The notes under the pieces were generated by a model. That model saw nothing but the letters and a program-made list of their open reading frames with translations. It was not told the DNA's origin and ran no database searches. Both the position numbers and the translations under genes were made by a program. From Rheinheimera sp. (GTDB lineage: Bacteria; Pseudomonadota; Gammaproteobacteria; Enterobacterales; Alteromonadaceae), in NCBI RefSeq assembly GCF_030824435.1, contig NZ_JAVBXS010000041.1, forward strand, positions 1 to 51,174: a DNA stretch of 51,174 nt. Direction: 5' to 3'. Positions 1-51,174 of this stretch are shown piece by piece. Position 1 is the first letter of the stretch. Each line of letters opens with the position of its first letter.

Positions 1-75
1 CATCCACCGTCACGCCACAGTTCAGCACAGTCGCTGTTTGAATGGTGTGAAGGAAAACAATTGGCAATGGTTTAA
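1..75 (+). CDS. C-terminal tail of an upstream gene (partial)
   Basis: Frame 1 is open from the window edge to a TAA ending at base 75, giving 24 codons that end in ...QLAMV. The stop lies 17 bases before the aminotransferase start, the spacing expected inside an operon. Nothing about function can be read from so short a piece. It could also be chance open sequence, since 24 codons are easily open. Confidence 0.45.
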   Translation, partial: HPPSRHSSAQSLFEWCEGKQLAMV

Positions 76-92
76 TTCTGAAAGGATTCTGT

Positions 93-1382
93 ATGTCTGT
101 AACCCAAATAAACGATGTAAATCAACTGAGCAGTGCCAAAATTGCCGACTTATACCGGCGGCACCTATCCCGGGGCCGGGCCAAAATTTCAGATGTGTTT
201 GGTACTGAAACTGAAATTTCAGCACAAGGTGCCTGGGTGGAAACCCTGGATGGTCAGAAATATCTGAATGCCGGTGGTTATGGTGTGATGTTGTTAGGTG
301 CCCGCCATCCTCATGTTGAAGCGGCGGTGATCAAACAAATTCAAACCAATCCGATAGCTTCGAGAATATTACTTGAACCTCAGGCAGCCCTTGCTGCTGA
401 AGCTTTGTGTCGGGTGGTGCCTCAGGGGCTGGCCCATGTGCATTTTGCCGGGTCCGGCACTGAAGCCACTGAAGCGGCCATTAAAGTGGCCCGGACACTT
501 GGCAAAACACGTTTAATCACCACCATCAACGGTTATCACGGCAAAACCCTTGGTGCTTTGTCGGTCACGGCAAACCGGCTGTATCAGGACCCATTCCGTC
601 CATTATTGCCTGACGTTTCTGCTGTGCCTTTTGGTGATGTAGCAGCAATGGAACAAGCACTGAAAACCGGTCCGCAGGCTTGTGTCATTCTGGAACCGGT
701 GCAGGGTGAAGGTGGCGTCAGGATCCCTGCTTTTGGTTATTTGCAACAAGTGCGCGCGCTTTGCGACAAATATGGCGCTCTGATGGTGCTGGATGAGATC
801 CAAACCGGTATGGGGCGTCTGGGTTATTGGTGGGGGGCAAACAGAGAAAATGTTACGCCGGATATTATGTTGGTTGGGAAAGGTTTGTCCGGTGGCATAG
901 TGCCGGTGTCGGCTATGGTGGCCACAGCTGAAGCCTTCCAGGCCTTTAACAAAGACCCTTTTATTCATACCTCCACTTTTTCCGGTGCACCTATTGCAAT
1001 GGCTGCAGCCCGCGCCGCGGTGGAAGCTATTATTGCAGACAATCTGGTGTTCAGAGCTGCACAAATAGGTGAAGTATTGTTAGGCCGGATGAAAGAAATA
1101 GTGAAAAAACACTGTGCATATCTGGTGGAAGAGGTGCGCGGTGCCGGCTTATTGATTGGTGTCGAAATGAAAGGACCTGGCTTTGCCGGTGCCTTATTGG
1201 CTGAAATGATTGAACGCCATTTATTGGTTAATTATTCGTTGAATGCCGGCACAGTACTCAGGTTTACCCCACCGGCCATTATGAATGACGCCGAAGTTGA
1301 GTTTTTACTTACGGCCTTTGAAGGCGCCTGTAAAGCGCTGGCGCGGCAATATACCACAGTGAATTCAGTAGGAGCATTTTAA
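93..1382 (+). CDS. Class III PLP-dependent aminotransferase
   Basis: A 429-residue fold-type I aminotransferase of the acetylornithine/ornithine/omega-amino acid family. Seen: the phosphate-binding segment GSGTEATEAAIKVAR (about residue 120), a YHGKT segment, the cofactor aspartate in LDEIQTGMGR, and the Schiff-base lysine in VGKGLSGG followed by HTSTFSG. Length is normal for the class. An AAAGGA Shine-Dalgarno sits before the ATG. The next gene starts one base after the stop, so the two are translationally linked. Its neighbours are a cyclase-like SRPBCC protein and lipid-type proteins rather than arginine or polyamine genes, which suggests a role in making an amine-containing secondary metabolite or lipid. 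That is inference; the amino donor and acceptor cannot be read from sequence. Confidence 0.88.
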   Translation: MSVTQINDVNQLSSAKIADLYRRHLSRGRAKISDVFGTETEISAQGAWVETLDGQKYLNAGGYGVMLLGARHPHVEAAVIKQIQTNPIASRILLEPQAALAAEALCRVVPQGLAHVHFAGSGTEATEAAIKVARTLGKTRLITTINGYHGKTLGALSVTANRLYQDPFRPLLPDVSAVPFGDVAAMEQALKTGPQACVILEPVQGEGGVRIPAFGYLQQVRALCDKYGALMVLDEIQTGMGRLGYWWGANRENVTPDIMLVGKGLSGGIVPVSAMVATAEAFQAFNKDPFIHTSTFSGAPIAMAAARAAVEAIIADNLVFRAAQIGEVLLGRMKEIVKKHCAYLVEEVRGAGLLIGVEMKGPGFAGALLAEMIERHLLVNYSLNAGTVLRFTPPAIMNDAEVEFLLTAFEGACKALARQYTTVNSVGAF

Positions 1383-1383
1383 G

Positions 1384-1866
1384 ATGCGGCATGTAGAGAT
1401 CCATTCTTTTATTCCGGACGCCGAAGCAAATGATGTATTTGATACTCTGGCGGATTTCCGGCATTACGCTGAGTTGGTTGATGTTGTTGTTTCTGTTGAT
1501 GTTGAAAAACACACAGACGATAACGTGCACAGCAGCTGGGTGGTGAAGTTTAGGAACGGCCTGTTGCGCTGGACAGAAGAAGACTGGTTTCGCCGCGATA
1601 AATTGCGGCTTGATTTCAGTCAGATAGAAGGCGATTTTGATGAGTTTTTTGGCGGTTGGGTGTTGGTTGCTGAGCCAGATGGTGTCAAAGCTTCATTAAT
1701 AGTTGATTTTGATTTTGGCGTGCCATCTTTGGCAAGCATTGTTGATCCTGTGGCAGAGCGCGTGCTGACTGATGTCACCAAACAAATTCTGCGTGGATTA
1801 TTCGGCGAAAAAGTGTTGTTTGTGGATGAAGCTGTGGAGCAGGTGCAGCAGCTGGCTATAGCTTAA
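1384..1866 (+). CDS. SRPBCC/START-fold protein, polyketide cyclase-like
   Basis: A 160-residue single-domain protein that resembles the SRPBCC (Bet v1-like) polyketide cyclase/dehydrase family and the CoQ10-binding START proteins. Seen: the N-terminal pattern of a strand followed by DVFDTLADFRHYAEL, a central NGLLRWTEEDWFRRD segment, the conserved EGDFDEFFGGW strand, and a C-terminal amphipathic helix. Proteins with this fold bind hydrophobic ligands, and some catalyse aromatic ring closure. It starts one base after the aminotransferase stop. Whether it is an enzyme or a lipid or quinone carrier is open. Confidence 0.75.
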   Translation: MRHVEIHSFIPDAEANDVFDTLADFRHYAELVDVVVSVDVEKHTDDNVHSSWVVKFRNGLLRWTEEDWFRRDKLRLDFSQIEGDFDEFFGGWVLVAEPDGVKASLIVDFDFGVPSLASIVDPVAERVLTDVTKQILRGLFGEKVLFVDEAVEQVQQLAIA

Positions 1867-1941
1867 ATAACAGGGTTGTTAACGGATGGCGGCTGGTGCT
1901 GCCACGACCCGGATCAATACATTGAACTTAGAGGGTTTATT

Positions 1942-2841
1942 ATGAGCAATCAGGACAGTCTGGTTAGTGCGAAAAACAATTTCAGTCAGGCGGCAAAAAG
2001 TGCGGCAGAGCAGTTGTATCAACATCACGCATCCGATGAAACAGTGCCACAAGGGCAGTTAAAAACGGACCTGAGTTTGCGGCAGTTAAAACGTGCCATG
2101 CAAATTATGTTTGCTAAAAATACTTTACCACGCAAGAAGTTACCAATCCGGTTAGATTTAACCGAATTCAGGTCTGCCGACTTTCAATATGACCGTTCTT
2201 CCACCCAGCAAGTGGCAGACCGGCTCAAACCCCTGCCTTTGTCAGGCGATGGTATGAAATGGATTTACCATTATGACGGTGAACTTTGTGTGCAGTTTTA
2301 TGGTGTACGTCATGTTGATATCAACTACGACGATTTAGTGCGCAAAATAGAGATCAGCCGGGTTGGTGATTGTTTCCGCGACGTGATTGGTATTAATACT
2401 GAAGTGCTGAAACGGGATGGGTTAGGCCGCCCTGTGCTACAAATTGAGCGTATCGCTGCTTTGGCACAACCTGCGTATTCGGCTTTTCTCGGCAAAGATG
2501 AGCTGGATGTGTATAAGCTGGAATTCCAGGAATATCATCAGGATCAGGTGATCAACTGGATGAGAACTGTCTGTAGTCCGAATGCTTCTACAGTTGCAGA
2601 CGACAGTTATCTGTCTTTATCCCGGTTACCGGATGGCAAAACCAAAATTGAATTTGTTGCATTACAGCAGTTTCCATTACCACGCATTATGGTTTTCCTC
2701 GGATTCAGCCGCTGGAAATGGTTCCGTGAGCTGTTAACCCGGTTTGCTTATAAAGCATTTTGGTACACCACATCAGACAATATTCTGGCGCGGTATTACG
2801 GCAAAGATTTTGAAATCGGTTGCGCAAAAGCCAAAAAGTAA
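1942..2841 (+). CDS. Conserved protein of unknown function, paralogue A
   Basis: About 299 residues, with no signal peptide and no membrane segment. The ATG at 1942 is chosen because GAGGG lies just before it; an earlier in-frame ATG at 1876 has no ribosome site and would add a poor N-terminus. The C-terminal two thirds (from GMKWIYHYDGE onward) are clearly homologous to the gene at 4147-4908: both carry YDDxxxKxxI, FxRD, LDVYKLE, an SPN segment and D[DG][SG]YLS. The pair therefore arose by duplication and now flanks the beta-propeller gene. The alternating strand pattern ending in a long helix recalls the START/SRPBCC fold, but I do not recognise the family. Confidence 0.75.
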   Translation: MSNQDSLVSAKNNFSQAAKSAAEQLYQHHASDETVPQGQLKTDLSLRQLKRAMQIMFAKNTLPRKKLPIRLDLTEFRSADFQYDRSSTQQVADRLKPLPLSGDGMKWIYHYDGELCVQFYGVRHVDINYDDLVRKIEISRVGDCFRDVIGINTEVLKRDGLGRPVLQIERIAALAQPAYSAFLGKDELDVYKLEFQEYHQDQVINWMRTVCSPNASTVADDSYLSLSRLPDGKTKIEFVALQQFPLPRIMVFLGFSRWKWFRELLTRFAYKAFWYTTSDNILARYYGKDFEIGCAKAKK

Positions 2842-2858
2842 CGCAGGCAATCGGATTA

Positions 2859-4124
2859 ATGCAGACGAGGACAAATGGGCACATGGTATTTCCGTATGAG
2901 TTTCACATCGCTTTAGATGGTAACGGTCTGAATGGTCTGGAGGGGAGAGCGGGCGTTTGTGTGTTCCGCTACAACCCACAAACCGATGACTACAACTTTG
3001 ATATAAAGTTTTACGACGGCATGGCCGGTGGGCATGCCATTAGTATCAGTCCGGATCGCCGGACTGGTTTTTTGGGTAGCACAGCCCAGCACCTGATGTT
3101 TTATGACACTGCAACACTGCAGGAATTAAGCAGAATTTCGACCTTACGTTTTGAAGCAACAGATTCGTCGATCAAAGGCAGTACCCATGCGGTCTGGCTG
3201 AATAATTCGCAGGTGATAGTCACTATTGGTAATGGTCTGTGGCAGTTTGATTTAAATAATCCCGAACAGCCGGTCCGGCTCTGTGACCACGGGCTGAAAG
3301 TGCCACATGCGCTGAAAATGACGGCGTCCAGGCGTTATCTGGTGTATGGCGGTATGGACCACCCGGTGTTGGGTGAAGGTTGTGAAGTTGGTATCTTTGA
3401 CCTTGAAACCAGAACGACCAAAAGAGTTGTGCTGCCAACCACTTGCTGGCATGTGGTTTGTGATCCTGTCACAGATAAGTTTTATGCATTGTCTTTTCGG
3501 GTGCAGCCTCAGGATGGTCATAATTACCATGAATGGTCTATTGCCCAGTTTAAAGAGTATGCCTATGAAATTGACGCAGCCACAGGCACTGTAGTGCGGC
3601 ACTGGGCCACGGGGCAGGATACTCATGCCCATGTCAATTCAGATGTCTGCCTGTCAGATCAGGAACTTATTTATTGTAACGGTGCCAGTGGCACCATCAT
3701 GATGATAGACCGGAAAAGCTTGTCTTCGTATCGTATTCTGGATGCACGACCTGACTTTTTCAGCCGTTTAGGTGCAACCCGGCAACGATTGCGCACCATT
3801 CTGGATTCGTTGACCCGGGGTTCTATTTTTACCCATGGTCATCAGCATCTCAGAGCCATTCTGGTGTCGCGTGGTGCTTTTCTGGATTCAGTGTATGGTT
3901 GTCAGTTGTCTGCTAACCAGGGGTTGTTGTTTACCGCAAACCGGGGCCTGAATTCTATTACCATTTACAACTATCCGGCCAACACTGTGAAATTTACTGT
4001 GAAGATGCCGTCATTGCAGGAGTTTGATCAGACTTTGCATTGGTGGAGTGATCCAAGGCTTGGTTTTCATCACAGCATTTTGTTAAGTCCACAACAGCCG
4101 GATGCAACACCACCTTCCCTTTAA
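2859..4124 (+). CDS. Beta-propeller-like protein
   Basis: About 421 residues if started at the ATG at 2859; the frame is open from 2820, and an ATG at 2883 is also possible. Repeated blade-like units are visible: GHAISISPDRRTGFLGS, HAVWLNNSQVIVTIGNGLWQFD, HALKMTASRRYLVYGG, WHVVCDPVTDKFYALS and HVNSDVCLSDQELIYCNG. Each has a His at the blade start and a strand-turn-strand pattern, as in six- or seven-bladed propellers. No export signal is evident. It sits between two paralogous unknown proteins with near-zero spacing, which implies a common complex or pathway. A lyase-like or binding role is possible; no catalytic motif was recognised. Confidence 0.7.
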   Translation: MQTRTNGHMVFPYEFHIALDGNGLNGLEGRAGVCVFRYNPQTDDYNFDIKFYDGMAGGHAISISPDRRTGFLGSTAQHLMFYDTATLQELSRISTLRFEATDSSIKGSTHAVWLNNSQVIVTIGNGLWQFDLNNPEQPVRLCDHGLKVPHALKMTASRRYLVYGGMDHPVLGEGCEVGIFDLETRTTKRVVLPTTCWHVVCDPVTDKFYALSFRVQPQDGHNYHEWSIAQFKEYAYEIDAATGTVVRHWATGQDTHAHVNSDVCLSDQELIYCNGASGTIMMIDRKSLSSYRILDARPDFFSRLGATRQRLRTILDSLTRGSIFTHGHQHLRAILVSRGAFLDSVYGCQLSANQGLLFTANRGLNSITIYNYPANTVKFTVKMPSLQEFDQTLHWWSDPRLGFHHSILLSPQQPDATPPSL

Positions 4125-4146
4125 CAGAGCAACAGGTTTGTTATCT

Positions 4147-4908
4147 ATGCGAGACGTTATTACCAATATTGCCAGAGCACCCCGGATCTTTTTTGCCAAA
4201 CAAAGGGTGGTGCGTGAGTTAAAACCTTTGTTGATTGATATTCAGCAATATCAACCAGCTGATTACGAAAAAATCATCCCGGTGTTACGTGATATTGAGC
4301 AGCAGTTATTGGCGGTGCCGCCGAATAAAGCCGGGATGCGCTGGATCCATCAGCAGGATACGGTTTATTTTTATGGTGAACGTGATTTTGCTTTGCCTTA
4401 TGACGATTTTATCCAAAAAGTGGATATTACCCATGCCGGTAAGTTTTATCGGGATTCGGTCAGTACTGATACCAAAGTGGTTCTGACGGATCCGCAGGCA
4501 AGGGCTGTGCATCAGGTGGTGCGGATTGTGGCTTTGCCACAGCCAAACTATGCGGCTTTTATGGGCAAAGGGGATCTGGATGTATACAAGCTGGAGAAAA
4601 TTGACTACAGCGACGATGAACAAAAAGTCTGGATGTACACGGTTTTTAGCCCCAATGGTTCGGCCTTGTGTGACGACGGCTATTTGTCGTTTAAAAAAAT
4701 AGCCGGTGGTGCAGGCACCAGAGTTGCCTTTCTGGCGTGTCAGAATTTCCCTGTCCCGCCAGTGATGGCTCTGCTGCAACTGGATAAATGGCATTGGCTG
4801 AAGAAGCAGCTGACGGAACATGCCTATCAGGTGTTTTGCAACCAAATGTTTAATAACATTAAAGATTGTTATGCAGGGATCCGTTTTGATGTCGGCAGGG
4901 ACGCATAG
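4147..4908 (+). CDS. Conserved protein of unknown function, paralogue B
   Basis: About 253 residues from the ATG at 4147 (MRDVITNIARAP). An in-frame ATG at 4102 would overlap the propeller gene by 23 bases, but its extra residues find no partner in the paralogue at 1942. Aligned by eye with that gene it keeps GMRWIHQQD, LPYDDFIQKVDI, YRDSVSTDTKV, KGDLDVYKLE, FSPNGSALCDDGYLSF and the FPVPPVMALL end. Function unknown. The duplication and shared operon suggest two subunits of one heteromer or two binding proteins for related hydrophobic ligands (inference). Confidence 0.72.
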   Translation: MRDVITNIARAPRIFFAKQRVVRELKPLLIDIQQYQPADYEKIIPVLRDIEQQLLAVPPNKAGMRWIHQQDTVYFYGERDFALPYDDFIQKVDITHAGKFYRDSVSTDTKVVLTDPQARAVHQVVRIVALPQPNYAAFMGKGDLDVYKLEKIDYSDDEQKVWMYTVFSPNGSALCDDGYLSFKKIAGGAGTRVAFLACQNFPVPPVMALLQLDKWHWLKKQLTEHAYQVFCNQMFNNIKDCYAGIRFDVGRDA

Positions 4909-4965
4909 TTGATGCAGCAGAAGGTGCCTTTTTTATCAGGCACTGCCACAAGGAAAGGTGTACTG

Positions 4966-5499
4966 ATGAACACAGTCAATCACAGCAGATTTTATGCAAG
5001 ACTGTTAAAGTCGATCCATCAGGCAGACCTCTGTCTGCTTGGGAAAACCCAAGGTATCAAAGATATTCAGGGTTTTGTGCCCTGTTGCCGTTATATATCA
5101 ATTTCGGCCGATGGACCTTTGTATGTTCTGCTTGGCTTATTTTTACTGTATTTAGAACATTATGATATTGTCAAACTGGTGGTTGTTGCTTTTATTATTG
5201 AACGGGTTATTTATTTTTCTACCAAAAATATCTGCAGACGGGACAGGCCGGCAGATTGTATTGAAGGTTTTTGTTGTACCGTTGTCCCGCAGGATAAATT
5301 TAGTTTTCCATCAGGTCATACGTCGGCGGCCTTTTTGATTGCAGGCACTTTGGGTGTCTGGTATCCATGGGCTTTACCTGTGTTATATGGCTGGGCACTC
5401 TGGGTGGCCTTATCCAGAGTAGTACTTGGTGTGCATTTTCCATCAGACACTGTGGCAGGTGCAGCCCTGGGTGCTTCTGTCGCTGCTCTGGTGCTTTGA
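4966..5499 (+). CDS. PAP2-family membrane phosphatase
   Basis: About 177 residues from the ATG at 4966, which has AGGAAAGG just upstream; an in-frame ATG at 4909 lacks this. All three acid-phosphatase motifs of the PAP2 superfamily are present: KxxxRRDRP (KNICRRDRP), PSGH (SFPSGHTSAAF) and SRxxxGxHFPSD (SRVVLGVHFPSD) with its catalytic histidine. Four to five hydrophobic helices place it in the inner membrane. Relatives remove phosphate from undecaprenyl diphosphate, phosphatidate or other lipid phosphates. As last gene of the operon it probably acts on a lipid-phosphate made or used by the neighbouring proteins (inference). Confidence 0.88.
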   Translation: MNTVNHSRFYARLLKSIHQADLCLLGKTQGIKDIQGFVPCCRYISISADGPLYVLLGLFLLYLEHYDIVKLVVVAFIIERVIYFSTKNICRRDRPADCIEGFCCTVVPQDKFSFPSGHTSAAFLIAGTLGVWYPWALPVLYGWALWVALSRVVLGVHFPSDTVAGAALGASVAALVL

Positions 5500-5601
5500 T
5501 AAACACCATGCAGCTGCTGTTTTTGCTGCGCCTGAGCAGGCGACAACCCAAAGTTAAAAGCGCCGTATTCATACAGCACCATCTTTGTTAAGCAACAAAA
5601 G

Positions 5602-6696
5602 TCAGGCGCTGTTTTTCATTTCTATATAACTGACCACAGCAGCAATGGCGTCATTCACCTGACGATTGTCTTGCCAGTCCAGTGAGTTCCAGTCGATGCC
5701 CAGTTCCAGTTCAAACACATTCACCGACAACAATGTTTTTAATACATCCACTGAGGTAATGGGAGCTATACGGTAGGTTTTGGGGTTTTGTTTTGGTTTA
5801 GTATCGGATTCTTTTAAGATGGCTTTTTTGATCAGCTGATTGATTGCGGTTTTATGATCGATGTTCAGCGCTGTAATGTTGTGTTTTCTTTTATAAGAAT
5901 TTTCAATCGACAACACCATTTTTTTCATTTTTATAAAGGGTTGGGCATAACCATGATGATAAGCATCCAGCACAGCAGCATACCTTGTTAACACATTATA
6001 ATTATCAAAAGCGCCCATAGAGACACCCAGAATACTGGCGCATTCTTTCACCGTCAGTACTTTTCCTTCCTGGCGTTGCCGCATACTGCTCAGGGTTTCA
6101 ATTTCAAGCATAGCGTCTTTAAATGCCTGCAGTTTGCCATACTGGGGCAAATCTTCCCTGCTGGCATTTTCCTGAAATTGTTTGGTTTTTGGCAATGCCG
6201 GGCGGGACAGGTACAGCTTAAAATGGGCAGCACTATCGAGACCGTTGGCATATAACATGGCAAAAAAACGGCGGTGCCCGGTCAGGATCTGATAACCGCC
6301 ATCTTCAGTTGGATAGATAGTAGGGACCTGAATAATTTCCGACACTGCGATATTGCTTGCCAGTTCGGTAATTGACTCAATGGTTTTGTTAGCTTTTTTC
6401 CAGTCTGGTGAATTGTATTTAAAACAATTCACTATACATGCTTTGCCAATTACAACTTTGTTTTCGGCATCATAACGGGCAATCAGCTGGCTTTTGGTTA
6501 TTTTTTTTGTCGCGACCTGATAAGCATCCTGATTTGGAATAATCACCACAGGAAGAAATCTGGGGTTGGTAGAGTCCGGGCGTATTTTGTTCAGGAAAAT
6601 GGACTTGTACTCATAAGGTTGTTCAACCATCAATTTATCAAAATTAACTCTGTTGAGTTCAGCAGACAGTTGTTGTTCTAACGACAAAATGTACAA
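5602..6696 (-). CDS. Orphan ParB-like protein
   Basis: About 364 residues. A ParB/Srx-type N-terminal domain is visible: an extended region leading to QILTGHRRFFAMLYANG, the counterpart of the G-[ER]-RR box II of ParB, then an HTH-like central region (VKECASILGVSMGAFDNYNVL). There is no ParA partner nearby, so chromosome segregation is unlikely to be its direct task; many solitary ParB-like proteins act in plasmid, phage or transcription control. The start was set at a TTG at 6696 because GGAGGA lies six bases before it; an ATG at 6714 would put that ribosome site inside the gene. It is convergent with the PAP2 gene. Confidence 0.72.
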   Translation of the reverse strand: MYILSLEQQLSAELNRVNFDKLMVEQPYEYKSIFLNKIRPDSTNPRFLPVVIIPNQDAYQVATKKITKSQLIARYDAENKVVIGKACIVNCFKYNSPDWKKANKTIESITELASNIAVSEIIQVPTIYPTEDGGYQILTGHRRFFAMLYANGLDSAAHFKLYLSRPALPKTKQFQENASREDLPQYGKLQAFKDAMLEIETLSSMRQRQEGKVLTVKECASILGVSMGAFDNYNVLTRYAAVLDAYHHGYAQPFIKMKKMVLSIENSYKRKHNITALNIDHKTAINQLIKKAILKESDTKPKQNPKTYRIAPITSVDVLKTLLSVNVFELELGIDWNSLDWQDNRQVNDAIAAVVSYIEMKNSA

Positions 6697-6961
6697 AGTC
6701 AGTCCTCCGACCATTCAATACGACGCGCCTAGTATAGACAGAGTGCAGATGCCTGCCAAGCGCCTCTGTTTGTGGTGTGTTCACTGCAGAGGTATAGCTC
6801 AGGGCCGTTTTTACGCAGCTGAGCTGCTGTTGTACTCTGGTTCAGTTTGACTTTTTTTCTGAAATACCTTTATCGGGGATTTATATTAAGTTGTTGATTT
6901 TTAGAATGAAAAACAACATTCATCACTGGTCGTGCTGTTTTGTCAGATAAGTATCAGAAAT

Positions 6962-6989
6962 TTGTCAGGTCTTTATCTTCGTTTAATAG
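6962..6989 (+). promoter_or_regulatory. Possible sigma-70 promoter for the small gene at 7072
   Basis: In the 375-base gap between the divergent ParB-like and small genes, TTGTCA (6962-6967) and TAATAG (6984-6989) are 16 bases apart. The rest of the gap shows nothing else I can support. Match by eye only. Confidence 0.3.
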
Positions 6990-7071
6990 ATTGTGTGCGC
7001 GGGGGCTGTGTTATCACATTGCCCCAGACCCAACAAATGGATTTTGGGTAAACAATCAATGAGAGTAGCGC

Positions 7072-7305
7072 ATGAAAGTGAATACCAATTCTTCTATGAC
7101 CCGGCAGATTGATGTTGAGGAAATGACGTCAAATCAAATGTTCATCAACCTGTTTGAACAAGCTTATGCACTGGGACGGCAAGATGTTATCGATGGTTTT
7201 CATATCGACCCTAAACTTGCTTTTGAAAACTTTATTACCAGTCATTTTGCCTTGATGGCAGAGCAAAGCAGCAATACGGCTGAGGGTGAGCTGAGCCAAA
7301 TTTAA
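7072..7305 (+). CDS. Small protein of unknown function (77 residues)
   Basis: A short acidic, soluble protein with one clear helical block (MFINLFEQAYALGRQDVIDGF) and no Cys, signal or membrane segment. The ATG follows a weak GAGAG ribosome site. It stands alone between the divergent ParB-like gene and tkt, and a strong hairpin follows it at 7431-7471. Codon use looks like that of its neighbours. I do not recognise a family. Confidence 0.6.
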   Translation: MKVNTNSSMTRQIDVEEMTSNQMFINLFEQAYALGRQDVIDGFHIDPKLAFENFITSHFALMAEQSSNTAEGELSQI

Positions 7306-7430
7306 CTGCCTTGGTTGCTAAGTTGCGCCAACAGGGTGTGTTGCTGCACTTTGTATTGTCAGCAGCTGCTGTGCTTTGCCACCTCTCCCCGGTGTGAACT
7401 ACAGGCATAGCAGCACGCTGCCTGATCTGT

Positions 7431-7471
7431 CAGCCTGTTGGTGTTGTGGATCTGACAACACCAACAGGCTG
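7431..7471. terminator. Perfect 17-bp hairpin after the small gene
   Basis: Arms 7431-7447 (CAGCCTGTTGGTGTTGT) and 7455-7471 are perfectly complementary, with a 7-base loop. A T-run follows only weakly (GTTTATTCTT). It probably ends transcription from 7072 and insulates tkt. Confidence 0.55.
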
Positions 7472-7520
7472 CAGTTTATTCTTCGCTTGCCCTTGTCACT
7501 GTGCTGACATTTTGTCATGA

Positions 7521-7539
7521 TTAATTGTAATACAATATT
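7521..7539. promoter_or_regulatory. Candidate arabinose-locus operator, site 1 (tkt)
   Basis: 15 of 18 positions match AATATTGTA-n-TACAATATT; the right half is perfect. It lies 31 bases before the tkt start. Bases 7527-7545 (GTAATACAATATTAATAGT) recur identically at 33858-33876. Confidence 0.65.
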
Positions 7540-7569
7540 AATAGTGATGGATAATGACTGGGGAACATC

Positions 7570-9603
7570 ATGAGTGATGCGGTAAAGAACAAAATGCTGG
7601 CAAATGCGGTTCGGGTGCTGGCGATGGATGCGGTACAACAGGCTAAGTCCGGTCATCCGGGTGCCCCTATGGGCATGGCCGATATTGCCACTGTGCTGTG
7701 GCGTGATTTTTTAAAACATAACCCAAAAGACCCGGCCTGGGCTGATCGCGACCGTTTTGTGTTGTCAAACGGCCATGGCTCTATGTTGTTGTATGCACTG
7801 TTGCATCTGACGGGTTATGACCTGCCAATCAGCGAGCTCAAACGTTTTCGGCAGCTGCATTCAAAAACACCGGGCCATCCGGAATATGGTTATACACCAG
7901 GTGTCGAAACCACCACTGGGCCACTTGGCGCCGGCATTGCCAATGCGGTCGGCATGGCGGTGGCGGAAAAAACGCTGGCAGCACAGTTTAACCAACCGGG
8001 TTTTGCCTTAGTGGACCACTTCACTTATTGTTTCCTTGGTGACGGTTGCCTGATGGAAGGGCTGTCGCATGAAGCCTGCTCGCTGGCCGGTACGCTTAAG
8101 CTTGGTAAACTGATTGCGTTTTGGGATGACAATGGCATTTCGATTGATGGTCATGTTGAAGGCTGGTTTACCGACCACACGCCACAACGTTTTGCCGCTT
8201 ATGGCTGGCAGGTGATTAGCGATGTCGACGGCCACGATGCCGCCGCTATTGCTGCGGCTATCCGCCAGGCGCAGGCCAATACCAGCCAGCCGACGCTGAT
8301 TTGTTGTAAAACCGTCATTGGTTTTGGCTCGCCAAATAAAGCTGGTACTCATGATTGTCATGGTGCGCCTTTAGGGGAGGCTGAAGTACAAGCGGTGCGG
8401 CAACAACTTGGCTGGCCCTGGCCGGCCTTTGAAGTGCCGGCCGATATTGCGGCGTTGTGGGATCAACGCAGCAAAGGCGAGTCAAGGCAACAGACCTGGC
8501 AGCAACTGTGGCTGCGTTATCAGGCGGAATTTCCGCAACTTGCCGGGCAGTTCAGCCGCCGCGTGCTCAATGCTGAACTGCCAGTCGATTTTGCCGCAGT
8601 GGCCAAGGCGCATATTCTGACTTGTCAGCAACAGGCACAGGCGATAGCCACCCGCAAAGCGTCACAACAAAGTATTGCGGTGTTTGCCAAAGTGTTGCCG
8701 GAAATTCTCGGCGGTTCAGCCGATTTAGCCGGTTCTAACCTGACCTTATGGCCTGAAGCCAAAGCGTTGCATCAACACAAGGACGGCAATTATTTGCATT
8801 ATGGCGTGCGCGAATTTGGCATGAACAGCATCATGAACGGTGTGGCGTTGCACGGCGGTTTTATTCCTTTTGGCGGCACTTTTCTGATGTTTATGGAATA
8901 TGGCCGCAATGCAGTGCGCATGGCCGCGTTGATGGGCATTCAGAGTATTTTTGTGTACACCCACGATTCTATTGCCCAAGGTGAGGACGGACCAACCCAT
9001 CAGCCGGTGGAGCAAGTGCCGAATTTGCGTTTAACACCGAACCTATCAACCTGGCGGCCAGCTGACGCCACCGAAACTGCTGTGGCATGGCAGCATGCGT
9101 TGAAGCGTAAAAATGGCCCGACGGCGCTGGTATTAAGCCGGCAAAATACCGAGGCTGTGGTGCCAGCGGATCTGGATATCAGCTTCATTCAGCGTGGTGC
9201 TTATGTTGTAAAAGAGAGTGAAGCTGTGCAAAGCAAGACTGCAGGCGGTATACCTGCACTGATTTTATTAGCTACTGGCGCTGAAGTGGGGCTGGCGCTG
9301 CAGGCTTATGAACAACTGGCAGACGCCGGTGTGGCGGTGCGGCTGGTGTCGATGCCAAGCACTGATGTGTTTGATGCACAGGATGCAGCCTATCAGGCTG
9401 CAGTATTGCCGCTTGGCAGTAAAATTCTGGCGATTGAAGCGGCGCATCAGGACTACTGGTACAAATACACCGGCCGCGACGGCGCCATTATCGGCATGCG
9501 CAGTTTTGGTGAATCGGCTCCAGGCCCGGTATTGATGCAACATTTTGGTTTTAGTCCGGCCAATATTGTTGCTCAAGCAAACGCCTTACTGGCGGGTGTA
9601 TAG
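7570..9603 (+). CDS. tkt: Transketolase
   Basis: A 677-residue thiamine diphosphate enzyme that moves two-carbon units between pentose- and hexose-phosphates. Seen: the N-terminal [11 protein letters not shown], the ThDP/metal motif [13 protein letters not shown]...[17 protein letters not shown], and the C-terminal pyrimidine domain with [18 protein letters not shown]. Length is as in E. coli TktA. GGGGAA precedes the ATG. It stands beside tal and the araBDA genes with an operator-like site upstream, so this copy is likely the arabinose-inducible one that processes xylulose 5-phosphate; a housekeeping copy may exist elsewhere. Confidence 0.96.
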
Positions 9604-9632
9604 GGGCCGGTTGTAAGCTGTGGAGTAGTTGA

Positions 9633-9663
9633 GTGCTGCGTTTTGTCTGACAAAACGCAGCAC
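9633..9663. terminator. Bidirectional terminator between tkt and tal
   Basis: Arms 9633-9645 (GTGCTGCGTTTTG) and 9651-9663 form a 13-bp perfect stem with loop TCTGA, placed between the two convergent genes. Confidence 0.75.
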
Positions 9664-9672
9664 CTATGGTCG

Positions 9673-10620
9673 TTACAGTCCCCGTAAAATCTGTTCTAAC
9701 TTCTGCTGGTCGGCAGCAAACTGGCGGATGCCCTCCTGCAGTTTGTCGCTGGCCATTTGGTCTTCCAGCATTTGCCAGCGGAATTGCGCTTCGGTCAGGG
9801 TAGCAGGCGTAGCTGCGGCCGGGACATCGGCATGCAACCGGCGTGTTATCTGGCCTGTGCTGTTGGCCAGTTCCTGCAATAATGCCGGGCTGATAGTCAG
9901 GCGGTCGCAGCCGGCCAACTGGCGAATTTCTTCGCTGTTGCGAAAACTGGCACCCATTACAATAGTGGGGTAGCGGTGAGTTTTAAAATACTGGTATACC
10001 CGACGCACAAACAACACGCCCGGGTCCTGTTCACCACTAAAATCTTGCTCCGGTTGCTGCTTTTTGTACCAGTCCAGAATACGGCCAACAAAAGGCGAAA
10101 TTAAGTAGCTGCCGGCCTCGGCACAAGCGCGGGCCTGGGCAAAACTGAAGATCAGCGTCAGATTACACCGCACGCCTTGTTGTTCCAGTACCCGCGCCGC
10201 CTGAATACCTTCCCAGGTTGCGGCAATTTTAATCAGTACGCGGCTGATGTCTGAGCCTTGCGCCTGATACAGCTCCAGCAGCTGATGGGCTTTTTCAATG
10301 GTTGCCATGGTATCAAAAGATAAACGGGCATCCACTTCGGTTGAAACATAACCCGGTACCTGCGCCATCAATTGCTGACCAATCAGCACCGCAAGTTTGT
10401 CGGCAGCGAGGGTAATGCGGGCATCACCCTCAGTGGTTGCTGCAGCCCACTGCAAAGCTTCAGCTGCCAGATGGCGGTATTGCGCCTGTTCAATCGTTTT
10501 TAAAATCAACGACGGGTTGGTGGTGGCGTCCTGCGGTTGATACAGCTTAATAGCGGCAAAATCACCGGTATCTGCGACTACAGTGGTCAGCTGCTTTAAC
10601 TGGCTTAATTGGTCCGACAT
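9673..10620 (-). CDS. tal: Transaldolase
   Basis: About 315 residues, as TalB. The start is the ATG at 10620 ([10 protein letters not shown]), which has GAGGGAG upstream; the frame is open further but the extra N-terminus is not transaldolase-like. The Schiff-base lysine lies in [13 protein letters not shown] (about K131) and the conserved Asp near residue 17 (VADTGD). Other family motifs are [23 protein letters not shown] and MGASFRN. It transfers dihydroxyacetone units in the pentose phosphate pathway, taking up the carbon delivered by AraBDA. It is divergent from araB, sharing an intergenic region with operator site 2. Confidence 0.95.
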
Positions 10621-10804
10621 AACTCCCTCATTTATCATATTTAATTGGGTGAAATCTGCTGCTAATGCAACATGCACTGGTTGATTTTTTTCTTTGACCT
10701 GTATTGACCTCTTGCTGCAGCCCTTACCAGTCAACATAAACTCATAAAACACTCAGAGAAAATCAAAATATATTTTTATATGATCTTTACAGCCCTCTAA
10801 TGGT

Positions 10805-10823
10805 GATATTATCATACAATTAA
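10805..10823. promoter_or_regulatory. Candidate operator, site 2 (tal/araB divergent region)
   Basis: 12 of 18 positions match the locus consensus; TACAAT is at 10815-10820. It is the only such match in the 241-base region between tal and araB, so one site could serve both directions. It overlaps an in-frame upstream ATG at 10823, supporting the later araB start. Confidence 0.45.
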
Positions 10824-10861
10824 TGTTCTGTGATGTCGATGCTGACAATAAAAAGGTGCTT

Positions 10862-12532
10862 ATGTCGCTTTATGTAATTGGGATTGATTATGGCTCGGAC
10901 TCGGTGCGGGCTTTGCTGGTCGATACAACAGACGGCCGCGAACTGGCCAGTGCTGTGGTGAACTATCCGCGCTGGAGTCAGGGTTTGTATTGTGAACCGG
11001 GTCGTGACCAGTTCCGTCAGCATCCACAGGATTACCTTGACAGCCTGGAGCAGGTACTGCAGGCCTTGTGGCAACAAGCACCACAAGGCAGTGCCGCCAA
11101 AGTGGTCGGCTTGAGTGTCGACACTACAGGCTCGACACCTGTGGCTATTAACAGCGCCGGTGTGCCTTTGGCGTTATTGCCGGAATTTGCGCAAAACCCG
11201 AATGCGATGTTTGTCTTGTGGAAAGACCACACCGCAGTGGCTGAGGCGGCCGAAATTACCACTGCAGCCAATGCTTATGCCGCGCGTGGTGCCGGGCCAA
11301 ATTATCTGCAGTTTATCGGTGGTATTTATTCATCTGAATGGTACTGGGCCAAAGCGTTGCATGTGCTGCGTCAGGACGCAGCGGTAAGGGCTGCAGCTTA
11401 TAGCTTTGTTGAACATTGCGACTGGATCACGGCAGTGTTGACCGAGACCACGGCGCCGGCCGATTTTTATCTGGGCCGCTGCGCCGCCGGTCACAAAATG
11501 ATGTGGCACCAAAGCTGGGGCGGTTTCCCGCCCAATGATTTTTTTGCCGGTATTGATCCCGTACTGGACGGTTTTACTGAGCGCCTGAATGCAGACACCA
11601 GAACTTCCGATTTAACCGCAGGTCGTTTGTGTGCTGAATGGGCGCAGCGTCTCGGTCTGCCGCGTGGTATTGCGGTCGGATATGGCGCTTTTGACTGCCA
11701 TATGGGGGCCGTCGCCGCCAATGTGCGGCCAGGCGTGCTGACCAAAGTGATGGGCACTTCTACCTGCGATATTACAGTTGCCAGCCCGGCGTTACTGGCC
11801 GGCAAATCAGTGCGTGGTATTTGTGGTCAGGTTGATGGCTCGGTGTTACCGGGCATGATTGGACTGGAAGCCGGTCAGTCGGCTTTTGGTGATTTATATG
11901 CTTGGTTTCGCGACCTGCTGAGTTTTCCGCTGCAGTTACTGGGTCAGCAGTTGACGCCCGCGGCGCTGGCCGGGCTGGAAGCGCAGATAATTCCCGCTTT
12001 GTCGTTGCAGGCGGCAACTTTCAAACCTGGTCAAACCGGCATTACCGCACTGGATTGGGTTAATGGCCGGCGCACGCCCGATGCCAGTCAGCGGGTGGCG
12101 ATGGCGATCAGCGGCCTGAAAATGGGTAGCCAGGCGCCGCAAATTTTCCGCGCTTTGGTTGAGGCAACGGCGTATGGCTCGCGCGCTATTACCGAACGTT
12201 TTCGCGAGCAGGGTGTGCCTGTTGATTCCATTGTGGTGATTGGTGGCATTTCGAAAAAATCACCGCTGGTGATGCAGATTTGTGCCGATGTCTGGAACTG
12301 CGACATTGCTGTGCTCGACAGCGAACAAAGCTGCGCCTTGGGTGCTGCCATTTTTGCGGCAGTGGCGGCTGGTGTGTTCCCTTCAGTTGCTGCCGCGCAG
12401 CAGGTGATGGCATCGCCGGTATGCCAGACCTACAAACCCAATGCGGAAGATGCCGCCATTTACGACCGCCTATACCAGCAATATCAGCAGCTTGGTGCTT
12501 TTGTGGATGCAAAAGCACAGGAGGGCATATGA
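10862..12532 (+). CDS. araB: L-ribulokinase
   Basis: About 556 residues of the FGGY carbohydrate kinase family. It phosphorylates L-ribulose to L-ribulose 5-phosphate. Seen: N-terminal phosphate loop GIDYGSDSVRALLVD, DTTGSTPVAI, the central AFDCHMGAV and GTSTCDI segments, and the C-terminal nucleotide-binding VIGGISKKSPLVMQ. The ATG at 10862 has AAGGTG before it and begins exactly at the family N-terminus; an ATG at 10823 is in frame but falls in the operator. The stop overlaps araD as ATGA, so AraB and AraD are translationally coupled. Confidence 0.95.
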   Translation: MSLYVIGIDYGSDSVRALLVDTTDGRELASAVVNYPRWSQGLYCEPGRDQFRQHPQDYLDSLEQVLQALWQQAPQGSAAKVVGLSVDTTGSTPVAINSAGVPLALLPEFAQNPNAMFVLWKDHTAVAEAAEITTAANAYAARGAGPNYLQFIGGIYSSEWYWAKALHVLRQDAAVRAAAYSFVEHCDWITAVLTETTAPADFYLGRCAAGHKMMWHQSWGGFPPNDFFAGIDPVLDGFTERLNADTRTSDLTAGRLCAEWAQRLGLPRGIAVGYGAFDCHMGAVAANVRPGVLTKVMGTSTCDITVASPALLAGKSVRGICGQVDGSVLPGMIGLEAGQSAFGDLYAWFRDLLSFPLQLLGQQLTPAALAGLEAQIIPALSLQAATFKPGQTGITALDWVNGRRTPDASQRVAMAISGLKMGSQAPQIFRALVEATAYGSRAITERFREQGVPVDSIVVIGGISKKSPLVMQICADVWNCDIAVLDSEQSCALGAAIFAAVAAGVFPSVAAAQQVMASPVCQTYKPNAEDAAIYDRLYQQYQQLGAFVDAKAQEGI

Positions 12533-13221
12533 GTTACACCGAATTAAAACGTGCAGTCTTTGAAGCGAATTTAGAGCTGCAAAAACGCGGCCTGGTGATT
12601 TACACCTTTGGCAATGTGTCACAAATCGACCGCGCCAAAGGGGTCATTGCGATAAAACCCAGTGGTGTGGCGTATGAAGATATGCGCGCTGACGACATGG
12701 TGATTGTTGATTTGGATAACCAGATTGTCGAAGGCAAATTACGCCCTTCATCGGATACCAAAACTCACACTCATTTATACCGCCATTTTGCGGAGATTGG
12801 TGGTGTCACCCACACCCATTCAACTTATGCCACCGCCTGGGCGCAGGCCAAATTGCCTATTCCTTGCCTGGGCACCACCCATGCTGATTTTGTTTATGGC
12901 GCAGTGCCCTGCACCGGCGAAATGAGCATGGAGCAGGTGGCGCGCGACTATGAAGAAGAAACCGGCGTGCAGATAGTGCGGGCTTTTGCTGAGCTGGATC
13001 CATTGGCGGCCCCTATGGTGGTGGTCGCCGGCCATGCACCTTTTAGCTGGGGCAAAGATGCAGCGAAATCTGTCTATCACGCAGTGATCCTCGAGGAAAT
13101 TGCGCGAATGGCTTATTTAACCCGCACCCTGGCACCGCAAGGCGACCTGCTGGCCCGTGCGGTAATGGACAAACATTATTTCCGTAAACACGGCAAAAAC
13201 GCTTATTACGGTCAGGCGTAA
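12529..13221 (+). CDS. araD: L-ribulose-5-phosphate 4-epimerase
   Basis: 230 residues, one shorter than E. coli AraD. A zinc-dependent class II aldolase-family epimerase producing D-xylulose 5-phosphate. Seen: the phosphate-binding [24 protein letters not shown] with the HTHSTYAT metal histidines, and the later [18 protein letters not shown] segment. Start at the ATG overlapping the araB stop, with AGGAGGG upstream. A long open frame runs upstream inside araB but is only a shadow. Confidence 0.95.
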
Positions 13222-13249
13222 GCCGGCCGCAGCCAAGAGGAATTTGAAG

Positions 13250-14746
13250 ATGATGAATACTAAAGAAGTCTGGTTTGTCACCGGTTCACAACATTTATAT
13301 GGTCCTAAGGTGCTGCAAACCGTAGCACAGGACAGTGAAATTATTGTGGCTGGCCTGAATCAGAGTGGCAAATTGCCGGTGCAGCTGGTGCTGAAACCGA
13401 CGGTAAAAAGCCCGGAAGAAATTTTTGCAGTGTGCCAGCAGGCCAATGCCAACCCTGATTGTGTGGGTCTGGTGCTGTGGATGCATACTTTTTCGCCGGC
13501 AAAAATGTGGATAGCAGGCTTGAATGAACTGCGTAAGCCGTTCCTGCATTTACATACCCAGTTTAATGCTGAGTTGCCGTGGGCTGAGATCAACATGAAC
13601 TACATGAACACACACCAGAGTGCACATGGTTGTCGTGAGTTTGGTTTTATCGGTACAAGAATGCGCAAAGAACGCAAAGTGGTGGTGGGTCACTGGCAAA
13701 ATCCGCAAGTGGTGCAGGACATTGACGACTGGTGCCGCGCTGCTATGGGCTGGGCCGAAAGCCGTTCGTTAAAAGTGGCGCGTTTTGGCGACAATATGCG
13801 TCAGGTGGCTGTGACCGAAGGCGACAAAGTGGCGGCGCAAATTCAGTTTGGTTATGAAGTTCATGCTTACAGCCTGGCCGATTTAGTCGCGGTGGTCGAT
13901 GCCGTCAGCGACAGTGACATCAACAGCCAGCTTGAGTTATACCGGCAGGATTATGACATTGCGCCGGCAGTGTTCAGCGATGAATACGCGCTGCAGATGT
14001 TAAAAAACGAAGCGCGGCTTGAACTTGGTATGCGCAGTTTCCTCGATAAAGGTGGTTTTAAAGCCTTTACCAACTGCTTTGAAAATCTGGCTGGCCTGAG
14101 TGGTTTACCTGGTCTTGCCACCCAGCGTCTGATGGCGCAGGGTTATGGTTATGGCGCCGAAGGCGACTGGAAAACCTCGGCTATGGTGCGCATTATGAAA
14201 GTGATGGGCCAGGGCCGCGCCGGTGGTTGTTCTTTTATGGAGGATTACACCTATAACTTTGGCAGCCGTGACCAGGTGTTAGGCGCCCATATGCTGGAAG
14301 TTTGCCCGTCGATTGCAGCCGCCAAACCCCGGCTTGAAGTGCACCGCCATACCATAGGTGTAAAATGTGACGTGGCGCGTTTGTTGTTTAGTGCTGCACC
14401 AGGCCCGGCCATTAACGTGTCGCCTATAGACTTGGGTAACAGATTCCGCATTCTGATCAATGAAGTAGACACTGTTGTGCCACCGGCAGGCACACCACAG
14501 TTGCCAGTAGCCTCAGCTTTATGGGAACCTAAACCGAACTTAAGTGTGGCCGCTGCGGCCTGGATCCACGCCGGTGGTGCGCACCACACTGTGTTTAGTC
14601 AGGCAGTGACCACAGATATGGTGGTGGATTTTGCCGAAATGGCAGGCGTCGAGACTGTGATCATTGACGACGCTACCAATATCCGTCAGCTGAAAAACGA
14701 ACTGCGGCAAAGCTCAGCTTATTATTTCCTGAAGCAGGGGCTGTAA
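13250..14746 (+). CDS. araA: L-arabinose isomerase
   Basis: About 498 residues (E. coli 500), converting L-arabinose to L-ribulose with a Mn ion. Seen: [13 protein letters not shown] at the N-terminus, the [12 protein letters not shown] segment, FxTxFEN-like [16 protein letters not shown], and the C-terminal [16 protein letters not shown] with its histidines. An AGAGG site lies nine bases before the ATG at 13250; a second ATG follows directly, and the TTG at 13244 is too close to the site. It is the third gene of araBDA, 28 bases after araD. Confidence 0.96.
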
Positions 14747-14775
14747 TATCGGCCGGTGTTGCCTTTGATGGAATG

Positions 14776-14806
14776 AACAACAGGCCTTTGGGCCTGTTGT
14801 TGTTTT
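14776..14806 (+). terminator. Rho-independent terminator after araA
   Basis: Stem AACAACAGGCC (14776-14786) with its complement 14791-14801, loop TTTG, followed by GTTTT. It ends the araBDA transcript. Confidence 0.85.
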
Positions 14807-14848
14807 GGGATTGGATAACTAGAAATTGGCAACTATCAGGGAGCACAG

Positions 14849-15433
14849 ATGCTGGATTTAACAGCTTATCAGGCCATTGTTTTTGATATGGATGGCACCT
14901 TAATTGATTCAATGGGCAGCCATGGCATTGCCTGGCGCCAGACGTGCGAGCGTTATGGTTATCCGTTTGACCCGGTATATATGCATAATCTGGGTGGTGT
15001 GCCGACCGATCAGACAGTGGTATTGCTGAATGAAAAATATGGCTTGTCGCATGACGTCCGGGAAGTTGCGCAGCTCAAACGGGAGCTGTGGGAAAAGCTG
15101 GATGAGGTGCCAAGCCTTATTCCGGCCACAGTTGAGCTGCTGCAGCATTATAGTGGCAGGTTAAAAATTGGTATTGGCACCGGTGCCGACCGCAGTCATG
15201 CGCTGAAAATGCTGCAACAAACCGGTTTATTGGCGCTGGTGGATACAGTGGTCACTGCCACAGATGTTGATCAAGGCAAACCCCATCCGGAAACCTTTTT
15301 AACTGTGGCGGCGCAGCTTGGCGTGGCACCACAACACTGTGTGGTGTTTGAAGATACCGCTATAGGTCAGCAGGCAGCAGCAGCTGCTGGTATGGACTGT
15401 ATTCTGGTGCAAAACGGTGAGCTGCAGTTTTAA
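14849..15433 (+). CDS. HAD-family sugar phosphatase (beta-PGM/YqaB-like)
   Basis: 194 residues. The haloacid dehalogenase motifs are all visible: FDMDGTLIDS (nucleophile and acid Asp), the T-containing IGIGTGA, the lysine in QGKPHPETF and FEDTAIGQQAAAAAG. The helical cap is of the small beta-phosphoglucomutase/YqaB type. Such enzymes dephosphorylate fructose 1-phosphate, 6-phosphogluconate and similar small sugar phosphates. GGGAG lies before the ATG. Following araA, it may remove sugar phosphates that build up during pentose use (inference); the substrate cannot be told. Confidence 0.85.
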   Translation: MLDLTAYQAIVFDMDGTLIDSMGSHGIAWRQTCERYGYPFDPVYMHNLGGVPTDQTVVLLNEKYGLSHDVREVAQLKRELWEKLDEVPSLIPATVELLQHYSGRLKIGIGTGADRSHALKMLQQTGLLALVDTVVTATDVDQGKPHPETFLTVAAQLGVAPQHCVVFEDTAIGQQAAAAAGMDCILVQNGELQF

Positions 15434-15460
15434 CACCGAAAACATCTTGTCTAACAACCT

Positions 15461-15479
15461 CTAATTGTATTATAAAAGT
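15461..15479. promoter_or_regulatory. Candidate operator, site 3 (mutarotase operon)
   Basis: 12 of 18 positions match; ATTGTA-T-TA is intact but the right half is weak. It lies 36 bases before the galM start. Confidence 0.4.
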
Positions 15480-15515
15480 ACAAAATATAGTTAGCCACTC
15501 AGACAAGGTGTGATC

Positions 15516-16757
15516 ATGACATTTAAGCAACCCTGGGCCAAAGGTCCGCTGCCGTTGTTTTTCGGCGCTTGTATTTGTATACAACTGGCGGGCTGTGGCC
15601 CGGCGCCTGCACCAACTCAGTCATCAGGCGCAGCTGCACAAGCAACAACAGCATCTCCCTCAGACGTTCAGCAGGAAATAAAAGTCATGCGCCCCGAAGT
15701 TACACAAAAGCCATTTGGCCAGCTGGCCGACGGCCGTGAAGTAAGTTTATACACTCTGAAAAATGCCAATGGCATTGAACTGGATGTGACCAATTATGGT
15801 GGCATTATTACGCGGCTGGTCACGCCGGATGCCAAAGGCCAACGTGCTGACATTGTGCTTGGTTACGACAACCTGGCGCAGTATCTGGAAAATAACCCAT
15901 ATTTTGGGGCCATTATCGGTCGTTATGGCAACCGTATTGCTGCGGGCAAATTTGTTTTAAACGGCACCAGTTATCAGCTTGCCACCAATGATGGCGCCAA
16001 TCATTTACATGGAGGTGTGCAGGGTTTTGATAAAAAACTCTGGGACGCCAAAACCTTTGTACAGCACGACGCCGTCGGTGTGGTGCTGAGCCTGCTCAGC
16101 CCGGACGGCGACCAGGGTTATCCGGGTAATCTGCAGGTTGAAGTCACCTACACACTAGCCAACAACAACGAGCTGCAAATGTTGTTTACCGCCACGACCG
16201 ACAAAACCACAGTGGTGAACCTGACGCAGCACAGTTATTTTAATCTGGCAGGTCAAGGCGATATTCTGAGTCACGAGTTGACCATTCCGGCCGAAAAAAT
16301 CACGCCTGTGGCGGCTGGTCTGATCCCGACCGGGCAACTACAGCATGTCGCCGGTACCCCTTTTGATTTTCGCAGCAGCAAAGCTATAGGCCGTGATATC
16401 ACCGCCGATGATGCCCAGCTGAAACTTGGCCAGGGTTATGACCATAACTTTGTGCTGAAAAATACACCGGATAAAGAACTGGTGCTGGCCGGTCTGGTGC
16501 TGGAGCCAAAAAGTGGCCGTGTGTTGGAAGTGCTGACTGACGATATTGCAGTGCAGTTTTACTCCGGCAATTTCCTTGATGGCAGTATCCAGGGCAAAGG
16601 CCGGACTTATGGCCATCGGAGTGGTTTTTGTTTAGAGCCGCAGCATTTCCCCGATGCACCCAATCAGCCGGATTTTGCTACGACTGTGCTGGAGCCAGGC
16701 CAGCAATATCAGAGCCGTATTGTGTACCGGTTCAGTACACAAGCTGCGAAGGAGTAA
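15516..16757 (+). CDS. galM: Aldose 1-epimerase, predicted lipoprotein
   Basis: About 413 residues. Mutarotases equilibrate alpha and beta anomers of free sugars. Seen: NYGGIITRL, NHLHGGVQGFDKKLW and TQHSYFNLAG with the catalytic histidines, YDHNFVL, and the catalytic Glu in CLEPQHFPDAPNQP. Unusual for a GalM is an N-terminal export signal ending in the lipobox LAGC (Cys about residue 27) and a Pro/Ala/Ser/Gln linker of about 35 residues, so it should be membrane-anchored facing the periplasm. The ATG at 15516 is chosen; a GTG at 15510 overlaps the AAGGTG ribosome site. It is followed after three bases by a GH43 gene. Confidence 0.92.
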   Translation: MTFKQPWAKGPLPLFFGACICIQLAGCGPAPAPTQSSGAAAQATTASPSDVQQEIKVMRPEVTQKPFGQLADGREVSLYTLKNANGIELDVTNYGGIITRLVTPDAKGQRADIVLGYDNLAQYLENNPYFGAIIGRYGNRIAAGKFVLNGTSYQLATNDGANHLHGGVQGFDKKLWDAKTFVQHDAVGVVLSLLSPDGDQGYPGNLQVEVTYTLANNNELQMLFTATTDKTTVVNLTQHSYFNLAGQGDILSHELTIPAEKITPVAAGLIPTGQLQHVAGTPFDFRSSKAIGRDITADDAQLKLGQGYDHNFVLKNTPDKELVLAGLVLEPKSGRVLEVLTDDIAVQFYSGNFLDGSIQGKGRTYGHRSGFCLEPQHFPDAPNQPDFATTVLEPGQQYQSRIVYRFSTQAAKE

Positions 16758-16760
16758 TAT

Positions 16761-18689
16761 ATGAGTCCTCTTCAATGGCAGGCCTGCGCTCTGGCCTTAT
16801 CAACCAGCTTACTGGCCATGCCGGTAACAGTGCTGGCAAAAGAACAGCCCCGGCTTGCCCAGGCTGCAGCAACAAAGGCGGGTGCCTTTAGTAACCCTTT
16901 GTTTGATAACGGTGCTGATCCCTGGCTGGAGTATTTTGACGGCAACTATTATCTGACCACCACCACCTGGACTTCACAACTGGTGATGCGTAAATCACCA
17001 ACCCTGGCCGGCCTTGCCAAAGCAACGCCAGTCTATGTCTGGTCGGACACTGATCCGAAACGTTGTTGTAATTTTTGGGCTTTTGAATTTCACCGCTTAA
17101 AAGGGCCCAATGGTTATCGCTGGTATCTGATGTATACAGCAGGTCAGGATGGCACTTTGGATCATCAACATCTGAACGTGCTGGAAAGTGCCGGTGACGA
17201 CCCGATGGGGCCTTATCAGTACAAAGGCGCCATGATGCCGGACAGCTGGAACATTGACGGCAGTTACCTCGAACACAATGGCAATTTGTATCTGTTGTAT
17301 TCGCAGTGGCAGGGCGACGAACAGCTGAATCTGATTGCGCAGATGGACAACCCCTGGACCTTAACGGCCGGCAAACAGCATCAGGTGCTGACCCGGCCCG
17401 TGCTTGGCTGGGAAACCAGTGGCCGCAAAGTGACTGAAGGCGCAGCGGCCCTGAAATACAACGGCCGCACCTTTGTGACTTATTCAGCCAGTTTTTGCGA
17501 CACAGCAGATTATAAACTTGGTCTGATGGAGCTGGTCGGGGATGATGCGCTTAACCCCGCGCATTGGAAAAAACACGATAAACCAGTGTTCAGCCGCACC
17601 GGACAAGTGTTTGGCCCTGGTCATAACGGCTTCTTTAAATCGCCGGATGGCAAAGAACATTGGCTGGTTTATCACGGCAACGACAAGGCCAGCCAGGGTT
17701 GTGGTGCCAGCCGTTCATTACGGGCGCAAAAGTTCAGCTTTGACCCCAAAGGCCTGCCGCTATTTGGCGAGCCGCTGGCGCCCGGCATTCAGGTGGCGCG
17801 GCCATCCGGTGAACAAGGCCCGCGTATTGGTAAAGTGCAGGGGCTGGCCTACCGGTTGCGTGATAAAAACTCCGGCCTGTGTTTGGCCACGAGCCAGCCT
17901 GATGATAAAGCGGGCAGAAAAACCGCTCAGTCACAGCTGGCAGCTTGTGATAAAGCCAACCTCTGGCAGCCGGACGCCATGGCAACAGCAGCAGTGCGTC
18001 TGGTCGACAGCGCTTCGGGCCAGGTGCTTGCAGGCGCCGGTCATCTGGAAACAAAAGGTGTTAATGCCGCTGAATTACAGCCATGGCGTGATCAAAACCA
18101 GCAGCAATGGCAGTTTAACGCGACTGCTGATGGTTGGTCTTCATTGCACAATCTGGCGAATAACCAGACTTTATCTTGTGGCACTGGTCATAAAAACTGC
18201 GGCCCATGGCAACTGTTGCCACAGGGCGTGTTTGCGCTGATCAGCCAACAATCCGGCAAGGTGTTAACGGCAGGGGGTTGTGACAAGGCGGCAGCCAACG
18301 AGGCCTTAGTGACACAACAACGCTGGCGCGGCGAGCCTTGTCAACAATGGCAGGCCTTTGTGCTGCCAGAGCAAACAACAGGCGGTGCTGCGGAACAAAC
18401 CAGGCTTGCCGGTTTGCAGTTTAAATCACAACAGCAGCCGGAACTTTGCCTGGCCATACAAGAGGATGCGGTGGTGCCCGGTGCCAAACTGGTGCAAAGC
18501 AGTTGCAAGGCCAAAACCGCAGCCTGGCAGCTGAGTTTTGGCAAGGGGGGGGCTTTGTTGCTCAGTAATAGTTACAGCAAGCAGGTGCTGGATCTGGCCA
18601 GCTGTGGTCTTGCCGACGGAACCATGCTGGCTCAGGCACCGGCCAATGGCACTGCTTGCCAGCTGTTTCACCTGAGAGCAGTGCAATAA
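16761..18689 (+). CDS. Secreted GH43 glycosidase with ricin-type trefoil domain
   Basis: 642 residues. A signal peptide (about 1-26) precedes a five-bladed GH43 domain (about 40-345) with base Asp in NGADPW (D53), a modulator Asp in NIDGSYL (D166) and general acid Glu in KVTEGAAA (E226), plus GPGHNGFF. From about 360 to the end there are repeats with WQ motifs (NLWQP, QQWQF, CGPWQL, CQQWQAF, AAWQLSF), typical of beta-trefoil CBM13/ricin carbohydrate-binding units. GH43 enzymes are inverting arabinofuranosidases, xylosidases or arabinanases; here the locus points to alpha-L-arabinofuranosidase on polymer. AAGGAG precedes the ATG, three bases after galM. Confidence 0.88.
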   Translation: MSPLQWQACALALSTSLLAMPVTVLAKEQPRLAQAAATKAGAFSNPLFDNGADPWLEYFDGNYYLTTTTWTSQLVMRKSPTLAGLAKATPVYVWSDTDPKRCCNFWAFEFHRLKGPNGYRWYLMYTAGQDGTLDHQHLNVLESAGDDPMGPYQYKGAMMPDSWNIDGSYLEHNGNLYLLYSQWQGDEQLNLIAQMDNPWTLTAGKQHQVLTRPVLGWETSGRKVTEGAAALKYNGRTFVTYSASFCDTADYKLGLMELVGDDALNPAHWKKHDKPVFSRTGQVFGPGHNGFFKSPDGKEHWLVYHGNDKASQGCGASRSLRAQKFSFDPKGLPLFGEPLAPGIQVARPSGEQGPRIGKVQGLAYRLRDKNSGLCLATSQPDDKAGRKTAQSQLAACDKANLWQPDAMATAAVRLVDSASGQVLAGAGHLETKGVNAAELQPWRDQNQQQWQFNATADGWSSLHNLANNQTLSCGTGHKNCGPWQLLPQGVFALISQQSGKVLTAGGCDKAAANEALVTQQRWRGEPCQQWQAFVLPEQTTGGAAEQTRLAGLQFKSQQQPELCLAIQEDAVVPGAKLVQSSCKAKTAAWQLSFGKGGALLLSNSYSKQVLDLASCGLADGTMLAQAPANGTACQLFHLRAVQ

Positions 18690-18762
18690 GTTCCAGCTAA
18701 GGCACAGCAGCAAGGACATATACAACAGCGAGCAGGGCATAGGGAGTTGCCAGCTTGCAGGC

Positions 18763-18801
18763 CATCCCAGCTAAAGCCTGAAAGGGCTTTTAGCCGGGAT
18801 G
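18763..18801. repeat. Imperfect inverted repeat after the GH43 gene
   Basis: CATCCCAGCTAAAGCC (18763-18778) pairs with 18785-18801 with one mismatch and one bulge. No T-run follows. It may be a weak terminator. Apart from operator site 4, the rest of the 558-base gap 18690-19247 shows only a small stem, CCACCG/CGGTGG, at 19213-19230 just before a ribosome site. Confidence 0.45.
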
Positions 18802-18981
18802 CTGCTTGCTGCAATCATGGGTTTTCCCAGCAATACGTTTTGCCAGTTATGCACTTCGCCAGTCATGCGCTTCGTTTTACCAATACAACGCCATAACGGC
18901 ATTTTCCAGCGGTGATGTCAGCTCCGACCATCAAAATTTCCCTATTTGATCTCTTTACAGCAACCCTGATCTTAGTTTATT

Positions 18982-19000
18982 AATATTGTATTACAATATT
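18982..19000. promoter_or_regulatory. Perfect 19-bp operator, site 4
   Basis: AATATTGTATTACAATATT is a perfect odd palindrome (half-sites 18982-18990 and 18992-19000) and sets the consensus used for the other nine sites. It lies about 250 bases before the PEP-CTERM/arabinanase unit, implying a long leader. Confidence 0.75.
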
Positions 19001-19247
19001 GCATTTGTGTGATATTGCAGCTGGCGATTGGCAGCTGTTGTCCCCTGGCCTTGTTTCCTGTGTTTATTGCTTTGCATCAGGCAGCGCTGTGTGGCCCGAA
19101 GACTTCAGACCCACAGTTTTCACGTTCAATCTGCTTGACGTTGACCAGCCAAAGGTCAGCTCAGCAGATAGAGCAGAGGAGCAAAACCTGCAATAGCAGG
19201 TGAATAACAAGGCCACCGCCTGAACGGTGGTGCAACAGGAGAAGATG

Positions 19248-19889
19248 ATGAAAAAAACACTCAGGCGTTGTCTGCTGCCGCTGATGCTGGTTTGTTCCGG
19301 TATGGCAGAGGCCACTTTGCTGAATCCGGATTTCAGCCAGGGTTTGGATCACTGGCAGGCGGCAGTTAGCTGGACTGATCTGCAAAACGGCACGTCCGGC
19401 CAGCACAGCGGCGATATTTTTGGCCAGTATACAACGGCTTTTAGCCACAACGGCGCGACGCTGACATTAAGTACAGTGCAACAACAACAGCGGGAGATCT
19501 GGAGCCTGGTGTTGTTTCAGGACTTGCAACTGGGGCCGGTCGCCAGTGGTCAGGCCTTGTGGCTGCAGCTGGATTTACTGGCCATGTTAAGCAGTGCCGA
19601 CGATTTTTATTTTGCCCAGTTGCGGGATTTAGATTCGAACGATGCGCTGGATTTAAGCAGTGGCGGCCGTTTTGAGGTAACTGCCTGGATTGGCCGCAAC
19701 CTGACGCTGGAATTTGGTCTGCAAGACAATGATTTTGTGCTTGGTGACCAGTTGCAGCTGAGCGCCCTTGAGTTACAAAGTACGGCTGTGCCTGCACCGG
19801 CCAGTCTGGTTTTATTCACGACCGCTTTATTGTTGTTATGGCGCCGGCAGCGTCATTTAGCCTGTGCCGGAGGCAAACATCATGTTTAA
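19248..19889 (+). CDS. PEP-CTERM-type secreted protein
   Basis: About 213 residues. The ATG at 19248 sits six bases after AGGAG; the frame is open from 19227. It begins with a signal peptide (MKKTLRRCLLPLMLVCSGMAEA). The body starts LLNPDFSQGLDHWQ, like jelly-roll PEP-CTERM proteins. It ends with a sorting signal: VPAPAS, a hydrophobic stretch, then WRRQRH. Such proteins are cut by an exosortase and put on or through the outer membrane, usually with exopolysaccharide genes; none are seen here. Its stop overlaps the start of the arabinanase gene, tying its expression to polymer breakdown. Confidence 0.82.
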   Translation: MKKTLRRCLLPLMLVCSGMAEATLLNPDFSQGLDHWQAAVSWTDLQNGTSGQHSGDIFGQYTTAFSHNGATLTLSTVQQQQREIWSLVLFQDLQLGPVASGQALWLQLDLLAMLSSADDFYFAQLRDLDSNDALDLSSGGRFEVTAWIGRNLTLEFGLQDNDFVLGDQLQLSALELQSTAVPAPASLVLFTTALLLLWRRQRHLACAGGKHHV

Positions 19890-22800
19890 GCCTCTGTTAT
19901 TCAGCCCGTTATTATGCCTGTTGTGTGCTGTTGTCACTGTGGTGTTTGCCAGTGAAGCACAGGCAGCCCAGTGGCAACCGCTGCCAGATGCCCAGGTACA
20001 ACAAGGTGTCAGAGTCACAGTGCGTAATCTGGGTTATTACACCGACAATAAGATTCTGCAGGCACCCGCGCCAACGGCGGAGCAGCCGCTCAGGCTGGTG
20101 ATCACCAGCAGCAGTTACACCGTGACCAATGCACATGGCAAAGACGACGCTGGCCGGCCTTATTTTAATGTCACCAGCTTAACCACGCCGGTGCGGGTGT
20201 ATTTTGCCAACAGCAGGGGGATGTTCAGTTACGCTACTGCGGTTTATCAGCGGCAGTCTGATGACCATTTGCCGGATCCGACATTATCAACGCCGGTGTC
20301 TTACCAAAATGCGACTGTGCATGACCCTTCGGTGATCCGTTTGGATGATGGCCGCTTTTATGTGTTTGGCTCCCATCTGGCGGTGGCGAAAAGTACTGAT
20401 CTGATGAACTGGCAGCTGGTGGCTGAAGGCGTCAATAATGCCAATCCGCTTTTCGCCACTTATCAGAGCGAAGCGGCCGAAGGAATTGCCTGGTCGGGCG
20501 GCCATGTTGGTTCCTGGGCGTCGGACGTGATCCAGCTGGCGGACGGCAAATATTATTTTTATTACAACCACTGTGCTTCACCGGAAAACGGCGAATGTGA
20601 TTCGTCACGTTCTTATTTGGGCGTGGCTGTGTCTGAGCAGATTGAAGGGCCGTACCGCAATCTGGGCCTGATGCTGAAAAGTGGTCATCGCGGCAGCGAA
20701 AACCCTGGGGTGGATGGCAACATCTACAACGGTAATATTCATCCAAACGCCATAGATCCGGACGTGTTTTTTGATAAAACCGGCCGGCTCTGGATGGTGT
20801 ATGGCTCTTATTCCGGCGGTATTTTTGTGCTGGAACTCAACCCACAAACCGGCTTTGCTTTGCCGGGACAGGGTTATGGCAGCAAAATAATGGGTGGTTA
20901 TTACAGCGCTATTGAAGGGCCTTTTATGTTCTACAGCCCGGAATCAGACTATTACTACCTGTTTACCTCTTTTGGTGGTTTTGCACAAAACGATGGTTAT
21001 AACATGCGGATTGCCCGCTCGCGCAGTCCGCAGGGGCCATTTGTCGATGCTGAAGGGAACAATATGCTGGCGGCTTCCGGTGGCTGGTCCTCTATAGCCC
21101 CCTTTGGTGTGAAATTAATGGGTGGCCATGTGTTTGAACACAATCCGGGCGATCCGGGTTCGGACCATGGTTATATGGCGCCTGGTCACAACTCAGCTTA
21201 TTACGACACCACGACAAAACAACATTTTGTCATTTTCCATGCCCGTTTCCCGGATAAAGGCGAAGGCCACGAAATCCGGGTACATCAGCTGTTTGTGAAT
21301 GCTGATGGCTGGCTGGTAGCGGCCCCCCACCGTTATGCGCCCATTCAGGGTGATAATCTGGTCGACAAAACCGATGTGCTTGGTACCTATCAGTTCATCA
21401 ACCATGGCAAAGATATCAACCGCACACCCCATAGGTCGGTTTACCTGAGTCTGCATGCCGACGGCAGTATCAGTGGCGACCTGAACGGCAGTTATGTGCT
21501 GGGCAAAAAACAACAGATCACGCTGAATATCGACGGCGTCGGCAGTTTTAACGGGGTGCTTTCCTGGCAATACAATGACAATACCACGCAGCTGGTGCCT
21601 ACTTTCAGCGCCTTGTCGGGCAAAGGCGAAGCAGTGTGGGGCAGCAGATTGCCGGTACTTGGCAGTGCCGACTTGGTGCAAAACACCGCCGACAGCCTGC
21701 AGTTGCCGGCAGAAACCAGCACAGATTTAGTGCTGCCCGACCGTGGTGCCCAGGGCGCAACCATCCAGTGGACTTCTTCATTACCGCTGGTGATTGCCGC
21801 AAACGGTAAGGTAGAACAACCAGCTGCCGGTCGTAGTGATGCCCAGGTTGAACTGACTGCCACTATCCGCAGCAACGGGGTGCAGCGTATCAAAACCTTT
21901 ATGGTTGTTGTCAAAGCGCGTAAAGCCTATAACCGCACCGCTTTGTACCGCTTTGAACAGGATCTGACGGACAGTACCGCTGCTTTTGCCGCCGGACTTG
22001 CCACAGGTAACAGACCGGATAACAGTGGCGCTGTCAGTTTTGCTGCAGGCCAGGTCGGTCAGGCAGTGCAGTTGGATGGTCAAAGTGGGGTGCGGCTGCC
22101 GGATGGTCTGATCAACAGCCACACTTACACAGTGTCGATGTGGTTGAATCCTGCTGTGCTGACTCAGTTTACGCCGGCGTTTTTTGCCGCAGCCAGCAAT
22201 GACAGCTGGCTGAGTCTGGTACCGCGTAGCTGGGATCAAAATACTATGTTGTGGAGTGGTAGCCAGCTTTGGTTTGATGGCAGTGCCGGTTTGCAAATTC
22301 CGGCCAACCAATGGACTCATGTGGCTTTCAGCGTGCAGCAAGGGCAACTGAGTCTGTATATCAACGGTGAGCAGAAATTTACCGGCAGTAATTTCCGTGA
22401 TTTGTTCAGCACAGTACAGGCGGTCTTTGCGCTGGGCGTGAATTATTGGGACATCCCCTTTCAAGGTGCTATTGACGAGCTGGCGATCTATGAATTTGCT
22501 TTAACTGCTGCGGAAATCAAAGCGCTGGATGTGGACAGGCTCAGCGACGTGCAGTTGTTGCAACTTGCGGTAAATAACCTCAACCTGGGAGATATTTCCG
22601 CCGTACGTAACGATTTAACCTTGCCGCGCAGTGGTGCTTTTGCCAGTGTGATCCAGTGGCAGTCCAGCGATACCAATACCATCGATACCAGTGGCAAAGT
22701 AACGCGGCCAGGTGTTGATGACACAGACCGGCAGCTGACGTTAACTGCCACTGTGACCTTAAATGGTTTGCAACAACAACGTGATTTTGTGGTGACGGTA

Positions 22801-23451
22801 CGATCGCTGGCACCACCTGCGCCATATGCACACTTTAGTTTTGATAACAGCGATCTGACAGACATCACCGGCCGTTTTAACAGCGGTAGCAGCACAGCGG
22901 AGCGGCTGGATCTGGCGGGTGGCAGTCTGAGTTATCAGGCGGGTGTCAGCGGCCAGGCGCTGGTGCTGAACGGCAGCTCAGGTGTACGTTTACCGGATAA
23001 CCTGATCACAGATCAGAGCTACAGTGTGGCCTTGTGGTTAAATCCGGCGCAGCTGACTAACTACAGCACAGCGTTTTTTGGTTATGCCAGCGCCAGCAGT
23101 TGGGTAAGTCTGGTGCCGCGTGGCCATGGTGGTGTTGGTGAAAACACTATGTTGTGGTCTGGCACCGCCTGGTATGACGCCGGTATAGGCCAGCGGGTGC
23201 CACTGAACAGCTGGTCACATCTGGCTTTTGTGGTCAGTAGCGGCAACCTGAAAATTTACCTGAATGGCCAGCAGGTGTTTAGCGGCAACAACTTCCCGAA
23301 TGTGTTTGGCACTGGCGGCGCCCCGGGTTTTGCGTTGGGGGTGAACTTCTGGGATACGCCGTTTAAAGGCATGCTGGATGAAGTGAATATTTATCACGAA
23401 GCCATTACCGGCGAAGAAGTGTTGCAACTGTATCAACAACAGCTGCCCTGA
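19882..23451 (+). CDS. Large multidomain GH43 arabinanase with LamG and Ig-like repeats
   Basis: About 1189 residues. The ATG at 19882 follows GGAGG by eight bases and overlaps the previous stop. A signal peptide (about 1-29) is followed by an N-terminal beta domain, a GH43 domain with base Asp in VHDPSV (about D148), NAIDPDVF (about D292) and acid Glu in AIEGPFMF (about E345), and a GH43 C-terminal barrel (about 490-600). Then come two copies of an atrophied bacterial Ig-like domain plus a LamG/concanavalin-like domain (about 600-880 and 890-1189). Likely an endo-arabinanase acting on insoluble pectic arabinan, with the LamG units binding substrate (inference). Confidence 0.88.
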   Translation: MFKPLLFSPLLCLLCAVVTVVFASEAQAAQWQPLPDAQVQQGVRVTVRNLGYYTDNKILQAPAPTAEQPLRLVITSSSYTVTNAHGKDDAGRPYFNVTSLTTPVRVYFANSRGMFSYATAVYQRQSDDHLPDPTLSTPVSYQNATVHDPSVIRLDDGRFYVFGSHLAVAKSTDLMNWQLVAEGVNNANPLFATYQSEAAEGIAWSGGHVGSWASDVIQLADGKYYFYYNHCASPENGECDSSRSYLGVAVSEQIEGPYRNLGLMLKSGHRGSENPGVDGNIYNGNIHPNAIDPDVFFDKTGRLWMVYGSYSGGIFVLELNPQTGFALPGQGYGSKIMGGYYSAIEGPFMFYSPESDYYYLFTSFGGFAQNDGYNMRIARSRSPQGPFVDAEGNNMLAASGGWSSIAPFGVKLMGGHVFEHNPGDPGSDHGYMAPGHNSAYYDTTTKQHFVIFHARFPDKGEGHEIRVHQLFVNADGWLVAAPHRYAPIQGDNLVDKTDVLGTYQFINHGKDINRTPHRSVYLSLHADGSISGDLNGSYVLGKKQQITLNIDGVGSFNGVLSWQYNDNTTQLVPTFSALSGKGEAVWGSRLPVLGSADLVQNTADSLQLPAETSTDLVLPDRGAQGATIQWTSSLPLVIAANGKVEQPAAGRSDAQVELTATIRSNGVQRIKTFMVVVKARKAYNRTALYRFEQDLTDSTAAFAAGLATGNRPDNSGAVSFAAGQVGQAVQLDGQSGVRLPDGLINSHTYTVSMWLNPAVLTQFTPAFFAAASNDSWLSLVPRSWDQNTMLWSGSQLWFDGSAGLQIPANQWTHVAFSVQQGQLSLYINGEQKFTGSNFRDLFSTVQAVFALGVNYWDIPFQGAIDELAIYEFALTAAEIKALDVDRLSDVQLLQLAVNNLNLGDISAVRNDLTLPRSGAFASVIQWQSSDTNTIDTSGKVTRPGVDDTDRQLTLTATVTLNGLQQQRDFVVTVRSLAPPAPYAHFSFDNSDLTDITGRFNSGSSTAERLDLAGGSLSYQAGVSGQALVLNGSSGVRLPDNLITDQSYSVALWLNPAQLTNYSTAFFGYASASSWVSLVPRGHGGVGENTMLWSGTAWYDAGIGQRVPLNSWSHLAFVVSSGNLKIYLNGQQVFSGNNFPNVFGTGGAPGFALGVNFWDTPFKGMLDEVNIYHEAITGEEVLQLYQQQLP

Positions 23452-23473
23452 GCAGACGGGGCTGCCGGTCCCG

Positions 23474-23492
23474 TTAGAAATAATACAATATG
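23474..23492. promoter_or_regulatory. Weak candidate operator, site 5
   Basis: 10 of 18 positions match, nearly all in the right half (TACAATATG). Its place, 53 bases before a GH43 start, is what makes it worth listing. Confidence 0.25.
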
Positions 23493-23499
23493 ATAGCCA

Positions 23500-23528
23500 G
23501 CCCCGTCAGGCCCGTTGCCTGACGGGGC
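23500..23528. terminator. GC-rich hairpin between two GH43 genes
   Basis: GCCCCGTCAGG (23500-23510) pairs perfectly with 23518-23528, loop CCCGTTG, with no T-run. It stands just before the AAGGA ribosome site of the next gene, so it could be a terminator for the arabinanase transcript or a leader structure. Confidence 0.45.
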
Positions 23529-23545
23529 CGGCATAAGGATCAAAG

Positions 23546-24523
23546 ATGTATCAAAAACTATCGCAACTATCACAACTATGGCCTGTGCTGCTTTGCTGCG
23601 CTGTGCTTAGCACCAGCTTGCCACTGCAGGCAAAAAACCCGTTATTTGACGATGTGCTGACGGCAGATCCGGCGGCACTGGTGCATGGCGACACAGTGTA
23701 TCTGTACACCGGACATGATGAAGCTGCGGATAACAATGGTTTTTTTGTGATGAAAGACTGGTTGTTGTTTAGTTCCAAAGACATGAAAAACTGGCAACGC
23801 CACGGGCCAGTGCTCAAAGCAACAGATTTTAGCTGGGCCAAAGGCGATGCCTGGGCTGCCCATGCCATTGAACGCAACGGCAAGTTTTATTTTTACACCA
23901 CAGTAAGGCATAAAGACGATAAACCAGGTTTTGCTATTGGAGTGGCAGTGGCTGACAGCCCGCTAGGGCCTTTTAAAGATGCTATTGGCAAAGCGCTGGT
24001 AAGTAACGACATGACCACTCAGACAAAAAACGACTGGGACGACATTGACCCTGCGGTGTTTATCGATAAAGACGGTCAGGCTTATTTGTTTTTTGGCAAT
24101 CTGGTGGCGAAGTACGTCAAGCTCAAAGCCAATATGACCGAGCTGGATGGTGAGATAAAAACCATTGAATTAAAAGACTTTACTGAAGCTGCCTGGGTGC
24201 ATCACAAAGGCAATAGTTATTACCTGTCTTATGCCTGCGGTTTTCCGGAGAAAATCTGTTACGCCAGCAGCAAGAGTATTAATGGCCCATGGCAATATCA
24301 GGGCATTCTGAATGAAATTGCCGGTAATTCTGAAACCAACCATCAAGCTATTATCGAGTTTCAGGGCAAATCTTATTTTATCTACCACAACGGTGCAGTG
24401 CCGCCGACCGATGGGCGTGCCAGCGGTGGCCGTTTTCGTCGTTCAGTGGCCATAGATCCATTGTATTACAACAGCGACGGCACACTACAACGTGTCATCA
24501 TGAGCAGTGAAGGGATCCGCTAA
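23546..24523 (+). CDS. Secreted GH43 glycosidase
   Basis: 325 residues with a signal peptide (cleavage near LPLQA, about residue 29). A single GH43 domain carries base Asp in LTADPAAL (D41), modulator Asp in DIDPAVF (D168) and acid Glu in FTEAAW (E214). The pattern of FTEAAWV with HHKGNSYYLSYA resembles GH43 subfamilies that contain xylosidases and arabinofuranosidases acting on arabinoxylan or arabinan side chains. Exact specificity is not readable. No carbohydrate-binding module. It is a separate unit between a hairpin and the TonB receptor promoter. Confidence 0.87.
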   Translation: MYQKLSQLSQLWPVLLCCAVLSTSLPLQAKNPLFDDVLTADPAALVHGDTVYLYTGHDEAADNNGFFVMKDWLLFSSKDMKNWQRHGPVLKATDFSWAKGDAWAAHAIERNGKFYFYTTVRHKDDKPGFAIGVAVADSPLGPFKDAIGKALVSNDMTTQTKNDWDDIDPAVFIDKDGQAYLFFGNLVAKYVKLKANMTELDGEIKTIELKDFTEAAWVHHKGNSYYLSYACGFPEKICYASSKSINGPWQYQGILNEIAGNSETNHQAIIEFQGKSYFIYHNGAVPPTDGRASGGRFRRSVAIDPLYYNSDGTLQRVIMSSEGIR

Positions 24524-24611
24524 GGCGGTTCCTGAAATCGTTAAATATAGTAAGTGCATGATTTAAATGGATAAATAAAATTGTCATCAGGGCGTAACTT
24601 TGGTTGACAGT

Positions 24612-24630
24612 TAAATAATCATACAATAGT
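24612..24630. promoter_or_regulatory. Candidate operator, site 6 (TonB receptor)
   Basis: 12 of 18 positions match; the right half is TACAATAGT. A separate perfect dyad, TATTATA-GAAG-TATAATA, lies directly after it at 24630-24647 and may hold a -10 element in each direction. The receptor starts at 24781. Confidence 0.45.
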
Positions 24631-24780
24631 ATTATAGAAGTATAATAATTTGACAGTGCCGCTTTTGCAGTGATATTCAGTGCTGCAGCAGCTGCAGATG
24701 GACAAAACAATAAGCCGGAAAAGTTCGGGTAGTGATGGACTTGCAAGGCATTCATACACAATGACGGGAGAAGACGACCC

Positions 24781-27624
24781 ATGTTTAAGCGAAGCCACTT
24801 GTCCAGTGCGATACTGCTGGTGCTTTCCGGCCAGGTAGCCTATGCGCAGGAAGCAGAAACCACATCTCAGAATAAAAAAGATAAAACTGAGTCTATTGAA
24901 GTGATTCAGGTAAAAGGGATCCGCGGTAGCCTGAACAAAGCCTTAGGTATCAAAAGATTAAACGAACAAATTGTTGATTCTATCGTGGCCGAAGATATCG
25001 GCAAATTCCCGGATAATAACGTTGTTGAGTCTTTGCAACGGGTGACTGGTGTACAGGTAACCAACCGTGGTTCAGGTGAAGTGTCAGGTGTGTCCATTCG
25101 TGGTTTAAATGACATTACCACCACTGTGAATGGCCGTAATATTTTTACCGCTGCCGGCACTGCTGTGGCACTGCAGGACATTCCCGCCAGTTTGTTAAAA
25201 CAAGTTGATGTGTTTAAAACCCGTTCGGCCAGCCAGATTGAAAGTGGCATTGCCGGCGCCATTGACGTTAAAACCCACCGGCCTTTTGATTTTGATGGTT
25301 CCAAGTTTATTGTGGCCGGCCGTGGTATTTACAACGAACAAAATGATGCCACTAACCCGGCCATCAGCGCCTTGGCCAGCGATCGCTGGGATAGCAGCCA
25401 GGGCCAGTTTGGCGCTTTGGTTAACCTGTCATTTTCGCGTATCCGTTATCGTGATCAAAGTGTGACCGCAGGCGCCATGGTGCCTTTTATGACCGAATCG
25501 ACCACTGCACCTTATACCCCTTTTGAGCGGGTATGGCCGACCCGTGGTGGCGTCAGTGAAGATCCTATCTGGCAAGCTGGTTTATTGGAAGGTTTACCTT
25601 CAGCAGCAGGTTCTGTTTTTAATATTAATGGCACACCAACCGCTTATATGCTGGGCCGGGACGCGATTTTCCAAAGTGACTACAATGGTGAACGTGAACG
25701 TCCTGCCGCCAATCTGTCTTTCCAGTTTTCACCCAATGAAAACGCTGAATATGTGTTTGAAACTTTTTATAACGGCTATCGCAACGAAGGTTTTAACAGC
25801 CTGTTATTCTCCTTTGCCGATTGGTGGGGGGATTATGCCGGGATGAATCCAACCCAGGCGGCGGCTGCTGCCAATGTGGTGTATCACCCTGGCACCAATA
25901 TTGTTAAATCGCGTTCAGTGTTGCATCCATGGGTTTTTACCAGTGGTGATTTATCCACAGGTAAAACCGACAGTATGTTGTACGCTCTGGGCGGGAATTG
26001 GCAGTTAAATGAAGATCTGACACTTAAATCTGAAGTGGTGTACCAGTCCAGCAAATACGAAAGTGATTTTTTTGCCATGCGTTTTATCCGTCCCGGCAAC
26101 AATTACAAGCTCAATGTCGACTTTAACCAGAATGACGGTATGCCGGGGTTTGGTTTTGAAGATGATCCGGCCACCGCAGCGGTTGACGAGTCGACTATGG
26201 CAGATGCTTCCGCTTATCTGATTGACGGTATGTACGATAACGCCAACAGTGATGAAGGCGATGCCGTTACTTTGACCTCAGATTTGTCTTATAGCCTGGC
26301 CGGCTTTTTCACCAAAGTTGAAACCGGTATACGTTATGACAAAAGGGGCGCTGAAACCGCCTTCAGCCGGCAAGATCGCTGTTGTGGTGGCGGCCTGAAT
26401 GTGGCGTCTATTGAAGGTTTAGCCTCGGTGAACAGTGGTTTTATGGATGGCGAAGCTCAGGTGCCAACCAGCTGGGCTGTGGCCAATGGTTACCATATCC
26501 GCGAAAATGCCGATGAATTCCGCACCTTATACGGCATGAACAAACTGGGTTTAAACCGCTCTTTTGATATTGAATCCACCACTTTGTCGGCTTATGTGCA
26601 GGGTAAATACGAAACTGAAGTTGCTGGCCGTACCCTGGACGGTGAAATTGGTTTACGTTACACCGGCATCGACACTGACTCTGAGTTTTATCAGGAAACT
26701 GCGCCTGGTGTACCTCAGCCTATGACGCCGGGTGAAAGCAAAACCCGCACCTTATTGCCAAGTGTGACACTACGTTATGAACTGGCAGATGACTTACAAA
26801 TGCGTCTGGCTTATACCGAAACCTTGCGTTACCCGTCTTTTGGCGATTTAAACCCGCTGATTATTTATAACGAAGACGTAACAGGTATTGGTTATGGTAC
26901 CGCAGGGGGTGGTAATCCGGATTTAAAACCAACCGAATCACGCAATTATGACTTTGCGCTCGAATGGTATTTTGCCGACTCCAGTTCTTTGTACGGTACT
27001 TTGTTCCGTCGTGATGTGGAAGGTTTTGTGGTGGGTTTCCGCCGTGCTGTGATGCATGACAAATCAGCCACTGACCCAACACCTTACAAATTTATCTTAA
27101 GCCAGCCGTACAATGCGTCCAATGGTGATATTTCCGGTGCTGAACTTGGTTTAGTCTGGTTCCCGGACAATTTGCCTCAGGTGTTAGACGGTTTTGGTGT
27201 GCAGGCCAGTTACACTGCGCTTTCATCGTCACAAACCACACCTGATACCAATTCAGCCGGTGATATCACAGGTTATAAAGACACTGATGTGTTTGGCGTG
27301 TCGGATTCGTCTTATAGCCTGGTGCTGGCTTATGACAAAGACAAGTTAGGCATGAGGTTGTCTTATGCATGGCGTGATGACTTCCTTGCCAACTATGAAG
27401 CGGCGTTGTTTGCCAACCCGCTGGAAATGCGGCGCCGGCCGGAAGCCAGTATGGACTTCCAGTTGAGTTATCAGCTGTTGGACAACCTTGAAGTGACTCT
27501 GGATGGTACCAACCTGACCAACGAGGTGTATCAGAGTTATTACGGCAATAACCCAACCACCAACAACTTTGGTACTGCCATGTATAGCCGTACCTTTGCT
27601 CTGGGTGTGCGTTATTCAATGTAA
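24781..27624 (+). CDS. TonB-dependent outer-membrane receptor
   Basis: 947 residues. A signal peptide (ending VAYAQ) precedes a TonB-box-like ESIEVIQVKG, then the plug domain (EDIGKFPDNNVVESLQRVTGVQ, GVSIRGLN) and a 22-strand barrel ending in the aromatic C-terminus RTFALGVRYSM. It belongs to the large proteobacterial group that takes up oligosaccharides in carbohydrate-utilisation loci and works without a SusD partner. GGGAG precedes the ATG. The flanking GH43 genes and operator suggest arabino-oligosaccharides as ligand. Confidence 0.93.
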   Translation: MFKRSHLSSAILLVLSGQVAYAQEAETTSQNKKDKTESIEVIQVKGIRGSLNKALGIKRLNEQIVDSIVAEDIGKFPDNNVVESLQRVTGVQVTNRGSGEVSGVSIRGLNDITTTVNGRNIFTAAGTAVALQDIPASLLKQVDVFKTRSASQIESGIAGAIDVKTHRPFDFDGSKFIVAGRGIYNEQNDATNPAISALASDRWDSSQGQFGALVNLSFSRIRYRDQSVTAGAMVPFMTESTTAPYTPFERVWPTRGGVSEDPIWQAGLLEGLPSAAGSVFNINGTPTAYMLGRDAIFQSDYNGERERPAANLSFQFSPNENAEYVFETFYNGYRNEGFNSLLFSFADWWGDYAGMNPTQAAAAANVVYHPGTNIVKSRSVLHPWVFTSGDLSTGKTDSMLYALGGNWQLNEDLTLKSEVVYQSSKYESDFFAMRFIRPGNNYKLNVDFNQNDGMPGFGFEDDPATAAVDESTMADASAYLIDGMYDNANSDEGDAVTLTSDLSYSLAGFFTKVETGIRYDKRGAETAFSRQDRCCGGGLNVASIEGLASVNSGFMDGEAQVPTSWAVANGYHIRENADEFRTLYGMNKLGLNRSFDIESTTLSAYVQGKYETEVAGRTLDGEIGLRYTGIDTDSEFYQETAPGVPQPMTPGESKTRTLLPSVTLRYELADDLQMRLAYTETLRYPSFGDLNPLIIYNEDVTGIGYGTAGGGNPDLKPTESRNYDFALEWYFADSSSLYGTLFRRDVEGFVVGFRRAVMHDKSATDPTPYKFILSQPYNASNGDISGAELGLVWFPDNLPQVLDGFGVQASYTALSSSQTTPDTNSAGDITGYKDTDVFGVSDSSYSLVLAYDKDKLGMRLSYAWRDDFLANYEAALFANPLEMRRRPEASMDFQLSYQLLDNLEVTLDGTNLTNEVYQSYYGNNPTTNNFGTAMYSRTFALGVRYSM

Positions 27625-27644
27625 GTTTTGATTGACCTGGTTTG

Positions 27645-27670
27645 AGCCCCGCCCAGGCGGGGCTTTTTTT
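27645..27670 (+). terminator. Strong terminator after the TonB receptor gene
   Basis: AGCCCCGC/GCGGGGCT stem (27645-27652, 27657-27664), loop CCAG, then TTTTTTT. Confidence 0.92.
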
Positions 27671-27741
27671 AACAGATCCTTCCACTGCGTGCCGCTCAGG
27701 CTGAACCTGATTCGGGTCGGATTGGCAAAATGGTTGTTGCA

Positions 27742-27760
27742 CCAATTGTCCTACAATATT
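27742..27760. promoter_or_regulatory. Candidate operator, site 7 (transporter operon)
   Basis: 14 of 18 positions match; right half TACAATATT perfect and ATTGT of the left half kept. About 100 bases before the symporter start. Confidence 0.55.
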
Positions 27761-27860
27761 ATCTTGGTTCAATAACAACAGGGCAGTGTGCTTCTGCCAA
27801 CAGCAGTCAGGGACGGTGCGGTTCAAAGCAGCGGCCTGCAGCACAAAGGAAAACAGCGTG

Positions 27861-29270
27861 ATGAGTCAGCATAAGTTATCGCAACTGGAAAAAATTGGTT
27901 TTGGTGCCGGCGATATGGCGGTGAATGTCGTGATCTCGGCAATGATGCTGATCATTACCTTTTTTTACACCGACGTGTATGGCATGAAACCGTCCGACAT
28001 GGCGCTGATGTTTTTGCTGGTCAGGGTACTGGATGCGGTGACAGATCCGCTGATGGGTTTGCTGACCGATAAATTCACCAGTCGTTGGGGTCGTTACCGG
28101 CCTTATTTATTGGTGTTTGCTGTGCCTTTTGGTATTTCGGTCTTTTTAACTTTTAGTACACCTGATTTGGATTACAACGCCAAACTGGTTTGGGCTTATG
28201 CCACTTATATTTTTGTCACACTGATGTTTACCGCTGTGACTATTCCTTATATCTCCTTAATTGGTGTGATGACAGATGACCCGAAAGAGCGTTTGTCGGC
28301 CAACGGTTATCGGTTGTTTTTTGCCAAAATTGCTGCTTTTGCTGTGACCATCATTGTGCCTTTACTGGCTGGTGCCGACTATTGGCAAGGAGACAAAGCC
28401 GCCGGTTATCAGGCCGCTATGGGGCTGATGGCGGTATTGGCGGTGTTATTTTTCCTGTTTTGTTTTTTCACCACCACAGAGCGGTTGGAGCATAAAGTTG
28501 ATCAACAACCCTTGCGTCAGCAGTTTGCTTTATTGCTGAAAAACGACCAGTGGCTGGTGTTGTGTGGTGTTTGTGTGCTGGGGACTGTCGGTTATGTAGT
28601 GCGGGGTTCTGTCGCTTTGTATTACGCCAAATATTATCTGGGCGGCGACACCACAATGCAGTCATTGTTTTTATCAACAGGTGTGGGTGCAGCCATTTTA
28701 TCTATGGTGGCCTCTACCTGGATCACCAAAGTGTATTGCAAAGTAAAGTTGTTTAAATACAGCCAGATGGCAGTGGGACTGTTAAGTCTGCTGATGTTTG
28801 TGCTGGTGCAGCCGGGTGACGTTTTATTGGCTTTTGTGTTGTTTTTCCTGATTTCTTTTGTGGTGGATTTACATGCACCTGTGTTCTGGTCGGCCATTGC
28901 TGAAGCTGTGGATTATGGCGAACATAAAACCGGTCAGAGGGTTGCTGGTTTGTCTTTTGGCGGTATTTCATTTTGCCAAAAAGCCGGCATGGGTGTAGCC
29001 GGTGCCTTAGTTGGCTGGTTGCTGGCCGGTTTTGGCTATCAGCCGGATGTGGCACAAAGTGCGCTGGCATTAACCGGCATAGCGCTGATGCTGACCCTGA
29101 TCCCCGGTCTGTTTCATTATGGGGTTGGGGTGTTGATGCAGCGTTACCGCATTACCGACCAGGCTTACCGGCAGTTATTGGCTGAATTAAATGTTAAACC
29201 GGCGACGGCATCTTTGCCGTCAGCCGCAACGTCATCCGCAGTAGAAAAAGGACTTCAGAGTCATGCTTAA
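27861..29270 (+). CDS. GPH-family sugar:cation symporter (MFS)
   Basis: About 469 residues with twelve hydrophobic helices. Family marks are KIGFGAGDMAVN at the start, DAVTDPLMGLLTDKFTSRWGRYRPYLL (the GPH signature after helix 2) and CQKAGMGVAGALVGW late. These inner-membrane carriers import pentosides, hexuronides or free sugars with H+ or Na+. The ATG at 27861 is used; an adjacent GTG at 27858 is nearly as well placed against AAGGA. It overlaps the GH43 gene behind it by eight bases, so the likely cargo is arabinose oligomers that this enzyme then cuts in the cytoplasm. Confidence 0.92.
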   Translation: MSQHKLSQLEKIGFGAGDMAVNVVISAMMLIITFFYTDVYGMKPSDMALMFLLVRVLDAVTDPLMGLLTDKFTSRWGRYRPYLLVFAVPFGISVFLTFSTPDLDYNAKLVWAYATYIFVTLMFTAVTIPYISLIGVMTDDPKERLSANGYRLFFAKIAAFAVTIIVPLLAGADYWQGDKAAGYQAAMGLMAVLAVLFFLFCFFTTTERLEHKVDQQPLRQQFALLLKNDQWLVLCGVCVLGTVGYVVRGSVALYYAKYYLGGDTTMQSLFLSTGVGAAILSMVASTWITKVYCKVKLFKYSQMAVGLLSLLMFVLVQPGDVLLAFVLFFLISFVVDLHAPVFWSAIAEAVDYGEHKTGQRVAGLSFGGISFCQKAGMGVAGALVGWLLAGFGYQPDVAQSALALTGIALMLTLIPGLFHYGVGVLMQRYRITDQAYRQLLAELNVKPATASLPSAATSSAVEKGLQSHA

Positions 29271-30219
29271 CCGCAATGCACTAAACAGTAATCAACCGCT
29301 GATCCCACAACGTGCCGACCCTTTTATTTACCGGCACAACGACGGTTTTTATTATTTCACCGCTTCTGTGCCCTCTTATGAAGGTATTGAACTGCGCCGC
29401 GCCCGGCAACTGGAAGATTTAGCCACAGCACAGACTGTGATGGTGTGGCGTAAACCAGAACAAGGGCCTTATTCTGAGCTGATTTGGGCACCGGAAATTC
29501 ATTTCCATCAGGGCAGTTGGTATGTCTATTTTGCGGCTGCGCCAAGCCGCGCTATTAAAGACAATCTGTTTCAGCATCGTATGTATGTTATTCAGGCCGT
29601 TGGTGACAACCCTTTAACCGCAGACTGGCATTTTGTTGGGCAAATCGACACCGGCATCAACAGTTTTTGCCTGGATGCCACCACTTTTTATCATCAGGGC
29701 AAACTGTATTACCTCTGGGCGCAAAAAGGCCCGGGCATCAATGGCAACTCCAATTTATATATCGCCGAAATGGCGTCGCCTGTGGCGATTAAAGGCGAGC
29801 CTGTGCTGCTGACCAAACCTGAGCTGGACTGGGAAACCCGTGGTTTTTCGGTGAACGAAGGCCCGGCAGTGCTGAAAGGCCATGGCAAAATTTTTATCAG
29901 TTATTCCGCCAGTGCCACGGACGAGAACTATTGCATGGGGCTGCTGACGGCTGATGAAAACGCCGATGTGCTGAACCCGGCCAGCTGGCATAAAGCACAA
30001 CAACCGGTGTTTCAGACCGACGACAGTGTAAAAATGTTTGGCCCCGGCCATAACAGCTTTACCACACTTGCCGATGGTACCGACGTGCTGGTGTACCACT
30101 GCCGGCAATATACCGAAATTGAAGGAGACCCGTTGTGGAATCCGGATCGCCATACTTTTGTCAAAACCATTCGCTGGGATAACGGCCAGCCTGTGTTTGG
30201 TAAACCAGGTCAGCCTTAG
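29263..30219 (+). CDS. Cytoplasmic GH43 exo-arabinofuranosidase-like enzyme
   Basis: 318 residues without a signal peptide, unlike most GH43 genes here. Base Asp in QRADPF (D19), modulator Asp in CLDATTF (D138), acid Glu in VNEGPAVL (E199), plus WAPEIH and GPGHNSF. The set matches GH43 subfamily 26-type exo-1,5-alpha-L-arabinofuranosidases. The start overlaps the symporter stop, pairing import and intracellular hydrolysis. A secreted paralogue with the same motifs is at 33928. Confidence 0.88.
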   Translation: MLNRNALNSNQPLIPQRADPFIYRHNDGFYYFTASVPSYEGIELRRARQLEDLATAQTVMVWRKPEQGPYSELIWAPEIHFHQGSWYVYFAAAPSRAIKDNLFQHRMYVIQAVGDNPLTADWHFVGQIDTGINSFCLDATTFYHQGKLYYLWAQKGPGINGNSNLYIAEMASPVAIKGEPVLLTKPELDWETRGFSVNEGPAVLKGHGKIFISYSASATDENYCMGLLTADENADVLNPASWHKAQQPVFQTDDSVKMFGPGHNSFTTLADGTDVLVYHCRQYTEIEGDPLWNPDRHTFVKTIRWDNGQPVFGKPGQP

Positions 30220-30284
30220 CACCATACCGGAACAGTGCTGGTCAAGTATCAGCCCCTTATCAGCCACGGCTTTTGGAAACACTG

Positions 30285-32768
30285 ATGCGTCTGATGCACT
30301 TTGGTTGTTTGCTACTGATGGGCAGCCTTGTATTGATGGTCAGGGCTTATGGCGCGCCACCACAGCAAGAGCAGCTGATTGCTGTCAATTCTGTTGCCGC
30401 AACAGCGACAACACCGGCACTGCAACCTTTTGTGTTGTCACAACTGCGCTTAACCGACGGGCCCTTTTATCAGGCGCAACAAACCAATTTGCAATATCTG
30501 CGTGATTTTGACATCAACCGTTTGTTGGCTCCCTTTTGGCGTGAAGCGGGTTTAGTGCCAAAAGCGCCGGCTTATGGCAATTGGGAAAGCAGTGGGCTGG
30601 ATGGTCATATTGGCGGCCATTATCTGTCGGCACTGGCGCTGGCCGTGGCGGCAACAGCGGATCCAGAGTTAAATCAGCGACTGGATTTGCTGCTGGCTGA
30701 ACTTGTGGTAATACAGCAGGCTTATGCCGGTGCTGATGTTGGTTATCTGGGCGGCATTCCCGGCGGGCAGCTGCTGTGGCAACAAGTGCGCAGCGGCCAT
30801 ATTCAAAGTGATTTATTCAGCCTGAATCAAAGTTGGGTTCCGTTGTATAACCTGCATAAAACCATGGCTGGTTTAACTGATGTCTGGTTGTTGACTCACA
30901 AAACTCAGGCAAAAACCCTGCTGTTAAATTTAGGCCAGTGGTTTTTGCGGTTAAATGCCAATTTGTCGCATAGCCAGATTCAGCAGTTGCTGGTGAGTGA
31001 GCATGGTGGCCTGAACGAAACGCTGGTCGATTTGTATGACATCAGCGGCGATGACGCTTACCTGCGGCTGGCGCAAAGTTATTCACAACAAAGTTTGCTG
31101 GCGCCTTTATTGCGTCACGAAGACCAACTCAGCGGCCTGCATGCCAATACCCAAATTCCAAAAGTGATAGGTTTTTGGCGTGTCGGCGGCACAGCTCAAT
31201 TACCGCGCTGGCAGCAGGCTGCGCAGTTTTTTTATCAGACAGTCACAGAACGCCGTAGCGTGGTGATTGGCGGCAACAGTGTGCGTGAGCATTTTCATCA
31301 GCCTGATGATTTTAGTCCTATGCTCGAAGACGTCGAAGGGCCGGAAACCTGCAATACATACAATATGTTAAAACTGGCGAAGTTATTGTTTCTGCAAAGC
31401 GGTGACGTGCGCTATTTAAGTTTTTACGAGCGGGCCAGCTACAACCATATTTTGTCATCACAACATCCCGACCATGGTGGCCTGGTGTATTTTACGCCGC
31501 TGCGCGCCGGCCATTACCGCGTTTATTCTTCGCATGACAAATCGATGTGGTGTTGTGTCGGTTCGGGCCTTGAGAATCACAGCAAATATGCCGAACTGAT
31601 TTACAGCCGGGCTGGCGCTGAGTTACTGCTGAATCTGTTTATCCCTTCAACGCTGGATTGGCCTGAGCAGGGGCTGCAATTGCAGCTCGACACTTTATTC
31701 CCCGACGATAATCAGGTGTTGCTGACAGTGCTGAAAGCGACTGCAAAACCTCAGCAACTGAGTATCCGCGTTGCTTCCTGGCAAAATGCACCTTTGCAGC
31801 TGCAGCTAAACGGCAAAACCGTCACAACCAGCAGCATACGCCCTGGTTATCTGACGCTGACCGCGCCGTTAAAGGCCGGCGATAAACTCAGTTTTACTTT
31901 GGACCCTATGCTGCGGCTGGAACAACTGCCCGGTGCTAAGGCAAAACACAATACAACAACTGCCAACTACGCAGTGTTATATGGCCCGGTGGCGCTGGCG
32001 CAGCCTTTACCTCAGCTCAAAGACGAGCAGTTGCAGTTTATTGCCGACGACAGCCGGATGGGCCATATTGCCGCGGGCGCTGTCTGTCCACAAGGTGCGG
32101 CGCCGCTGATAGTGGGCGAGCCCGATGTTTTTTTACAACAACTGCGCCGTTTACCCGGGCCTCTGGCTTTTGCCGCTCCGGGTTTGCAAGCAGTTCAGCC
32201 GAAGTTCTGGCAACAACAACCTGTGGCGCAGCTGGTGCCGTTTTTCCGGGTGCACGACCAGCGTTATCAGATTTATCTGCAGCAAGTGGCGAAGGCGGCT
32301 TATCCGGATTTTGTTGCCAGAGCAACAGCAAAGGCAGCGGAGGAGCAAGCACTGATAGCCCGCACTCTGGATCAGATCCAACCCGGTCAACAACAACCCG
32401 AGGTCGAGCATCAATATCAGGGGCAGGCCAGTCAAAGTGGTAACAACAACGGCCGGCACTGGCGTGACAGTCGTGAATGGTTCAGTTATCAGCTGACCGA
32501 TACCGCCAATGCGGCCACAGTGCTGCGGCTGGAGTATTTTAGCGGCGACGCTGGCCGGCAGTTTCTGCTGTTGCTGAATGACCAGCTGCTGGCGGAAGTG
32601 ACCTTAGCAGCTCAGGCGAATGCCGGTTTTTATCATATTGACTACGCCATTCCTGCCATCTTGTTAAAGCGCAGCAGCACCGGCAAACATCAGCTGAAAT
32701 TTGTCGCCAAACCAGGTTCAGTTGCCGGTGGTATTTATGGCATCAGGCTGTTAAAACCCCAGCGATGA
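30285..32768 (+). CDS. GH127 beta-L-arabinofuranosidase
   Basis: About 827 residues. A signal peptide (MRLMHFGCLLLMGSLVLMV...) leads to an alpha/alpha barrel. The zinc-cysteine catalytic set of the HypBA1 family is visible: EGPETCNTYNM (metal Glu and first Cys) and MWCCVGSGLENHSKY (two adjacent Cys, one the nucleophile). FSLNQSWVPLYNLHK and GHYLSALA are further family motifs; a beta-rich C-terminal extension follows. The ATG at 30285 is used; a TTG at 30273 is in frame. GH127 enzymes remove beta-linked L-arabinofuranose, as on plant extensin glycans, so the locus reaches beyond alpha-linked arabinan. Confidence 0.9.
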   Translation: MRLMHFGCLLLMGSLVLMVRAYGAPPQQEQLIAVNSVAATATTPALQPFVLSQLRLTDGPFYQAQQTNLQYLRDFDINRLLAPFWREAGLVPKAPAYGNWESSGLDGHIGGHYLSALALAVAATADPELNQRLDLLLAELVVIQQAYAGADVGYLGGIPGGQLLWQQVRSGHIQSDLFSLNQSWVPLYNLHKTMAGLTDVWLLTHKTQAKTLLLNLGQWFLRLNANLSHSQIQQLLVSEHGGLNETLVDLYDISGDDAYLRLAQSYSQQSLLAPLLRHEDQLSGLHANTQIPKVIGFWRVGGTAQLPRWQQAAQFFYQTVTERRSVVIGGNSVREHFHQPDDFSPMLEDVEGPETCNTYNMLKLAKLLFLQSGDVRYLSFYERASYNHILSSQHPDHGGLVYFTPLRAGHYRVYSSHDKSMWCCVGSGLENHSKYAELIYSRAGAELLLNLFIPSTLDWPEQGLQLQLDTLFPDDNQVLLTVLKATAKPQQLSIRVASWQNAPLQLQLNGKTVTTSSIRPGYLTLTAPLKAGDKLSFTLDPMLRLEQLPGAKAKHNTTTANYAVLYGPVALAQPLPQLKDEQLQFIADDSRMGHIAAGAVCPQGAAPLIVGEPDVFLQQLRRLPGPLAFAAPGLQAVQPKFWQQQPVAQLVPFFRVHDQRYQIYLQQVAKAAYPDFVARATAKAAEEQALIARTLDQIQPGQQQPEVEHQYQGQASQSGNNNGRHWRDSREWFSYQLTDTANAATVLRLEYFSGDAGRQFLLLLNDQLLAEVTLAAQANAGFYHIDYAIPAILLKRSSTGKHQLKFVAKPGSVAGGIYGIRLLKPQR

Positions 32769-32805
32769 TCTGGCCCGGCACAACTTTTAGACTGATGCCT
32801 TGTGG

Positions 32806-33822
32806 TTATGGGTTGATAAGTCTGGTGCGGTATTGATTTAAGGCTTTTTGCTGCACCACAGGCCAGTCGTCTTGCCAGGTTATAGGCAACACTTTTAGTT
32901 TTTGCAGTGCTTTGTCGGCAGTTTCATAAGCGTGAAACACCAGATAATCTTTGCCGTCTATGCTGTAGGCCGCGTTATGACCAAGCGCCACCCAGTCTTT
33001 GTCACCTTTAAGCACTAAAGAACCGCCACCTTGCAACATAGATTTGCCGGTTTTGTCGACATAAGGCCCGGTCAGGCTTTTACTGCGTCCCACCATAATT
33101 TTGTAATCACTGTCTTTGCCCCGGCAACATTTATCAAAAGAAACAAACAGATAGTAATAACCATTTTTGTGAAAAATATAAGGGGCTTCAATAGCACCAT
33201 CACCGGGCTCACCGTCCGGCAAGGCCGGGTTGCGTGGTCTTTTGGCAATGCTGTGCCACTGTTGCGGCTCGGCAAGACGGGTGAGGTTTTTGTCCAGTTT
33301 CACCAGTTTTAGTCCTTCCCAAAAAGAACCAAAGCTCATCCAATAATCGCCGTTTTCATCGCGGATAATGGCCGGATCTATCGCATTCCAGTGGTCACGC
33401 TCCGGCACCGACTGCAGCACAATGCCTTGATCCTGCCATTGGTAATTGTTTGCCGTGGGATCCAGGGTTTTGTTGGTGGCCACCCCAATAGCAGAGGTAT
33501 TTTTACCAAAAGCCGACACTGAATAATACAGATAAAAAACGCCGTCTTTTTCGATGATATCAGGCGCCCACAAATGGCCATCAAAACCCGGCGCTATCGC
33601 TTTGGCCCAGCTGGGTTCTGTGGCAAACACCCGGCCACCGGGTTGCCAGTTGTGTAAATCTTTGGACTGATAGATGCTGATGCCGGGACCTGTGCTGAAG
33701 ACATAATAAACATCACCGGCTTTGGCCAGCACTGGGTCATGCACTTCCAGTTGTTTGGCCTGTGTCAGGCTACTGCACAACATTAACGCTGCGGCTGTGA
33801 TGCTGCTGATCCGATGATTCAT
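32806..33822 (-). CDS. Secreted GH43 endo-1,5-alpha-L-arabinanase
   Basis: 338 residues with a signal peptide (about 1-22). Base Asp in EVHDPVL (D29), WNAIDPAII (D149) and acid Glu in AIEAPYIF (E212), together with LWAPDIIEKDG and CCRGKDSDYKIMVGRS, match endo-arabinanases of the Cellvibrio Arb43A type. AGGAGAAG precedes the ATG. It is convergent with the GH127 gene with only 37 bases between, and divergent from the next GH43 gene across operator site 8. Confidence 0.92.
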   Translation of the reverse strand: MNHRISSITAAALMLCSSLTQAKQLEVHDPVLAKAGDVYYVFSTGPGISIYQSKDLHNWQPGGRVFATEPSWAKAIAPGFDGHLWAPDIIEKDGVFYLYYSVSAFGKNTSAIGVATNKTLDPTANNYQWQDQGIVLQSVPERDHWNAIDPAIIRDENGDYWMSFGSFWEGLKLVKLDKNLTRLAEPQQWHSIAKRPRNPALPDGEPGDGAIEAPYIFHKNGYYYLFVSFDKCCRGKDSDYKIMVGRSKSLTGPYVDKTGKSMLQGGGSLVLKGDKDWVALGHNAAYSIDGKDYLVFHAYETADKALQKLKVLPITWQDDWPVVQQKALNQYRTRLINP

Positions 33823-33851
33823 ATTTGCTTCTCCTGCCGGTTGATTCTTGT

Positions 33852-33870
33852 TAATAAGTAATACAATATT
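33852..33870. promoter_or_regulatory. Candidate operator, site 8 (divergent GH43 pair)
   Basis: 13 of 18 positions match; right half perfect, and the 19-mer at 33858-33876 is identical to that before tkt. It lies between divergent starts at 33822 and 33928 and could act on both. Confidence 0.6.
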
Positions 33871-33927
33871 AATAGTACAGAATAGATCCGGCGCTCACAA
33901 GCCCCGGCGACCACAGGAGAGTTGTTG

Positions 33928-34923
33928 ATGCGTTTGACTATTTTCACTTTAAGCGTTTTGTTGTCATTGCAGGCCACTGCAGCTGTCACTTTGCCGCAAA
34001 ATCCATTGTTACTGCAACGGGCTGATCCCTATTTATACCGGGACGCTACCACTGGCTGTTACCACTTTACTGCCACAGTACCGGATTTTTCCGCACTGGA
34101 AATTCGCTCCAGTTGTACTTTAGCCGGTTTAAAAACCGCCAAAGCCGTGCAGGTGTGGCAGAAAAAAGCCAGCGGGCCTATGAGCGCCAATATCTGGGCG
34201 CCAGAGCTGCACCGCATTAACGGCCGCTGGTATCTGTATTTTGCGGCCAGCCGTGTTGATGCGCCTTTTCATATTCGTATGTATGTATTGTCGAACCCGG
34301 CGTCAGAGCCAACTCTGGGCCAGTGGCGGGAAGAGGGCGAGTTGACAACCCATCTGGATAGTTTTGCGCTGGACGCCACTACCTTTGAGCACAATGGCCA
34401 ACGTTATTTGTTGTGGGCACAACAGGACAAAGCCCGGAGTTATAACTCGGCGTTGTGGCTGGCAGCCATGGATGGACCAACCCGGATAAAAGGGCCAGTG
34501 GTGAAACTCAGTGAACCCACTTTAGCCTGGGAAATTCAGGGTTATAAGGTGAACGAAGGCCCGGCCGTTTTGATCAAACACGGCCGGATTTTTGTCACTT
34601 ATTCGGCCAGTGCCACTGATCATCGGTACGCGATGGGCATGTTGTGGGCTGATGCCGGTGCGGATTTATTAAACCCCTCCAGCTGGCAAAAAAAGCCGGA
34701 GCCGGTATTTGCCAGCAATGAAAGCCTGCAACGTTTTGGCCCTGGCCATAACAGTTTTGTGTTGGCTGAAGATGGCAAAACCGAGCTGATGATTTATCAC
34801 AGCCGCGATTATCGTGATTTGCAGGGCACAGCGCTGACGGATCCTAACCGTCATACAAGGTTGCGGGTATTACAATGGGACGCCGAAGGGTTTCCGTTAT
34901 TTGCGCCAGAGCAGGGGGATTAA
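33928..34923 (+). CDS. Secreted GH43 exo-arabinofuranosidase-like enzyme
   Basis: About 331 residues from the ATG at 33928, eight bases after AGGAG (TTG codons at 33922 and 33925 are too close). Signal peptide MRLTIFTLSVLLSLQATAA. Base Asp in QRADPY (D33), ALDATTF (D149), acid Glu in VNEGPAVL (E210), IWAPELH and GPGHNSF. It is a close paralogue of the cytoplasmic enzyme at 29263, so one enzyme type is placed on both sides of the inner membrane. Confidence 0.9.
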   Translation: MRLTIFTLSVLLSLQATAAVTLPQNPLLLQRADPYLYRDATTGCYHFTATVPDFSALEIRSSCTLAGLKTAKAVQVWQKKASGPMSANIWAPELHRINGRWYLYFAASRVDAPFHIRMYVLSNPASEPTLGQWREEGELTTHLDSFALDATTFEHNGQRYLLWAQQDKARSYNSALWLAAMDGPTRIKGPVVKLSEPTLAWEIQGYKVNEGPAVLIKHGRIFVTYSASATDHRYAMGMLWADAGADLLNPSSWQKKPEPVFASNESLQRFGPGHNSFVLAEDGKTELMIYHSRDYRDLQGTALTDPNRHTRLRVLQWDAEGFPLFAPEQGD

Positions 34924-34931
34924 ATAAAAGC

Positions 34932-34958
34932 GCTAAAGCCAGCGGCGCTGGCTTTAGC
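34932..34958. terminator. Bidirectional terminator, GH43 / SSS symporter
   Basis: GCTAAAGCCAGC (34932-34943) pairs perfectly with 34947-34958, loop GGC. In the minus direction it is followed by GCTTTTATTTA. It separates two convergent genes. Confidence 0.8.
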
Positions 34959-34972
34959 TGCTGAAGAGTCAC

Positions 34973-36601
34973 TTACCAGAAGCGCCAATAGATAAAGGCG
35001 GTGATAGTCAGAATAATGCCGGAATGGATGTAATCCCATTTATCCAGCCCCTGGATCACCTGGCGCATCGTGTCTTTGCCCAGAGTAGAAAACGTCAGAC
35101 CACGCACATTGTCTTCGCTTGGCGCTTTGGTAACAAAACTCAGCCCAATCACAATGACACAGACCAACACAAACAACAGCACGCAATAATATAACCAGTT
35201 CATTTCCACCACCCAGGCGATGGGCGTACCCTGTATAGCCTCGCGAAACGGTAATAACACCAGCCGGATCATACCAAGAACAAAACCAGCGACCAGTCCG
35301 ACATAACCTGCAGTGGGCGTGATGTGTTTGCTGCAAATGCCCAATAAAAACACTGCGGCTATACCAGGCGCTATCAGCGACTGCACACTTTGCAGATATT
35401 CGTATAACACGTCGGCAATCAGGCTCATCACCGGGATCCATAAAATACCCAGCACCACCACCACCACAGTGGCGATACGGCCCACTTTTAGCAGCTGCTG
35501 CTCAGTTGATTCCGGTTTATATTTTTTATAAAAATCAATGGTAAACAAGGTGGCGGACGAGTTAAACAAGGAGGCAAGCGAACTCATTAATGCGGCCATC
35601 AAACCGCCAATCACAATACCTTTGACACCGGATGGCAATAACTCCGCCACCAGGGTCGGGAAGGCCTGATCGGCACTGTCAAATGAAATCAGCCCTTTGG
35701 CTTGCAGCGCATGGGCAATCAGGCCAGGTACCAGGAAAATAAACACCGGCAACAACTTCAGATAACCTGCAAAAATAGTACCGCGTCTTGCTGCCTGAAT
35801 GCCTTTGGCTGACAGTACCCGCTGCACTATGTATTGGTCGGTACACCAGTACCAGAAACCAATAATAAAAGAGCCAAACACTATACCGGGCCAGGGGAAG
35901 TTTGCGTCGCTGGCGGCGCGCATCAGATGCATATTTTCGCCGTTTAACCTTTCCATTTCGGCCCAGCCACCCACTTTATCCAGCCCCACCACCAGAATCA
36001 CCACAGAGCCGATGATCAACACCGGGGTCTGGATCACCGAGGTCCACATAATGGCTTTCATGCCGCCAAGCACAGTATAAATACCGGTGATCAACACCAG
36101 ACCAACAGCTGAGATCCAGAAAAAATCGATGCCCCAGATGCTTTCAATACCCAAAATGGTTTTAAAAGCGACACCACCGGCGTACACAGTGACCGCCACT
36201 TTGGTCAGCACATAACTCACCAGTGAAATCACTGACAAAAAGCTGCGGGATTGGGCGTTAAAACGCCGCTCCAGAAATTCCGGCATAGTGTAAACCTTGC
36301 TGCTCCAGTAAAAAGGCACAAAAATCCAGCCGAGCAATAAGATGATCCAGGATTGGAGTTCCCAGTGAGCCAACGCCATCCCGGATTCAGCACCAGAGCC
36401 GGACAAACCGACCAGATGTTCAGAGCCAATATTGGACGCAAAAATTGATGCGCCAATCACCAGCCAACCGGCATTACGACCGGCCAGAAAGTAGTCTGTG
36501 GTGTCTTCTTCTTTTTGCCGCATTGCGGCGACAACAACGCCTATCATCAACAGACCAAAACCAGCCAGCACCAGCCAGTCCATCGTAGTTAGTTCAACCA
36601 T
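34973..36601 (-). CDS. SSS-family sodium:sugar symporter
   Basis: 542 residues with about 14 hydrophobic helices. Marks of the SGLT branch: DYFLAGRNAGWLVIGASIFASNIGSEHLVGLSGSGA near the start, YTMPEFLERRF, and SSLASLFNSSATLFTIDFYKK around the sodium site. Bacterial relatives carry galactose, glucose, xylose or arabinose with Na+. AAGGA lies before the ATG. The upstream operator and neighbours make L-arabinose the likely substrate (inference). Confidence 0.92.
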   Translation of the reverse strand: MVELTTMDWLVLAGFGLLMIGVVVAAMRQKEEDTTDYFLAGRNAGWLVIGASIFASNIGSEHLVGLSGSGAESGMALAHWELQSWIILLLGWIFVPFYWSSKVYTMPEFLERRFNAQSRSFLSVISLVSYVLTKVAVTVYAGGVAFKTILGIESIWGIDFFWISAVGLVLITGIYTVLGGMKAIMWTSVIQTPVLIIGSVVILVVGLDKVGGWAEMERLNGENMHLMRAASDANFPWPGIVFGSFIIGFWYWCTDQYIVQRVLSAKGIQAARRGTIFAGYLKLLPVFIFLVPGLIAHALQAKGLISFDSADQAFPTLVAELLPSGVKGIVIGGLMAALMSSLASLFNSSATLFTIDFYKKYKPESTEQQLLKVGRIATVVVVVLGILWIPVMSLIADVLYEYLQSVQSLIAPGIAAVFLLGICSKHITPTAGYVGLVAGFVLGMIRLVLLPFREAIQGTPIAWVVEMNWLYYCVLLFVLVCVIVIGLSFVTKAPSEDNVRGLTFSTLGKDTMRQVIQGLDKWDYIHSGIILTITAFIYWRFW

Positions 36602-36680
36602 GTCCTCTGTCCTTTTTTGCGCTCAGCACATGCCTTGGCCGTCAGACCCTGACCTGGCTGAGCAATTATTGTTCATAAAG

Positions 36681-36699
36681 CATATTATAATACAAATTT
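36681..36699. promoter_or_regulatory. Candidate operator, site 9 (SSS symporter)
   Basis: 14 of 18 positions match, spread over both halves (CATATTATA-A-TACAAATTT). It lies 80 bases before the minus-strand symporter start and contains a TATAAT on that strand. Confidence 0.5.
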
Positions 36700-36837
36700 A
36701 AGAATGGAAAGCCCACTCACTTTGGCTGGCGCAGCCGCTTGGTTTGCAGTAAAAAAAGCACAGACAACAGCGGCTTTTTGGCGTTGGCATTGTGTTTAAA
36801 GCTTGAATTTTATCTGTTTTTTAGGCAACTTGGTGGG

Positions 36838-36854
36838 CAGCAACTAAGTTGCTG
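36838..36854. repeat. Palindromes upstream of the GntR gene
   Basis: CAGCAACT-A-AGTTGCTG is a perfect 17-bp odd palindrome. A second perfect palindrome, AACATATGTT, lies at 36923-36932. Neither matches the locus consensus. Either may be an operator for the regulator's own gene. Nothing else stands out in the gap 36700-37000. Confidence 0.4.
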
Positions 36855-37000
36855 TCAGACTGCTGCCAACCGCTTTTGCTGAATGAGAGCTGTTGCGTGG
36901 TACAGCCAAAGAATATCATCAGAACATATGTTAATATGACAGCATCCGGTGCCGTTGCCGCTGCGCAAAAGCCACACCAACCTTGTATTGAGGAGCCGAC

Positions 37001-37717
37001 ATGGGTCGTATCATTGAGAATTTAAATCTGTCAGAACAGGTGACCAACGATCTGGGGCGGGCCATAGTGGCTGGTGAATACAGTTGCGAATCCGGTTTAC
37101 CAACCGAAGCCCAGCTGTGTGAAGAATACGGCATCAGCCGCACCGCTGTGCGTGAAGCGGTAAAAATGCTGGCAGCCAAAGGCCTGATCTCATCAAGGCC
37201 ACGCCAGGGCATCAGTGTTGAACAACCCAGCAACTGGAATTTGTACGACACCAGTGTTTTAAGCTGGTTGCTCAACAGCAGCCCATCCTTAAATGTGCTG
37301 AAAGAGTTTTTACAGGTTCGCCTTGCTATTGAACCTCAGGCGGCGGCACTTGCGGCCGAGTTTGCCCGTGATGAAGATATCGACCAGATTGAAAAAGCCG
37401 TAGCCGCTATGCGGGCTGCAGCTGTTGACCCACAAGGCAGTATGCATGATGCCGATCTGGCTTTTCATACCAGTATTTTGTTTGCCAGTCGCAACAGGTT
37501 CTTTTTCCAGTTGCGCGACTTTATCCGCACTGCATTAAATGTCAGTATTCAGCACACCACACCGGCCAAAGCCAACGACTTAGCAGTGGCAGAAGATCAT
37601 GCCAAAATTTGCACTGCCATCCGCAACCGGCAGCCGGAACGTGCCAAAAATCTGATGACACATCTGATTGACGAAGCCATGACTTTTATCGAAGCAGAAA
37701 TTAAAAGACGCAGCTAA
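37001..37717 (+). CDS. GntR-family regulator, FadR/FCD subfamily
   Basis: 238 residues. The winged helix-turn-helix is at about 10-75 (PTEAQLCEEYGISRTAVREAVKMLAAKGLISSRPRQG). A helical FCD effector domain follows with metal-type residues in DADLAFHTSILFAS and EDHAKICTAI. FCD proteins sense small acids or sugars and repress nearby catabolic genes. FadR-subfamily operators have the form GTA-n-TAC, exactly the core of the ten sites in this window, so this protein is the best candidate for the arabinose-locus regulator (inference). TGAGGAG precedes the ATG. It leads the dehydrogenase gene by 24 bases. Confidence 0.9.
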   Translation: MGRIIENLNLSEQVTNDLGRAIVAGEYSCESGLPTEAQLCEEYGISRTAVREAVKMLAAKGLISSRPRQGISVEQPSNWNLYDTSVLSWLLNSSPSLNVLKEFLQVRLAIEPQAAALAAEFARDEDIDQIEKAVAAMRAAAVDPQGSMHDADLAFHTSILFASRNRFFFQLRDFIRTALNVSIQHTTPAKANDLAVAEDHAKICTAIRNRQPERAKNLMTHLIDEAMTFIEAEIKRRS

Positions 37718-37741
37718 GAGTTTGCGTCCGGGGCAGAAAAC

Positions 37742-38521
37742 ATGCAGCACAACTTAAGCCACAAAGCGAATTACCCCAGTCTGCGGGGCAAAGTGGTTTT
37801 TATCAGCGGTGGTGGCACAGGTATTGGCGCCAGGCTGGTTGAGCGTTTTTGTCTGCAGGGAGCCAAAGTTGCATTTGTGGACATAGCGCGCGAGGCCGGT
37901 GAAGCGCTGGTACGTCAAGTGAGTCAGCAATGTGCGGAGGCGCCGCTGTTTATGCCTTGTGATATCCGCGATATTGCTGCTTTGCAGGCTTGTATTTCAC
38001 AGGCGCAACAGCATTTTGGTTTGATCAGCATCCTGATCAACAATGCCGCTGACGACACCCGCCACCAGGTGGAAGAGTTGACAGTGGAATATTGGGATGA
38101 ACGTTTTGCTGTTAATTTACGGCATTATTTTTTCGCCGCTCAGGCGGTATTGCCACAAATGCAGCAATTGGGCGGCGGCAGTATTATTAACCTTGGTTCT
38201 ATCAGCTGGCGTATTAAACAAACCTGTATGCCGGCTTACACCACGGCCAAAGCCGCTATTGAAGGTTTAACCCGCACGCTGGCCGGACGTTATGGCGTTG
38301 ATTTTATTCGGGTAAACAGCCTGATCCCTGGCTGGGTGATGACAGAACGTCAGTTGGCACGCTGGCTTGATGCCGACACTGTAAAAGAAATTAACCGTCA
38401 TCAGTCGATTAAACAGCAGCTGGAACCCGATGATATCTGTGATATGGCGTTGTTCCTTGCTGCCGATGACAGCCGTATGTTAACGGCACAAAGTGTCATA
38501 GTGGATGGTGGTTGGGTCTGA
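37742..38521 (+). CDS. SDR-family pentose 1-dehydrogenase
   Basis: 259 residues of the short-chain dehydrogenase family. Seen: NAD-binding SGGGTGIGARL, CDIRD, NNAADDTRH, the catalytic Ser in NLGSISW and YTTAK (Tyr/Lys). The motifs NNA-DD-RH, YWDERxxVNLRH and GSISW also occur in the Caulobacter D-xylose dehydrogenase XylB as I recall it, so oxidation of an aldopentose to its lactone is the likely reaction. In this setting L-arabinose is the probable sugar. The gene lies between the regulator and a TauE-like permease. Confidence 0.85.
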   Translation: MQHNLSHKANYPSLRGKVVFISGGGTGIGARLVERFCLQGAKVAFVDIAREAGEALVRQVSQQCAEAPLFMPCDIRDIAALQACISQAQQHFGLISILINNAADDTRHQVEELTVEYWDERFAVNLRHYFFAAQAVLPQMQQLGGGSIINLGSISWRIKQTCMPAYTTAKAAIEGLTRTLAGRYGVDFIRVNSLIPGWVMTERQLARWLDADTVKEINRHQSIKQQLEPDDICDMALFLAADDSRMLTAQSVIVDGGWV

Positions 38522-38651
38522 AGCTGAACCGGCCTGCCTTTGATGGCGCAGTACTGTTAACGTCTTAACCTCTTCATCTTTTTAAGCTTTTTATCTTCCA
38601 ACCTCACCCTGTGTTGTTTATCTGCGGTTATCAGTCAAAGCTTGCATTTAT

Positions 38652-38670
38652 ATAATTGTATTATAATATT
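38652..38670. promoter_or_regulatory. Candidate operator, site 10 (permease/lactonase operon)
   Basis: 15 of 18 positions match (ATAATTGTA-T-TATAATATT). It lies 47 bases before the TTG start of the permease, supporting that start. Confidence 0.6.
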
Positions 38671-38716
38671 TATATTCGCCGCATTCTGTGGCATCCATCA
38701 CCAAGAGGCTGTTTGT

Positions 38717-39418
38717 TTGACTGAAGTGCTGCTGATAAATCTGATCCTGCTGACAGGCGCCTGTCTGCAAGGGCTACTTGGCTTTGGGCTGGGACTGTTT
38801 AGTGCACCCCTGCTGTTTATTCTGGCTCCACAATACGTGCCGGGTCCGATGATCCTGAACGCTTTGTTGTTGACCTTATTAATGTCGATCCGCAACCATC
38901 AGGACCTGCAATGGAGACAGACCAGTTATGCGTTGGCTGGTGGCACCTTGGGGGTGTTGGGGGCTGCGCTGCTGATGTCCAGTCTGGTGTTTGCCCAATA
39001 CCGTATGCTGTTTGGTGGCCTGATTGTGATTGCGGTTCTGTTGTCTGTGGTGGGGGCAAGGCCGGCACTTAGCCCGCGCAATAACTTAATTGCCGGCATT
39101 TTTTCCGGTTTTATCGGCACTGCAACCTCAGCAGGTGGTGCACCTATGGGGCTGTTGTATCAGCATGCAGAACCCAGGCTGCGCAATGCCAATCTCAGTA
39201 TGTTTTTCCTTTATATCAATGTGTTTGGCATGTTGGTGTTATGGTTAGGCGGCATTTCCGGTTGGGCGGATATTTATTTGTTTTTACAATCGATACCGGC
39301 TTTGTTAATTGGCTGGGGAATGTCCGGTTTTGTCGGCCGCCATCTGCAAGCGAAGCGTTTACGCCAGATGATTCTGCTGGTAGCCTTTGCTGCCGGCCTG
39401 ATGTCGGTGCTGCTCTGA
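38717..39418 (+). CDS. TauE/SafE-family membrane permease
   Basis: About 233 residues from a TTG at 38717, eight bases after AAGAGG. The frame is open from 38642, but that start would place the operator inside the gene. Seven to eight hydrophobic helices; family marks are QGLLGFGLGLFSAPLL at the start and the repeated half GIFSGFIGTATSAGGAPMGLL. TauE/SafE proteins export small anions such as sulfite, sulfoacetate and other organic acids. Between a sugar dehydrogenase and a lactonase it may move an aldonate (inference). Confidence 0.85.
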   Translation: MTEVLLINLILLTGACLQGLLGFGLGLFSAPLLFILAPQYVPGPMILNALLLTLLMSIRNHQDLQWRQTSYALAGGTLGVLGAALLMSSLVFAQYRMLFGGLIVIAVLLSVVGARPALSPRNNLIAGIFSGFIGTATSAGGAPMGLLYQHAEPRLRNANLSMFFLYINVFGMLVLWLGGISGWADIYLFLQSIPALLIGWGMSGFVGRHLQAKRLRQMILLVAFAAGLMSVLL

Positions 39419-39469
39419 CTGTGGACGAGTAGCTGTATTGCCACTTCGCCACATCGGATAAAAGGTTTT

Positions 39470-40363
39470 ATGTTATCAGCACAGTTTTCTGTTTGCCCTG
39501 GTCATGCTGCCGCTTTGGCCGAAGGTATTTATTGGGATGCTAAGCGTAAGCGTCTGTTTTGGGTTGATATTCTGCATCCGTGGTTATACTGGTTTGAACC
39601 AGAAAGCCAAAAAACAGCACGAATTGCGTTGCAGGAACCCGGTTGCTGGCTGGTTGGCACCGAAGGGCAACTGCTGTTGCTTGGCATGTCGCGTAGCATT
39701 GGTTTGTTAGACCCCGACACAGGTCAGGTCAGGTTACTGCCGCAGTTGTTGTTGCAGACTGAACCGGCAGGCAACCGCTTAAATGATGGCGGTGTCGATC
39801 ACAAAGGACGGCTTTGGTTTGGCACCATGGACAACGCCGAGCAGGTTGCTACAGGGCAGTTATACCGCGTTGACCAACGGGGTTTACAAAGTGTTGATAC
39901 CGGTTATGTGGTAACCAATGGCCCTGTATTCAGCCCGGATGGACGTTTCCTTTATCACGCCAGCTCTGCCAGCAGGGAAGTGTACCGTTTTGCCTTGTCG
40001 GCAGAAGGTGAACTGTCCGACAAACAATGTTTTATCCGTTTTAGCGAACAGCAGGGTTTTCCCGACGGTATGGCGCTGGATGCAGCCGGCGGATTATGGA
40101 TAGCGCAGTGGCGCGGCGGTGGTATCAGCCGTTTTGACCAACAAGGCCAGCTAACCCATCAGCTGCAATTACCCGTCAGCAATGTTACCAATCTCACTTT
40201 TGCCGGACCTGAACTGCGGCAGCTGTTTATTACCACAGCGCAGGCGGGCCTGAGTGCGGCAGAATTACAACAACAACCGGCAGCCGGCAAGTTATTTAGG
40301 GTCGACCTTGATATTCCGGGTATTGCTTTGCCTGTGATTGATATCGGGGCATTGCCGGAATAA
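39470..40363 (+). CDS. SMP-30/gluconolactonase-family lactonase
   Basis: 297 residues forming a six-bladed propeller. The divalent-metal ligands are all visible: Glu in LAEGIYWD, Asn in NRLNDGGVD, Asn in VTNGPVFSPDGR and Asp in FPDGMALD. These enzymes open aldonolactones such as arabinono-, xylono- or gluconolactone. Paired with the dehydrogenase at 37742 it would complete sugar to aldonate oxidation. AAAAGG precedes the ATG. No aldonate dehydratase follows in this window. Confidence 0.9.
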   Translation: MLSAQFSVCPGHAAALAEGIYWDAKRKRLFWVDILHPWLYWFEPESQKTARIALQEPGCWLVGTEGQLLLLGMSRSIGLLDPDTGQVRLLPQLLLQTEPAGNRLNDGGVDHKGRLWFGTMDNAEQVATGQLYRVDQRGLQSVDTGYVVTNGPVFSPDGRFLYHASSASREVYRFALSAEGELSDKQCFIRFSEQQGFPDGMALDAAGGLWIAQWRGGGISRFDQQGQLTHQLQLPVSNVTNLTFAGPELRQLFITTAQAGLSAAELQQQPAAGKLFRVDLDIPGIALPVIDIGALPE

Positions 40364-40444
40364 GGGGGGACTGAAGTTCACTTTTCTTAAATCAGCCAAA
40401 TATCAAAACAGTAAAACAGAAGTAGTAAGGATACTAAGCTCGCG

Positions 40445-40852
40445 ATGAACATAAAATGCCCAAATTGTAGTACCAACAACACAATTGAATTTGCAGAGAA
40501 CATCTGTTGCCATGCATGTAAAAAGAGTTTTGCTGGATTTTCGTTTCGAAAATATAAAATGCCCATTGCAGGTGTTACATCTGTTTTGTTGATTGCAACC
40601 TTGGGAGGGCTTCAGCTTGAGAGTTATGTTTTAGAGCCAAAACGTTATTCTACAGCTGCCATTTACGAGATAGTCAGTTATTGTGCTAATCCGACAAATG
40701 TGATGATAACGCAATCAATGCATCGCCAACTTGCAGAAGAATGTATTTGTGCACTGAATAAAACCATGGTCGAGATAAGTGAATCTGAGCTCACAATGCG
40801 GGCGGGAGAGTTCACAAGGTTGTTTAACAAACACAGAGCTAGTTGTTATTAA
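40445..40852 (+). CDS. Small zinc-ribbon membrane protein
   Basis: 135 residues. An N-terminal zinc ribbon (C5xxC8 and C22xxC25 in CPNC...CHAC) is followed by one membrane segment (about 40-57) and an 80-residue tail with three further Cys, probably outside the cytoplasm. No function recognised. It ends the ordinary region after the arabinose locus and its codon use is more AT-rich than the locus. Confidence 0.65.
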   Translation: MNIKCPNCSTNNTIEFAENICCHACKKSFAGFSFRKYKMPIAGVTSVLLIATLGGLQLESYVLEPKRYSTAAIYEIVSYCANPTNVMITQSMHRQLAEECICALNKTMVEISESELTMRAGEFTRLFNKHRASCY

Positions 40853-40853
40853 A

Positions 40854-40874
40854 AAGGCCGGATCCCTCCGGCCT
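40854..40874 (-). terminator. Terminator of the minus-strand mini-protein gene
   Basis: AGGCCGG/CCGGCCT stem with TTTTT following on the minus strand. Confidence 0.75.
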
Positions 40875-40886
40875 GATGAATTGATA

Positions 40887-41108
40887 TTAAATCTGGTTTT
40901 TTACGGGCGGGTTATTGCCGCGTCCAGGTCCTGATGGGTTTCCCGTTTTGCTGGGGCCGTTTGTTGGTGGTGTTTTTGATGCTGACGTTTTAGCGGCGAT
41001 ACTGGCTGCCTTAGCCGCAAATGAGTCTTTAGATACCTTGCCGTCGTTGGCCTTTGCGGTTGCTGATTGAATGCGAGCAGCGGCTTCTTTAGTCATAGGT
41101 GTAGACAT
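40887..41108 (-). CDS. SMP-motif (seed-maturation-like) mini-protein
   Basis: 73 residues. The N-terminal half, MTKEAAARIQSATAKANDG then VSKDSFAAKAASIAAK, fits the SMP motif of plant LEA-type seed maturation proteins, also found as small single-motif proteins in bacteria and fungi. The C-terminal half is a disordered Pro/Gly/Asn tail. AAAGGAG precedes the ATG and a terminator follows, so it is a real unit. A desiccation- or stress-related role is suggested only by the family. It is divergent from the next gene across two perfect inverted repeats. Confidence 0.75.
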   Translation of the reverse strand: MSTPMTKEAAARIQSATAKANDGKVSKDSFAAKAASIAAKTSASKTPPTNGPSKTGNPSGPGRGNNPPVKNQI

Positions 41109-41123
41109 TTAAATCTCCTTTGA

Positions 41124-41143
41124 GTTATCAACGCTTTGATAAC
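41124..41143. promoter_or_regulatory. Perfect inverted repeat, candidate operator
   Basis: GTTATCAA-CGCT-TTGATAAC, an 8-4-8 perfect dyad 15 bases upstream of the SMP-motif gene start and before the divergent gene. Confidence 0.55.
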
Positions 41144-41160
41144 TATTGTTTTAGCGTTCA

Positions 41161-41176
41161 ACAACACTATTGTTGT
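41161..41176. promoter_or_regulatory. Second perfect inverted repeat
   Basis: ACAACA-CTAT-TGTTGT, a 6-4-6 perfect dyad just before the AGGAG ribosome site of the gene at 41196. Confidence 0.45.
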
Positions 41177-41195
41177 GAACAGGAGTGATACTAAA

Positions 41196-41573
41196 TTGCC
41201 GAACGGGACAAAAAGGGACACTGAGCAGGTTAAGCAGCTGCAAGTGCAAATTAAATCTATGCAAAAGCAACTCGGCTGGACCAATACTCAGTTGGCAAAT
41301 GCTATCTATTGTGAGTTGTTCGAAGAAGACGATGATGATGGTATGCAGAAGTTTGCTGAAACGCTGAAAAAACAACTTAAACGCGACAGCACGCCGACTG
41401 AACTGCTGCAACGTTATATTCAGCTTATTAGCAGTCATCAAGATTACCGCAGAGCTGGCTTGATCGTGGCAACCCCGATACGTTTGGGGGTTGTTGATTT
41501 TCAGATTTTGCGTGCAGTGAGCGCAGCGTCGCAGAAACTAATCACAGACAACAATGTTAATGAAGTGAATTAA
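41196..41573 (+). CDS. Unknown protein, possible DNA-binding
   Basis: About 125 residues if started at the TTG at 41196, ten bases after AGGAG; no ATG is available, and the frame is open from 41136. A coiled helical N-terminus leads to SMQKQLGWTNTQLANAIYCE, which reads like a helix-turn-helix of the Cro/XRE kind. The acidic run EEDDDDG follows, then a helical C-terminus. It could regulate itself and the divergent mini-protein through the inverted repeats between them (inference). Confidence 0.6.
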   Translation: MPNGTKRDTEQVKQLQVQIKSMQKQLGWTNTQLANAIYCELFEEDDDDGMQKFAETLKKQLKRDSTPTELLQRYIQLISSHQDYRRAGLIVATPIRLGVVDFQILRAVSAASQKLITDNNVNEVN

Positions 41574-41602
41574 CTCAGTAGTGAAGAGTTAATGCACCAT
41601 GC

Positions 41603-42769
41603 TTAATTATTAAAAACAAATTCTCCAGAGCACCATGCCACTGAACGGTTTCGGCCATTTTCTTTGGCATGGTAGAGGGCGTCGTCTGCTTGTTTGATCA
41701 GTGAGTCTAAATCCTGGTTTGGTTGGGCGATGACGTAACCGATACTGATGGTTATTTTGGCGCCAGGCACTATTTGCTGAGCTTCAATTTGTTGTCTTAA
41801 TAGTTCGGCTTTTTCTGCCGCTTGTTGCTGATTTACGCCCGGAAGGCAGACCAGAAATTCTTCTCCGCCCATGCGAAAAACCAAATCGTAGTTTCTAAAG
41901 GTGGCCTGACTGACGGCAGCCACCTGACGAATGACCTGGTCACCCATTTGATGGCCAAAGTTGTCGTTTACACTTTTAAAATGGTCGATATCAAATATCA
42001 GCAGTGCCATAGGCTGATGATTCCGCAGACAACGATTGAGCTCAGCGTTTAGCCTGTCTTGCATTGAATATCTATTGAGTAAACCTGTCATTGGGTCACG
42101 TTCTGCCCGAACTTCCAGCTCCAATTGTCTTTGCCTGGCTAAAATTATCAGGCCACCTGTCAGTATTAAAGCGGCATATATTGTCAGACTAAACCAGCCG
42201 AGTTGGTGCACAAATGGATTCGGTTCGGCAGCGGTAAAACTGTATTTTCCTGTGATAAACAGCGCACTGCGTAACAACATCTGTGCAATGTTAAAAAACA
42301 TTACACACTGAAAGAAGGTCACTACTTTGCTGAACTTACCGGGGGTTGAGGTAAACAATAAGCGTAAGCACAGGACGTTAACTGCGCACATGATGGCAAA
42401 TCCAATTAATAGTCTGCTGAACTGATCTTGCTGGAATAAAGGCAGGAACCAGACTGAGTAGGTTAGAGTGGCGAACAGAACCAAATAATAACGTTGTAGT
42501 GGCACCTGCAACAGTCGGTACAAGGCGCTTAGAATCAATAAATGAATAACCACTGTAATTGTATTAATAAAACCAGGGAGGATAAAATACGGCAGTGCAA
42601 CATGATCGCGCATAATGGCAATAAATGCATGCATTATCAGGCAACAACCACTCAAACTAAAATCAAGCAGGTATTTTTGAGTGAGGTTTCTGCGGTACTC
42701 AATGCCAAAAAAAATGGCGGTGAATAAGCCAATCACCAGATTAATGGCGGCTAAAGTAAATAAATCCAT
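41603..42769 (-). CDS. Membrane diguanylate cyclase (GGDEF)
   Basis: 388 residues. Six to seven N-terminal hydrophobic helices (about 5-210) lead to a GGDEF domain starting at DPMTGLLNR. The active site reads GGEEF (301-305), with RNYD five residues ahead, the RxxD product-inhibition site, so the enzyme should be active and feedback controlled. FDIDHFKSVND is the metal/GTP segment. It makes cyclic di-GMP; the membrane sensor input is unknown. Single gene; weak ribosome site. The 191 bases 42770-42960 beyond its start show nothing else. Confidence 0.93.
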   Translation of the reverse strand: MDLFTLAAINLVIGLFTAIFFGIEYRRNLTQKYLLDFSLSGCCLIMHAFIAIMRDHVALPYFILPGFINTITVVIHLLILSALYRLLQVPLQRYYLVLFATLTYSVWFLPLFQQDQFSRLLIGFAIMCAVNVLCLRLLFTSTPGKFSKVVTFFQCVMFFNIAQMLLRSALFITGKYSFTAAEPNPFVHQLGWFSLTIYAALILTGGLIILARQRQLELEVRAERDPMTGLLNRYSMQDRLNAELNRCLRNHQPMALLIFDIDHFKSVNDNFGHQMGDQVIRQVAAVSQATFRNYDLVFRMGGEEFLVCLPGVNQQQAAEKAELLRQQIEAQQIVPGAKITISIGYVIAQPNQDLDSLIKQADDALYHAKENGRNRSVAWCSGEFVFNN

Positions 42770-42960
42770 TTAAGTTTTATATCCCTGAAACAATCGTTAA
42801 ATTGTTGATTTTCTTTACAACACAAAAAGCAATATAGGTGATGACACGAGCGAGTACCTATTATTGCTCAGAATATAAGCTTACTCTAATTGAAGTCAAG
42901 GATGATTCGGAATAAACCAATAGGGTCTGGTGGCTCTGGGGTAAGTTATGGGCAATCCGG

Positions 42961-43200
42961 CCATATGCAGAGCATATGGCGTTCGCGCAGCAGTAAGTCA
43001 GATTGCTGACTTGCTGAAAGACCGGGCGGACCCATCAGGATTGACTCGCCGCATCCTGCGACTCGCCCTACGGGCAGCGCGTTGCGCTGTGCCAAAACGC
43101 TCCCGGCTTATACTCGTATCATCCTGCGGGTCGGCTGCGCCGTTCCAATTTGTTCCAGACAAATTGGTGGTCGAACAACATGTTCTCATCCGATAGGGTG
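42961..43200. repeat. Tandem multi-hairpin repeat, copy 1
   Basis: A 240-base unit made of successive hairpins: CCATATGC-AGA-GCATATGG (42961-42979), AGTAAGTCAG with CTGACTTGCT (42992-43015), CGCA-TCC-TGCG, CCAATTTG with CAAATTGG (43145-43167) and GAACA-ACA-TGTTC. Read on the minus strand it contains AATCCTGATGGGTcCGCC (13-base core 43030-43042), 17 of 18 bases identical to the 3' end of the tRNA-Arg fragment at 43429. It follows tRNA-Arg on that strand, like the tRNA-tail repeats of the E. coli tyrT operon (RtT). Confidence 0.7.
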
Positions 43201-43385
43201 CCATATGCAGAGTATATGGCGTTCGCCCGGCAGCAAGTCAGACTGCTGACTTGCTGAAAGACCGGGCTCACCCATCAGGATTGACTCGGTACATCCTGTA
43301 CCTCGCCCTTCGGGCGTTGCTTCGCAACGTCCCAAACGGCAGTCCTGCCGTTTGGTCGAACAGCATGTTCTCATCCGATAGGGTG
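43201..43385. repeat. Tandem multi-hairpin repeat, copy 2
   Basis: A 185-base second copy starting exactly where copy 1 ends. It keeps the same order of hairpins: CCATATGC-AGA-GTATATGG, AGCAAGTCAG/CTGACTTGCT (43232-43255), GGTACA-TCC-TGTACC, GCCCTTCGGGC, GTTGC-TTC-GCAAC, CCAAACGGCAG with CTGCCGTTTGG, and GAACA-GCA-TGTTC. Several stems differ in sequence from copy 1 but still pair. The tRNA-like core is at 43270-43282. Confidence 0.7.
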
Positions 43386-43396
43386 CTATAAATGCA

Positions 43397-43420
43397 AAAA
43401 CCACCTGAAAAGGTGGTTTT
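43397..43420 (-). terminator. tRNA terminator
   Basis: AAAACCACCT-GAAA-AGGTGGTTTT, a perfect stem; on the minus strand it directly follows the tRNA-Arg 3' end and ends in a T-run. Confidence 0.85.
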
Positions 43421-43428
43421 GACATTTA

Positions 43429-43473
<45 letters not shown>

Positions 43474-43612
43474 CGAGAAAAATATAAATATTTCATGCAC
43501 TTAGATGAACAAGGGTGAACAATTATGGTCTATAACTATCTGATATCAGGTGAGTTTTTTTGGCCTGTTTGTTCTTCATCGTTCATTCAGTTTCGTGGCT
43601 GCACGATGGAGT

Positions 43613-43633
43613 TGCTATAAATATGCTATAAAT
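43613..43633. repeat. Direct repeats near the integrase start
   Basis: TGCTATAAAT occurs at 43613-43622 and 43624-43633, eleven bases apart, and again at 43384-43393 on the other side of the att core. These could be integrase arm-type sites. Confidence 0.4.
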
Positions 43634-43645
43634 GGAAAATCAGCG

Positions 43646-44881
43646 ATGGCAATCAAGGCCAAAATTTCCCAATCGACCATCAAAAATCTTCGTCCTGAAG
43701 ACAAGCGGATTAACGACACCGATCTGGCTGGTTTTCATGCACTCATCGCCGCAAGTGGCAAAATAACCTATTACCTGAATTATCGTCTGAACGGCAAACA
43801 AGGCAATTTTAAACTTGGCGTGGAAGGTCAAATTACGCCTGCCATTGCTCGGGATTTGGCAAAGCAAAAAGCCGGTGAAGTTGCCAAAGGCACAGATGTT
43901 CAGGAAGTAAAAAAGCATGAGCGGCAAGCCCGAAAGCTTGAAGCACAATCTACGCTGAAAAACTTTATCGAATCCAAATTCGCCCCTTGGCTTTATTCCC
44001 AAAATCCAAAAACAGCCAAAGCGCGCATTGACGTCTTTAACACCAGTTTTGCCCATCTGATGGATTACCAGTTAGCCGATATAAAGCCGCATTTAATTGA
44101 GCAATGGCGCATCGAACGCAAGGCCAAAGGCAATAGCAATGCCACCATTAACCGGCAAATAACTAACCTGCAAAGCTGTTTAAGCCGAGCGGTGGAATGG
44201 GAGGTGATTGAAAAGCATGAACTGAACAAAGTGAAGCGCTTGCCTGAAGACAATTCCAAAATTCGCTACCTATCCAAAGTTGAGGAAAAGGCACTACGCG
44301 CCACCATGCGCGAGCGGGACGCGAGAATTAAACAAGAACGCAGCAACGGCAATAAACATCGGGAAGACCGCAGTTATGAGTTGTTGCCTTGTTTAAGTAG
44401 CAAAACCTTTGCTGATCATCTGGAACCCATAGTGCTGCTGGCAATGAATACCGGCATGCGGCGCGGCGAAATTCTAAGCCTGTGCTGGGAAAACGTCAGT
44501 TTTGATACCAAAACCCTGACAGTACAGTTTGAACATGCCAAATCAGGCAAAACCCGCCATATACCGCTGAACGGTGAAGCATTCCGCACTTTGCAAAGTT
44601 GGCAAGCCGACACCGGCGACACCGGCATTGTGTTTAAAGGCCAAAACGGCAAAGCCATGACTGACATTGGCAAAGGTTGGGAAAAACTACTGGAAGATGC
44701 CGGTATTACTAATTTCCGTTTTCACGACCTGCGCCACCACTTCGCCAGCAAACTGGTGATGGCTAGTGTCGATTTAAATACCGTTCGTGAACTGTTAGGC
44801 CATGGCGATTTAGCCATGACCTTACGCTACGCCCACTTAGCGCCGGAACATAAAGCGGCTGCTGTGAATTTGATTGGATAG
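43646..44881 (+). CDS. Tyrosine integrase of the island
   Basis: About 411 residues from the ATG at 43646 (MAIKAKISQS); the frame is open from a GTG at 43550 but that stretch is non-coding in look. An N-terminal DUF4102-like arm-binding domain (about 1-90), a SAM-like core-binding domain (about 100-200) and the catalytic domain follow. Catalytic residues: Arg in NTGMRRGEIL (about 272), HDLRHHF (H360, R363), LLGHGDLAM (H386) and the nucleophile Tyr in TLRYAHL (Y395). Complete and probably active. It lies directly beside the tRNA-Arg att core, reading into the island. Confidence 0.94.
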   Translation: MAIKAKISQSTIKNLRPEDKRINDTDLAGFHALIAASGKITYYLNYRLNGKQGNFKLGVEGQITPAIARDLAKQKAGEVAKGTDVQEVKKHERQARKLEAQSTLKNFIESKFAPWLYSQNPKTAKARIDVFNTSFAHLMDYQLADIKPHLIEQWRIERKAKGNSNATINRQITNLQSCLSRAVEWEVIEKHELNKVKRLPEDNSKIRYLSKVEEKALRATMRERDARIKQERSNGNKHREDRSYELLPCLSSKTFADHLEPIVLLAMNTGMRRGEILSLCWENVSFDTKTLTVQFEHAKSGKTRHIPLNGEAFRTLQSWQADTGDTGIVFKGQNGKAMTDIGKGWEKLLEDAGITNFRFHDLRHHFASKLVMASVDLNTVRELLGHGDLAMTLRYAHLAPEHKAAAVNLIG

Positions 44882-44891
44882 GTATAACTAA

Positions 44892-45848
44892 ATGATTCAG
44901 AAAGAATATTATCAGTTGGATGAACTGAATAGCAGATTTCAGCTGACTAATGCCGATATTAAGTACTTCTTCGATAAATCTAAGCTGGTGCCGGTCTTTA
45001 ATTTGCCATTGAAGAGTTATGTAGTCGGGACTTTTGCTCAGAGTCGTTTTGTAGGGTACGGGGCTTGCCATTACAAAGGTTTGGTATCAATTTTGAACCA
45101 GAATTTTTTGGAGCTGTGGGACAATAGTAAAACCGAGGTTGAACGCGTAATTCTTCGGGATATGTCAGTAATCCAGAACTATACCGAAAACAGCCCTTTC
45201 CAAGCGGTATTACCAACGAATAGCATTTATGCATGGGAGCAGAAAGCACAGCCTGCACTCAGGGGCGATTGTTGCATGGCTATTTTTTTACCAGAAGAAA
45301 TCCAAAGCGCTTCACACTTCTTTAGTGGAAGATTCGCAGAGCTAGCTACTTCCACACATTTATCTGAGCCGGTGCGTAATCTTGCACAGCAAACAGCAGA
45401 GAAGTGTAAAACTGCCCCAGCTATTTCCCATAAAAAAATTACTCAGATATTTAAGCTAACTGACGTGTGTGTTTTGCATTCAGATTTGGTTCGTCTAGGT
45501 GTGATCAAGGAAACAAGCAATAGAGTTATTGTCACTAATGCAACCCAACAAGAAAAGCCCAGCATCAGTAATACTGCAAAATTTGCAAATCCTTTTCATA
45601 AGTTGATTGGTCAGATTTTGAGTGAACACAAAAATATTAAGACAAAAGGAGTGATTCGGATTTTATCTGAAGAGGTTAAAAAACAAGAAGATTCAAGAGA
45701 TTATGATCACGAAAATATTCTACTGGATGATGTTGACGGTGTGTTTATCTGGCGAGATTTTTCTGCCAGAAAAACTGAACGGCATTGCAGTATTAACAGT
45801 ATTAGAAACGTGATACGTGATGTGAAAGTTGCTATGCAGGGCAACTAG
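44892..45848 (+). CDS. Unknown island protein
   Basis: 318 residues, soluble, no recognised domain. The N-terminus (YYQLDELNSRFQLTNADIKYFFDKSKLVPVF) reads like a winged or MerR-type helix-turn-helix with a modified sequence-recognition region, seen in regulators of mobile elements. The C-terminus (NPFHKLIGQILSEHKNIKTKGVIRILSEEV) is helical. It starts ten bases after the integrase stop, so both may share a transcript. An attC-like sequence follows 16 bases after its stop. Confidence 0.6.
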   Translation: MIQKEYYQLDELNSRFQLTNADIKYFFDKSKLVPVFNLPLKSYVVGTFAQSRFVGYGACHYKGLVSILNQNFLELWDNSKTEVERVILRDMSVIQNYTENSPFQAVLPTNSIYAWEQKAQPALRGDCCMAIFLPEEIQSASHFFSGRFAELATSTHLSEPVRNLAQQTAEKCKTAPAISHKKITQIFKLTDVCVLHSDLVRLGVIKETSNRVIVTNATQQEKPSISNTAKFANPFHKLIGQILSEHKNIKTKGVIRILSEEVKKQEDSRDYDHENILLDDVDGVFIWRDFSARKTERHCSINSIRNVIRDVKVAMQGN

Positions 45849-45863
45849 TTCAAGCATTTTAAG

Positions 45864-45935
45864 GCGCAACTGAACTGAACTAGTACACCTGATCTGCGCG
45901 AAGCAAACGGAGCGGGGTTGGTCGCCTTGTTAGGC
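45864..45935. other. attC-like sequence
   Basis: On the minus strand the 72 bases begin GCCTAAC (RYYYAAC, perfect) followed by AAGGCG, and end in GTTGCGC (GTTRRRY with one mismatch); the middle contains CGCTCCGTTTGCTTCGCG. This is the layout of an integron cassette recombination site. Outer arms GCATTT/AAATGC and AAGGCG/CGCCTT add inverted symmetry. It begins 19 bases after the stop of the minus-strand gene at 45955. May be a decayed site. Confidence 0.35.
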
Positions 45936-45954
45936 GCGGCTCAAATGCACTAGC

Positions 45955-46509
45955 TCAGAATAGAGTACCCTGCTCGTTCTTGAGAAATCCAATCTTCTCT
46001 TTGAGGTTTAATTTTTTATCAGCTTGCTGGTAAGCATTTTCACTCATGTGAGAAACCAGACGCTCAAGGTCGGAAACCTCTTTAATTTTTAAGAATTCTT
46101 TTGCTTTGTTTATGTAAACCAAGGACATTTTCTTTCTTGTTAATAGTTCTATAGCGTTACTTAGCGTGCCAGTGCTTTTGGTATCCCATACCATAAGGCC
46201 ATAGTCGCAATCTTTGGCCATTTCAATGTCTTTTGCTGTGAAGAAAGCACGTGTCCCGGGTGTGGTGTTTGAATGGATTTTCTTTGTGATCCAGTGGCCT
46301 ATGTTATTTCTCGGCTTTTCGCCAGAGCAATAGACAACAACTGATTTTGTGTGTTTAGATTCCAAGTAAGCTTGAATTGAGCTGTCGACACCATCGGCAT
46401 CGCCCAATATTATTTGATATTTTGATTCTATTATATTGTTTATTCTTTCAAGAACATCAGGATCAAGATTCTTGATTTTCATCGAGCCGGATATGAAAAC
46501 TTTGTACAT
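45955..46509 (-). CDS. SLOG-like Rossmann nucleotide-binding protein
   Basis: 184 residues. The N-terminus (VFISGSM, then ILGDADGVDSSIQAYL at about 35-49) and the later DYGLMVWDTKSTGTLSNAIELL (about 102-122) form the two loop signatures of the SLOG/LOG/YspA-like Rossmann group, which bind nucleotides or nucleotide-derived signals. No membrane segment. Translation is coupled to the phosphoribosyltransferase gene by TAATG, with GGAGG just before. AT-rich relative to the chromosome. A role in nucleotide-based defence is an inference from family habits and location. Confidence 0.7.
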   Translation of the reverse strand: MYKVFISGSMKIKNLDPDVLERINNIIESKYQIILGDADGVDSSIQAYLESKHTKSVVVYCSGEKPRNNIGHWITKKIHSNTTPGTRAFFTAKDIEMAKDCDYGLMVWDTKSTGTLSNAIELLTRKKMSLVYINKAKEFLKIKEVSDLERLVSHMSENAYQQADKKLNLKEKIGFLKNEQGTLF

Positions 46510-47090
46510 TATAGCCTCCTCGTTACCGTTGCAACGTAAACGTCTCGGATTTTACTATAACTTCTGAGGACGTTGGTAGCCGCTTCAAGGGATGAACCGG
46601 TATCAAATAGATCGTCGATGATTAATACATCATGTTTCCCTTGTGATAGTACGTCATTTACGGTGAACGCTCCCATGAGAGTTGATACTTTCTCTTCTCT
46701 AGTTCCAATATCTTTCATAGCAGATGTTACTGTTGTTTTTACTAATAAATCTTCAACACAAGGGATGCCCATTAGTTTGGCTAGTTCCCTAGCTATTTCT
46801 GTTACTGGCTGGCGTAACCTTTGCTTTGATGCGGGCATAGGAATAATAAGCCCACATGACGAAAAGGCCGCACCCAGAGATTGATGCAACTGATTGGCGA
46901 TAATTGGTGCTTTGGAGAAGTCTGAACGATACTTAAGTTGGAAGAGGGCTTCGCCAATTTCTGGTCTAATAGTATCGAACTGCATGTGGCCTTGTTCATT
47001 GTAGCCAATCGGAGTGCTGCTTGTTGTGTGTTTATCAAGAGAGAATCCGCGCGTCCATACGCCAGATATTTCTTTAATTTTTACATCCAT
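46509..47090 (-). CDS. ComF-like phosphoribosyltransferase
   Basis: 193 residues. The PRPP loop is VLIIDDLFDTGSS (about 155-167) and the segment IPMPASKQRLRQPVTEIARELAK matches the ComF branch of type I phosphoribosyltransferases. The zinc finger typical of ComF N-termini is missing; instead there is a short strand-rich N-terminus. AGGAG precedes the ATG. It forms a two-gene operon with the SLOG-like protein, one-base overlap. It may make or salvage a nucleotide that its partner senses (inference). Confidence 0.8.
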   Translation of the reverse strand: MDVKIKEISGVWTRGFSLDKHTTSSTPIGYNEQGHMQFDTIRPEIGEALFQLKYRSDFSKAPIIANQLHQSLGAAFSSCGLIIPMPASKQRLRQPVTEIARELAKLMGIPCVEDLLVKTTVTSAMKDIGTREEKVSTLMGAFTVNDVLSQGKHDVLIIDDLFDTGSSLEAATNVLRSYSKIRDVYVATVTRRL

Positions 47091-47206
47091 ATGTATCTCC
47101 TCTCGTTGTTCACAAATACCTCAAAATATCTGATTTTTTCATTGAACTCAAAAATATATAAATTTTTAACCTGCATTTTTAAATATTCCCTTTTGGCTCG
47201 TTGTAA

Positions 47207-47326
47207 CGCTTAAATTAAGCGATAATCTAAATTTGTGTTACGGATAAGTTGCGATTGGCTGATGCTGGCAGAATTCAGAGCAACTAAATTGCATTAGAAA
47301 CTGCATTTTTGCACTAAAAACTGCAT
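47207..47326. repeat. Repeats in the regulatory gap before the AlpA-like gene
   Basis: The 292-base gap between divergent genes holds a perfect palindrome CGCTTAA-A-TTAAGCG (47207-47221) and direct repeats AAACTGCAT at 47298-47306 and 47318-47326, 20 bases apart, among further TGCA tetramers. Likely binding sites for the element's regulator. Confidence 0.45.
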
Positions 47327-47382
47327 ATGCAAAAACTCATACCTGAAGATGTCCTTGTTCATTAACGTGCAAGGAAATCAAC

Positions 47383-47622
47383 ATGAGTACATCAAACAAA
47401 AAAGTCCTATCCGAAATCGAAACTGCTGAATACATCAGCATGAGCCGTTCTTTCCTGCGTCAGTCACGGATGGAAGGCAACCGCGAGAACCGCACACCAG
47501 CACCGCCATTTATCAAAATTGGCCGGTCGGTACGCTACCTGAAAGATGATTTAGATCTGTGGTTAAGCAACTTGCAGAAGTTCAGTCACCTGAGCCAGTG
47601 CGGAGGTGCTTCGGTATGCTGA
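47383..47622 (+). CDS. AlpA-like helix-turn-helix regulator/excisionase
   Basis: 79 residues. The pattern of TAEYISMSRSFLRQSRMEG, PPFIKIGRSVRYLKDDLDLWL is the AlpA/HTH-17 winged-helix family common in P4-like satellites and islands, where it drives integrase expression or acts as excisionase. AAGGA precedes the ATG. Its stop overlaps the next start (ATGCTGA). It opens the replication operon. Confidence 0.85.
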   Translation: MSTSNKKVLSEIETAEYISMSRSFLRQSRMEGNRENRTPAPPFIKIGRSVRYLKDDLDLWLSNLQKFSHLSQCGGASVC

Positions 47623-47921
47623 TTACCCATCCAAAACTTTCGCCTAATGTGCAAACTTTGCTGGATTGGTTTGTGGCAGATGCCAGCCATGCGGTGGAGT
47701 GGTGTACGTCAGTTGGGCGCAGCATGGATAAGCTGGTGATTTTTGGTGAAGAGCCCATTAAGTCATTAAAACCAGCACTGAATACCCTTATTCAGTATGG
47801 TTTGCTCCAGCAAACTGAAGTGTTTAATACCGGCCTGCGCTGGACTCGGTTAACAGTTGCAGCAGGCACCAGCTTTCAGGTTTTAGCGGAGAGTGACGAT
47901 GACAACTCGCAAACCAACTGA
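47616..47921 (+). CDS. Small island protein of unknown function
   Basis: 101 residues from the ATG at 47616, nine bases after GGAGG; the frame is open from 47559. A helical N-terminus (LSPNVQTLLDWFVAD) precedes a winged-helix-like block (IKSLKPALNTLIQYGLLQQTEVFNTGLRWTRLTV). It overlaps both neighbours, the AlpA-like gene by 7 bases and the replication gene by 23, so it is probably part of the replication control unit. Confidence 0.65.
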   Translation: MLITHPKLSPNVQTLLDWFVADASHAVEWCTSVGRSMDKLVIFGEEPIKSLKPALNTLIQYGLLQQTEVFNTGLRWTRLTVAAGTSFQVLAESDDDNSQTN

Positions 47922-49827
47922 ACTTGAACGCTTGTTTCAGCAACTAGATGAAGTTGATTCTGCCTTTTACCTGTCGCTCCACTCAGATGATCGTAAGTTT
48001 CTGCGCGGTAAGTTGGAAGGCTTGCCCTTTGCCATTCAGAAAATTTTGTTTAACCACTACCGCTCAACGGCAAATATCGTTAAAGCGAATACTGAGCTTC
48101 GGTTAGTAACGGCTGAAATACACCGGATATTGCCGGTGATATTCCGTATTAATTTTGATATGTGCGAAAAGCAAAGGCATGATTTATCCGAAGAGAATTC
48201 GCGCCGAATGAGCCGGATTTTTTTGCGTGAACTCAATCAAGCCCGTTCGATGTTGTTGCCGGAGTTTCTGAAAATTTCCGAAATCGTTTCAGAAACTCAT
48301 TCAGAAAATGCACTCGTGGTTTCAGAATATCTCAACTCAGTTTCTGAAATCATTTCAGAAACCGTTCTGAAAAATTCCGAAATAGTTTTAGAAATTCCAG
48401 AAACAGTTTCTGAACCAGTTTCAGAGAATTTCCTGCAATTTCCAAAGGCATTTCAGAAACCCGTTAACGCGCAACTCCGCACTACTGCCGGAGATTCCGG
48501 AAATATTCCTGAAAAAAACTCCGTTAACGCACAAGTGCGGACGAAGGCGGAACAGTCCACATATTTTGCTTGCGCTGATTATATGAAACAGCTTGGATTA
48601 CAGCCGCCAAAACTCACACGCAAAACAGGCTTTGCCGGTTGTCTGAAACGGATGCAGGATGCGAAGTGGTGGTGCAGGCAATTGCGGCGAGTACAAAAAC
48701 GCAAAACCGAACAGGTAATGGCATTGCTTGGCAAAGTCAGTAAAAGGGCTGGCAAATATTGTAGTGATTTAACTTTGAAAAACCGCTTAGCGGAAAAGGC
48801 AGCTTCAGCTGATTACATGGAACGTACTTTTATCGTGAACCAAGATCAGCAGCGTTTTTCACTGAAAGAAGTTGCCGATAAAAACGTCTCAAACCCGACA
48901 ATCCGCAAAGGCGAGTTGATGACTCGCATGCGCGGCACTGAAGATATTGCCAAAGAGCTGGGGCATGTTGGCTCTTTTGTCACCTTAACTTGCCCGTCTA
49001 AATATCACTGCGCTTATGCCAGCACAGGCGACAGAAACCCAAATTGGAATGGTGCCACACCTTACCAAGCGCAGCAGTATTTAAACCGAGTTTGGGCAAG
49101 AATTAGAGCAGAACTGGCGCGACAAGAAATAGCTATTTACGGCCTTCGCGTTGCCGAACCCCAGCATGACGGCACACCACATTGGCATATGATGTTGTTT
49201 ATGGCACCCGAGCATTTAACAGCTTTTAGTGCTGTGGTGATGCAATACGCACTGGCTGAAGATGGCGATGAAAAAGGCGCACAGGAAAATCGCGTGAAGC
49301 TGGTGGATATTGACCCAACCAAGGGTTCTGCCACTGGTTATATTGCCAAATATATTTCTAAAAATATCGACGGCAAAGGCATAGATACTGACATAGACGG
49401 CGGTGATGCCAATGTTGCAGCGCAGCGGGTAGAAGCTTGGTCAAGCTGCTGGGGCATTCGCCAGTTTCAGCAAATTGGCGGTGTGCCTGTTACGCCTTGG
49501 CGTGAACTGCGCCGAGTAAAGGAAGGTACTGAACAGGACGAGCAGTTTGAAGCAGTGCGCGTTGCAGCAGATAAAGGCGATTGGAAAAGTTACGTGCAAC
49601 TGATGGGCGGCGTGTTCTGTAAGCGCAAAGACCTGTTAATCCGGCCTTATTACCATGTTGAAGCAGACCAACAAACCGGCCTGATTAAAACCAGCTGGTT
49701 TGATAACCTCATTGTGTTAAAGCTCAAAGGCGTTCTGTATGCAGGTCAGGCAATTATCACCCGCCTGCACCAATGGCGGCTGGAACAGGCCGTAGGCCGC
49801 TCTTCGCCTTTACTTGGAGTTCTGTAA
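47899..49827 (+). CDS. Replication endonuclease, phage P2 gpA type (HUH)
   Basis: About 642 residues from the ATG at 47899, seven bases after GGAG. The C-terminal half is a phage GPA domain: the metal-binding HUH motif PHWHMMLF in EPQHDGTPHWH (about 420-430) and two candidate nucleophile tyrosines in YIAKYISKN (about 480-484), the YxxxY arrangement of gpA. GSFVTLTCPSKYH is the preceding conserved strand. Such enzymes nick one strand to start rolling-circle replication. Residues about 120-190 are a repetitive SE-rich stretch whose DNA holds a dense palindrome array. Confidence 0.92.
   Translation: MTTRKPTELERLFQQLDEVDSAFYLSLHSDDRKFLRGKLEGLPFAIQKILFNHYRSTANIVKANTELRLVTAEIHRILPVIFRINFDMCEKQRHDLSEENSRRMSRIFLRELNQARSMLLPEFLKISEIVSETHSENALVVSEYLNSVSEIISETVLKNSEIVLEIPETVSEPVSENFLQFPKAFQKPVNAQLRTTAGDSGNIPEKNSVNAQVRTKAEQSTYFACADYMKQLGLQPPKLTRKTGFAGCLKRMQDAKWWCRQLRRVQKRKTEQVMALLGKVSKRAGKYCSDLTLKNRLAEKAASADYMERTFIVNQDQQRFSLKEVADKNVSNPTIRKGELMTRMRGTEDIAKELGHVGSFVTLTCPSKYHCAYASTGDRNPNWNGATPYQAQQYLNRVWARIRAELARQEIAIYGLRVAEPQHDGTPHWHMMLFMAPEHLTAFSAVVMQYALAEDGDEKGAQENRVKLVDIDPTKGSATGYIAKYISKNIDGKGIDTDIDGGDANVAAQRVEAWSSCWGIRQFQQIGGVPVTPWRELRRVKEGTEQDEQFEAVRVAADKGDWKSYVQLMGGVFCKRKDLLIRPYYHVEADQQTGLIKTSWFDNLIVLKLKGVLYAGQAIITRLHQWRLEQAVGRSSPLLGVL
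48265..48459. repeat. Array of 13 TTTCnGAAA palindromes inside the replication gene
   Basis: TTTCnGAAA with at most one mismatch starts at 48265, 48275, 48287, 48299, 48320, 48341, 48353, 48364, 48374, 48386, 48407, 48419 and 48451; six are exact. Spacings are 10-12, 21 or 32 bases, about one, two or three helical turns. Three copies are in a different reading register from the other ten. Candidate origin or binding array. Confidence 0.75.
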
Positions 49828-49840
49828 ATAACTGTACAGT

Positions 49841-51174
49841 TTATTTTGTGAATCCAATCAATTCTAATACTTGGGACATATTAAAAGCTAAGATAACCAG
49901 TATTATATGTATAGTTGCAATAATTCCAGACATAATTTCAAAGCTACGACGTGGAGAGCGAAGCAGTTTTCCAACCTTGTCAGTTAACTCAGTAACAGGA
50001 ATATGAGTATATTGTTCCGAGATCCACCCGTCCAAATTCTTTTTATTATCACTTAATACAAAGTAGCAATGAATCCTACGAATTAAGTAGGTGAAAATTA
50101 GATACACTCCCGCAGCTTTAAAGAAAAAATCAGCTTGCGTAGATAGTAAAATATCAGTTTGAATCATCGCTTTGGCAAAAGTACCTACTGTAAAAAGAAA
50201 TGCTATAGACAATACATCCTTAATGATTCCATCAATCATGGTGTTTGTTTTGTCTACGTAGCTATTTACTAACTGTTTCACATCAGAATATAGCTCACGT
50301 AGTTCTTTTCGGTAATCTTCATTTCTTTTTGAAACAACATACTTGTATTTGCTTTTTGCCTGTTCAAATGATGGGGATAATTTTGAACTTGCTATATTTA
50401 CAAAGTTGCATGAGTCAGTTAACTCAAGCGTTATGCGGTCAACGAGAAGTTGAATTCGAGTACTTGCATCATTCTCTTTGTAACACCAAATTACAGCATC
50501 TCGTATATCATTAAGCTCTTTCGAAAATATATTAAATTCAGAGTTAGGGACTAAAGAGCATTCAAGATGCTTGACTCCTTTGAGCTGAATTTTTTCTATT
50601 GAAAAAAAATGCTGCGAAAAGCAAGCAAGCAGTTGTTGAAGGTATGCAATACGAAATGGCAAGGCTGTGTCTGTATTAATTGCCCCCCAACTAATTTCAA
50701 AGCTATGTGGCGAAAGATATATATTTGTTTGGCTTACAACATTTATTTCTTTCCTTAGGCTTGCGGGGTCAGGTAATTCTGTTCCATTAAGCCAAAATTT
50801 TTCATCTGGCACGCCTTCCACAGGAACAACAGCCAACCGTGGACCACCAAACCCATTAGCTAAGCCGTTAATAATAATTTTAAGCGGTTTGATAGATAAA
50901 ATCTTACTTTCTAAAAATGGTGTTTTTAATCCTATAGCATCTAAATTTTCTAAGAATGCAGGTTCTGAAGTAAAAAATACAACATCAATATCATCCGATA
51001 TCTGATTGATAGAACGTAAGAAACTCTCTTTTCTGAAAGTTAACTGCCAAGTAAATCGAGAAAGACCAATGGAATCAGAGATAAAATCAGATATTTCAAT
51101 TTGTGTCTGATCGATTTCTAAACGAAATAAGCTATTTGCGCCATCGAAATTAAGGGCGGTAATTTTGGCTAACT
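49841..51174 (-). CDS. AT-rich membrane cargo protein (5' end beyond window)
   Basis: The minus frame is open from the window edge to the stop at 49841, 444 codons, so the start lies outside; an internal TTG at 50836 is not the start. The soluble N-terminal part has beta-rich character (RLEIDQTQIEISDFI). After a helical region (KYKYVVSKRNEDYRKELRELYSDVKQL) come two to four hydrophobic helices (IIKDVLSIAFLFTVGTF, FFKAAGVYLIFTYLI, IIATIHIILVILAF). No family recognised. It is markedly more AT-rich than the replication gene, so it is likely acquired cargo; the membrane end would fit an effector of a defence system, but that is only a guess. Confidence 0.6.
   Translation of the reverse strand, partial: LAKITALNFDGANSLFRLEIDQTQIEISDFISDSIGLSRFTWQLTFRKESFLRSINQISDDIDVVFFTSEPAFLENLDAIGLKTPFLESKILSIKPLKIIINGLANGFGGPRLAVVPVEGVPDEKFWLNGTELPDPASLRKEINVVSQTNIYLSPHSFEISWGAINTDTALPFRIAYLQQLLACFSQHFFSIEKIQLKGVKHLECSLVPNSEFNIFSKELNDIRDAVIWCYKENDASTRIQLLVDRITLELTDSCNFVNIASSKLSPSFEQAKSKYKYVVSKRNEDYRKELRELYSDVKQLVNSYVDKTNTMIDGIIKDVLSIAFLFTVGTFAKAMIQTDILLSTQADFFFKAAGVYLIFTYLIRRIHCYFVLSDNKKNLDGWISEQYTHIPVTELTDKVGKLLRSPRRSFEIMSGIIATIHIILVILAFNMSQVLELIGFTK

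Follow-up and report, generated by a model that had tools for sequence, protein, structure and literature searches.

In-gene origins and satellite iterons are already known, the in-gene kind being represented by the iterons of lambda O and by the 11-bp bind repeats of pMV158. Among satellites, the closest described layout is that of the PICMI, which in the accessible part of its description (PMC10803314) comprises an integrase gene, an overlapping or adjacent gene, alpA, a short gene without known function and a replication gene; in the same part, AlpA is central to induction in the PICMI studied, and the question is raised of how the helper activates the early regulon. The origins of Gram-negative PICIs, as described in the available portion of PMC6092414, consist of two iteron sets flanking an AT-rich region. 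For the gpA-type replicons, position 28576, towards the 3' end of gene A, is annotated as the origin in the record of phage 186 (U32222.1), with the remark 'located by similarity with P2'.

The window, that is, the whole stretch of 51,174 nucleotides of Rheinheimera sp. DNA analysed here, contains an integrative element with the gene order integrase, cargo, AlpA-like helix-turn-helix protein, 100-aa protein and gpA; it stops before any right end of the element appears, and no tailed-phage genes were seen in the portion of the element inside it. The integrase is a tyrosine integrase (43640–44881, + strand; PF00589, 105.4 bits). Because the stretch at 43428–43473 copies the 3' end of tRNA-Arg(ccg), and recurs inside the tRNA-Arg(ccg) gene that bounds the element of Rheinheimera sp. 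4Y26 on the right, we assign the former as the probable attL core and the latter as the probable attR. Just left of attL, within 43000–43400, ACCCATCAGGATTGACTCG occurs twice and by eye resembles the tRNA-Arg 3' end. The cargo region (44892–47090) holds a 318-aa open reading frame (+), a 184-aa protein (45955–46509, −) that has no family match and, adjoining the latter, a phosphoribosyltransferase (46509–47090, −) that matches the PsyrT and ShosT models; the last two may form an anti-phage toxin–antitoxin cargo. The AlpA-like protein of 79 aa (47383–47622, +) scores 20.5 bits against HTH_17, below the cut-off of 27, and matches PHROG 66 (excisionase/regulator) at E = 3e-5. The 100-aa protein, termed Up1 (47619–47921, +), is conserved between alpA and gpA of gpA satellites, with homologues at E ≤ 0.01 in 24 of 26 AlpA–gpA loci; its structural model comprises a helix plus a beta-wing, to which winged-helix matches are weak and partial.

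The gpA-type rolling-circle replication endonuclease of 644 aa (47893–49827, +) scores 310.7 bits against Phage_GPA (PF05840; curated cut-off 31.4) and matches phrog_91, 'nicking at origin of replication'. We compared it with its relatives in Rheinheimera sp. SA_1 (L033, 82% protein identity), in Rheinheimera sp. 4Y26 (L034) and in the distant L006 (49–52% identity). A further relative in a metagenome-assembled genome (L035/L172, G298; 90–91% identity) matches residues 355–644 alone, with one stop in the L172 match, and is probably a degraded copy. Residues 135–209 of the window protein are modelled with a pLDDT below 50 (AlphaFold2, 25 sequences), and this linker, predicted to be disordered, houses most of the array described below together with the first iteron. 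The gpA alignment has no invariant column from N66 to G249, although L80 and P81 are nearly invariant.

Within gpA, 195 bases (48265–48459) carry 14 copies of the palindrome TTTCnGAAA at up to one mismatch, six of them exact, and base counts over the array yield an 11-bp unit near RTTTCNGAAAY. Eleven sites lie in a codon register that encodes S-E and three in one other, which encodes F-x-K or V-L-K; the first-pass annotation, whose observation is confirmed, had counted 13 sites split 10 and 3. The helical spacing that it had proposed is borne out, since the resultant of 0.94 at a period of 10.95 bp was equalled by none of 4000 random and none of 4000 frame-kept placements. Two extra one-mismatch sites, TTCCGGAAA and TTCCTGAAA, start in phase at 48495 and 48506 (48495–48514) and lie between a pair of GTTAACG iterons; at the equivalent positions of the SA_1 relative, both sites read TTTCGGAAA. 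When every 4-bp palindromic arm with a spacer of 0–3 bp was scanned blindly, the pair TTTC and GAAA with a 1-bp spacer ranked first in the window (16 sites at up to one mismatch, against a maximum of 7 in 40 first-order Markov samples), and the same motif also came first in L006 and in contig C56 of the genome from which the window comes (P = 0.05 for C56). Exact TTTCNGAAA was observed eight times in the window versus 1.24 expected, with six of the eight within the array. In the 3.9 Mb of genome sequence available, the forward strand contains six pairs of exact sites separated by 1–14 bases, three in the array and three in a second mobile element on C56. Elsewhere, in a forward-strand search of 18 genomes, such pairs were found in G083 (three, all in gpA), G137 (four, three in gpA) and G282 (one), the G282 pair and the non-gpA pair of G137 lying within other open frames. 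A blastn search of the array region against the phage collection gave nothing beyond four matches of 25 bases at E = 0.4.

With 11 of 14 sites in a single codon register and a linker predicted to be disordered, the palindromes could be the by-product of a low-complexity S-E repeat maintained at the protein level. The pattern of substitution speaks against this in the main. Synonymous change is suppressed across codons 101–220 (48193–48552, +), which span the array and the iterons: relative to SA_1, synonymous differences affect 10 of 85 comparable codons inside this block (12%) versus 170 of 419 elsewhere (41%; p = 1e-7), while amino-acid differences are more frequent inside (34/119 versus 81/500; p = 0.004). 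Relative to 4Y26, synonymous differences are likewise fewer inside (7/108 versus 92/475; p = 9e-4), and amino-acid differences do not rise significantly (11/119 versus 26/501; p = 0.13). The block was picked after the scan had been viewed, and a permutation over all 100-codon windows served as control, giving for the best window P = 0.0005 (4Y26) and 0/2000 (SA_1). At third positions, changes relative to SA_1 amount to 3 of 42 in the site cores, 2 of 12 in the centres, 7 of 26 in the spacers and 200 of 521 in the rest of the gene; at all positions, counted over 18 sites of which two have two mismatches, they amount to 14/144, 4/18 and 18/78 in cores, centres and spacers, respectively, and the 20 iteron bases show zero changes.

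Codon-based controls bear on the same question. When synonymous codons were drawn from those outside the region, 7.3 sites at up to one mismatch were expected in the window versus 14 found (P = 0.0002), and 1.4 were expected in L006 versus 7 found (0/5000). Permuting the region's own codons left a weaker excess (window, P = 0.011 at one mismatch; SA_1 exact sites, P = 0.73), and at two mismatches the window showed no excess in either control (P = 0.15 and 0.82). At one mismatch, the excess is marginal in L007 (P = 0.015 and 0.08) and not significant in L036. Because synonymous change drops while amino-acid change rises relative to SA_1, the array is, as judged from these sequence comparisons, a DNA signal and not a protein repeat. 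The suspicion raised at first pass, that a protein repeat alone would be insufficient, is thus upheld, also by the three sites in the second register; the comparison of gpA homologues suggested there finds the DNA motif retained where the protein differs, both in SA_1 and in L006, which keeps motif and period (0.94 at 10.90 bp). The second array of the genome, on C56, encodes residues unlike those of the gpA linker, and we regard the S-E repeat as a very improbable explanation. The helical phase would also suit intrinsically curved DNA built from phased A/T tracts, but the curvature of the array, as estimated with a wedge model, does not exceed that of synonymous shuffles (P = 0.83), and the C and G of the motif are conserved, so that this possibility carries hardly any weight.

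The nick site itself appears to lie elsewhere. A putative nick site, or double-strand origin, CTTGGAGTTCTGTAAATAACTGTAC, spans the gpA stop codon at 49813–49837 (+) and matches the origin of phage 186; it is the single match in the window at up to three mismatches and the single exact match in the genome. The phage 186 origin sequence, CTCGGAGTTCTGTCAATAACTGTAC, is also carried by PSP3, Midge, EtG, SEN1 and a Vibrio phage. Across 29 gpA loci, the motif is located at or just after the stop codon in 18 and 185–338 bp downstream in 8, with variants in the remaining 3. It is read as LLGVL, as NLEFCK or, after the stop codon, not at all, and therefore behaves as a DNA signal. The viral contigs L194, L195 and L196 carry the exact site and all encode Phage_GPA; the Phage_GPA scores of L195 and L196 are alike, probably reflecting the same protein, and L196 by eye also encodes a Zot-like P-loop protein. 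In G137, a second nick site accompanied by the last 30 gpA residues (C17:470117–470219; L187, L202) lies at a distance of 10.3 kb from that of the intact gene; from its sequence, it is what remains of a further satellite in the vicinity. Nicking at the conserved site of the window is what we infer by homology to phage 186, and on this homology the nick would lie 1.35 kb downstream of the array. Bind sites of rolling-circle replicons are usually nearer the nick site than this, which weighs against the reading that we prefer below. We reject the array as nick site, and the first-pass proposal that it might be the origin, made on the ground that P2-type genes carry their origin inside the gene, is not supported, given the location of the 186 origin near the 3' end of gene A and of the matching site at 49813–49837; the repressor array and the decoy that were proposed alongside may still apply. 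Among the literature matches listed, none gives the P2 nick position.

A complementary-strand origin (sso) is expected upstream of the nick site, where the array lies, and the palindromes might accordingly act as hairpins in displaced DNA or in mRNA. The fold z-scores of −6.0 (+ strand DNA), −7.7 (− strand DNA) and −5.7 (RNA) agree with such a single-strand element, as do two compensated pairs between the window and SA_1 in one 12-bp hairpin. When the cores were kept and the other bases shuffled, however, the window folded no better than chance (z = 0.03 and −0.13), and SA_1 and C56 only slightly better (P = 0.015–0.025). One pair of the 12-bp hairpin is broken in 4Y26, three other consensus pairs are each broken in one of three sequences, and the C56 element, which encodes a DUF5906 protein, has no gpA nick site in the 11.4-kb piece searched. 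A role as a single-strand element is thus unlikely.

The array is accompanied by a second motif. Two identical iterons, CCGTTAACGC, lie at 48461–48470 and 48521–48530 and belong to a family whose consensus, TTCCGTTAACGGAA, was derived from 68 GTTAACG sites taken in both reading directions. Within 800 nt of their start, 26 AlpA–gpA genes contain 58 GTTAACG sites, where codon permutation predicts 11.7; of the 58, one frame accounts for 48 and the second stop-free frame for 10. At least two sites occur in 18 genes, one in 3 and none in 5. By comparison, 40 gpA genes without AlpA contain 10 sites in total and at most one each, all of these counts being made without kinship correction and many of the 40 controls being closely related to one another. 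The 26 genes represent one per element, with duplicates (L003, L004, L005, L008), one locus with short upstream DNA (L013) and those in which no AlpA was found (L002, L011, L019, L032, L035) excluded; L045, L055, L077, L078 and L080 were excluded from the controls for short upstream DNA. In primase elements, 12 of 26 matches were retained after partial or weak ones had been set aside, and AlpA is present in 7; at least two GTTAACG sites stand upstream of or at the primase start in 5 of these 7 versus 0 of the 5 without AlpA. Sequence association thus links the iteron with elements of AlpA type, whichever of the two replicases they carry, in a manner that does not separate ancestry from function. 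As expected of an iteron origin, the repeats sit inside the replication module and are constrained as DNA. The idea that AlpA binds GTTAACG for excision was rejected, there being no such site in 42376–48461, the region of int and attL.

The second array of the genome is found on contig C56, where an AlpA gene (32.3 bits) is followed by a 126-aa open frame and then by a DUF5906 protein (70.3 bits), a primase of the PICMI type. The 126-aa frame upstream of the primase carries 10 sites at up to one mismatch as well as GTTAACG sites; the 10 sites are phased with a resultant of 0.86 at 11.00 bp (P = 0.006) and their 8-site core with 0.94 at 10.85 bp (P = 0.0013). Since C56 and the window share no DNA match of at least 40 bases at E ≤ 1e-5, we reject that the array was exchanged recently. 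The nearest primase relative found, L133 in another genome of the genus (G260; 82% identical), has GTTAACG sites and no array, which indicates that the array is not essential to that replication module. At least six sites at up to one mismatch per 200 nt occur in 4 of the 26 AlpA–gpA genes (window, 4Y26, SA_1 and L006), three of them closely related. Of the 295 genomes of the family and the 375 of the order that were searched, 32 of which belong to both sets, three and two, respectively, show the strict triple pattern, solely in satellite-like elements of this genus. Arrays of TTTCnGAAA type were also observed in the phage contigs L082 (7497–7767), L088 (11250–11423) and L093 (7405–7578), the last of which shares genes with L088; L082 is phased at 10.95 bp and L088 at 11.0 bp, the test excluding one overlapping L088 site and, in the gpA set, one L006 site outside the linker. 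In L087 (2903–3046), such sites lie within a phage gene, by eye that of a replication protein, possibly a parallel case.

This distribution bears on whether the operator-like arrays of both elements recruit or titrate a factor acting in trans, be it a helper repressor, an initiator, a packaging protein or a host regulator. Recognition by a host or helper factor would account for the array tracking the host instead of the replicase: the strict pattern is confined, among the family and order genomes searched, to satellite-like elements of one genus, the array occurs twice in one genome with unrelated replicases, the L133 element has iterons without it, and unrelated phage contigs bear similar non-coding phased arrays. 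Yet the genome has no further exact close pair, hence no visible resident source, there is no known helper phage, and a megablast search of the phage collection gave no match to L088. We therefore consider such a site or decoy a possible but tentative reading.

Our preferred reading, with a probability of about 0.5, is that of a cis-acting DNA element to which protein binds cooperatively, located in the replication/induction module of these satellites and distinct from the nick site. The link to this module follows from the position of the array between alpA and the replicase domain in both gpA-type and primase-type elements, and the cooperative binding of a small dimer from the phased 11-bp palindromes, in which C and G are conserved and the centre varies more freely. 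Contiguous RTTTCNGAAAY units would place binding sites along one face of the helix, on which a small dimeric DNA-binding protein could load cooperatively as a filament beside the TTCCGTTAACGGAA iterons; the array would then most likely act as an origin accessory site or as an operon-internal operator of the alpA–replicase module. The binding, the filament and the function are what we infer from these sequence features. Candidate binders may include AlpA, the small 100-aa protein, a host factor and a helper factor. AlpA is present in both elements, in two subtypes by eye. Up1 was rejected as a general binder: homologues are absent from the 7 loci of primase elements that were searched, and no PDB entry matches its model at E ≤ 0.001.

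Two further proteins were considered and rejected. The CodY box is AATTTTCWGAAAATT, with a 9-bp core identical to an array site; HTH_CodY (PF08222) is absent from this genome (0/1), whereas in a control of 14 genomes B. subtilis, L. lactis and H. volcanii were matched, two over the cut-off. GapR, for which the accessible part of PMC6853979 includes CCGTTAACGG among the test oligonucleotides, was likewise rejected, the GapR domain being absent from the genome. The literature matches listed for the sequence strings concern CodY or, for CCGTTAACGG, GapR, Obg and an oxidase.

More speculatively, the TTTCnGAAA array and the TTCCGTTAACGGAA iterons might constitute a two-motif module common to gpA rolling-circle and DUF5906 helicase-primase satellites, through which one shared trans factor (AlpA, or a helper or host factor) would license replication; we hold this to be conceivable rather than likely. 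If true, the module would occupy whichever reading frame is free, and many small genes of no assigned function that lie between alpA and the replicase could partly be translated control DNA.

In the mostly open-access literature, we found neither the array nor the TTCCGTTAACGGAA iteron nor a PICMI-like element with gpA described among the matches listed. The locus would present a control array that evolves as DNA across two codon registers of a replicase linker, and that recurs in two satellite-like elements of one cell with unrelated replicases, offering a testable handle on the switching-on or recognition of AlpA-type satellites. Like lambda O and pMV158, it has phased repeats linked to an initiator gene, but its nick-site motif lies elsewhere and its array is common to unrelated replicases. 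With the Gram-negative PICIs, as far as the available part of PMC6092414 describes them, it shares iterons in the replication module of AlpA satellites; here, by contrast, iterons and array lie within the replicase coding sequence or upstream of the primase. It resembles phage 186 and the P2-type gpA replicons (U32222.1) in the gpA family and in the 3'-end nick site, which matches the 186 origin CTYGGAGTTCTGT[CA]AATAACTGTAC, and differs from them in its linker array and iterons; the 25-bp nick-site signature marks gpA satellites and is common to phage 186-like phages and small viral contigs. Compared with the PICMI in the accessible part of PMC10803314, the window element is likewise a small integrative element with the order int, alpA-like gene, small gene and replication gene. 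It is distinct in its integration in tRNA-Arg instead of fis, in having no known helper and in encoding gpA in place of the DUF5906/DUF3987 primase, and would represent a satellite class in which gpA replaces the primase.
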